Shown: piece by piece, positions 1 through 43,121 of the stretch
Layout: each line of letters starts with the position of its first letter
How positions within the stretch are numbered: position 1 is the stretch's first letter
From: an uncultured Spartobacteria bacterium
Lineage (GTDB): Bacteria > Verrucomicrobiota > Verrucomicrobiia > Chthoniobacterales > Chthoniobacteraceae
Direction of reading: 5' to 3'
DNA length: 43,121 bases
NCBI GenBank assembly: GCA_903928175.1
Contig: CAIYQA010000314.1
Location: forward strand, 1-43,121
Notes under the pieces: model-generated
The model's input: the letters and a program-made list of their open reading frames with translations, nothing else
Told to the model about the DNA's origin: nothing
The model's database searches: none
Program-made: the position numbers and the translations under genes

Positions 1-51
1 AGCATCTGACTACGAATCAGAAGGTTTCAGGTTCGATTCCTGACGGGCGCA
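1..51 (+). tRNA. tRNA-Arg(ACG), 3' portion (5' part lies outside the window)
   Basis: Anticodon stem-loop tctga-ctACGaa-tcaga, T-arm tcagg-ttcgatt-cctga, acceptor cgggcgc + discriminator a. Confidence 0.85.
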
Positions 52-58
52 GTTCCTC
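4..58 (+). repeat. Left direct repeat (att-like) = tRNA-Arg 3' end
   Basis: atctgactacgaatcagaaggtttcaggttcgattcctgacgggcgcagttc.tct recurs at 26921-26975 with about 3 mismatches. Confidence 0.85.
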
Positions 59-127
59 TAAGTGATTGAAATAGAGATACTTAGAGAACGAGATTGGATG
101 GCGAAAATCGGAAAGCACGAACTCTCA

Positions 128-152
128 GGGCATCACTTTGGCATCACTTTTT
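128..152 (-). repeat. gggcatcactttggcatcacttttt motif copy 1; minus strand reads ...KSDAKVMP-stop
   Basis: 25-nt motif repeated at 479-503 and 26764-26788; candidate integrase 3'-end remnant. Confidence 0.6.
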
Positions 153-361
153 GGGTTTACTTGTGCATGCATCTTAGAGTGGACACCCCCCATTAAGAGG
201 AATTATTGGGAAAATTGCGACTTTTTTCGGGTCTACACCAAAGTTTGTGGAGGGGTGAGTTTTTTATGCTCAGCGATTCTCTGAACACCCCGTTGATTGA
301 ATCGGACAGAGTGCTTCGATGCGTAATGAGTCGGCCAGCGGTGCAGGTCAATAAGCAGCAG

Positions 362-406
362 ACGGTAATCAGAAGGTCACGAGTTCAAGTCTCGTCGTTG
401 GTTCCA
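362..406 (+). other. tRNA-Thr(GGT)-like 3' half fragment
   Basis: GGTAATCAGAAGGTC followed by T-arm acgag-ttcaagt-ctcgt, 7-nt acceptor half and tCCA; no intact 5' half recognised. Confidence 0.5.
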
Positions 407-478
407 GTTTTAAGATGCTGGAATAAAAAGACTTAGAAAAGCGAACTCATCTCGCGATTCCAACCCATAAAACTCTTA

Positions 479-503
479 GGGCATCACTTCGGCATCACTT
501 TTT
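479..503 (-). repeat. gggcatcacttcggcatcacttttt motif copy 2; minus strand reads KSDAEVMP-stop
   Basis: One mismatch to copies 1 and 3. Confidence 0.6.
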
Positions 504-602
504 GCGTTGTGCTCGTGCAAAGGCTTTGATGACGCTTGGCAATCATGCCTGTCCGTTGTTTAATTCCGGGATTTTCCCGGTCCAAGGATCGTCACTCTCC
601 CC

Positions 603-752
603 ATGCCTCCCAAATCCAAGAACGCCTCCAACGGTCAAGCTGTCAACCTCGGGTTCGAGGCCATCCTCGCCTTCCTCCGCGACACACTGCTGCCGAAGTT
701 GCTAAGCGTGGAATGGAGCGTTCCGCAGCATCCCACTAAACGCCATGTTTGA
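603..752 (+). pseudogene. Remnant fusing HsdM N-terminus to HsdS C-terminus
   Basis: MPPKSKNASNGQAVNLGFEAIL (HsdM-like start) runs in frame into AFLRDTLLPKLLSVEWSVP (HsdS-like C-terminal RDTLLPKLLSGEL motif), then stop. Confidence 0.7.
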
Positions 753-1440
753 GAAAATCACGATTCAGCTTTTGAATGAATGCCACGAGGAATCAAGTGG
801 CTCATTGCAATGCCTGCCGTATTCCCGGGCTTTAATCGATGCCCTCACATGTCTCGGAAAGAACGCTTATCCCCTTGTAATTCGTGGTGTCGTTTTTGGC
901 AGACAAGAAGATTCTTCAATTTATCGGAAGGTGGGTGTGCAGGGGCTTGTTCAAACAGCTTTAAATGCTCCAAGCGCGAATGGATGGCTTGATGTGCGTG
1001 TCGATGATGCAGGTCAGACGAAAACCGTCCGGTTCCATTATCGAACTATCGGCCTACCGGATAAACGAGGAGAAGGAGACGAGACCCTCGGTAATTATGA
1101 TGGTGAGGGAAAATGGCTCGGACATCTGGCTGTGATTGTTGATGACAACCTAATCGACCCAACGATCGGGCAACTCAATGATGATCGCTCCGGTATCTGC
1201 TTTAATCCACCCGCTGTTACAGCTCCCGTAACTGAAGCCTTTCTGACTGGCAGTCAACCGTTGGTTTTCATCGTCGATGGTATGCTTGTAGCATATTTTT
1301 CATACCCAGATGAGCAGACGCACAAGAGATCACGATCCTGGACTGATGCAGACTTCAGAGCACAATTGAAAGCCATAGGTGAGCGCACTGCCGCACCGTT
1401 TGATGGCAAACCGGAAACTGAACTCCACGCTGAGGCGTGA
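745..1440 (+). CDS. Hypothetical protein, possible transglutaminase/papain-like Cys-His-Asp fold
   Basis: 231-aa ORF; spaced SLQCLPYSRALIDAL / GHLAVIVDD / NLIDPT motifs. Confidence 0.6.
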   Translation: MFEKITIQLLNECHEESSGSLQCLPYSRALIDALTCLGKNAYPLVIRGVVFGRQEDSSIYRKVGVQGLVQTALNAPSANGWLDVRVDDAGQTKTVRFHYRTIGLPDKRGEGDETLGNYDGEGKWLGHLAVIVDDNLIDPTIGQLNDDRSGICFNPPAVTAPVTEAFLTGSQPLVFIVDGMLVAYFSYPDEQTHKRSRSWTDADFRAQLKAIGERTAAPFDGKPETELHAEA

Positions 1441-2608
1441 TTATTTCACTGAACCCATGTGCATCGGAACCGTATCTGAAGATATTCTCAAGGACTACTT
1501 CACTCTGCTTGATGAAGTCGTCGCATCCTGCCATTCGGACAATGTCGCTTCACATACCAACTTGGATGACCTCAGTCGCAATGATCCGGTATTTATTCGC
1601 AAGTTCTTGGCTGCACGGAAGACCTTTATGACCGATTCGGACAAGGAGAAAGCCTCGCCGTACTTGCCGATTGGATATTTCCGTGATTTCTGTGTCGAAG
1701 ATAGACTGGTTCTATTCACCCTCTCATTTGAAGTGGCGAATCAACTCCACCAAAGGCGAATGGACGAGAGGCTGGAGCCATATAAGATGGAGCATCCACT
1801 TTTTAAGGCGACACCGGACCTTTGGCGGCATGTCAGGATGTCGGGTGAACGTCCTGCCGATCTCGTCAATTCCGCGGGGCTCATGTTTGTTGCCGGCACG
1901 GAGTTTGTGAAGTTTGGGAGCCATTTTGCAGAACTCGACTACGGGCTAAATCCGGGCTTGGTTTCGTGGATCAGACAGAGATTCCCGAAGAGTCCACTCT
2001 ACGTTCGATTGCATCCATACCGCGTCTTCGGGGAGCGGCCAAGCTCGCGCCTTCACGAGGCAATAGTTAGGCCTATCGATCCTCATTGGTGGATCAACTT
2101 GGAAGTTCATCCAGGGCAGTTGACCGGTTTGACGGTTGAAATAGCTGACCCCGCTTCCCCCAGTGAGGATTTGGAAGTGTGGTGGGAACGTCATGTTAAA
2201 GGGATTCGGCGATGGGAAATGTCAGTAAAAAGAAGCAGTCCCAACTACCTCTCAGTAATGGTGGAAGAAATCATTCACAGAAATGTTGGATTTCAGGAGG
2301 TCATTGGTTCCTGTATCCATTTGGATACTAGTGCGTGCGTGGGAACTGAGGCTGCAAACGCGCAGTTAATGCACTTGGATTTAGCAGTTAACTGGTATCC
2401 GGGGGAAAAGGGAGACAAGCGTTTATCGCAACGATTGGATGAGGGGATGGTTGAGACGGCAACGCGGACACATCTTCTGAGATTGGAGAACATTCCATTG
2501 ATGGGATTTTTTGAAATCACCGCTGCCTTCTTAGACTCCAGGGTACTTCTCCGCGAGTGGCTTTCTGCCCAGTCATTCGCCATTCCGAACGAACAAACTA
2601 CGGATTAG
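1403..2608 (+). CDS. Hypothetical protein (alternative start 1457)
   Basis: Long ORF overlapping the end of the previous gene; no family recognised. Confidence 0.7.
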   Translation: MANRKLNSTLRRDYFTEPMCIGTVSEDILKDYFTLLDEVVASCHSDNVASHTNLDDLSRNDPVFIRKFLAARKTFMTDSDKEKASPYLPIGYFRDFCVEDRLVLFTLSFEVANQLHQRRMDERLEPYKMEHPLFKATPDLWRHVRMSGERPADLVNSAGLMFVAGTEFVKFGSHFAELDYGLNPGLVSWIRQRFPKSPLYVRLHPYRVFGERPSSRLHEAIVRPIDPHWWINLEVHPGQLTGLTVEIADPASPSEDLEVWWERHVKGIRRWEMSVKRSSPNYLSVMVEEIIHRNVGFQEVIGSCIHLDTSACVGTEAANAQLMHLDLAVNWYPGEKGDKRLSQRLDEGMVETATRTHLLRLENIPLMGFFEITAAFLDSRVLLREWLSAQSFAIPNEQTTD

Positions 2609-2609
2609 T

Positions 2610-2876
2610 ATGTTCCTCAACGAATCTATCGTCGGAGACGCCGCCCTGACGTGGTTCGGGGAGTTGGGCTATGCGGTCGGGCACGGGTTGAAGAAGGATC
2701 CCTGCGAACCCGCAGCGCAGCGGGATTTCGTTTGGTGGGTGGTAATTGCTGGGCACTTGCGCGAGATGCACAGGCGGCTGAGTCCGGCCATTTCCCAATC
2801 CCGCACCACGCTCGACACTCAGCTTCCGAAGCTGTTGATTGGAGAAGTGTCAAATGTTGAAACGAAGACCCTATGA
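2610..2876 (+). pseudogene. HsdR N-terminal remnant
   Basis: MFLNESIVGDAALTWFGELGYAVGHG... matches the type I R-subunit N-terminal pattern; degrades afterwards and ends with an HsdS-tail-like LPKLLIGEVS. Confidence 0.7.
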
Positions 2877-4678
2877 GAATCTCCCGCATCCAAATAACAA
2901 ACTTCCGCAATTTCAAAAGCCTTGATGTGGCGCTGAGTGAACACGCCGTAATCGTTGGCGAAAACAAGATCGGGAAATCCAACCTCATCTATGCTTTGCG
3001 CCTGCTGCTCGATCCGACGTTGCCGGATTCCGCTCGTCAGCTTCGCGAGGAAGACTTCTGGGATGGACTTGAACGCCCACTTTCGAGCGATATGGAGATT
3101 CGAATTGCGCTCGAAATAACCGACTTTGAAGACAACCCCAAGTTACTAGCCGTTCTCGCCGAACACTTGGTTGGAGTCGAGCCAATGACCGCACGGATAA
3201 CCTATGTTCTTCGCCCCCTTCCCACCCTTGAAGGCGCTCCTGCGAAGGATGCGGACTTTGAGTTCTTCATTTTTGGAGGCGAAAGCGAGGAAAACATCGT
3301 CAGTTACGAGCTTCGTCGACGTTTGCCTATGGACGTTTTTCCCGCGCTTCGTGATGCCGAAGGCGATTTAGCGAATTGGCGTCGGTCACCTTTACGCCCG
3401 TTGCTTGAGAAAGCTGCCGGTATGGTGGACAAAGCGACGCTTGAAGAAATCGCAAAAAAGATTTCAGATGCATCCGATGAGATCACTGCGGTACCGGAGA
3501 TCGCGGCGCTCAATACTGCCGTGACCGACAGGCTCGAAGAGATGGTCGGAGACTCCCACGCGGTTGATGTTACGCTTGGATTGACGCCGTCTGATCCAGA
3601 TCGCCTCATCCGGGCGTTGAGGTTGTTCATCGACAACGGGAAACGCGGTATCGGTGAGGCGAGCTTAGGTTCCGCAAATCTCCTTTACCTTGCGCTGAAA
3701 GCCCTAGAACTGCAGCAACTCGTTAAGGAAGGGAACCGCGACCATACTTTTCTCGCAATCGAAGAACCAGAAGCCCACCTGCATCCTCATTTGCAGCGTC
3801 TGGTCTATCGAGATTTCCTGTACACGCGGCAACGCCCTGAAGCAGAACAAGGCACAGGTGAAGAGGACGAGGACGAAACTAACCGAACCACGTTTCTAAC
3901 CACTCATTCCCCGCACATAGTCAGCGTTACCCCTTTGAGGTCTCTTGTTCTGTTGCGGAAAGCAGAGGATAAGCTGAGCACCGAGGCGTCATCGACAGCC
4001 GAGATCGATCTGGAAGACAATGATGTAGCCGATCTGGAACGTTACCTGGATGTGACTCGCGGTGAGATTGTTTTCAGTCGCGCAGTTTTGTTGGTGGAGG
4101 GAGATGCCGAGTGTTTCGTTATTCCGATTCTTGCGAAACTGATCGGGTATGACCTTGATGAATTGGGAATTTCCGTCTGCTCAGTCTCAGGGACCAACTT
4201 CGCGCCTTATATCAAGCTCCTTGGGGAAGACGGGCTCAGAATACCCTGCGCTGTCGTAAGCGACTATGACCCGACTGATGAAGGTGGAAGTCTTGGAATC
4301 GACCGGATTGAGCGCCTGCTCGAATTGATCACGGGGGAAGCGCCCATATACGACGACGAAGATGATTTGTTGCAAGCAGCGAATGAGCGCGGGTTGTTTC
4401 TCAATGATTACACCCTCGAAATAGATCTTTTCAAAAGTGGTCGTCCCAAAGGCATCTGCAATACTCTTATCGAATTGACAACGAACGGCGCTGTTAAGAA
4501 GCGGGCTACGGCGAGGAAGGAAGCCCCCGATTCGCTAGACCCGGAGCAGATTTTGAAGGACATAGAAGCTATCGGAAAGGGGCGTTTCGCACAGCGGATT
4601 GCGTCTCGACTGAAAGGCAGCACCTGCCCGAAATACATCCGCAATGCCGTCGATTTCCTCGCTGGAAAATGTAGCTGA
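2873..4678 (+). CDS. OLD-family ATP-dependent endonuclease (AAA + TOPRIM), GajA-like
   Basis: IQITNFRNFKSL, GENKIGKSNLIYALRLLL Walker A, EEPEAHLHP, TTHSPHI, TOPRIM LLVEGDAECFVIP and VVSDYDPTDEGG. Confidence 0.9.
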   Translation: MRISRIQITNFRNFKSLDVALSEHAVIVGENKIGKSNLIYALRLLLDPTLPDSARQLREEDFWDGLERPLSSDMEIRIALEITDFEDNPKLLAVLAEHLVGVEPMTARITYVLRPLPTLEGAPAKDADFEFFIFGGESEENIVSYELRRRLPMDVFPALRDAEGDLANWRRSPLRPLLEKAAGMVDKATLEEIAKKISDASDEITAVPEIAALNTAVTDRLEEMVGDSHAVDVTLGLTPSDPDRLIRALRLFIDNGKRGIGEASLGSANLLYLALKALELQQLVKEGNRDHTFLAIEEPEAHLHPHLQRLVYRDFLYTRQRPEAEQGTGEEDEDETNRTTFLTTHSPHIVSVTPLRSLVLLRKAEDKLSTEASSTAEIDLEDNDVADLERYLDVTRGEIVFSRAVLLVEGDAECFVIPILAKLIGYDLDELGISVCSVSGTNFAPYIKLLGEDGLRIPCAVVSDYDPTDEGGSLGIDRIERLLELITGEAPIYDDEDDLLQAANERGLFLNDYTLEIDLFKSGRPKGICNTLIELTTNGAVKKRATARKEAPDSLDPEQILKDIEAIGKGRFAQRIASRLKGSTCPKYIRNAVDFLAGKCS

Positions 4679-4681
4679 CGT

Positions 4682-6478
4682 ATGACGAACTACAAGATAG
4701 CGGCTGAAGAGCTACGTGATAATCCCGGGCAATGGAAGGCATACGAATCCCCGGGAAGTTGCGTTATTCTTGCTGGGCCCGGCAGTGGGAAGACGAAGAC
4801 ACTGACAACGAAGATGGCGAGGATGCTTGCAGAAGATGTCCAGAGGCCTGCCGGTATCGCATGTATCACCTATAGCACCGAGTGCGCGCGTGAGTTGCAG
4901 AAGCGATTGGCAAAACTGGGTGTTGTCGAAGGTTCGAATGTCTTCATCGGGACGGTCCATTCTTTCTCGCTGAAAAATGTGGTCGCACCGTTCGCGAGAC
5001 TTTCTGATTTGGGCCTCCCTGCTGAGTTCTCAGTTGCCTCTGTTGGCGATCAAGAGCGCATTTTCACTGAGGCTCTTAAAGCGACAATCGGCGATGAGAA
5101 TCCATACCATTACAAAATGCGTTTTGAGCGTTATCGGCGCACCTATCTCGACCGCGATTCCGAAGAATTCGCTTCAGTCGATTCCGACATCGCGAAGCTA
5201 ATTGTGGATTACGAGAACCGCTTAGTGGCTGAATCTCTTGTCGATTTCGACAGCATGATTCTATGGGGACTTCAACTTATTGAACGCCATGAATGGGTTC
5301 GGAAAGCACTCAAAGCACGTTTTCCGATTCTTGTTGTGGATGAATATCAGGACTTGGGCCTCTCGCTACACCGCATGGTGTTGGCTCTGTGCCAAAAGGC
5401 TGGAGTGCGGCTTGTCGCAGTGGGTGATCCCGACCAGTCAATTTATGGTTTTGCCGGGTCGATGCCAAAGCTCCTGAAAGAACTGGCTGTGGCGGACTGG
5501 GCCGAGCCTGTCTTCTTAAAGTTCAATTATCGTTGTGGTCGTCGAATCGTTGCAGCTTCTCTCACAGCCCTTGGTGAGGAGCGGGAATACGAATCTAAGG
5601 TGCGGCAACAAGGCACCATTGACTTCTACGAGTGTCCCGAGGGTATCGCGCAGCAAGCTGCAATAATCACTGAACAAATCATTCCAACGGTTCTCAAACA
5701 GGACAAAAACATGTGCGTTGGAAAAATCGCAGTGCTTTACGGCGACCGAAATGATGAGAGCGTCATTGCAAGCGCAGCGCAGAACTCCGGTATTAAGTTT
5801 GTCCGAATCGACGCTGGAGCGGCTTATCGGCGAACGCCTCTGACGAGATGGCTTGAAGACTGTGCGGCTTGGTGTGCCGGTGGATGGAGAAAACACCAGC
5901 CACCCCTCTCTGCTTTAATCAAGAGATGGCTCAATTTTAACCGACGGGCAAAGGGTGATGTGGATCGGGCTGCGCTACGGCAACAATTGGTGTCCTTCCT
6001 GTTCGGGAATCGAGATCCAAATCAATCACTGAGGCTGTGGTTGCAGCAGGTCTGGACGAGTTGCCTGGACGTAACTCTAACGGCGGAGCCAGCAATGCGG
6101 GATGAAGCAGAGGCCTTTAATGGGCTTGTTCAAGCGACAGCCGATGGGAAAGCGCTGGCCGATTTCAACATCGCAACATTTTCAGGCCAAGGAGGCTCAC
6201 CCGAGCACCTGAACTTGATTACTTTGCACAGCGCCAAAGGGCTGGAGTTTGAGGTTGTTGTGATGATGGGAATGGACCAGGGTAAAATTCCACGATGGGA
6301 TGCATCAAGTGCGGAAGCAATCAGCGAAGCTCGCCGCCTGTTTTATGTCGGTCTGACTCGTGCCAAAAGGCAAGTTCACATGACTTTTTCTGGATTTACC
6401 GAAAACCAATATGGCCGTCGCTTTGCAAAAGGCCCTTCAGTGTTCTTGACTGAGTTGCAGGATAAGCTCGCTATTTGA
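4682..6478 (+). CDS. UvrD/PcrA-like superfamily 1 helicase, GajB-like
   Basis: ILAGPGSGKTKTLT, VDEYQDLG, VGDPDQSIYGFAG, NYRC, LITLHSAKGLEFEVVVMMGMDQG, RRLFYVGLTRAK; starts 4 nt after the OLD gene stop. Confidence 0.92.
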   Translation: MTNYKIAAEELRDNPGQWKAYESPGSCVILAGPGSGKTKTLTTKMARMLAEDVQRPAGIACITYSTECARELQKRLAKLGVVEGSNVFIGTVHSFSLKNVVAPFARLSDLGLPAEFSVASVGDQERIFTEALKATIGDENPYHYKMRFERYRRTYLDRDSEEFASVDSDIAKLIVDYENRLVAESLVDFDSMILWGLQLIERHEWVRKALKARFPILVVDEYQDLGLSLHRMVLALCQKAGVRLVAVGDPDQSIYGFAGSMPKLLKELAVADWAEPVFLKFNYRCGRRIVAASLTALGEEREYESKVRQQGTIDFYECPEGIAQQAAIITEQIIPTVLKQDKNMCVGKIAVLYGDRNDESVIASAAQNSGIKFVRIDAGAAYRRTPLTRWLEDCAAWCAGGWRKHQPPLSALIKRWLNFNRRAKGDVDRAALRQQLVSFLFGNRDPNQSLRLWLQQVWTSCLDVTLTAEPAMRDEAEAFNGLVQATADGKALADFNIATFSGQGGSPEHLNLITLHSAKGLEFEVVVMMGMDQGKIPRWDASSAEAISEARRLFYVGLTRAKRQVHMTFSGFTENQYGRRFAKGPSVFLTELQDKLAI

Positions 6479-6482
6479 CGCC

Positions 6483-6557
6483 ATGAGCATCAACGAATCC
6501 ACCATCGAAGATACTACCCTAACATGGTTCGGGGATGCGACCGAGCGTAATGTTTGA
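6483..6557 (+). pseudogene. Second HsdR N-terminal remnant
   Basis: MSINESTIEDTTLTWFGDATERNV-stop; parallels MFLNESIVGDAALTWFGEL at 2610. Confidence 0.7.
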
Positions 6558-6559
6558 AT

Positions 6560-8818
6560 ATGCCTATTCCGACACCATCTGAACTGGCAAGGAATGCGAC
6601 GCTGGCATTGGAAAAAGCCGAAGCCCACCTGAAAAGCATTTTGTTGAGAGTTGACGCCCGCTACCTTTTCACCACCTATGCGCGGTGTCGCATTTGCGGC
6701 GCAAATGCAGACGGATCATCCAACTATTTCGGTCCCGCTCCGGTCGCTACAGAGCTTGCTGCATGGCATCTGTTTCCTTTCTTTGACGCTGCGAGCAACA
6801 GAGAACCTAGATTGATCCAAGAGGGAATCGACGCGATTGAGGAATTGCAAAAAGCTCATGCATTTGCCGATGCATTTTCTGAGGGAGAATTCGGCGTGGA
6901 TGAACAAGAGTATGACTCACTAAAGACACACTTGAGATTGCATTCGGGAATGGTTCGTGGTTCCGCCTATCCGGTTCAAGTTCGCAATCGTATCACGGGT
7001 CTTTTCGCACCCTTTGAAGCTGAAATGAAGCAAGCGATCGGAGTTGGGCCACTGCGCGCAACTGAGATTGCGAATGCAATCCTGTTTCAGATGGAGGAAA
7101 ACCTCCAATCCAATGGAACTCGACTCACGAAGCTTGTGGAATGCGGTGTCGAGTTGGCGAATGGTGGGATAGAGGGAAACATCGAACTAGAAGAACTTGA
7201 GCAGCGGTTGCAGGAGATTCTTGAGCGAATGGGCGATGATTGGGTTCCCACTTTTGATCAAATATCCTTACGCCTTGGCGGTCTCACTCGCGTTGAGTGG
7301 GATTCCATCGCTGCTTGCATTGGCCTCACACCATCAAACCGCCCGTGCGTTACTAAAATTGTAGATATTCAAGATCGGCCGATCTTTTTTGTGGAGTCCG
7401 AAAAAGCCTTTGCTGCACAAGGAACAGAGGTCTTGGATGCAATTTTTAACTTTTTCGACAATCAAGCCAGAAAGACCTCCGGAACGGTTGATCATTATGG
7501 AACCCATGTTTCGAGATGGATGGAGCAAACCATTGCCGGGTTTCTAAGGCGCATTTTCCCGACCAGTTGCATAATCGAAAATGCTTGTTATCCCAATCCT
7601 GATCGAGATGGAGATGAGACTGAAACCGATGCAGTAGTTGTATGGGGACCCATCCTGATCGTTGTTGAAGCAAAGGGCAGAAAAGTAGATCAACGCGGAT
7701 TCCGCGGCGGCGAGAAGCAGCTGAAAAACACGATTTCAAATAACATTCAGGACGCTTTTTTCCAGGCTGATAGAGTGATTCGTGCCCTCCAAAAGAATGC
7801 ATCCCTTACCTTCAAGGAGAAGCACACTGGGCGCAGATTAACCGTGACCGGTGAGCATCTACGGCGGGTGATGCCGATATCGGTAACGCTGCAACACCTA
7901 CTGGGAATCCCTACTCGCTTAGCAGTGACGCAAAAACTTGGATTATTCAAAGACGGTTCCTATCCTTGGTCTGTGTCAATTGACGATCTGGATGTTATTA
8001 CTCGGTTCGCTGGCTCGCCGGATGTGTTTCTCCATTTCATCGAACGAAGGATTGCTCACCAATCCATTAAAATTGAGATCAATGGAGACGAATTGGATAT
8101 TTTCGGCCACTATTTGGATAATCGCCTTCACACCAGCATATACGAAAAGCGAACCGAAATCGCTAAGCACGATGGACCCTGTGCAATTTCCTTCAGCGGT
8201 GGCGAGGAGCGCTTCGACCCGTTCTATACGGCAGAATGGTATGGTGAGGCACTACCTCAAGATGTTCCTGGATTGGATGTGCCGAAAGGAATTTTTGCGA
8301 TTCTTCAAGAACTCCGCAACCGAGACGATGACGGTGCCCGTTTTATTGCTTTTGCGCTGCTGGGACTGAGCCAGAAAGCACTGCTTCGGGTTGAGCGAGC
8401 CGTCGACAGTTTCCGAAATGGACAGAGGCCAACCAGAGAGATCCGTCGCACAACTTTTGTTGAAGATGGCGTTGCGATTAACGTTATGGCGCACGCCTCT
8501 CTGAGCGACAAAGAATTTTTTCAGAATGTTGCCGTCCGGTGCCGAATGGAGCATTATCGTGCGAGAGCAAGGGCTACCGTTGCGATTGGTATCGATTTGA
8601 GAAAGTCGCAGGTGTTCCAGACTGCACACTGGCTGGAAGGTGAATGGGAGTATGAGCCAGAGATGGAGAAGTTGCTACAACAGGACAGGGCCCGTGATCG
8701 TTCCGTAGTTCTACCTTCTGGCGCCCCGAAACTAGGGCGTAATTCTCCTTGCCCATGTGGAAGCGGGCTGAAATTTAAGAAATGTTGCTGGGGAAAAATA
8801 GATATTCAGCGATTATAA
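6560..8818 (+). CDS. Putative PD-(D/E)XK nuclease with C-terminal SEC-C zinc motif (TTG alternative start 6554)
   Basis: TDAVVVWGPILIVVEAKGRK...FFQADRV nuclease-like core; LGRNSPCPCGSGLKFKKCC SEC-C motif. Confidence 0.75.
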   Translation: MPIPTPSELARNATLALEKAEAHLKSILLRVDARYLFTTYARCRICGANADGSSNYFGPAPVATELAAWHLFPFFDAASNREPRLIQEGIDAIEELQKAHAFADAFSEGEFGVDEQEYDSLKTHLRLHSGMVRGSAYPVQVRNRITGLFAPFEAEMKQAIGVGPLRATEIANAILFQMEENLQSNGTRLTKLVECGVELANGGIEGNIELEELEQRLQEILERMGDDWVPTFDQISLRLGGLTRVEWDSIAACIGLTPSNRPCVTKIVDIQDRPIFFVESEKAFAAQGTEVLDAIFNFFDNQARKTSGTVDHYGTHVSRWMEQTIAGFLRRIFPTSCIIENACYPNPDRDGDETETDAVVVWGPILIVVEAKGRKVDQRGFRGGEKQLKNTISNNIQDAFFQADRVIRALQKNASLTFKEKHTGRRLTVTGEHLRRVMPISVTLQHLLGIPTRLAVTQKLGLFKDGSYPWSVSIDDLDVITRFAGSPDVFLHFIERRIAHQSIKIEINGDELDIFGHYLDNRLHTSIYEKRTEIAKHDGPCAISFSGGEERFDPFYTAEWYGEALPQDVPGLDVPKGIFAILQELRNRDDDGARFIAFALLGLSQKALLRVERAVDSFRNGQRPTREIRRTTFVEDGVAINVMAHASLSDKEFFQNVAVRCRMEHYRARARATVAIGIDLRKSQVFQTAHWLEGEWEYEPEMEKLLQQDRARDRSVVLPSGAPKLGRNSPCPCGSGLKFKKCCWGKIDIQRL

Positions 8819-9010
8819 TTCCCGCTGCTGGATTCCTGATTGAGAATGAAATACGCCACGTATAACTACAAATTCCATATTGCTCCATAAGCGGTGCTAC
8901 ATGCATCGCTTACTATTCTCTGATTTTTGGATTCAGTTAAAATGCCCTCCCCACATCGAAACTCACATTGAAGTTCCCGCCCTGACTGGTTCGAGGAATT
9001 CAGATTGCAC

Positions 9011-12000
9011 TCAAAACTTTACCCTCGCGAGTGAATTGGGAGATTCCAACTCACGCCATCGGCAATCCAGCACTTTGCCACAAACTCGGAGAGGCGTTTT
9101 GGAAGCCGCTTCAGCCCATCGTTCGACTTCCTTCTGCGCGGCATCAAGGCTCGGCCAAACGCATTTGCTTTTTGGTAGGGCAAACCATGCAACAAGATAA
9201 ATACCGTGAGTCAGCCCCTTGCGGCGGAGATAGCCCTCGGAAAGCTGCGTCCCGCAAGCCGTCTGCAAATCCCTATGAATACAGCGTTTTATTTCAATAA
9301 CCACCACTAGGCGGGGACGGTTAGTAGGTTTGTGAGCTGGGACTTCAATTTTAATGTCGAACTGCCCCTTCCATCCGACTTGTGGTTCGCGATCCACGAC
9401 GAGACCGGTATCTCCGCACAGGTCAGTTTCGAGCCATTCGGCGATGAGACGTGAAATCATCCGCTCCTCTTGAGGCGTGCTTTCTGGCTCACGCCAATAT
9501 GCTGTTACTTTTGGATAAGCGCCGACATGCATGGCCGCTTGCAGGCGGTCAAGAGAAACAAGGATGGCATCCTGGAGTTCGGTGGCGTCGCGCACACGTC
9601 TCGCATTTGCTGCTGATGCCATGAGAATCATGTCCCTTGGCGTCGGCTGGTCGTGCGTCCACTCGGTTCGGAGCCTTTGGTCTATTGCATCACGTAGTCG
9701 CCAACGTATCCAGATGCGTTCATCAGCGGGCACCGTTTCACTAATGCGGCGGAATTCAGAACAAGCTGCTGCATTGCCCCGCTGGACAAGTGTGTTGATG
9801 CATGCCTGTTGCATATCGCCTATGTGATCACGAGTGCGCACTGTCCCGCCACGCGAATAGGCCCTTAGTTTATTTTGTGGAAAGAGGTTGTTAAGCAATA
9901 AATAAAGATCCGCCAATTGCCGTTCATTAAGTCGCCCATTCCAGTTGCGCAAATCGTAATAGAGCCGTTTTGCGAGTTCGGCGAAAAAACGGATTTGCAT
10001 TGTGCGTCGGCAACGATTTAGTCGCGCGAGACAACTGTCCCAACCATCCCTTGGAAAAGCAAAGAGACCGAGAAAAGCAATCATTCGCCCGTGCTCGGTA
10101 GAAAGACCGCCTCGCAATTGATTGTATAGATTTTTCCAAAGCTTGAGGGCATCCTTCGGAGCCATTTCTTCTAATAAAACGCACGCGTAAAGCAAAGCTC
10201 GCGGCTTGCGAGCCATACTCATGGCTAAGTCTGTCACCATGTTGGTAAAGGCTTTATCCCAACAAAGTCGAAAACGGCGTATCCTGTGAAAACTATAGTC
10301 ATCCTGTTTGTGCGCTTTTGCTAGGTCAGCGCGGCACGAGCTGAGACACAAGGATGGCGCAAGCTGGTACACCATTTTTGCCAACTCATCGAGTTCTGGG
10401 GCGCTATTGTATAATTCTTGGAAGAAAGCTGGCAACCATTTGGCCTTAACCGCAGCGCGTAGTTTGGCGTCGTCTGCGAGTCGAGAGCGATGCAACACCA
10501 TAGCGCGGAGTGCGCCTTCATCCCAAAAATAGAGGGCACCGGGCTTTCGCAGCGGAACATTTTCCGTAAGCAAAAATCGCGCAGATTCTTTCTTGATGAG
10601 ATCTTGATCAGCAGACGAAAGCAGCGACCAACCCCGAAATGTCGTTACGTCATGGCTTCGCAGAGTTCGCGATTGCCGCTGTGCCTCTGTGCTTTCCAAC
10701 TTTACATCGTGCAGTAGCTTGGCCATGCGTGGCCAGTCGTCGCTTTGGCCTTCTCGTAGTTTGCCGAGTGCTTCTTCCATTATTGGGAGTAAAGACTCAC
10801 GCTTCTTGCGTCGCTCACTCCGTCGTCCCCACACGATTTTCCATAGTTCAGCAGCCCTGTTTCGCCGAAAGACAGATTCAATAATATCGTAGCGCCGTGG
10901 CTTCGGAAGCAATTTCCGTAACGCTGAAACTGAGCGCCATGTTGCAATAAATCGGCTTTGTGCTTCTGCTGGAATCCCGCTCCAAGTTAAACGCGCGGTC
11001 AGGTTTGCCCATACTTTCCGTTGACGACCGCAAGACGATTCGGTTTTTTCGAGTACCCATTCAAAATCCTCAAGAAGCGGCCAAAGATTATATTTCCAAA
11101 AGGGAGCACTATTTTTTGGGGCTTGTTCTACCAAATGCTCGATGAGTTTCCGCCTCGGAATTGCATTCTCTGCCAAGAGTTGCCGAGTTTCCTCCAGCAC
11201 TGTGCCGTAGCTAGGCCACCAATGGTCTTCTGCAGCCCGGATCAGAAAATGAATACAAGCCCCGCGAATGCGTTTATCCGAAAAATTGCGAAGCCCGATT
11301 TTCAACGCTGCACTGGCGATTGGAAAAACGACATTCGAGTCTATGCACTCCTTGGCACCGCGACTGAATGCGGTAAATATCGGTATTACATCATCAAGAT
11401 GCACTTGCTGTGGCAAAAATTCATGAATTACACGCCGATAGGTTCCGTAAAAGTTCTCCTCATAAGGCGTAAGCAACTTTAGGATGGAACGAACAGGGAG
11501 ATACCGAGGAACCAGAAATTCCAAAGCTTCCCCTTTCAATTCGTCATCGATATCTGGGCTTAGGCTGCCCTTCAATAGGCGAAGGAATAGAGAATAATCG
11601 GCTCGCGTTCCCATTGTTCTGAGAGCGCTGATTGCTGACCGGCGTACACTGATTTGTTGGGAGCTTTCGAGAATCTTCCACAAGTCCGGCTTGAGTGGGC
11701 GGCATCGCGCAGCGCCTGCGAGCCGGATAGCGGTGCGCCGCACCACGATATTGCGCGAATTATCCACGATGTAGGGCCGAAGTTGGCGTGCGAGCTGCGG
11801 ATGGCTTAAAGATTGAAGGAAGGTATCGCTAACCGAACTGTCAAAAGCTTCCTCTCTGTCCATTTGCGCAAGCAAGGCAGCGATAGCATCCCTGCGCGTG
11901 GACTCGTCGAGTTCTATTGCATCTGCCTCAAGTAGAAAGCGGGATTCGTGACGGAGCAAATATGCGCAGAAATCCCGGTGTTGGATCGCAATCCAAGCGG

Positions 12001-13204
12001 AGATTTCACGAAATTGTGGCAGCATGTAGTCCGTTCCTTCAATGCGTTGTGCAAGCACGCTCCGAAGTTGCGGTGTGGTCCACTCCTTCAAGTATTCCGC
12101 AGCCATAAATTCCGTCATGGCCTGATGATCGAAGCCAAGGCGGCCTGCTCCGTTTGCGACGAAATGAGCAGAGTCAAATGCGGCGAGAAGAAGTGTCTTA
12201 TGATCCTCATCATTGTCTCCGAGCAACTCTGTAATGGTTAGCTCTCCGGCATCGGGAGAAAGGTGTTGGTCAGCTACAACGGAGCTTTTTCCACAGAGCA
12301 GGAGCATTGCGGCAATACGCCCCACAAATGGATACATTTGTTTAGCAGATACGACCGTTCGGTTGCAACTTTCGAGTATTTCCTGCCTCTCTGGGTCGTG
12401 TTCCTCGCACATGCGCAAAGCGGCTCGGGCAAATAATTCGCGCCGACTACTTGGTAACGTCTGATGCTTGGTAAATTCTTCGATGAGCATCAACAGAAGC
12501 TTTGGGCGCCCTGCCATCCATGAAACTCGGCGTTCGCGGACAGCTGTTGTAAATGCCTCTGCATCCAGATCGCTCTCTTCGGCTGCTATCTGGACATCCT
12601 TCCAACAGAGCGGACATAGCTCATAAGCTCCACCTCGGTCAGATTTTGGCCAAATTGCGAATAACTCCTCTGCACGGCTCTCGCGCCAGTGTGCTACACG
12701 AGAGACAAGCAAGAGTCGCGTGCGATCCGGGGGTTCGTCATCAAGGTGGATTTTCAGCGTATTGAGAAGGACAGGCATCCGTTGGAGCACCTCGTCAAGA
12801 CCATCCAACACAAGTGTTATGTCTCCACCCCGAACCCTTGCTTCCCGCCAACGATGGGAAGCTACCGTGGCTACACGGATGTCTTCGGACGAAGAAAAGT
12901 TTCGCCCGTGTAAGTAGATGACCGCATCATCTGATTGGGCTCGTCGGCCTAATTCTTCAACCCATTGTCTAACCACAATGGTTTTGCCCAAACCAGACTG
13001 GCCGAGCAATACCACGCAACGCTTTTCGGAAATTTCATGAAGTTGCTTAAGACTTGGGTTTAGCGTCTTGCCATAAGGTTCTTCCGGGTCGGGTAAAATG
13101 CCGTCACTAAGAGAGAGCTTCGTCGCTCCGTTTTCCCCAGCGTCGACCCAAGGAATCCAATAGCGCGTAATCGGCAATGTTTTGTTTGCAAGTAGTCTTG
13201 GCAC
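9011..13204 (-). CDS. NACHT-type STAND NTPase with helical repeats and C-terminal PD-(D/E)XK-like domain
   Basis: VVLLGQSGLGKTIVVRQW Walker A, ITLVLDGLDEVLQ Walker B, HEAT-like repeats, C-terminal FDIKIEV...LVVVIEIKR...QLSEGYLRRKGLTHGIYLVAWF. Confidence 0.85.
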   Translation of the reverse strand: MPRLLANKTLPITRYWIPWVDAGENGATKLSLSDGILPDPEEPYGKTLNPSLKQLHEISEKRCVVLLGQSGLGKTIVVRQWVEELGRRAQSDDAVIYLHGRNFSSSEDIRVATVASHRWREARVRGGDITLVLDGLDEVLQRMPVLLNTLKIHLDDEPPDRTRLLLVSRVAHWRESRAEELFAIWPKSDRGGAYELCPLCWKDVQIAAEESDLDAEAFTTAVRERRVSWMAGRPKLLLMLIEEFTKHQTLPSSRRELFARAALRMCEEHDPERQEILESCNRTVVSAKQMYPFVGRIAAMLLLCGKSSVVADQHLSPDAGELTITELLGDNDEDHKTLLLAAFDSAHFVANGAGRLGFDHQAMTEFMAAEYLKEWTTPQLRSVLAQRIEGTDYMLPQFREISAWIAIQHRDFCAYLLRHESRFLLEADAIELDESTRRDAIAALLAQMDREEAFDSSVSDTFLQSLSHPQLARQLRPYIVDNSRNIVVRRTAIRLAGAARCRPLKPDLWKILESSQQISVRRSAISALRTMGTRADYSLFLRLLKGSLSPDIDDELKGEALEFLVPRYLPVRSILKLLTPYEENFYGTYRRVIHEFLPQQVHLDDVIPIFTAFSRGAKECIDSNVVFPIASAALKIGLRNFSDKRIRGACIHFLIRAAEDHWWPSYGTVLEETRQLLAENAIPRRKLIEHLVEQAPKNSAPFWKYNLWPLLEDFEWVLEKTESSCGRQRKVWANLTARLTWSGIPAEAQSRFIATWRSVSALRKLLPKPRRYDIIESVFRRNRAAELWKIVWGRRSERRKKRESLLPIMEEALGKLREGQSDDWPRMAKLLHDVKLESTEAQRQSRTLRSHDVTTFRGWSLLSSADQDLIKKESARFLLTENVPLRKPGALYFWDEGALRAMVLHRSRLADDAKLRAAVKAKWLPAFFQELYNSAPELDELAKMVYQLAPSLCLSSCRADLAKAHKQDDYSFHRIRRFRLCWDKAFTNMVTDLAMSMARKPRALLYACVLLEEMAPKDALKLWKNLYNQLRGGLSTEHGRMIAFLGLFAFPRDGWDSCLARLNRCRRTMQIRFFAELAKRLYYDLRNWNGRLNERQLADLYLLLNNLFPQNKLRAYSRGGTVRTRDHIGDMQQACINTLVQRGNAAACSEFRRISETVPADERIWIRWRLRDAIDQRLRTEWTHDQPTPRDMILMASAANARRVRDATELQDAILVSLDRLQAAMHVGAYPKVTAYWREPESTPQEERMISRLIAEWLETDLCGDTGLVVDREPQVGWKGQFDIKIEVPAHKPTNRPRLVVVIEIKRCIHRDLQTACGTQLSEGYLRRKGLTHGIYLVAWFALPKSKCVWPSLDAAQKEVERWAEAASKTPLRVCGKVLDCRWRELESPNSLARVKF

Positions 13205-13304
13205 GGCTCGCCCTCACAGTATACGAGACTTCACCTCCATGTCACTCGTCATTGATCCTTCCCAGGAAATTAGCCCAGAGCATGGTTGATGTTGCAGTTT
13301 GGGC

Positions 13305-13748
13305 TCAGGGGAGTTGGATGCCGACCGCGGCATACCGTGCGAACACGTCCGATCCATCCCAAGCTTCGGGCATGGTTGAGCGCAGGCCGGAGGCGTTGAG
13401 TTTGGCGTGTTCCTCTTTGGTCACCAACATGACGGTGAAACAGCGCGTCAACAATTCCGTCACGGTCTTAGCGGTCAACGGCTCCAACTCCATCAACCAA
13501 TTCACCAGCGTCATCTGCGGAACGACGTGTTCCACTACACATTCGTCCAAGGGCAAGCCGACCGCGGCCTTCGAGCGGGGAATTCGCCGTTTGTGAGCCT
13601 GGCCGTGCAGGCCGATCGTCTTGTTTTGCCAATACTGGTGCAGGGCCGTTTTGAGATTGCGGCAACACTCGTTGCGGGTGAACCCAAACGCCTCCGCCGC
13701 CTTGGCTTGCTGGACCGCGAACACTATGAAGTCGGCGTTGGTCTTCAT
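13305..13748 (-). CDS. Hypothetical protein, weakly HNH-like
   Basis: Start MKTNADFIVF; CVVEHVVPQM, LVTKEEHAKLNASGL. Confidence 0.5.
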   Translation of the reverse strand: MKTNADFIVFAVQQAKAAEAFGFTRNECCRNLKTALHQYWQNKTIGLHGQAHKRRIPRSKAAVGLPLDECVVEHVVPQMTLVNWLMELEPLTAKTVTELLTRCFTVMLVTKEEHAKLNASGLRSTMPEAWDGSDVFARYAAVGIQLP

Positions 13749-13753
13749 GGCGG

Positions 13754-14317
13754 TCAGAACTTTGGCACAGCGGCGTTCGCTTTCTGTTCCTTCGCAGCCT
13801 TCACTGCCTGTTCGTGCTGGAAGGCTTGGGGGAGATCGAGGCGGAACGGCGTACCGCCCAACCCCAGCACTGCCATAGCCCCATCGGTTCGAATCCAAGT
13901 CTGCCCCGCAAAAGCGTGGGAGAGTTGATTCTGCATGAGTTTCACGGGGTTGACGCTCAGTTCGCCGACCCTCTTGGCCGACCAACTGGCAGAGCCGCCT
14001 TCGCCTTCCAGAATCGCCGCCCGTTCGTAGTCGGTGATTTGGAGACTGCCGCCGGGTTTGAGAATTTTCGTGTATTCCTCACGAACCACGTAGCTCACGC
14101 CATCGGTGGCAAGCAGCATGGCGCAGCGGATTTTCCAACCCTGATACTCGAAGACCTGTTCTTTCGCGCCTTCCAGCAAAGGGGTGAGCCAAGGCTGCGG
14201 TTTCTGGGTTTTCGGAACCCCGTATCGGTCTATGGCTTGATCAAGCGTGTCGCCGAGACGGGCGAACGTGGGAGAGGCAATCAGGCAAGCCAAGAGAATC
14301 AGGCGGGAAGGTTGCAT
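13754..14317 (-). CDS. Exported hypothetical protein
   Basis: N-terminal signal-like MQPSRLILLACLIASPTFA; shares a motif set with the N-terminus of the 14370-15641 product. Confidence 0.65.
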   Translation of the reverse strand: MQPSRLILLACLIASPTFARLGDTLDQAIDRYGVPKTQKPQPWLTPLLEGAKEQVFEYQGWKIRCAMLLATDGVSYVVREEYTKILKPGGSLQITDYERAAILEGEGGSASWSAKRVGELSVNPVKLMQNQLSHAFAGQTWIRTDGAMAVLGLGGTPFRLDLPQAFQHEQAVKAAKEQKANAAVPKF

Positions 14318-14369
14318 GCTTCGCGTTTAACCGAATCGGCGAATCTTGTCGAGACAGAGCTCGGCCGAC

Positions 14370-15641
14370 TTAATACTGGCAATCACTTAGTAGCCCCAAC
14401 CGTGCTTCCCGCTTGCCTCGGCAGCGGGGATATTTCGGGCAGCCCCAAAACGGCGCCTCCGTCCGGGCGTTGCGGAGCGTCATTGTCGTCTGGCAGAACG
14501 GGCAGACCGGAGTGGTGATGCGGGCTGCGACCTTGAAAGCGGGGATCCAGGCTTTGACATCCCACAGATTTTCGCCGGGTTGCCTGATGACCTCCGTCAT
14601 CCGCGCTATGTCCGCCCGCCCCAGCAGTTCGATGGGCTTGCCTTCGGCGAAGGCGCGGCAGTCGCGGGTGTATACCCCCGAACTGACGAAAAGGCCGCGG
14701 GTAGCCCCTTCGGAGACCATCACACCGAAGAATGCGCGAACCTCCTTGACGTTGACCTTGAAAGCCTTCCACTGCTTGCACTGAACCAGCACCAGTTCGC
14801 CGGGCTTGGTAAGTATAATGTCAATTCCGCCGTCCGCACCCAGCCCCGAGGACACTTCCACGGCGTAGCCTTGTCGACGGTAGAGTTCGGCAATCACCAA
14901 CTCGAATTGATCCCACGATACCGAATCAATGGTAGCTGCAGTTGCGACCGGCTCAACAGCCGGGCCTGTGGTCGGGGTCGGGTAAATCACATCGCTCGGC
15001 CCGAACACCCGCAGCTTGGTCTGGCGGTTCAGCATGTATTTCCCGAACATGGCCAGCAGCAACGGCGGCACCCAACTCAGAACCATAAGCCAAAAGTGGC
15101 CCTTTGGCGGTTCGGGGTTAGGGCGACCGGCATGGGGAGTTTGCGGCGCAGATTGGAAAGGTTTCAGGGGAGCGATGAGCCCGGGCGTCGGCGTTGCGAG
15201 CGGAAGCGAAGTCCCGGCCTGAACCTTGACTGCAGCGGGGGTGGACGGGAATTGAACCGGGCGGGGGGCACTGACCAAAGACAACCTTCGCCCACCTGCC
15301 TGATCGAGCGTCGCCAAGGCACCGTCGTTCCGCGTCCAAACGCGCTCGCCGGTCTTCGTCCAGGAGGTCTGCCCGCCGTTCGCGGTCAGCACGCCAAATA
15401 TGTCTGCCGCGGCCAAAGGCGTGCTTTTCTCGTAATTAAGGCACCCCACGACCCCATCCGTGAAGCGTATCCCCAGGATCCAGGCGTCCCACCTGTAATA
15501 AACGGCACCGTCGGCGTCCACGCGCCAGGGAGTTCCGTGCTTGGCGAGTAGGGTGGTCCGCGGTTCGCTGAGTTCGGCGGCCGAAGCCGGGCGAAAAGCG
15601 AGCAGGAGGAGTGCGGCGAGGATCGGAGGTGGGATTCGCAT
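14370..15641 (-). CDS. Membrane-anchored Mrr-like restriction endonuclease with topoisomerase-type zinc ribbon
   Basis: Signal-like N-terminus, TM FWLMVLSWVPPLLLAMFG, Mrr core ADGGIDIILTKPGELVLVQCKQWK, C-terminal CPFC...GCPKYPRCRGKR. Confidence 0.85.
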   Translation of the reverse strand: MRIPPPILAALLLLAFRPASAAELSEPRTTLLAKHGTPWRVDADGAVYYRWDAWILGIRFTDGVVGCLNYEKSTPLAAADIFGVLTANGGQTSWTKTGERVWTRNDGALATLDQAGGRRLSLVSAPRPVQFPSTPAAVKVQAGTSLPLATPTPGLIAPLKPFQSAPQTPHAGRPNPEPPKGHFWLMVLSWVPPLLLAMFGKYMLNRQTKLRVFGPSDVIYPTPTTGPAVEPVATAATIDSVSWDQFELVIAELYRRQGYAVEVSSGLGADGGIDIILTKPGELVLVQCKQWKAFKVNVKEVRAFFGVMVSEGATRGLFVSSGVYTRDCRAFAEGKPIELLGRADIARMTEVIRQPGENLWDVKAWIPAFKVAARITTPVCPFCQTTMTLRNARTEAPFWGCPKYPRCRGKREARLGLLSDCQY

Positions 15642-15797
15642 CCGAGCATGAGCGTAGCGGGCAGGCGTCCGAAGACAATTCCGATTTCAGGCCGGGCATT
15701 TTACTTCGCGCAAGTAATACGCGGCACCCCGAGTTCTCAGTATTATTTCTCAAAATACTTGGTTCATCCACAAACTTCTCCGAAATGAGATCGCCAG

Positions 15798-16406
15798 CTA
15801 TAAACACAATCCGAGTTGCCCCAATGGTGACGGGAGGATCATTTCCCCAAATAGAGGGCCAAATAGAGCCCACAAAATACCTCCTGAAACAGCAGTAAAA
15901 ATGAATGGCGTTACGACGAATCGCGAAAAGTTGCCCAAGGTGGAATCGAAGGCCGAATCCAGTGGTTTGGTCGTGATCACCACGATAAAACACCAAAAGC
16001 CGTACGAGAGCGTTCCATAAAAAAAGCCAAGAGCCCCGAGTTCAATTTTGCGGAATTGAATAGAAAACGATGACATTTGCAACGCCTCTTTGCTCCTTGA
16101 AATGGCAACTTCTGCGGCTTTGAGCAATTCCGGATCATCTACAGACTGCCAGCGCATTGGCTTGGGTGGCGTGGGAGCAGGATTATTGACGGGCTCTTGC
16201 AAATGTTTCCCCATTTTCTCGTCAAAGTCTTTGGTTTCCCGTCTGAGCCTGGCTTCTTCTTTACCGAGAATGACCGTGGCCGCTTCTGAGGTTGTGGTAT
16301 TCGCAAACTTTGTTGCATTTGCATATTGCTCTTGGAACGACGAATAGGCGTAGAGTCCGAAAAGCAATCCCCAGATGATTGAGAGGCAAGATTTGAAAAA
16401 TTGCAT
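15798..16406 (-). CDS. Hypothetical membrane protein
   Basis: 202-aa ORF with several hydrophobic segments and a central coiled region. Confidence 0.6.
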   Translation of the reverse strand: MQFFKSCLSIIWGLLFGLYAYSSFQEQYANATKFANTTTSEAATVILGKEEARLRRETKDFDEKMGKHLQEPVNNPAPTPPKPMRWQSVDDPELLKAAEVAISRSKEALQMSSFSIQFRKIELGALGFFYGTLSYGFWCFIVVITTKPLDSAFDSTLGNFSRFVVTPFIFTAVSGGILWALFGPLFGEMILPSPLGQLGLCL

Positions 16407-16471
16407 GGTGTTATTGATGGTGAATAAATGTGAACTGCGTTGAAAAGTGCGTCCGGGTTCTGGTTGGAAAT

Positions 16472-17686
16472 CTACCAGTTGTAGCGCATGAACCGGAGTA
16501 GGCGCCCGAGGAATGGGTTTGGTTTGGATGGATCTGAGCCAATGGTTGCATTGTCAAATTGGATCAGCCCCAACACTGTGGAGAAAATCGGGTTTTCAAC
16601 AAAAGAGCCCGGCACGCTCACCCCATTCCATGGACTCAAATGAACCGGAAGTTCGAAAATCTCCTCGGCCAGCTTATCGAGTCCCGTTAACTGGCTCGTG
16701 CCGCCTGTGATAAATACCCCGGCGTTCAGGAAAGTTAGATCATGGTCATTCGACAAGGAACGCGCAATGGACGCCAGGGCTTCTTGCATTCGCAGGCGGA
16801 TGATTTTGTTCAGGATTATGCGATCAACCGCTCCGCCAGGGAAATTGCCCTGTGGTGGAATCGAAATCTCTTTCGAGAGGCCCTTCACCTCAAGGAGAGC
16901 GGAACCTTCCCCTATTTTCATATTTTCTGCCTGATCCATGGAAATGCGAAGACGCTGGGATATGTCATCTGTGATTTGATTTCCACCTACTGGCAGGACA
17001 CCGCACTTATGGACTTCGCCATCCAGATAAAGAACGAAGTCGGTTGTGCCCCCACCAATATCGAGAACCAACGCACCCATCTCCTTTTGATGCGGCGTCA
17101 CCATCATTTGGGCAGACGCCAGTCCCGCAAAAATCACATCCTCAATTTCAATTCCGATTTCCTTGACGCAACGGATCGCATTTTTTACGCGGTTTCCCGT
17201 CGCTTGAACAATGTGAAAATCGGCTTCCAGTTTCCGACCCCGCATACCTACTGGATTCGAGATGCCATATTGGCCATCCACCCGGTATTTTTGAAGAACG
17301 GAATGCAGAAACACGGCCTGGCGTGGGATATCGACATCGCGGGCGCTAATGGCCACGTCTTCGCAGTCCTCGTCCGCAATTTTGTTGCGATCAGCGGGGA
17401 GATTTACACAGCCACGGCTGTTAAACCCGGTGATATGATCGCCTGTCACTGAAAGGAAAACGCTCTGGATTTTCACATCGGCTTTCTCTTCAGCATCGGC
17501 AAGCGCCTCTTTGATGCATGCGGTCGCCGCAGCAAAGTCCACGATTTCCCCTTCGCGAACGCCGTTAGAGACTGCGTTGCCCACGCCCAAAAGTTGAGGG
17601 GTTCCACCCGGGTTGCTTGCACAGACGGCAACGGTGACCTTTGAGGTGCCAACTTCGAGACCTACGATGATTTTATTACGAGACAT
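16472..17686 (-). CDS. FtsA-like actin-fold cell division protein
   Basis: IIVGLEVGTSKVTVAV, SVTGDHITGFNSRG, VLDIGGGTTDFVLY, VFITGGTSQLTGL, C-terminal amphipathic FLGRLLRFMRYNW. Confidence 0.88.
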   Translation of the reverse strand: MSRNKIIVGLEVGTSKVTVAVCASNPGGTPQLLGVGNAVSNGVREGEIVDFAAATACIKEALADAEEKADVKIQSVFLSVTGDHITGFNSRGCVNLPADRNKIADEDCEDVAISARDVDIPRQAVFLHSVLQKYRVDGQYGISNPVGMRGRKLEADFHIVQATGNRVKNAIRCVKEIGIEIEDVIFAGLASAQMMVTPHQKEMGALVLDIGGGTTDFVLYLDGEVHKCGVLPVGGNQITDDISQRLRISMDQAENMKIGEGSALLEVKGLSKEISIPPQGNFPGGAVDRIILNKIIRLRMQEALASIARSLSNDHDLTFLNAGVFITGGTSQLTGLDKLAEEIFELPVHLSPWNGVSVPGSFVENPIFSTVLGLIQFDNATIGSDPSKPNPFLGRLLRFMRYNW

Positions 17687-17702
17687 TGCCAGGCACATGA
17701 AC

Positions 17703-17924
17703 TCAAACGCTTCTTTTGCCAAGACAAGGGCCGCTGAGTTTGTGAATGCGCAATCTCTGTTCCCCGCCAGGGCGCTGCTCGACAAATGAGACCCTGTCTC
17801 CCGAGATCGCGGGGGTTGAAACGACCTGTCCCGTGATCGGGATCCTGCTGTAACGCGCTCCGTTTGAATGGAGGATGTCCACTTTGTTGCCTTTTGCGAC
17901 CGCCATGAGGTTCTTGTTTTCCAT
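17703..17924 (-). CDS. Small hypothetical protein
   Basis: 73-aa ORF MENKNLMAVAKGNKVDILHSNGARYSRIPITGQVVSTPAISGDRVSFVEQ, immediately upstream of ftsA-like gene. Confidence 0.45.
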   Translation of the reverse strand: MENKNLMAVAKGNKVDILHSNGARYSRIPITGQVVSTPAISGDRVSFVEQRPGGEQRLRIHKLSGPCLGKRSV

Positions 17925-18107
17925 AATTATCCTTGGTTAATGATTGCTTAGTTCGTCGGGTGTTCTTCCTAACTTTTCCAGCAGCTTAGCTCGTCCGCTA
18001 TGACATCCGTAGGCACACCAAAAATAATTCCGAATTTTCCAAAAATCTGATAGGTGTGACTTCGCATGGCACACCAGACACCTAGAATAAGGACAAAACA
18101 AAAATCC

Positions 18108-19184
18108 ATGAGCGCTGGCAGAAAAAAGCAATCCGATGCGACCAGACTTGGAACGAAGCCATCCCAGATCGCCACGCGGTCGCAGATCGAGCGCTTATTC
18201 CAAATCGTCGCCGAGATTCAGTCCGGCAATTTTCCAAATTGCACCGTGCTTCAGAAGCTTGTGGATAGAAATCGCCGAACCATCATGCGGGACTTGGAAT
18301 TTCTCCGGGACAGTCTGAACGCCCCGCTGGAATACGATGCAGTGCGGCGAGGGTATCACTTTACGGACGACTTCACACTCATGCCGCCGCTCGACCTGAA
18401 GAGCGAGGATTTCCTCACGCTCCATTTTCTCAGGCAATCCCTCGCTCCCTACGAAGATACGGAGATTGGCGCCCACATGAAAAAGTCGTTCGCGCGGATG
18501 TTTGGCCTGCTTACCGGCACAAAAACTTGGATGAAATGGGACGCGGCGGTCGCCTTTCGCGGGGAACCGAAAACCGTGGCTTCCGACGAGCAGTTGAAAA
18601 CTTTTGAGGTGTTGTTTTCCGCGATCAATACCAACCGCGTGGTGCAGTTCGAATACCACGGACGAGGGAAGGAACCATCGGAACGCCAGGTTGAACCCGC
18701 GCTTGTGGTGATGAACAAGGGGCGCTGGTATTTGTATGCGGTGGACCGGGACATGAGAGAACTGCGGACGTTTGCCCTGAGCCGAATCAAGAAAATCAAG
18801 ATGGCGCGCGCGGAGTTCTGCCCTCTACGACCGGCACTCTCACCTGAAACGCTGTTCCAGCACAGTTTTGGAATCGTGGTGGAGGAGAAGGAGCCGACGG
18901 AAGTGGTGATTGATTTTACGGCCCAAGCCGCTGACTTGATCCGCGAATCGGTCTGGCATCCGAACCAAAAGCTCGAACCGCTGCCGTGCGGCGGTGTGCG
19001 GTTCCGCTTGAGTCTGACCTCATTCTACGAAATCAAACCGTGGATTCTGAGTTGGGGCCATTACGCCCGCGTTGTGCAGCCCTCGGAGCTTGTTGACGAA
19101 ATCCGAACCGCTCTCGCCAGTGCAGCCGAGAACTATTCATCCCCGGAACAGGGCGCTAATCGGAAAGACAAGCCCCCTTTATGA
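18108..19184 (+). CDS. HTH + WYL-domain transcriptional regulator
   Basis: N-terminal HTH (TVLQKLVDRNRRTIMRDLEFLRDSLNAPLEYD), WYL region KGRWYLYAVDRDMRELRTFALSRI. Confidence 0.88.
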   Translation: MSAGRKKQSDATRLGTKPSQIATRSQIERLFQIVAEIQSGNFPNCTVLQKLVDRNRRTIMRDLEFLRDSLNAPLEYDAVRRGYHFTDDFTLMPPLDLKSEDFLTLHFLRQSLAPYEDTEIGAHMKKSFARMFGLLTGTKTWMKWDAAVAFRGEPKTVASDEQLKTFEVLFSAINTNRVVQFEYHGRGKEPSERQVEPALVVMNKGRWYLYAVDRDMRELRTFALSRIKKIKMARAEFCPLRPALSPETLFQHSFGIVVEEKEPTEVVIDFTAQAADLIRESVWHPNQKLEPLPCGGVRFRLSLTSFYEIKPWILSWGHYARVVQPSELVDEIRTALASAAENYSSPEQGANRKDKPPL

Positions 19185-19360
19185 ACAACAATCTCAACAG
19201 ACGCCGTTGCTTGCCGACACCTCTCTGGCTGTTTCTGGGCCTGCTCCGCTGGCTGCTATCGATCTGCGGCGTCGAAGCCCATTTTACGACTCCGAGAAAA
19301 GACTCGGCGATGGCTTCGGCAATCAAAAGAAGATTCATAACGATTCCGACTGACGATTGA
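19181..19360 (+). CDS. Small putative single-TM protein coupled to WYL gene
   Basis: ATGA overlap with WYL stop; 59 aa MNNNLNRRRCLPTPLWLFLGLLRWLLSICGVEAHF... Confidence 0.4.
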   Translation: MNNNLNRRRCLPTPLWLFLGLLRWLLSICGVEAHFTTPRKDSAMASAIKRRFITIPTDD

Positions 19361-19460
19361 GCAGAGGACGGGGATGGAGAAGCACATAGCCACTTTCAAG
19401 CTCTGGGACTACCTGAGAAGGAACGGTTTCTGACGATAAAATTTTATAGATGACGACAAA

Positions 19461-20024
19461 ATGAGCCACAAAGCAAACACCCTAATGGATGCTGCATTCG
19501 TCAGACACTGGGCAAGCCAGTATCCCGCGACTTATGATGCCGTCCATTACGATCCTCACCTACTCAAAGCCAGGGAGGGCGATCCAGACGCGCTGCGGCG
19601 ATTGACAGAGTGGAAAAATGTGGGCAATGGCCCTCGCCCGATGCCCCTTGCACCCACAAAGGAAAAAGCGTTCCAACAGTTTCTGGCGAATTTACCGAAT
19701 TACAAGGCGCCCGGTGGCCGGAAGCGCCTTCGAAAATCCTTTCGCACAACCGCACCAGTTTATTCCATTTTCTGGTATCACGTTCTCTTCGGCAGTCCGA
19801 TCTTCGACGTGCATACGCATCGGGCGTTCCACTGGTTCACGAGATCGGTCCTTCGGAGAGGAAGCGAAGCCCGACTGCCCTACGGTGGCGGCCATTGGCA
19901 GCTATATTTCCGATATTGCCGCTGGTTCAAATGCACCTTGCACGAGGTTCGTCGCACAGACCAGAACATCACCACTCGCACGCTTGATCGCGCGCTGTTC
20001 ATGTGGGGTAGACATTACAAGTAA
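19461..20024 (+). CDS. Putative HhH-GPD-like DNA glycosylase-related protein
   Basis: WYHVLFGSPIFDVHTHRAFHWF resembles the catalytic-Asp segment of HhH-GPD proteins. Confidence 0.5.
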   Translation: MSHKANTLMDAAFVRHWASQYPATYDAVHYDPHLLKAREGDPDALRRLTEWKNVGNGPRPMPLAPTKEKAFQQFLANLPNYKAPGGRKRLRKSFRTTAPVYSIFWYHVLFGSPIFDVHTHRAFHWFTRSVLRRGSEARLPYGGGHWQLYFRYCRWFKCTLHEVRRTDQNITTRTLDRALFMWGRHYK

Positions 20025-20035
20025 TCTTCACCGCC

Positions 20036-20122
20036 GACGTCCGTGTGATCCAATCGCCAGAACTGGTGGATGAAATCTGGGCGGCGATTCTTTGTGCCTC
20101 AGAACTGTATCAGAGCAATTGA
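20036..20122 (+). pseudogene. WYL regulator C-terminal remnant
   Basis: DVRVIQSPELVDEIWAAILCASELYQSN-stop parallels ARVVQPSELVDEIRTALASAAENY at the end of the 18108-19184 product. Confidence 0.75.
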
Positions 20123-20123
20123 T

Positions 20124-21455
20124 TCATTCATCGATGGGATGGTTCTTAATAAACGCATAAACCCACCGCTCATTCCCAATTGGATTATTTGGATATCGGT
20201 CGAAATAACTACGAACAGTGTTTTTTTGAATCGGCGCTATATTCCTGTCGAGAGACAATGCTTCATTCTTAATTCTGCCAGTAATCTCTCCTCTTCCAGC
20301 AAAAGTCGGTACAGTGCGAGGCTTTTCACTTAACCACGTCCAGAATTGATCAAATTTGGAATCCTGATTGAGTCGGGGTTCGTTGTGTGCGACACCCTCC
20401 TCCATTTCGTCGCACTCAGCGGAATCTAATCTCTCTGGAAGTGCTGGTTCATTTTGAGGTTGGAGCATTATGCCGAGGATCTCCAAAGCCTCTTTAAACC
20501 AATCCGGGCACAACGCTGATCCGGGGGGCAAAACCAAGGTTACAGGCAAGCCATGTTCCGCGGTAAGTTCATGGAGCCTCGAGAGGAGAAACCGGAAGGA
20601 ATCCTCTTGAGACCATTGACAGCAATGGGTCGTGATACTGATGACATGCAGTCGTCCACCGAATTTCAGAACCAATAACCCTGCCCGATAATCCAGCGCA
20701 CGGGTTAGCGACTCTGCTCCGCGAAACAAAAGATCCCCTGAAACCGGGTGAGTAAAGTTGACACGCACAAAACCTCTCCAAAATCCGTCGGGGAGATTTC
20801 GGTCAAACATCGCCATCTCAACGTCCTCTCCCGATGCTCCAGGGGATTTCGGCCAGAGAATCGCTGACATTGCGTCCAAGGCACGGCAGAATGCCTCGTA
20901 CTCGTTTGGAGTTGTGTTTGGCTCTGCCCGGCAGAATCCGTTGTTGGCGGGTCGAGTCAGGTGAATGATAGGCTGGGACTGTAGCAAGGTAATGCTCTTC
21001 GCAGTCCATTGGTCGAGAATGTAAGCGTCTGTAGCGGGACGCAGGAAGAAGAGCAGCTTGGTGTAGAAGGATATTCCCAAGCCGAGGATGGCCGCGCTTT
21101 GCGCTTGGGCTGTCGCGAAATCAGCCGCGCGGGTATTAGCGCTCCCGAAAAGAGCTTGAATCAGAGGCACGAGAGCGGGGGCCGCAATTGACGAATCGAA
21201 GTTATTGAACTGCTGACCGCCCCAAGCCATGACACACGCGTACTTTGCTTCTGCGGTGCAGGCCGGATCCCGGCAAATCCCGCGAACTTCGCCGCGAGTT
21301 AATGGTGCGTTGAGGGTCAGCCCCAAAGGTAGCAAACTTGCACGGTGGGGGCCGCGATCTGGCTCGAAGCGGGTCAAATAGTCAAGAGGTGCCCGCCCGA
21401 CACGCATTTGCGTTGGGGGAAAGGGATGGGCCGCGTAAAGAAGGTTTATGCTCAC
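20124..21455 (-). CDS. OGG-like (8-oxoguanine glycosylase fold) protein
   Basis: LTRGEVRGICRD, AKYACVMAWGGQQFNNF, ILGLGISFYTKLLFFLRPATDAYILDQWTAKSI. Confidence 0.7.
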   Translation of the reverse strand: MSINLLYAAHPFPPTQMRVGRAPLDYLTRFEPDRGPHRASLLPLGLTLNAPLTRGEVRGICRDPACTAEAKYACVMAWGGQQFNNFDSSIAAPALVPLIQALFGSANTRAADFATAQAQSAAILGLGISFYTKLLFFLRPATDAYILDQWTAKSITLLQSQPIIHLTRPANNGFCRAEPNTTPNEYEAFCRALDAMSAILWPKSPGASGEDVEMAMFDRNLPDGFWRGFVRVNFTHPVSGDLLFRGAESLTRALDYRAGLLVLKFGGRLHVISITTHCCQWSQEDSFRFLLSRLHELTAEHGLPVTLVLPPGSALCPDWFKEALEILGIMLQPQNEPALPERLDSAECDEMEEGVAHNEPRLNQDSKFDQFWTWLSEKPRTVPTFAGRGEITGRIKNEALSLDRNIAPIQKNTVRSYFDRYPNNPIGNERWVYAFIKNHPIDE

Positions 21456-21464
21456 GTTTTTTGG

Positions 21465-22085
21465 TCAATTCATCCTTATCATCTCGACCTGAATCTGTCC
21501 AAGGCAATGAGGGCACAGCAAAACCCGCCAGTGCCGTCCGCAGAGTTGTTTCCAAGTGATTGGATCTGTGATGATTTCAGCTTTCACGGGAAGCACTTGA
21601 CCGTCCAATGGGCAGTAAACCTCCCCTTTGCTAAGGGGGAGGGAATCCTCCCATTCGAGCAGCGGGATTTTGTGAAGGTTGCCAAGCAACGGATCACGTC
21701 CTTTTTCAAACGGCCATTTGAGGCTTTTTCCCAACGCCCAGGGTTCTTTGGACTTCCAGCGACTGGCGCTCCGCAATTCATCGCCCATGTATCGGATTAC
21801 GAGTCCATGACCCTTGCCGTTCACGAACATCCGCCTGAATGGGTAATATCCCTCCCGGAACCATTGGCGAACCGTTGCCCGGCTGATTCTTGATTTCACA
21901 TCGGCGCGTTCCACGCATTCCGTTTCTGGAATAATGGTGCCACCCTTGATTTCGACAAAGTAGCCCGTATTTCCGCCCCGCTGAAGAAGCGCTGCCAGGA
22001 ACAGCATATCCCGTGTTTCAAACGGCCTGAGACCATCACGGGCCGCAGTGCATGTGGCATCCGGTAATTCCAGAAACATTTCCAT
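21465..22085 (-). CDS. Hypothetical protein with C-terminal Cys-rich motif
   Basis: 206-aa ORF, CPLDG...LCGRHWRVLLCPHC. Confidence 0.6.
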   Translation of the reverse strand: MEMFLELPDATCTAARDGLRPFETRDMLFLAALLQRGGNTGYFVEIKGGTIIPETECVERADVKSRISRATVRQWFREGYYPFRRMFVNGKGHGLVIRYMGDELRSASRWKSKEPWALGKSLKWPFEKGRDPLLGNLHKIPLLEWEDSLPLSKGEVYCPLDGQVLPVKAEIITDPITWKQLCGRHWRVLLCPHCLGQIQVEMIRMN

Positions 22086-22121
22086 TTTATATCTGAATTC
22101 TGTTTGAAATTTCTGGGGGGG

Positions 22122-23204
22122 CTATTGCTCGTCAAAAGTGATGCGAGGCTTGCCTTTAAATTCGCCCAATGCTTTGGAAACGGAAACCCTGCGTTTGGCT
22201 TCGTCCATGAGGATGTCCTTGAGAAGGTTTTCCACGGCTTCGGGAGTCAACTCGCGACCGCTCAGGGAAGAGAACGCCGCTACACGCATCAACGCTCCTT
22301 CGAGCCGCCGCACGTTGGATTGAATGTGCTGGGCTAGAAATTCCAAAATGGAGTCATCAAACTCAACTTTCATCACCTCCTCCTTCTTCCGCAAAATAGC
22401 CATGCGGGTTTCCATGTCTGGTGGCTGTAGTTCGGCAAGAAGTCCCCATTCAAACCGGGAGGCCAGACGCCCTTCGAGATTCAGGATTTCAATCGGCGCT
22501 CTGTCGCTGGAGATTACAATCTGCTTTCGAGCATCAAAGAGGGTGTTGAAGGTGTGGAAGAATTCCTCCTGCGAACGTTCCTTGCCCGCAAAAAACTGGA
22601 TGTCGTCGATGAGCAGAACGTCGGCCTTTCGGTATTTGTTGCGGAATTTAACGAGCTTGCTGTTCTGGATGGCGTCGATGAATTCGCTGGTGAATTTCTC
22701 GCTGTTGAGGTAGATTACTTTCAGCTCTTTCTTGGTAGCAATGGCATGCTGTCCGATGGCGTGCATGAGGTGCGTTTTTCCCATCCCTAGACCGCTATAG
22801 ACAAACAGCGGGTTGTAGATTTTGCCCGGGTTTTGCGCTACGGTCAACGCCGCCGCATGGGCAAACTGGTTGTTGGCGCCCACCACGAATGAGTCGAACG
22901 TGTTTTCTGGGTTCATTCCGGTCTGAGGGATGGCCTCTTCCTTGTATTCCGGCGACTCTACAATGGAGAACCGAATGGTTCGAGAACCGCCCAATACTTC
23001 CTGGATTACAGACTGAAGAAGCCCCATGTAGTTGGTTTCAAGCCAGACTTTGCAGATATTTTTTGTCACGCGCAACGTGACCTGCGATCCATCTGCATCC
23101 TCAAGCTGGACCGTCTTGAACCAACGATCAAACGTATCGGCGCTCACCTCTTGCTGGAGGATGTCCGTTATCTTTTTCCAAATCAGGTCGAGTTCGTACT
23201 TCAT
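22122..23204 (-). CDS. DnaA homologue (domains I-III) lacking the C-terminal DNA-binding domain IV
   Basis: LDLIWKKITDILQQEVSADTFDRWF, NTFDSFVVGANNQFAHAAA, YSGLGMGKTHLMHAIG, DVLLIDDIQFFAGKERSQEEFFHTFN, SRFEWGLLAELQPPD; ORF ends at the domain III/IV boundary. Confidence 0.92.
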   Translation of the reverse strand: MKYELDLIWKKITDILQQEVSADTFDRWFKTVQLEDADGSQVTLRVTKNICKVWLETNYMGLLQSVIQEVLGGSRTIRFSIVESPEYKEEAIPQTGMNPENTFDSFVVGANNQFAHAAALTVAQNPGKIYNPLFVYSGLGMGKTHLMHAIGQHAIATKKELKVIYLNSEKFTSEFIDAIQNSKLVKFRNKYRKADVLLIDDIQFFAGKERSQEEFFHTFNTLFDARKQIVISSDRAPIEILNLEGRLASRFEWGLLAELQPPDMETRMAILRKKEEVMKVEFDDSILEFLAQHIQSNVRRLEGALMRVAAFSSLSGRELTPEAVENLLKDILMDEAKRRVSVSKALGEFKGKPRITFDEQ

Positions 23205-24688
23205 AAAATTTCCTTCACTGCATTGGGTATGCTTGGTTTCATCGTCCTCATTATCCATTGCTCCACGGCTTGACGCGTTTCTGCTGAGACGGGTTCATTG
23301 CGGGCTTTCAAGAGTTGATCGAATCGCCACTCCCCGATTTGATTTTTCACGAGAGAGAGTGTGGATCGCTCTGGCTTGAGCACGCGGTAGAAATAGGTGT
23401 CGCCGTGGACAACATTGCCCAGGTAGGTCATTAGGCAGTTGTGCTGCTCCCGCGCCTCCTCTTTTAGTAAATCGAAGTTTTCCAGGGCGATCATGGCTTC
23501 GCTGCCGGGAATTGGAGGCATGGGGAATGGAATGCTACGCATGTCAGATGCATCCACTCCATGCACATCGTACGCCAATCTTGTGCCGTGGATGCGTGCT
23601 TCCAGTTCGTCGTGAAGGTGCACGAATTGCTGAACCGAGTGGAATCGCTTCTTGCCCGCATCTCCGAGTTGTCTTTGCATGCGCATCAAATCACTCGCCG
23701 AACGCGCCATTGCGGGGCCGTCAATCCCGGAGAGTTCGTGAAGCAGTCGCGGAGTTGCTCTGCGCCGAAGAGCCTTGCTGCACAGGAATTGCATTACACC
23801 CAGGTTCAGCGAAGGCAGATGCAAGAGCGGTTTGCGCCAGGCGTGGTCTTTCAGCAAATCGCGGATCGTTAGAAGCCACGAAACACAGCAGGCTGATGCA
23901 GGGATTTTTGAGAGAACCGAAACCGAGGATTCGCACTCGGGAAAGCCGAGCGCCCCGCAAATGCTGCGACGGCGGGAATCGATAAGTCGGCGCATCGTGC
24001 GGGTGGCATACTTGGAGGGGTAAGGGCCAAATGCCCAGCAGGAAGCAAGGCAGTAGGCAAGAGCCGGGTTGCTCATGATGAGGTCGAGCGAACCAGGGCA
24101 TCGCGCTGCCATCACCAGCAAGTGCCAATGGCGATCCTCGAAAGGGGCGACGGCCTTCCGAATTTTCCATGGCACATCACCAAAAAAATGCCGCACAAGT
24201 TCTCGTTCATACGCAATTGCTTCGCTCTCTTTGTGCATTTGGATCATTTTGAGCATGACCGGATCACTGGAATTTTCATATTGAACAGGTTCCGGGCTGT
24301 ATTTCCATTCGAGCAGAACGGATTCCTTGGCGAATTCCCGCACTTCGGCCTTTTCGCTGTCCAGCCATTCGAGCAAACTCCAATCGGAAGCATTTGGTTG
24401 AAATGGGTCTTCGCGGTCTGGGGCGTGCCGATTGTATTGTCCCGGCTGGCATCGATGTCGGCTTCGAGTGGCCTCAATGCTCCCTTCCTGAAAATCGATC
24501 TTAGGGCGGAACCGCGACCACTGGGGTTTGCTGTAGGTTTTCGTCCATGCTGCCATTTCGGGCCACCCCTTCACCACGACCACGCGCACTTTTGAAAAAG
24601 CGTAAAGTTTGTTGTTCTTGACGCAGACACCGGGGCGGAAGCCCGGCTTTTTCTTCTTGGCTTGCTGATCATTGCTCATCAGAAGCAA
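23201..24688 (-). CDS. PcfJ-like protein
   Basis: C-terminal EEAREQHNCLMTYLGNVVHGDTYFYRVLKPERSTLSLV; stop overlaps the dnaA-like start (ATGA). Confidence 0.65.
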   Translation of the reverse strand: MLLMSNDQQAKKKKPGFRPGVCVKNNKLYAFSKVRVVVVKGWPEMAAWTKTYSKPQWSRFRPKIDFQEGSIEATRSRHRCQPGQYNRHAPDREDPFQPNASDWSLLEWLDSEKAEVREFAKESVLLEWKYSPEPVQYENSSDPVMLKMIQMHKESEAIAYERELVRHFFGDVPWKIRKAVAPFEDRHWHLLVMAARCPGSLDLIMSNPALAYCLASCWAFGPYPSKYATRTMRRLIDSRRRSICGALGFPECESSVSVLSKIPASACCVSWLLTIRDLLKDHAWRKPLLHLPSLNLGVMQFLCSKALRRRATPRLLHELSGIDGPAMARSASDLMRMQRQLGDAGKKRFHSVQQFVHLHDELEARIHGTRLAYDVHGVDASDMRSIPFPMPPIPGSEAMIALENFDLLKEEAREQHNCLMTYLGNVVHGDTYFYRVLKPERSTLSLVKNQIGEWRFDQLLKARNEPVSAETRQAVEQWIMRTMKPSIPNAVKEIL

Positions 24689-24813
24689 GCTACCAAGCTG
24701 GGTGCGACATCCGCCGTCACACCTCTAAAAATCTTGAACGATTCAAGGCAACCAAATCATCTGGCAACATGCACTTAGTTTGCGGCCAAACTTCGTCCCT
24801 AGACGGAGGCTGG

Positions 24814-25839
24814 TTATGCGGTGGCGTTGAAGGTTTTCTCGAACTCTGCGGCGGCGGTCATCAGAGCCTCGAAGGTGGGCGTTTCGCCGAAGAACATCGG
24901 GCCGAGCATGGCTTGATAATCGGCGCGCCAGTCTGGAAGATGGTTGTCCGGCGGGACGAGGCGAAAGGTGCCGGGTTTGTGGGTGGTATAGTCCACCCAG
25001 GAGAAGCGGAAGAAGATTTCGCGGTGCTCGGCGACGCGTTGGAAAAGGGCTTTGTCCGCTAGGGCGCGTTCACCGACCCCGGCGCGGAGCAGGCACCAGA
25101 GGTCGTAGTAATGCCGGGCCATGCGGAGTTTGCGCGGCTTGTCGGCGGGGCGGAAGGTTTCCTCGTGGAGAAGGCAGGCTTTTTCCCAAAAAGTGCGCTC
25201 GGCGGCGAGGACGCGGACCGGGAACGAGGCATCTGGATCGAGCGCCGGGAAGAGTTCCGTCACGTAGGGCTGAATGGTTTTGTCCACATGCGGCCAGTCA
25301 TCGGAACGGGCACCAAGTTCGATCTTCACCACGGAGCGTACATAGCCAGCCGCACCCGCAGGGAAGACGGAGGAGTAATGAAAAAGGAGGCACTGCCCGT
25401 CGGTCATATCGGGATCGACCTCCAATAGCCAGCCGGTTTCGCCGAGGGTGACTTTCAGACGGTCGGCGAGGGCGGGTTTCAAAGTTTCCTGCACCCATTG
25501 GCGGCAGGTCTCCATGAGGTTTTCAAGGCGCGTCTTGCGCTGCTTTTTGCTGGGAGCTTTGTCCGGTGCGGCGTCTCCACCGAAACCGAGAGCGTCCTTA
25601 TCCACGATGAGGTCGATGTCCTCAGAAAACCGCTCGATGAGCTTCCACGCTTTCGAGAGCGAGGTGCCGCCTTTGAATGTAAGGTGGTCGCCGATTTCGG
25701 CCAAGGTAAAGAGTTCCCGCAGCGTCCAGCAAACCCAAAAGTCCTTTTCCACGCTGAACGCTTGCAACCCCATCTGCGACTCGACCTGCTGAAAGGCAAG
25801 GCGGCGTTCGCTGGGAGGCAGTTGGAGGAAGGCGTTCAT
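24814..25839 (-). CDS. AbiEii/AbiGii-family nucleotidyltransferase toxin
   Basis: VEKDFWVCWTLRELF, LTFKGGTSLSKAWKLIERFSEDIDLIVD. Confidence 0.9.
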   Translation of the reverse strand: MNAFLQLPPSERRLAFQQVESQMGLQAFSVEKDFWVCWTLRELFTLAEIGDHLTFKGGTSLSKAWKLIERFSEDIDLIVDKDALGFGGDAAPDKAPSKKQRKTRLENLMETCRQWVQETLKPALADRLKVTLGETGWLLEVDPDMTDGQCLLFHYSSVFPAGAAGYVRSVVKIELGARSDDWPHVDKTIQPYVTELFPALDPDASFPVRVLAAERTFWEKACLLHEETFRPADKPRKLRMARHYYDLWCLLRAGVGERALADKALFQRVAEHREIFFRFSWVDYTTHKPGTFRLVPPDNHLPDWRADYQAMLGPMFFGETPTFEALMTAAAEFEKTFNATA

Positions 25840-25915
25840 TCTTGTATAGTCCAAATAACTGAATTTAACGAGAGGAAGCATTCTCTGACTGGCAGCTATT
25901 GGAAAGTGTCATGGT

Positions 25916-26533
25916 TCAGGTAGTCGGCTCCGTGAGCGGGCGCAGCAGGTCGGCGATCCAAGCGGGCGCATGGCGGAGGTCTTTACGGATGGCAGCGCAA
26001 TCCTCTGAGAAAATGTAGCGGCGGAGGGCCGTGACGACTTTTTCATCCACCTGATCCTGCCCAAGGTAGCGGAGCGCCTGGATGAGGGTGCCACTTTTGC
26101 GACCGGCCGTGGCCATGTTCCGGGGCGTGGTGTGTTGCAAAATGATTTCCTGCCTCCCAATTTTCACCTTGCGGGCGGGGCCGTCCGTGAGGAACACGAT
26201 GCGCGAAGGCACCTGCTCAGAGAGTCCGAGCACGTTGGCGGCATAGGCGCCCGAAGGTTGAAGGCGAATGGCATTTCGCACCACGAGCGCCCGGGCAATA
26301 GCGTCGGCAGATGGGGCAACGGTGCCAAGCACGGGATGTTCCACCGGGTAGTCGTAGAGCCCTCGGGCGAGTTGGCGGATGACGCCTGCGGCCTTGAAAC
26401 GCTTCAATGCGGAAGCGACGGCATTCCGCGTGCCCAAGTCGGCCAGATGCGCCGGAGTAAATACCCACCCTCTCCCATGACCGTAAATACGATTCATGGC
26501 TTTGCTTTCGGTAGATGTCGGCTGCTTTTGCAT
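25916..26533 (-). CDS. AbiEi/DUF6088-like antitoxin
   Basis: Upstream partner of the AbiEii gene; N-terminal winged-HTH (NAVASALKRFKAAGVIRQLARGLYDYP). Confidence 0.8.
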   Translation of the reverse strand: MQKQPTSTESKAMNRIYGHGRGWVFTPAHLADLGTRNAVASALKRFKAAGVIRQLARGLYDYPVEHPVLGTVAPSADAIARALVVRNAIRLQPSGAYAANVLGLSEQVPSRIVFLTDGPARKVKIGRQEIILQHTTPRNMATAGRKSGTLIQALRYLGQDQVDEKVVTALRRYIFSEDCAAIRKDLRHAPAWIADLLRPLTEPTT

Positions 26534-26539
26534 GGAAAT

Positions 26540-26573
26540 CTTGACACAAGTAATACCTATTTTTTGTGTCAAG
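26540..26573. promoter_or_regulatory. Inverted repeat upstream of antitoxin, probable autoregulatory operator
   Basis: cttgacacaa - 14 nt - ttgtgtcaag, perfect 10-bp arms just upstream of the 26533 start; arms contain TTGACA. Confidence 0.7.
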
Positions 26574-26763
26574 AAAAGTCATTTTTTGATGCAGAGATCA
26601 CTGTGTCGAGCAACTCTCGGTTCGGAGGGGAGTTTGCGTCAAACAATCATGAATGAAATTGTTTAAAAAAGGCAGGTCTCAATCTTTTTCGTCGAAGCGG
26701 CTAGACCCATCCATTTCAGGTTTTCCCTCTTTTCCGCTGCAAACCTAGGCTCGCTCATTTTGA

Positions 26764-26788
26764 GGGCATCACTTTGGCATCACTTTTT
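26764..26788 (-). repeat. gggcatcactttggcatcacttttt motif copy 3
   Basis: Identical to 128-152; minus strand reads KSDAKVMPSK-stop. Confidence 0.6.
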
Positions 26789-26920
26789 GCGTCCATTATT
26801 GTTCTGATTTGCCCATCGCTGTCCCATCCGCTGTGAATAACAACCTTCTTAGCCACAAGGCTTTACGGTGTATTTGCGGACATACAGGGACATACATGGA
26901 CACGGCTGGACAAGGCCACA

Positions 26921-26975
26921 ATCTAACTACGAATCAGAAGGTTTCAGGTTCGACTCCTGACGGGCGCAGTTCTTC
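26921..26975 (+). repeat. Right direct repeat (att-like), tRNA-Arg 3' fragment
   Basis: atctaactacgaatcagaaggtttcaggttcgactcctgacgggcgcagttcttct; no tRNA 5' half precedes it. Confidence 0.85.
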
Positions 26976-27303
26976 TCGCACAACGACTTACGCAAAAGTC
27001 AAAGGCACTCCGAAATTTTTTCTCTGGACACTTCTTGGACACTCCTTCGGTTCCGATCTTCCAAATAACGGGTCTGTATCGATTTTGGAGACACGGGTGA
27101 AGCTTTCGCCGCATGATAGGCGGAGACCCGCGATAAACTGCCACTTCTCCGTGTTGATGGCTCATCTTCGGGCAAAGGTCCGTTTTCATCCCCGATAGCC
27201 AGCTTTTCCCAGATAACCTGTTGGACTTTTTCTGGCACACTCCTTTAGAGTCGTTTTGGCACTTTTTTCCCATGCCGACTTACCTTGATACGGAACATCG
27301 CTT

Positions 27304-27675
27304 TTACTTTGACACGGACGCACCGATTACAGCGGCGATGCTGGCCGATTCGTTTCTTGGCTTAGAGGGGATAGCGATGCCGATGTCGGCTTTGCGCAAG
27401 GCGGGCGTATCGTTCACACCGTCACCGGTTGCGGCGACGATCTCGCGCTTATCTTTGAGCGCGCCGACGATACGCATTTTCTGTTCTGCGATGACGCGAG
27501 CAAAGATGATTTCCGGGGCGTCGAGCGCGAGTTGGTCGTCCGGGAAACGCCCGAGCTGCTCACCGGTGACCACGACGGGGGCGTCGGAGCGAACCAGCCC
27601 GATCTCGCGGGCGATTGCCGCCGCGGTGTTGGGACGGTCGCCTGTAACCATGATTATGCATGACAATAGATGCAT
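27304..27675 (-). pseudogene. Truncated cation P-type ATPase fragment
   Basis: VTGDRPNTAAAIAREIGLV...IIFARVIAEQKMRIVGALK...VAATGDGVNDTPALRKADIGIAI; lacks both ends. Confidence 0.8.
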
Positions 27676-27692
27676 AGGGCAAAATCCGTGAA

Positions 27693-28484
27693 TCAGTCGC
27701 GGAGTCCGGGCGGACGCGCGTAGCCAACGAATATCGAACGATTCGCTTTGCTTTCGGGGGTGCGTGAGGAGCCGTTCAGATGAAAGTCAAAAACACTCAC
27801 TCCCCACCTTGATTTTCCGTGATACGAGCGCCCATTACTAGCCCCAACCATGATCTTGTTCTTTGTTCCTTTTTCTGTTCCGAGATAAATCATCGAGTGC
27901 GTCACCGGTGGATCGTGAGCGGTGCCATACGTGCCAGTCCAGAACAGCAGGTCGCCCGGGCGCAGATCATCGAGTTCGAAGGTATCCGCATTTTGGCTCA
28001 GAACCGCGCGGAAGGCGCCGGATTTCCTCAGCCAGATGTATTGGCTGCTGGCATCGCGCGGCACATTGGAGAAGCCATTCGTCTTGAGCACGTAGGAAAT
28101 AAATCCGGAGCAATCCATCCCACCGTTCGCAGGATCGTCCGAACCGTAAGTGTAAGTCAAATCCTGTGCCGTCAAGACCAGCGCGGAATCGATCAATTTC
28201 CTCACCCGCAACAACTCACCACTGTATTCGATGATTTCACTCGGCATTACGGTTGCGTTTGGAGCCGCAGAGGATTTTCGGGAGTCTTCTTCGCGCTTCG
28301 TTTTAAGAGAGACCGATGGTTCGTGAGATGATTCGGTTTTCTTCACGGGATCCGGTTCGGCGTCCTGCTCGATTGTGGGCGGTTTCTTCTTCGATTTCTT
28401 CGTCGGCGTTATCGCAACGAGGTTACTGGTGAAAACGCAACAGGCAAACGCCCAGACCACCAGTCTTGAAAACGACATCGTCAT
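27693..28484 (-). CDS. NlpC/P60-family cysteine peptidase, exported
   Basis: GGMDCSGFISYVLKTNG, LRPGDLLFWTGTYG, THSMIYLG. Confidence 0.85.
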   Translation of the reverse strand: MTMSFSRLVVWAFACCVFTSNLVAITPTKKSKKKPPTIEQDAEPDPVKKTESSHEPSVSLKTKREEDSRKSSAAPNATVMPSEIIEYSGELLRVRKLIDSALVLTAQDLTYTYGSDDPANGGMDCSGFISYVLKTNGFSNVPRDASSQYIWLRKSGAFRAVLSQNADTFELDDLRPGDLLFWTGTYGTAHDPPVTHSMIYLGTEKGTKNKIMVGASNGRSYHGKSRWGVSVFDFHLNGSSRTPESKANRSIFVGYARPPGLRD

Positions 28485-28657
28485 TAATATCTTAGCGTAA
28501 TTGCCTTATTGCTGTTCACGATGAGCAACACGATTCCGCCGACCAGCGAACCGAGGTCGACGAGCTTTTTCCGATCCGTGTAAGCGATGTCCTGGTAGGC
28601 GAACGATAGGATGCCAAGGATGATTAAAGCTATACCGATGAATGCGGCTGGTTTCAT
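28484..28657 (-). CDS. Small DUF3185-like membrane protein
   Basis: 57 aa MKPAAFIGIALIILGILSFAYQDIAYTDRKKLVDLGSLVGGIVLLIVNSNKAITLRY; TAATG overlap with next gene. Confidence 0.65.
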   Translation of the reverse strand: MKPAAFIGIALIILGILSFAYQDIAYTDRKKLVDLGSLVGGIVLLIVNSNKAITLRY

Positions 28658-28720
28658 AACTTATAAGTATTTCGGCAGACTCTGCCCACGGGTGGGTTCA
28701 GTTTGTGCTTTGGAGCGCCT

Positions 28721-28749
28721 GTAGGTCGGCGCTCAAAGCGCCAGCCTAC
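28721..28749. terminator. GC-rich hairpin downstream of BON gene
   Basis: gtaggtcggcgct-caa-agcgccagcctac (2 mismatches). Confidence 0.4.
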
Positions 28750-28764
28750 GGCACTCCGCAGGGT

Positions 28765-29550
28765 TTAGGAATTGGATGCTGCGGCAACCTCGATAGTCAT
28801 ATTGTTGATCACTTTGATCACCCCATAGGTGTCGGAAACCAACTTTGTAACCAGACTTTTTTCGGCAGCGTTCTTGGCAATCCCACTGATCGTAACCACG
28901 CCTTCCTTCGTCTGAATCATTGTCTTTAGCGAGCTAGTGGAACGATGAAGCATCAGCGACGTTTTGATCTGTCCAGTGATGGAAGCATCATCAATCTGTT
29001 CGCTCAGTGCTTCGAGTGGCTTGGACGGCATTTCTTTAATGGTCATTTCATTCTTAACCATTTTAACGCCTTCAACATCAATGGCGTATTCAGTAGTCAG
29101 TTCTTTTTGAGCTACGCTGGACGCCTCACCCCGCAAGCTGACAGTTCCTTTTTCCGTTGACACCTCAGTCTTGCTGGCGCTGACGTTGCGATGGAACATG
29201 AGTGCTGTTTTCACTTTTAGACTCAACCATCCGTCCGAGTGTTCGACGGGCTGTTCACCACTGACGCTCAGTTCGTTCTTCACGCTTTTGACTCCGGGCA
29301 GGCCCTCAACTGTATCCTGCGCCAGGGATTTATGGAAAGCTTCGGAGACGGTTCCTGTCAAGGTAACCATACCGTTGAGGGAGTCAGTCTTGACCGAATC
29401 GTCCTTAAGATAAGTTTTGAAAACATAGGAGTTTCCTGCCGACGATTCAATGCGGTCATCCATTTCGGATGCACGTAGAGATGAGCTATTGAAGAGCAGG
29501 GCGCTGGTGATAGCCAGGAGGGTGAGCGAGTGCGTTAATTGGTTTTTCAT
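28765..29550 (-). CDS. Exported BON-domain (OsmY-like) protein
   Basis: Signal peptide plus three BON-type repeats (GMVTLTGTVSEA, GTVSLRGEASSV, GVVTISGIAKNA). Confidence 0.85.
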   Translation of the reverse strand: MKNQLTHSLTLLAITSALLFNSSSLRASEMDDRIESSAGNSYVFKTYLKDDSVKTDSLNGMVTLTGTVSEAFHKSLAQDTVEGLPGVKSVKNELSVSGEQPVEHSDGWLSLKVKTALMFHRNVSASKTEVSTEKGTVSLRGEASSVAQKELTTEYAIDVEGVKMVKNEMTIKEMPSKPLEALSEQIDDASITGQIKTSLMLHRSTSSLKTMIQTKEGVVTISGIAKNAAEKSLVTKLVSDTYGVIKVINNMTIEVAAASNS

Positions 29551-29629
29551 GATGCGTTTGATTATATTTGTTGTGTGATTGATTTGCTTGATGCGAGCAA
29601 CATGGTGCATTGCCGACGGGTGGGTTGCT

Positions 29630-29647
29630 ATGGGGTGCAACCCTACC
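29630..29647. promoter_or_regulatory. Operator-like semi-palindrome ATGGGGT-gca-ACCCTACC
   Basis: Same motif at 29753-29770 and 42423-42440. Confidence 0.55.
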
Positions 29648-29752
29648 GATCGTGTGTTGCGTAATCGGCCCTGCTGGCAGTAGCATCGGCTCAGAATCGG
29701 AACATGTCTAAGAACACGAAGGGATGGTCAAAACATGGTTCGCCTCATCCAA

Positions 29753-29770
29753 GGTAGGGTTATACCCCAT
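29753..29770. promoter_or_regulatory. Operator-like semi-palindrome GGTAGGGT-tat-ACCCCAT
   Basis: Reverse orientation of 29630-29647; upstream of the pyruvate kinase gene. Confidence 0.55.
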
Positions 29771-29894
29771 AGCGCCCGCACGATTAACGGGATATTTTTT
29801 GCTTTTTGAACACAACAGCGGAAGGAAGAGAATGAACAGAAACGATTCCATCGTGGCGCACCACGCATCGTTAAAATACTAGAAGGATAAAATC

Positions 29895-31328
29895 ATGGCT
29901 CTTGCCACTAATAAAACGAAACTCGTGTGCACGATCGGACCGGCATCCGAATCGCCAGAGATCCTGCGGAAAATGCTTCACGCCGGGATGAGTATCGCCC
30001 GGCTCAATTTCTCGCATGGTGATCTTTCCTGGCATAAGACTGTTATCGAAAATCTTCGTCGCGCGGCTCTTGCAGAAGGAAAGCGTGTGACGATCATGGC
30101 CGATCTCCCAGGGCCGAAGATGAGAATCGGGCGATTGTCGCAAGAGCCTATTGTATTGACGCAGGGCGATGCTTTCACCTTGACCACGGACGATATCATC
30201 GGTGATCGGCAGCGCGTCTCCGCCAGATTTCCTCGTCTTATAGCAGTCGTAAAGTTGGGTGACTGCCTGTCCATCAACGACGGCAATATTCAACTGGAAG
30301 TTGTCAAGGTCGGGGGCAAGGATGTCGAGTGCCGCGTGCATGTCGGAGGCGAGGTCCACTCTCAAGCGGGGCTGAATTTCCCGGGAATCGACCTGGGCAT
30401 CAGTGCGTTTACCGAACACGACCGTGAATGCCTGAAGTTCGCACTGGAAAACGGAGTGGATGCGATCAGCCAATCCTTCGTAGAAACGTCGGCCGATGTT
30501 GACGCGGTGCGCAAGGCGGCAACAGATCTGGGACAGCACCCGTTCATCATTGCCAAGATCGAAAGAGCGAGAGCGCTGGCCCATGTCGATGAGATCCTGA
30601 AGTCCGCCGACGGGATCATGATTGCTCGCGGCGATTTGGGAGTGGAAACCCCAATAGAGAGAATTGCAGTGGTTCAGCAGCAACTGATCCGCAGGGCCAA
30701 CCTATTTGGGAAGCCCGTGATCACGGCCACGCAAATGTTGGAATCAATGGTGAACCATTACCGTCCCACCCGAGCGGAAGCCACCGATGTGGCCAATGCG
30801 ATCCTTGACGGCACGGATTGTGTGATGCTTTCCGAAGAATCGGCTATGGGCAAATTTCCGGTCGAGGCAGTGGAAATGCTCGCCAGGATCGCAGCCGCGA
30901 CTGAGCCGTGTCGCGCCGATGTTCGTGTCCGAGAGGTCTTCGCCGGCTACAAGCGTGAAGGCGACGCTTATCTCGTGGATTTCATTTCGCGCAACGTCCA
31001 GCATACAGTGGCTTATCTTGACCCAACGGCGGTTATCGTCATCACGGCCAAAGGGAACACTGCGCGAATGGTCTCCCGCTTCAAGCTTCCCGTGTGGATC
31101 GCGGCCGTAGCCCCGGAAGAAGCAATCTGTCAGGGCCTCCAGTTCTCATACGGAGTGTTTCCGGTTCACGCGCCGGAACATCCTGGGGATTTGAACGCGT
31201 TTGCCAGACGCTGGGTGAGCAGTGAAGGACTGGCCGAGGGACTGGTCGTGCTGACGGAAGGCCCTTCCCACGATAAACCAGGCGCGGCCCCTCGCTTGGA
31301 AATCTTCGATCTATCCGCATCGCGATAA
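29895..31328 (+). CDS. pyk: Pyruvate kinase
   Basis: TKLVCTIGPASES, MSIARLNFSHG, IMIARGDLGVETP, ITATQMLESM, TRAEATDVANAILDGTDCVMLSEESA. Confidence 0.97.
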   Translation: MALATNKTKLVCTIGPASESPEILRKMLHAGMSIARLNFSHGDLSWHKTVIENLRRAALAEGKRVTIMADLPGPKMRIGRLSQEPIVLTQGDAFTLTTDDIIGDRQRVSARFPRLIAVVKLGDCLSINDGNIQLEVVKVGGKDVECRVHVGGEVHSQAGLNFPGIDLGISAFTEHDRECLKFALENGVDAISQSFVETSADVDAVRKAATDLGQHPFIIAKIERARALAHVDEILKSADGIMIARGDLGVETPIERIAVVQQQLIRRANLFGKPVITATQMLESMVNHYRPTRAEATDVANAILDGTDCVMLSEESAMGKFPVEAVEMLARIAAATEPCRADVRVREVFAGYKREGDAYLVDFISRNVQHTVAYLDPTAVIVITAKGNTARMVSRFKLPVWIAAVAPEEAICQGLQFSYGVFPVHAPEHPGDLNAFARRWVSSEGLAEGLVVLTEGPSHDKPGAAPRLEIFDLSASR

Positions 31329-31383
31329 CCCCTAAAGCATCCGATACGCTTTGATTAAACCACGAGATAAGAAGTTTCATTTT

Positions 31384-33051
31384 ATGATAAAGTCAGAAAT
31401 TACCGTCGCTGAATACCTGATCACCCGGCTGAAAGAAATCGGGGTGGATCACCTCTTCGGCGTGCCGGGAGATTTTGTCCTCGGTTTCTTAAACCAGGTA
31501 ATGGAAAGCAACCTGAAGTATGTCGGCACATGCAATGAACTCAACGCGGCCTATGCCGCCGACGGCTACGCGCGGATTCGGGGCGTTGGCGCGTTTGTCT
31601 CGACCTTTGGGGTCGGAGAACTGAGCGCCATCAACGGCGTGGCGGGAGCATTCGCCGAAAGAGTGCCTGTGGTGGTGATCACGGGCTCGCCTCCAACGGT
31701 TGATTTCCGCACGCGGCCGCTGTTGCATCATACCTTGGGTGATTATCAGATCCCCTTGAAAATGTATGAGAAAATCACCGCGGCCGCCACCCAACTTGCT
31801 TCTGCTGAATCGGCCCCTGCTGAGATTGATCGGGTGTTGTCGGCTTGTCTTTTTCACCAACAACCAGTTTACATCAGTCTTCCCTCGGATGTGGTGATGA
31901 TGAAATGTAACCGACCGAAGGCTTTCCTCTTCCCAACACCCGGCCCTAGTGATCCAGATGCGCTCGGAGAGGCAATCCGGGAAGCGCTTGGAATGCTGAC
32001 TATGGCGCGGGAACCGATTGTAATCGGCGACGTGGACTTGATTCGCTTCAAGCTACAAAAGGAATTCGCAGGTTTTCTCGACAAAACGGGTTTTCCGTAT
32101 GTCACCATGATGCTTGGTAAAACCGTAATATCAGAGCATCACCCGCAATTTATCGGCCTCTTTGAGGGGGATCGGAGTCGCGACTACGTGCGGAACCGGG
32201 TCGAGTCCGCCGACTGCATTCTCCAACTTGGGGCCTTGATGACCGATTTTAACACGGGGGGATTCACAGCGAACCTCGACGACTCCAAGACGATCAGCGC
32301 CAACATCCGTTCCGTGAAGATCAAACACCACTATTATGAGAACGTGTATCTCCGCGATTTTATCCTTGGGCTGGCAAAAAAGCTTTCACGACGCGATCCC
32401 GCGACTCTTAAGATTCAATGCGCCGCAAATGGCTGTGTACACAGGCATACGGAGCCGTACCAACCCGATGCGCCCAAACCGCTGACTATCAAGCGTTTTT
32501 TCGACCGCATAAGTCATTTCATAAAAAACGATTCCATCGTCATTGCTGAAACAGGCGTATCTCTCTTCAGTGCCGCAGAGATGCTCATGCCGGAGGGAGC
32601 GACCTTCATCGGGCAGACCTTTTATGGATCGATTGGCTATACGGTCGGGGCAACCTTGGGAGCCAGTATGGCAGCGCGAGACCGGCCCACCGTATTGTTT
32701 GTGGGGGATGGCTCTTTTCAAGTCACTTGCCAGGATCTCTCGACGATAATTCGCAACCGTCTCAACCCCGTCATCTTTCTCATCAATAATGACGGGTATA
32801 CGATCGAGCGGGTGATCGTCGATCGCCCCTACAACGATATCCAACCCTGGCACTATCACAAACTCGTGGACGTATTTGGAGGAGGGCTGGCCCTTGATGT
32901 CCGCACGGAAGGGGAGCTGGAAGATGCGCTGGCAAAGGCTGCAATAGCGGACAGCCTCGTATTTATCGAGATTCACACAGGGCGGCTGGACTGCCCCGAG
33001 TCCCTTCGCAGTGCAGGTCGGTCCATGGCGAAGACAAATCAACTCGACTGA
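31384..33051 (+). CDS. Pyruvate/indolepyruvate decarboxylase family, TPP-dependent
   Basis: HLFGVPGDF, CNELNAAYAADGYAR, GDGSFQVTCQDLSTIIRNRLNPVIFLINNDGYTIE. Confidence 0.92.
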   Translation: MIKSEITVAEYLITRLKEIGVDHLFGVPGDFVLGFLNQVMESNLKYVGTCNELNAAYAADGYARIRGVGAFVSTFGVGELSAINGVAGAFAERVPVVVITGSPPTVDFRTRPLLHHTLGDYQIPLKMYEKITAAATQLASAESAPAEIDRVLSACLFHQQPVYISLPSDVVMMKCNRPKAFLFPTPGPSDPDALGEAIREALGMLTMAREPIVIGDVDLIRFKLQKEFAGFLDKTGFPYVTMMLGKTVISEHHPQFIGLFEGDRSRDYVRNRVESADCILQLGALMTDFNTGGFTANLDDSKTISANIRSVKIKHHYYENVYLRDFILGLAKKLSRRDPATLKIQCAANGCVHRHTEPYQPDAPKPLTIKRFFDRISHFIKNDSIVIAETGVSLFSAAEMLMPEGATFIGQTFYGSIGYTVGATLGASMAARDRPTVLFVGDGSFQVTCQDLSTIIRNRLNPVIFLINNDGYTIERVIVDRPYNDIQPWHYHKLVDVFGGGLALDVRTEGELEDALAKAAIADSLVFIEIHTGRLDCPESLRSAGRSMAKTNQLD

Positions 33052-33093
33052 GGAAGCGCACTATTTAGCGCCACGCTTAATGAAGGAGAGACA

Positions 33094-34191
33094 ATGACAA
33101 AAACTGCTGACGACGCAAACAACATGACCACCATGAAGGCCCTTGTCTTCCACGGGCCTAATAGCCTGGCGTTGGAGGATAGGCCCAAGCCGACGCTCAT
33201 CGAGGCAACGGACGCCATCGTGCGGATTACCACGACGAGCATCTGCGGAACCGACCTGCACATTCTAAAAGGCGACGTGCCGACAATCACCGACGGGCGC
33301 ATTCTCGGCCATGAGGGAGTGGGGATGATCGAGGAGGTGGGAACGAATGTATTGGGCTTTCACAAAGGGGACAAAGTAATCATCTCCCTTATTACCTCCT
33401 GTGGCAGGTGCAGTTTCTGCAAGAAAGCGATGTATTCCCATTGTCTCAACGGCGGCTGGCGGCTGGGCAATAGTATCGACGGCACTCAGGCCGAATACGT
33501 GAGAATCCCTTTTGCGGATACCGGCTTGCATCTGCTGCCGCCTGGGGTCGATGAAGAAGCGGCGGTCATGCTCAGTTGTATTCTCCCCACCGGGCTGGAA
33601 TGTGGGGCGCTCAACGGGCAAGTGAAGCCGGGGGACATCGTGGCGATTGTCGGCGCTGGTCCAGTGGGCCTTGCCGCCTTGCTCGCCGCGCAACTCTACT
33701 CGCCAGCCGAGATTATAATGATCGATCTCGATGAGAACCGGCTGGAGGTCGCCCGCTCGTTCGGCGCTACAAGGATCGTGAACAGCTCGGAGGGGAAGGC
33801 TGCAGAGCGGGTTATGGCGCTGACGCAAGCCGCCGGAGTGGACGTGGCCATCGAGGCTGTCGGCCTCTCCGCGACCTTCGACATCTGCCAGGCGATCATC
33901 GCCCCTGGCGGGCGCATTGCCAACGTCGGCGTTCACGGCAAATCGGTGGAACTTCACCTCGAAAGACTCTGGGCTTCCAATATAACGCTCACCACGCGCC
34001 TGGTAGACGCGGGGACAACGCCAATGCTTCTTAGAATGATCCAATCGGGACGCCTCGACTCAAAGAAACTCGTCAGCCACCGGTTCGAGCTATCGAAAAT
34101 CATGGAGGCGTACCATACCTTCGGGAACGCCACAAAAGAACGCGCGTTAAAGGTGGTAATCAAGAACGCGCCATCGCGGACGAAGCTCTAA
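33094..34191 (+). CDS. Zinc-dependent alcohol dehydrogenase (MDR family)
   Basis: SICGTDLHILKGD, GHEGVGMIEEVG, CGRCSFCKKAMYSHC, VGAGPVGLAALL. Confidence 0.95.
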   Translation: MTKTADDANNMTTMKALVFHGPNSLALEDRPKPTLIEATDAIVRITTTSICGTDLHILKGDVPTITDGRILGHEGVGMIEEVGTNVLGFHKGDKVIISLITSCGRCSFCKKAMYSHCLNGGWRLGNSIDGTQAEYVRIPFADTGLHLLPPGVDEEAAVMLSCILPTGLECGALNGQVKPGDIVAIVGAGPVGLAALLAAQLYSPAEIIMIDLDENRLEVARSFGATRIVNSSEGKAAERVMALTQAAGVDVAIEAVGLSATFDICQAIIAPGGRIANVGVHGKSVELHLERLWASNITLTTRLVDAGTTPMLLRMIQSGRLDSKKLVSHRFELSKIMEAYHTFGNATKERALKVVIKNAPSRTKL

Positions 34192-34232
34192 TGCAGGCTA
34201 TTACCTCCAGCGCATGAATGTTCCTTTTTCCA

Positions 34233-34703
34233 ATGAAGCGAAAATTCACAGTGTTCGTGTTTGTGCTGGTGTTTGTATCGGAGTCCTTCAGTGCGCAAAC
34301 ATCTGCCCTCTCTCTGGATAAGGCAGAGCCAAATAACCTCAGGGTATTTGTCGATCCGTGTTCCACTTGGGTGTCCTTGGATAAAGTCCGACTGATTCTC
34401 AGTCCGCTGACTCTTAAGGGGAAATTTTACCTTGCGGATTACCAGATCAAGGTGGTGCCCTATTTTTTTAAGAACGAGAAAGGCACCATGGTATTGGATG
34501 CGTCAGGCCCCATGGTGCGCAAACTCTTGAAAGGAACCGCAGTGCCTTTTACCGGAAAAGCCACCAATACCAAAAACGGCAGGATCAAGGTCATCGTTGG
34601 CAAGGCAACACCATCAGCGAATGATCGAGGCAGCGTTACCGTTTCGATTGCTACAGAAAATGGCATGGTGGTCTTCAACAGCTTCTACCACATTGGAAAG
34701 TAG
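34233..34703 (+). CDS. Exported hypothetical protein
   Basis: Signal-like MKRKFTVFVFVLVFVSESFSA. Confidence 0.6.
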   Translation: MKRKFTVFVFVLVFVSESFSAQTSALSLDKAEPNNLRVFVDPCSTWVSLDKVRLILSPLTLKGKFYLADYQIKVVPYFFKNEKGTMVLDASGPMVRKLLKGTAVPFTGKATNTKNGRIKVIVGKATPSANDRGSVTVSIATENGMVVFNSFYHIGK

Positions 34704-34818
34704 TGTGTTCTGTAGGCCCGGGAAAAGGGGGCGTCATACAGCAAGCTGAGGTGGCCCCGATTTCTCCCAGCATTGTTCTCTTTCAGCACGACTTTTCGGG
34801 TAACCCAAACAGCGAACA

Positions 34819-34844
34819 GTATATAGGGTGAACACCCCATATAC
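34819..34844. promoter_or_regulatory. Palindrome gtatatagggtgaacaccccatatac
   Basis: 26-nt inverted repeat with one mismatch, 66 nt before the 34911 start; same layout at 38550. Confidence 0.65.
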
Positions 34845-34910
34845 AAACTTCATCCCACGTCTCATTTTGTCACCTGAAATAAAACCAAAATTCTAATCGA
34901 AAGAACAAAT

Positions 34911-37900
34911 ATGACGCCCACGAGAAAAGTAGTATCCCGCGCCGCAGCCCCCGACAAAAAAGTAAAAACTCCCATGCGAGCCCGAAATACTTCTAAACAA
35001 TCGACAAATCAAACTCGGCCAACTGGCGTTACTGCAAAACCAAATATATGCATCGCCTCGGCGATAGCGGTTTTAAGCCTTCTGACAATTGCGCCCGGCG
35101 CAAAAGGGCAAGCTGTTTCCCTGGGATCGGCAGAGAATTTTACAATCGTCAGTGCACAGGGGGTCACCAATTCCGGACCTACCTTCATCACGGGAGACAT
35201 TGCCCTTAGTCCGAACATTTCGATCACGGGTTTTACCTTCGCACCCGCTGTAAGCGCAGGGGTCTTGAAAACAGGAAGTGTGCACTCCAATGATACGCTG
35301 GCAACACAAGCCCAGACCAGCGCGCTCGCCGCTTTTAATACTTTAGCTGGGCTATCATATCTTCCAGTAAACAACAAAACGGGCCTGGATTTGGGCGGTA
35401 TGACACTCACACCGGGCGTTTACCATTTCGATACATCTGTAGGTCTAACAGGAAATCTCACACTGGCTACTGGAGCCGATCCCAATGCGGTATTTGTTTT
35501 TCAAATCGGGAGCACGCTGACTACAGCGGTGGGAGCTTCTGTCGTTGTAACGGGTGCAGGCGCGGGAAGCGACCCCAATGTATTTTGGCAAGTGGGCAGT
35601 TCAGCAAGTCTGAACACCAACGCGGTATTTGACGGAAATATTCTCGCCTCGGCCAGCATTAGCTTTGGAACGGGTTCTACGCTCACGGATGGCAGAGCGA
35701 TTGCCTTGAACGGAGCCGTGACGCTGCTCGGCAACACGCTCTCCGCCCCTCCCCCGCCTCCAGCGGGCCCCGGTCGTTTTTGGAATGGCTCGACCGGCAA
35801 TCTTTGGTCATCCTTAACAAACTGGTCCACTACGGCGGCAGGCTTAGATCAGACCTCTCTCGTTCCAGGCGCAGATGTTGTTTTTTCGGTCACCGGTCCC
35901 ACTCCCTGGCCCCAAAACCAGAATACAATCCTCGACGTCAACACGACGATTTCGAGTCTTACTGTAAACGATCCGGCGGCGGTGACAATTAGCGGTCCAA
36001 ATACCCTTACGATTTCATCTACGGGGCTTTTAACGGGAATCAATATCAATAGCGGTGCTGGATTGACCACCATCAGCAGCAACCTGATGCTGGGCAATCT
36101 ATCCCAAATCATCGCCGTGAACAATGCGGCGGGCATGCTCATCAGCGGCGTGGTTGGAGGGAGCATTGGGCTTACCAAGGCGGGAACGGGCCTCTTGACG
36201 TTGACCGGCATCGAAACCTACACAGGCCCCACGGTAGTCACTGGCGGCGCGTTGCAAATCGGCGACGGGGTCACGCCGGGGACATCCATTGCCTCCTCGA
36301 ACTCGGTTCTCGTCAGCAATAGCACCGTATTAGCCATCGATCTCAAGAGCGGGGAGACATTTGGCAACAGTGTCACCGACAACGGGTTGATCGAAACGAT
36401 TGCCACAGGCACAAATACGTTATCCGGCATTCTAAGCGGCAGCGGCGGGGTCCTTGAAAGCGGAGCGGGCACCACCATTCTAACTGGCGTCAATACATAT
36501 ACGGGTGCAACGGCAGTTATCAACGGCACGCTCCAGGTGGGCAACGGGGCCACTGGTTCGCTGGCCGCATCCAGCCCGGTAAGCGTCAGCGCAGGAACGC
36601 TAGCCATCAACCTCGGCGATGGAGGTGCCTTCGCGAATAATGTGACGGACAACTCGCTGGTTACAACCATCGCAGATGGCAAAAACATTCTGTCGGGTGT
36701 TATTAGCGGCATCGGCTCCCTCGCACAGAATGGCAAGGGAATTACCGTCCTCACCGGGGCCAATACGTTTACTGGTCCGACCACGGTCAACCTTGGCACA
36801 CTGGCGGTGAATGGCTCGATAGCCGGAAACGCATTCGTTAACGGCGGAACACTCCGTGGCTTCGGTCGGATCGGCGGCAACGTCACCAATCGCTCTCTGG
36901 TTGTTCCCGGCGACGCAGTTGCGCCAGGCACTCTGACAATTGGAGGCGATTACACCCAGACTGCACAGGGGGTGCTCGGCATCCGGCTTGCATCGACGTC
37001 TAATTTTGACCGACTGATGGTCGGTGGAGGAGCCAATCTGAATGGCACATTGGCAGTCGGGTATTTGAATGGCTTTACAGCAAAGCCCGGCGATGAATTT
37101 AAAATTATAGAGACGCAGATCGGAGTGAATGGTCAGTTTAGCCAATTCGTCGATGCCCATGCCAATTCCAATCCGCTTCTGACATTGAAGGTGATCTATC
37201 TGCCTGAAAGTGTGCTTTTAAAGGTCGACCAGAAATCGTTTAAAACGGTTGTGAAAAATGCCTATCCGCCCGAGGCGTCCGTGGGAAATAACGGCGCCCT
37301 CTCCAATGAAATATCGGTCGCCCAGTCCCTCGACAAGTTGGCAGCAGCAAAGCCTGCCGCTCCTCTCATTCTGGAACTCGACAGTCTCTCCTCGGTACAT
37401 GATGTGGTTGCAGCCCTCAACGTGATTTCACCTGAGGATTTCGCGGCAATTTTCAATGCAGGTATCGCGATCTCCAACGTGCAGGTCGGTAACATCGAAC
37501 GGCGCCTTGAAGAAGCCCGGATGGGTTCAACCGGCTTCAGCGATTCCGGCCTCGTCTTAACCGATTCGCGCGGCGCGCAGAACTACGACAACAGCGGCAA
37601 GAACGTGCTCCGCCCTGACGGAAAGGTTGAATCCTTCAAAGAAACATATACCCCAACCACTGAGGACACAAAACGCTGGGGTTTCTTTGCTGCAGGCGTA
37701 GGAGAGTTCACGGATGTCGAGAACACTGGTTCCGCCCGCGGTTCGGATTTCACAACTGGCGGGGTAACCGTGGGGGCCGATTATCGAGTCTCCGATCATT
37801 TTATACTTGGTGCGACGATGGGTTACGCCAACACCACATCCGATCTGAATGCTGGTGGACGCTTGAATATCGACAGCGGAAAAGGCAGCTTATATGCGAC

Positions 37901-38483
37901 CGTCTATGACAATGGCTTTTATGTGAACGGCGTTGTGGGCGGTGGAGTGAGCTCTTACAGCACCCGACGCGGCACCTTTGGGGGAATCGCTCGTGGGGAT
38001 ACGGATGGAACGGACATCAATGCTCTCATCGGTACGGGTTACGATTTTCACATCGGCGCATTTACCGTGGGTCCTGTCGCCTCGATCCAATACACCGAAG
38101 TGAGGATCAACGGATTCACAGAGAAAGGGTCGCTCGCGCCGCTGTATATCAACTCTCAGAGCTACGATTCATTGGCGTCTAAACTCGGCGCAAGAGCCTC
38201 CTATGCTTTGAAAATGGGAAGCGTAATCGTGACCCCAGAAGTTCGCGCACAGTGGCAGCATGAATACCTCGACGATCGCGCGGGCGTCAGCTCCAGCTTC
38301 GGAGGAGGAGACTCCTTCACAGTTTACGGCCCCCATATCGGTCGCGACAGCCTCGTCCTTGATGCGGGAGCATCGGTTCAATTAACTTCCAGTTGCGCCG
38401 TGTTTGCCTTCTATACTGGCGACATCGGCCGCCAGAACTATACATCTCATGCCATTAACGCGGGCGTGCGGTTTAGTTTCTAA
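34911..38483 (+). CDS. Ice-binding-like (DUF3494) domain fused to an autotransporter
   Basis: DUF3494-type N-domain (LGSAENFTIVSAQGVTNSG...NVFWQVGSSA), beta-strand repeats (LTKAGTGLLTLTGIETYTGPTVVTGGALQIG), C-terminal barrel ending in VRFSF. Confidence 0.88.
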   Translation: MTPTRKVVSRAAAPDKKVKTPMRARNTSKQSTNQTRPTGVTAKPNICIASAIAVLSLLTIAPGAKGQAVSLGSAENFTIVSAQGVTNSGPTFITGDIALSPNISITGFTFAPAVSAGVLKTGSVHSNDTLATQAQTSALAAFNTLAGLSYLPVNNKTGLDLGGMTLTPGVYHFDTSVGLTGNLTLATGADPNAVFVFQIGSTLTTAVGASVVVTGAGAGSDPNVFWQVGSSASLNTNAVFDGNILASASISFGTGSTLTDGRAIALNGAVTLLGNTLSAPPPPPAGPGRFWNGSTGNLWSSLTNWSTTAAGLDQTSLVPGADVVFSVTGPTPWPQNQNTILDVNTTISSLTVNDPAAVTISGPNTLTISSTGLLTGININSGAGLTTISSNLMLGNLSQIIAVNNAAGMLISGVVGGSIGLTKAGTGLLTLTGIETYTGPTVVTGGALQIGDGVTPGTSIASSNSVLVSNSTVLAIDLKSGETFGNSVTDNGLIETIATGTNTLSGILSGSGGVLESGAGTTILTGVNTYTGATAVINGTLQVGNGATGSLAASSPVSVSAGTLAINLGDGGAFANNVTDNSLVTTIADGKNILSGVISGIGSLAQNGKGITVLTGANTFTGPTTVNLGTLAVNGSIAGNAFVNGGTLRGFGRIGGNVTNRSLVVPGDAVAPGTLTIGGDYTQTAQGVLGIRLASTSNFDRLMVGGGANLNGTLAVGYLNGFTAKPGDEFKIIETQIGVNGQFSQFVDAHANSNPLLTLKVIYLPESVLLKVDQKSFKTVVKNAYPPEASVGNNGALSNEISVAQSLDKLAAAKPAAPLILELDSLSSVHDVVAALNVISPEDFAAIFNAGIAISNVQVGNIERRLEEARMGSTGFSDSGLVLTDSRGAQNYDNSGKNVLRPDGKVESFKETYTPTTEDTKRWGFFAAGVGEFTDVENTGSARGSDFTTGGVTVGADYRVSDHFILGATMGYANTTSDLNAGGRLNIDSGKGSLYATVYDNGFYVNGVVGGGVSSYSTRRGTFGGIARGDTDGTDINALIGTGYDFHIGAFTVGPVASIQYTEVRINGFTEKGSLAPLYINSQSYDSLASKLGARASYALKMGSVIVTPEVRAQWQHEYLDDRAGVSSSFGGGDSFTVYGPHIGRDSLVLDAGASVQLTSSCAVFAFYTGDIGRQNYTSHAINAGVRFSF

Positions 38484-38549
38484 AGATTCCAGAAACCCAT
38501 CATTTCTCTCTTTCAGCACGAACTTTTCTGGTGGCTCAAACATCGAACA

Positions 38550-38575
38550 GTATATGGGGTGAACACCCCATATAC
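38550..38575. promoter_or_regulatory. Perfect 26-nt palindrome GTATATGGGGTG-AA-CACCCCATATAC
   Basis: 12-bp perfect arms, 66 nt before the 38642 start. Confidence 0.7.
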
Positions 38576-38641
38576 AAACTTCATCCCACGTCCCATTTTG
38601 TCACCTGAAATAAAACCCAAACTCTAATTGAAAGAACAAAT

Positions 38642-39445
38642 ATGACGCCCACGAAGAAAGTAGTATCCCGCTACATCGCCTCGGCGATAGCGGTTTTAAG
38701 CCTTTTGGCAATTGCACCCGGCGCAAAAGGGCAACCTGTTTCCCTGGGAGCGGCGCAGGATTTTACGATTGTCAGTGCCGCTGGGATCACCAATTCTGGA
38801 CTTACCGTCATCACGGGAAACATTGCCCTCAGTCCGCTCACCACGATTACGGGCTTCGGTGTCGGCGAAGGCGTGGTGACAGGAATTGTCCACAGCAATG
38901 ATGAACTGGCGATACAAGCTCAGACCGACGCTCGTGCCGCTTACACTGTTTTAGCTGGCCTGACACCGCCCATCGACAAGTCCGGCTTGGACTTGGGAGG
39001 AATGACGCTCACACCGGGTATTTACCATTTCAGTACAGCGGCCGGGTTAACGGGAAAGCTGACCTTGGATACACTGGGCGATCCCAACGCACTTTTCGTT
39101 TTTCAGATCGGAAGCACACTGACCACGGCGGTGGGGTCTTCTGTAGTTGTTACGGGTGCAGGCGCGGGAGGCGACCCCAATGTGTTTTGGCAAGTCGGTA
39201 GCTCGGCAACGCTTGGCACCAACACGGCATTTGATGGAAATATTCTCGCCCTCGCCAGCGTGAGCCTCGGAACGGGCACCGATGTCGTGAATGGCAGAGC
39301 AATTGCCCTGAACGGAGCTATTACGCTGCTCAATAACAATATCTCGGCAGTTCCGGAACCTGCGACATGGGCGATGTTGCTTTCCGGCATGGGGGTGTTT
39401 GGCTTCTGGAACTGGCAGCGGATGCGTCAACATTCCAACCCGTAA
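38642..39445 (+). CDS. Ice-binding-like (DUF3494) protein with PEP-CTERM anchor
   Basis: Same DUF3494 domain; C-terminus VPEPATWAMLLSGMGVFGFWNWQRMRQ. Confidence 0.9.
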   Translation: MTPTKKVVSRYIASAIAVLSLLAIAPGAKGQPVSLGAAQDFTIVSAAGITNSGLTVITGNIALSPLTTITGFGVGEGVVTGIVHSNDELAIQAQTDARAAYTVLAGLTPPIDKSGLDLGGMTLTPGIYHFSTAAGLTGKLTLDTLGDPNALFVFQIGSTLTTAVGSSVVVTGAGAGGDPNVFWQVGSSATLGTNTAFDGNILALASVSLGTGTDVVNGRAIALNGAITLLNNNISAVPEPATWAMLLSGMGVFGFWNWQRMRQHSNP

Positions 39446-39524
39446 TCACCGCAGCGCCATAGGCTACCTGGACTTCGTTATTCCATGAGCCTCGTTATCC
39501 CCCCAAAGATCAGGCCGAAACTGT

Positions 39525-42011
39525 TCAGTTCATCCCATCGCGCCGTTTGATCAGCGCGACCTTCACGACTTCGTTGACGACAAGGCACGAAACCATCGCA
39601 TAGGCAAAAATCGCGAGCGTCTGCCACCAGGGCAGTGGGATGAACCCCGGGAGCCCCACGAATGTCAGGACGGTGCCCACAAGCGTTTCCGCGATGACCG
39701 CCGCCGCTACAGCCTTGCTGGGCAGCGTTGCCCAAAACCAGCGGCGCTCCCGCGCGGACACGATGGAGAACGCGGCGAAGTAGAGCAGTGTCAGGAAACT
39801 GAATGTATAGAGGGCATTATCGCTCGTCGCCAATCCGCAACACGACCAGCCAACCCACAAGGCAAAGAGAGCTTCCGCGACCATTAAAGCGCCCAGCAAC
39901 ACGGAGATCATGATGAGGCGCCCAATGTTCCAAGTCTCCGGTTTCTTGGAAGGGCGAACATTGTCAGTGGCCAAGGATATCTTTGCAAAGTCTGTTATGA
40001 AGACCAGCAGCAGCATCGCAAAGACGGATATTACGAACTTGCCGGTCACCACGAACGCGATGGCTACGAAAGCCGTTTTCAGGATCGTTCGGCTGATCTT
40101 GTTAATGATGTAGGTCAGGATGCGCTGGTAGATCGTCCGCCCCTGCTCCACCAACGCCACGATGTTCGTCAACCCCGGTTCCGTTAGGACGACGCTCGCG
40201 GCCCCTTTGGCCACGTCGGTTGCGGTGCTGACAGCAATGCCCACTTCAGCCTGGCGGAGCGCGGGTGCATCGTTGACGCCGTCGCCCGTCATTCCAGTCA
40301 CATGCCCCGCAGCCTGCAGATGCTTTACGACGATGTATTTGTCCTCTGGAAACACCTCTGCGAAACCATCGGCACCCGCCAAAAAATCAACCGTCTTGTT
40401 GTCGGCCCGCGCGCTCGCGGCCTTCAACTCCGCCATGGGCCGGATGTTGGGCAACCCGACTCCGCGCGCCATTTCACTGGCGATTGCCATCGCGTCGCCG
40501 GTGAGCATCTTCACCGAAACGCCGAGGTCGTGGAGTGCAGCAATGAGTTGTTTCGCCTCCGGTCGAGGCGGATCATATAGCGTTACCAACCCGACCAAGG
40601 CGAGCGCGCCCGTCTCAGGGCCTCGCGCTACCGCCAGTGTGCGATATCCTTTCAATGCCGATTCGCTGACCCGCGCCTCCAGAGTCTCGATGTCCGCGGG
40701 CTTGATTCCACAGGCTTTGGCAACCGTTTCCACGGCACCTTTTATTACCCGCAGCCGCTGACCGCTCTGCTCGACCACGGCTTCCGTGCGCCGATTTTTC
40801 GCATCAAACGGCGCAAAGGAGACGGGCGTAACCTTGGGAAGGTTTTCGAAGATGTGCCGCTCCTTCGCCGCTGCGAGGAATGCGAGGTCAAGCGGATCTT
40901 GGTTGGCTTCTTGCGACGCGAGTGCGCCGACAAAGAGCACTTCGGATTCAGTCACGCGCTCCAGCGGGATTACGCCGGTGACGGCCAATTGATTCATGGT
41001 AATCGTGCCCGTCTTGTCCACGCAGAGCACGTCCATTGTTGCTGCATCCTCCGCAGCACTCAGGCGGGTGACTAGCACACCGCGTTTTGCCAACTCCTTC
41101 GACCCGACGGCCATGCTGACCGTGAACATGACGGGTAGTGACATCGGTATTGCGCTCATCAGCAGAATAAGTATGAGTGGAACCATCTCGATAAGCGGCG
41201 TGCCGCGCATGCGAGACAAGACAACCACCATGCCCAGTAACGCGCCGACGACCAGTAAGAGCCAGCGGACGACCTTGGCCATCACCGCATCGATGTGATA
41301 TTTCGGACGCGCCTCCTGCACAAGTTGCGTGGTGCGGCCAAAGTAGGTCTTCGCCCCAGTCAGTATCACCACGCCGTTGCCTTCGCCCCGACGGACGACG
41401 GCCCCCGACGAAAGCACTTCGCCCGGAGCCTTTTCCGCGTCTTTCGATTCGCCGGTGAGCGCCGACTGGTCCAAGGTCAATGCGCCCGTGAGGAGTTTCA
41501 CATCCGCCGGGATAATATCGCCCGGGCGCACGCGAACGATGTCGCCGGGAACCAGTTCACGAGCGGGAATGACCTGCCAACTCGCATCGCGCAGGACGCG
41601 CGCACTGACCTGCAACCTTTGCCGAAGTGCCTCAACAACACCGGCGGCCCGGCTCTCCTGCAAAAAACTTACCACGGCGTTGATAACCAGCAACGCGCTC
41701 ACCACTACGAGATCCGAGTATTTTCCGAGCACGGCCGACAGAACCATGATCAGCTCGAGCATCAATGCCGAAATTCCCCAGAATTTCCCGAGAAATTTGA
41801 GGATTGGATGCGTTTTTATTTCCGCTACTTCGTTGTAACCGTGCTCCTTCCGGCGGACGTCCACCTCCGCGCGCGGGAGCCCAGCGGCGGGGTTGACATG
41901 GAGCGCCGCGAGTGTATCGGGAACAGACGCAGAAGCAACATCAGCGGGAATGGCGTTTACTTGCTTCGAGGATGCCCGCTCGGCTTCGGAGTTATTGGGG
42001 GTCGTTTGCAT
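39525..42011 (-). CDS. Plasma-membrane proton-efflux-type P-type ATPase
   Basis: TLDQSALTGES, VLCVDKTGTITMNQL, MLTGDAMAIA, GMTGDGVNDAPALRQAEVGIAV. Confidence 0.93.
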   Translation of the reverse strand: MQTTPNNSEAERASSKQVNAIPADVASASVPDTLAALHVNPAAGLPRAEVDVRRKEHGYNEVAEIKTHPILKFLGKFWGISALMLELIMVLSAVLGKYSDLVVVSALLVINAVVSFLQESRAAGVVEALRQRLQVSARVLRDASWQVIPARELVPGDIVRVRPGDIIPADVKLLTGALTLDQSALTGESKDAEKAPGEVLSSGAVVRRGEGNGVVILTGAKTYFGRTTQLVQEARPKYHIDAVMAKVVRWLLLVVGALLGMVVVLSRMRGTPLIEMVPLILILLMSAIPMSLPVMFTVSMAVGSKELAKRGVLVTRLSAAEDAATMDVLCVDKTGTITMNQLAVTGVIPLERVTESEVLFVGALASQEANQDPLDLAFLAAAKERHIFENLPKVTPVSFAPFDAKNRRTEAVVEQSGQRLRVIKGAVETVAKACGIKPADIETLEARVSESALKGYRTLAVARGPETGALALVGLVTLYDPPRPEAKQLIAALHDLGVSVKMLTGDAMAIASEMARGVGLPNIRPMAELKAASARADNKTVDFLAGADGFAEVFPEDKYIVVKHLQAAGHVTGMTGDGVNDAPALRQAEVGIAVSTATDVAKGAASVVLTEPGLTNIVALVEQGRTIYQRILTYIINKISRTILKTAFVAIAFVVTGKFVISVFAMLLLVFITDFAKISLATDNVRPSKKPETWNIGRLIMISVLLGALMVAEALFALWVGWSCCGLATSDNALYTFSFLTLLYFAAFSIVSARERRWFWATLPSKAVAAAVIAETLVGTVLTFVGLPGFIPLPWWQTLAIFAYAMVSCLVVNEVVKVALIKRRDGMN

Positions 42012-42119
42012 GGGGACATCCTCTATCTGGCAAAGCCAAGGCCAGTAGAATAGAAAGCGAATTGTCACTGACTTATCGCCACACGGCCTCGCTTCGTGGC
42101 GTAGACGCGCCGCTACAGT

Positions 42120-42329
42120 TCAACCTTCCACAGTGAAGCCGACTTTGATGGTCACCTGCCAATGCTCCACCTTTCCCTTGTTTATATTTCCGCGCGTTTC
42201 GACCACCTGGAACCAGCACAGGTTCTTGACTGTTTCGTGAGCGCGCTTAATGGCCTTATCAACTGCATCCTCAATGGAAGTGGTTGAGGTTCCGGTAAGT
42301 TCGATGAGTTTATAGACAGGGTCTTTCAT
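42120..42329 (-). CDS. Dodecin
   Basis: 69 aa [42 protein letters not shown]...VTIKVGF. Confidence 0.92.
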
Positions 42330-42422
42330 GGCAGGTTCTGTTAGTGAGGGAATTTCATTTTGATGACACCAAGTTAATCCTCACTTTTTGAAGGAGACTA
42401 CGTGACGGGCGGCCCCTTTACC

Positions 42423-42440
42423 ATGGGGTAAAACCCTACC
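42423..42440. promoter_or_regulatory. Operator-like semi-palindrome ATGGGGT-aaa-ACCCTACC
   Basis: Third copy of the 29630/29753 motif, 94 nt upstream of dodecin start. Confidence 0.55.
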
Positions 42441-42566
42441 ATAGATAAGGGAATTCACAGCAAACCTATAGGCGCTCAGATTAGCGATGGATGAATGGGA
42501 GGCAATCAAGGCGAACACGCGCATATCGTCGTGCGCCGCAAATTTTTACAGAGCGCGGTCGACTCT

Positions 42567-42908
42567 CTATTCCGTCGTTTTTCCGTCGAAATGCTCGTTG
42601 TCCGCCTCAGCATCAGCGCGGGTATGATGGACAACTCCGTCCCGATGATTCGGAGGTGAATAAAACGTATAGAGCTTCATGGGAACACTGCCCGTATTGA
42701 TAATGTTGTGATTCGTCCCAGCCGGGACGACCCCTGCGAAACCGGATCGAATCGGCGTCCGAACACCATCGAGAACAGCCTCACCTCCTTCCTTCGCAAC
42801 TGTTCCGGCTTGTTTCAATTGCGTGTCGGCTTCCTTAACCAGCCCGCTTCCGGGTACACCAAACACCGAAAGCAAGGTTCCAACCGCTTGAGATGTCGAT
42901 CCTCCCAA
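42567..42908 (-). pseudogene. Cupin-like C-terminal half joined to an unrelated N-terminus
   Basis: GEAVLDGVRTPIRSGFAGVVPAGTNHNIINTGSVPMKLYTFYSPPNHRDGVVHHTRADAEADNEHFDGKT; expected cupin N-terminal strands missing. Confidence 0.65.
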
Positions 42909-43002
42909 CGTGAGGCGCTTGGCGTAGCGGTTCAGTTTATCCGCTCTTTCGGCGGCTTCTGCCGCCCCGGTTTTAGGGCGTGATTAAAAGTGGTTTGCCT
43001 GA

Positions 43003-43121
43003 GCGCCAACGGCGCTAGCTATACCAGCCTTGGGCAACGCCCAAGGACTTACGGCGAAGAAGGAAAGAGGGCTGTAGGCCCGCACTATTGCTTTGCACGG
43101 TTGGATGGTGCGGCCCTTCAG
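43003..43121. repeat. Cluster of short inverted repeats (REP/MITE-like)
   Basis: agcgcc-aac-ggcgct, ccttggg-caacg-cccaagg, and ctgtaggcccgcactat...atggtgcggcccttcag. Confidence 0.5.

Follow-up and report, generated by a model that had tools for sequence, protein, structure and literature searches.

The window, by which we mean the whole 43,121-nucleotide stretch of DNA analysed here, is one contig of the 532 that make up the 3.6-Mb genome (95% completeness) of an uncultured bacterium of the Verrucomicrobiota. Four genes run along its minus strand from 24688 to 20124, in the order PcfJ-like, DnaA-like, Cys protein and OGG-like, and an ORF check found all four frames open. The stop of the PcfJ-like gene and the start of the DnaA-like gene share an ATGA (23204–23201), and gaps of 36 nt and 9 nt separate the DnaA-like gene from the Cys gene and the Cys gene from the OGG-like gene, so that the tight packing reported in a preliminary description of this DNA lies just where it had been placed. 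The gene assignments made there (PcfJ-like, DnaA without domain IV, Cys-rich and OGG-like) were also right; the PcfJ-like protein is divergent, and the OGG-like one falls in PF21790. Because these proteins have homologues (in the DnaA, OGG, Cys and PcfJ families), chance open reading frames can be excluded. With an AbiE pair and a WYL gene adjacent, the four-gene locus looks like an accessory operon in a neighbourhood of the defence-island type. Its features are as follows:

23201..24688, minus strand: PcfJ-family protein, 495 aa, assigned through family homologues; TTG start at 24688, with ATG at 24679 the likely start.
22122..23204, minus strand: DnaA paralogue, 360 aa, domains I and III present and domain IV missing, ATG start; assigned by TIGR00362, DnaA_N, Bac_DnaA, alignment and tree.
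21465..22085, minus strand: Cys protein with a probable zinc site, 206 aa; conserved CPLDG...GRxW...LCPxCLG region.
20124..21455, minus strand: OGG-like (PF21790) protein, 443 aa, GTG start; residues 48–217 are the glycosylase-like part.
24777..24792, no strand: 16-bp palindrome AGTTTG-N4-CAAACT, a candidate operator about 100 bp ahead of the first operon start codon.
18066..19184, plus strand: WYL-domain transcription regulator (PF13280 and WCX), convergent with the operon.
16472 to about 17689, minus strand: FtsA paralogue (TIGR01174), start inferred from alignment; distinct from the FtsA of the dcw cluster.
24814..26572, minus strand: AbiEii/AbiEi pair on the operon's strand and upstream of it; a neighbour, outside the operon as counted.

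The DnaA-like protein matches TIGR00362 with 400 bits over only model positions 1–349 of 437. Domain I (PF11638, 46 bits) and domain III (PF00308) are both recognised by Pfam, the frame stops after domain III, and the short tail that follows is unlike domain IV when aligned with same-genus proteins; model positions 350–437, the helix-turn-helix of domain IV that reads DnaA boxes, are missing. No remnant of domain IV lies downstream, which rules out a frameshifted domain 3' of the gene. Nor is this protein the only DnaA of the genome, as a canonical domain IV fragment, 96% identical to a same-genus protein, sits at the end of contig C408. Over domain III the copy is 75–77% identical to same-genus DnaA, and a tree places it within the DnaA clade of its genus (SH-aLRT 97), with a branch length of 0.88 where the same-genus proteins have 0.07–0.17. 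The copy is therefore a rapidly evolving duplicate of DnaA from the host lineage itself. No other DnaA without domain IV was found among the matches listed for 40 genomes of the family. In the alignment with same-genus proteins, Walker B, the arginine finger and sensor 2 are kept and the linker is shortened; the first glycine of Walker A is replaced by serine and the remainder of the motif is kept, so ATP use by the copy is not certain.

The long branch (0.88 against 0.07–0.17) would suit a view in which unrelated island genes have become packed together without any joint function and the DnaA copy is drifting after its duplication. The retention of most of its AAA+ motifs speaks against such drift, as do the ATGA overlap, the short gaps and the four open frames, and we regard the view as unlikely, though it deserves to be taken seriously. 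The main rival to a defence reading concerns what a DnaA without domain IV could do to the host. In chromosomal DnaA, binding of ATP and single-stranded DNA and oligomerisation are the work of domain III, contacts with the helicase and with DnaA itself that of domain I, and recognition of DnaA boxes that of domain IV; the window copy shares domains I and III with the chromosomal protein, and domain IV is found only in the latter. Hda, a DnaA relative that likewise has no domain IV, inactivates DnaA; together with the clamp it stimulates the hydrolysis of ATP by DnaA. By analogy, the window copy could attach to host DnaA by way of domain III (and domain I), block or inactivate it and slow down initiation when the cell is stressed or infected, with the FtsA paralogue acting likewise on division. 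Hda/HdaA resembles the window copy in being a DnaA-family AAA+ paralogue that lacks the DNA-binding domain IV and coexists with canonical DnaA, and the window copy does match the Hda model, although its 111.7 bits are well under the 194.8 cut-off of the Hda equivalog. Hda, however, consists of domain III only, whereas the window copy keeps domain I, clusters in the tree with DnaA of its genus and is encoded in an accessory operon. The role of Hda is also covered in PMC4776307, and a known prophage-borne gene cluster binding DnaA and inhibiting initiation (PMC4776307) is a further point in favour of a brake. Such a brake would leave unexplained the glycosylase-like gene, the AbiE/WYL neighbourhood and the exchange of DnaA for an unrelated AAA+ protein beside the Cys protein described below, and we think it unlikely, if well worth keeping in view.

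The PcfJ family is named after a protein of a conjugative plasmid. Taken alone, the window protein is below the Pfam cut-off for PF14284 (12.4 bits against a gathering threshold of 25, E 0.14), and its kinship follows from homology over about 330 residues to members that do match PF14284, as 20 of the 24 aligned members of its family do. It shares with PF14284 proteins a C-terminal motif, conserved in its family as C...Y...YR...P.R.T, but is too divergent for the family cut-off. Relatives at about 24–41% identity occur in 21 of 388 genomes of the phylum and 10 of 213 of the order (own genome included), and their neighbours differ between genomes: one lies 57 nt after McrB/McrC-like genes read from translations (G261), another is interrupted by an IS21-type transposase gene (G066), and a decayed remnant is present in the host's genus.

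One of these relatives led to a second short DnaA. In G532, a genome from another class of the phylum, a canonical DnaA on contig C308 is accompanied by a domain-III-only copy of 272 aa on contig C357. Among DnaA proteins this copy comes nearest to those of its own genus (58–59% identity), which suggests that it arose, apparently, separately from the window copy; its branch in the tree is too long for placement. A PcfJ gene lies 785 bp downstream, with a small ORF on the opposite strand between the two, so we treat them as neighbours rather than as one operon, and since the locus came from the PcfJ search, the association of DnaA with PcfJ is partly ascertained by PcfJ. Loss of the origin-binding domain in accessory DnaA copies seems to have been separate in two classes, with a PcfJ gene adjacent both times. 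That two apparently separately derived copies each resemble their own lineage's DnaA is a point in favour of an Hda-like brake.

The Cys protein, probably a zinc protein, belongs to a family with the conserved end CPLDG...GRxW...CPxCLG. Searches with the single sequence (homologue at E 2e-22) and with a two-row profile, across 388 genomes of the phylum and 197 of the order, identified clear members of the family in G036, in G063 (at two loci) and in G081. G066 and G152 gave fragments, and the own genome carries one short remnant at another place. Weak matches in G245, G324, G410, G437, G480, G491 and G526 were set aside, none being backed by the two-row profile; the one in G245, the only one of these loci that we inspected, reads as an OmpA-like protein. 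In G036, G063 and G081 the Cys gene comes right after one for an AAA+ ATPase, overlapping it by 4 nt in two cases and lying 12 nt from it in the third, so the window DnaA copy fills the place that another AAA+ ATPase takes elsewhere ahead of Cys. These Chthoniobacterales loci resemble the window in having the same Cys family behind an AAA+ ATPase and a WYL regulator nearby (36–38% identical to the window WYL protein), and differ from it in that the ATPase is Pfam AAA (PF00004), not DnaA, and that PcfJ and OGG are absent and YbjN and HAD genes are added. The HAD protein of G036 matches the PADLOC defence candidate PDC-S34, and those of the other loci are 90–92% identical to it. The second Cys copy of G063 (L132) follows a polymerase-like ORF and has an integrase-like gene near it, both read from translations.

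The OGG-like protein passes the PF21790 gathering cut-off (55 bits against 27), and an alignment of its relatives shows G125-L-G127, K133 and D148 to be invariant. The GLG...K...D residues, which fit a glycosylase, are common to it and the putative glycosylases of PF21790, beyond which the window protein carries about 220 further residues, and glycosylase activity remains putative. Its relatives lie near RloA/RloB-like, HsdS-like and Z1/MORC-like/methyltransferase genes, as read from the sequences, and one lies near a WYL gene; a match in G039 proved to be a peptidase-like ORF, and the viral collection held no relative. Brig1 is a glycosylase able to block phage on its own (PMC11078745), and the window shares with antiviral DNA glycosylases of this type (PMC11078745) the idea of a defence-island glycosylase that damages phage DNA. 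The Brig1 model fits uracil DNA glycosylases best, not OGG-like proteins, so the parallel is an analogy. Profiles of solved structures gave no match to the PcfJ-like, Cys or OGG-like protein, and AlphaFold models reached a pLDDT of 36 for the Cys protein (3 alignment rows) and 37 for the OGG domain (1 alignment row).

The four-gene set itself was found nowhere else, with OGG searched in 197 genomes of the order, PcfJ in 388 of the phylum and 213 of the order, and Cys in 388 of the phylum and 197 of the order. The preliminary description had put forward a defined four-gene system and named recurrence beforehand as its test, and on that count the proposal failed; its further statement that no named system is known to have this set agrees with the literature searched, in which the combination is not described. 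The associations that do recur are partial ones: a short DnaA near PcfJ, an AAA+ gene then Cys beside WYL, and an FtsA paralogue with a DnaA copy. For the view of the genes as unrelated cargo, the uniqueness of the exact set across all searches and the decayed Cys and PcfJ remnants in the host's genus count in favour, and the repeated DnaA–PcfJ proximity and AAA–Cys adjacency count against. PADLOC 2.0 models gave weak matches alone to the four operon proteins, and the known systems mad8, GajB and PtuA were rejected at E 0.013, the best value, or worse.

We also considered a module that serves a mobile element in its replication or maintenance, with the DnaA copy and PcfJ helping that element to replicate or transfer. 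The plasmid origin of the PcfJ name would fit, as would the Cys relative at L132 with its integrase-like and polymerase-like neighbours. But the DnaA copy has no origin-binding domain, no integrase, relaxase or replication origin was recognised near the operon, and no relatives of the operon proteins in phages or viral contigs tie them to phages. Plasmids yielded one remote PcfJ match (27% identity across 30% of the query), OGG matches that were likewise remote, and matches at 34–51% to DnaA, most of them in records that are annotated as ordinary DnaA or read as such. On these results from the phage, viral and plasmid collections a phage or plasmid origin of the operon was rejected, and we judge the mobile-element module improbable.

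The explanation that we tentatively favour, at somewhat less than even confidence, is an accessory operon of the defence-island type in which an origin-blind copy of the host DnaA serves as the AAA+ partner of the Cys protein, together with PcfJ and a PF21790 effector. We rank it first because of the AbiE and WYL neighbours and because relatives of Cys and OGG lie in defence contexts. A DnaA without domain IV would still bind ATP and single-stranded DNA and oligomerise through domain III, and could contact the helicase or itself through domain I; from these functions, kept without domain IV, it would follow that the copy assembles on replicating or unwound DNA with its origin specificity gone. 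The Cys protein may act as an adaptor, and the OGG-like glycosylase may attack bases of the invading DNA. Support comes from the paralogy with DnaA and the kept Walker B, arginine-finger and sensor-2 motifs, from the AAA+ genes ahead of Cys with WYL and PDC-S34 in G036, G063 and G081, from the RloA/RloB-like, HsdS-like and Z1/MORC-like neighbours of OGG relatives, from the PcfJ relative after McrB/McrC-like genes in G261, and from AbiE next door. Weighing against it are the single occurrence of the four-gene set, the lack of a convincing PADLOC match or of a link to phages or viruses in the collections searched, the Walker A serine and the low pLDDT of the models for the Cys protein and the OGG domain.

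The FtsA homologue that the preliminary description had noted nearby is indeed there (TIGR01174, 319 bits) and is a paralogue. The host genome has three FtsA genes and one weak match, and most of 117 genomes of the order have one FtsA; the canonical gene of the host lies on contig C88, directly ahead of an FtsZ-like gene. A further paralogue lies on contig C497 with a gene for a protein with two transmembrane segments (by eye) and the first codons of a DnaA that starts at domain III. This two-transmembrane protein is 57% identical to one in G081 that directly precedes an FtsA paralogue, and the G081 pair is about 4 kb from an AAA+ ATPase of the Cys-locus type. In the FtsA tree, the window and C497 paralogues fall together (support 97, with a long-branch warning), and the G081 and G070 paralogues sit with the FtsA of their own families, a point that again favours an Hda-like brake. 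The suggested role in replication and the cell cycle keeps some plausibility because host cell-cycle proteins gave rise to both the DnaA and the FtsA copies; set against this, the neighbourhood looks like a defence island.

What ties the two loci together is the palindrome: AGTTTG-N4-CAAACT recurs on C497 in two copies, 120–140 bp ahead of the FtsA and the two-transmembrane starts, and is absent from the rest of the window, from three other own contigs and from 226,542 bases of 40 further own contigs. This restriction to the operon and C497 among the own sequence sampled supports the defence-island reading, and a site common to both loci speaks against unrelated cargo. A regulatory site is the simpler reading, and the palindrome might then put the operon and the FtsA/two-transmembrane/DnaA locus of C497 under one regulator. 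The pattern that remains is one of accessory DnaA copies without origin binding and FtsA copies, tied to PcfJ, the Cys protein and a shared site. A more speculative and rather unlikely idea is an immunity or stress module that has repeatedly duplicated proteins of the cell cycle (DnaA, minus its origin binding, and FtsA) and employs the duplicates as decoys, sensors or dominant brakes during phage attack on replication and division, with one palindromic operator for both loci. Should the DnaA copies act in defence or as brakes, the replication initiator would have found a new use, and there would be an initial lead on the function of PcfJ proteins, known so far chiefly as a name from plasmids. 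As for the palindrome, a DnaA-box reading was set aside, TTGTCCACA being present in only one of the three copies, and a low-copy dispersed repeat is a conceivable alternative to a regulatory site; the two C497 copies are embedded in a 56-bp element, 84% identical.

The operon is preceded by a 16-bp palindrome, AGTTTG-N4-CAAACT (window 24777-24792), which recurs twice at a second locus of the same genome, L012 on contig C497 (locus-internal 2828-2843 and 4284-4299), each time upstream of one gene there; none was present in 226 kb sampled from this genome. Only the start of the DnaA gene at that locus is present, because the contig end truncates it.

L012 2984-4860 (contig C497): FtsA paralogue, 2-TM protein and the beginning of a domain-III-only DnaA

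Relatives of the PcfJ protein occur in several settings. The nearest, about 40% identical (genome G066, contig C151, L154 9158-11711), is interrupted by an IS21-type transposase gene, and the DUF3293 and MoaD-like genes close to it resemble genes of locus L131 in genome G081. A same-genus genome retains a decayed remnant with 82% identity to the window protein over 28 aa (G136, contig C70, L155 7663-8036). In genome G261 (L050 3103-8981), the PcfJ gene directly follows McrB/McrC-like genes and may add a third component to their restriction system.

A degenerate remnant of the Cys gene lies elsewhere in this genome (contig C1, L120 3341-3496; 83% identity over 24 aa), immediately 3' of a Fic-like gene. 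A second relative, in genome G063 (contig C57, L132 1230-4997), follows a 378-aa polymerase-like ORF with an integrase-like gene close by, and the locus looks like a small integrated element. Locus L131 (contig C108, 10981-16232) carries one AAA+ ATPase family three times; these copies end in a conserved GFAA tail and adjoin a HAD protein resembling the defence candidate PDC-S34.

Three further ORFs lie in the window:

19461-20024, plus strand: 187-aa ORF, its end 100 bp from that of the OGG-like gene
27304-27675, minus strand: short ORF resembling a piece of a P-type ATPase
14370-15641, minus strand: protein that combines an Mrr-type restriction domain with a topoisomerase-like Cys motif at its C-terminus

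Searches of Pfam, PADLOC and PDB returned zero matches for the 187-aa ORF; by eye, its stretch IFDVHTHRAF is glycosylase-like. The short ORF is probably a gene remnant. The Mrr-type protein matches the PADLOC models PDC-S02, ZorD and type IV restriction (E ~1e-9 to 1e-10).
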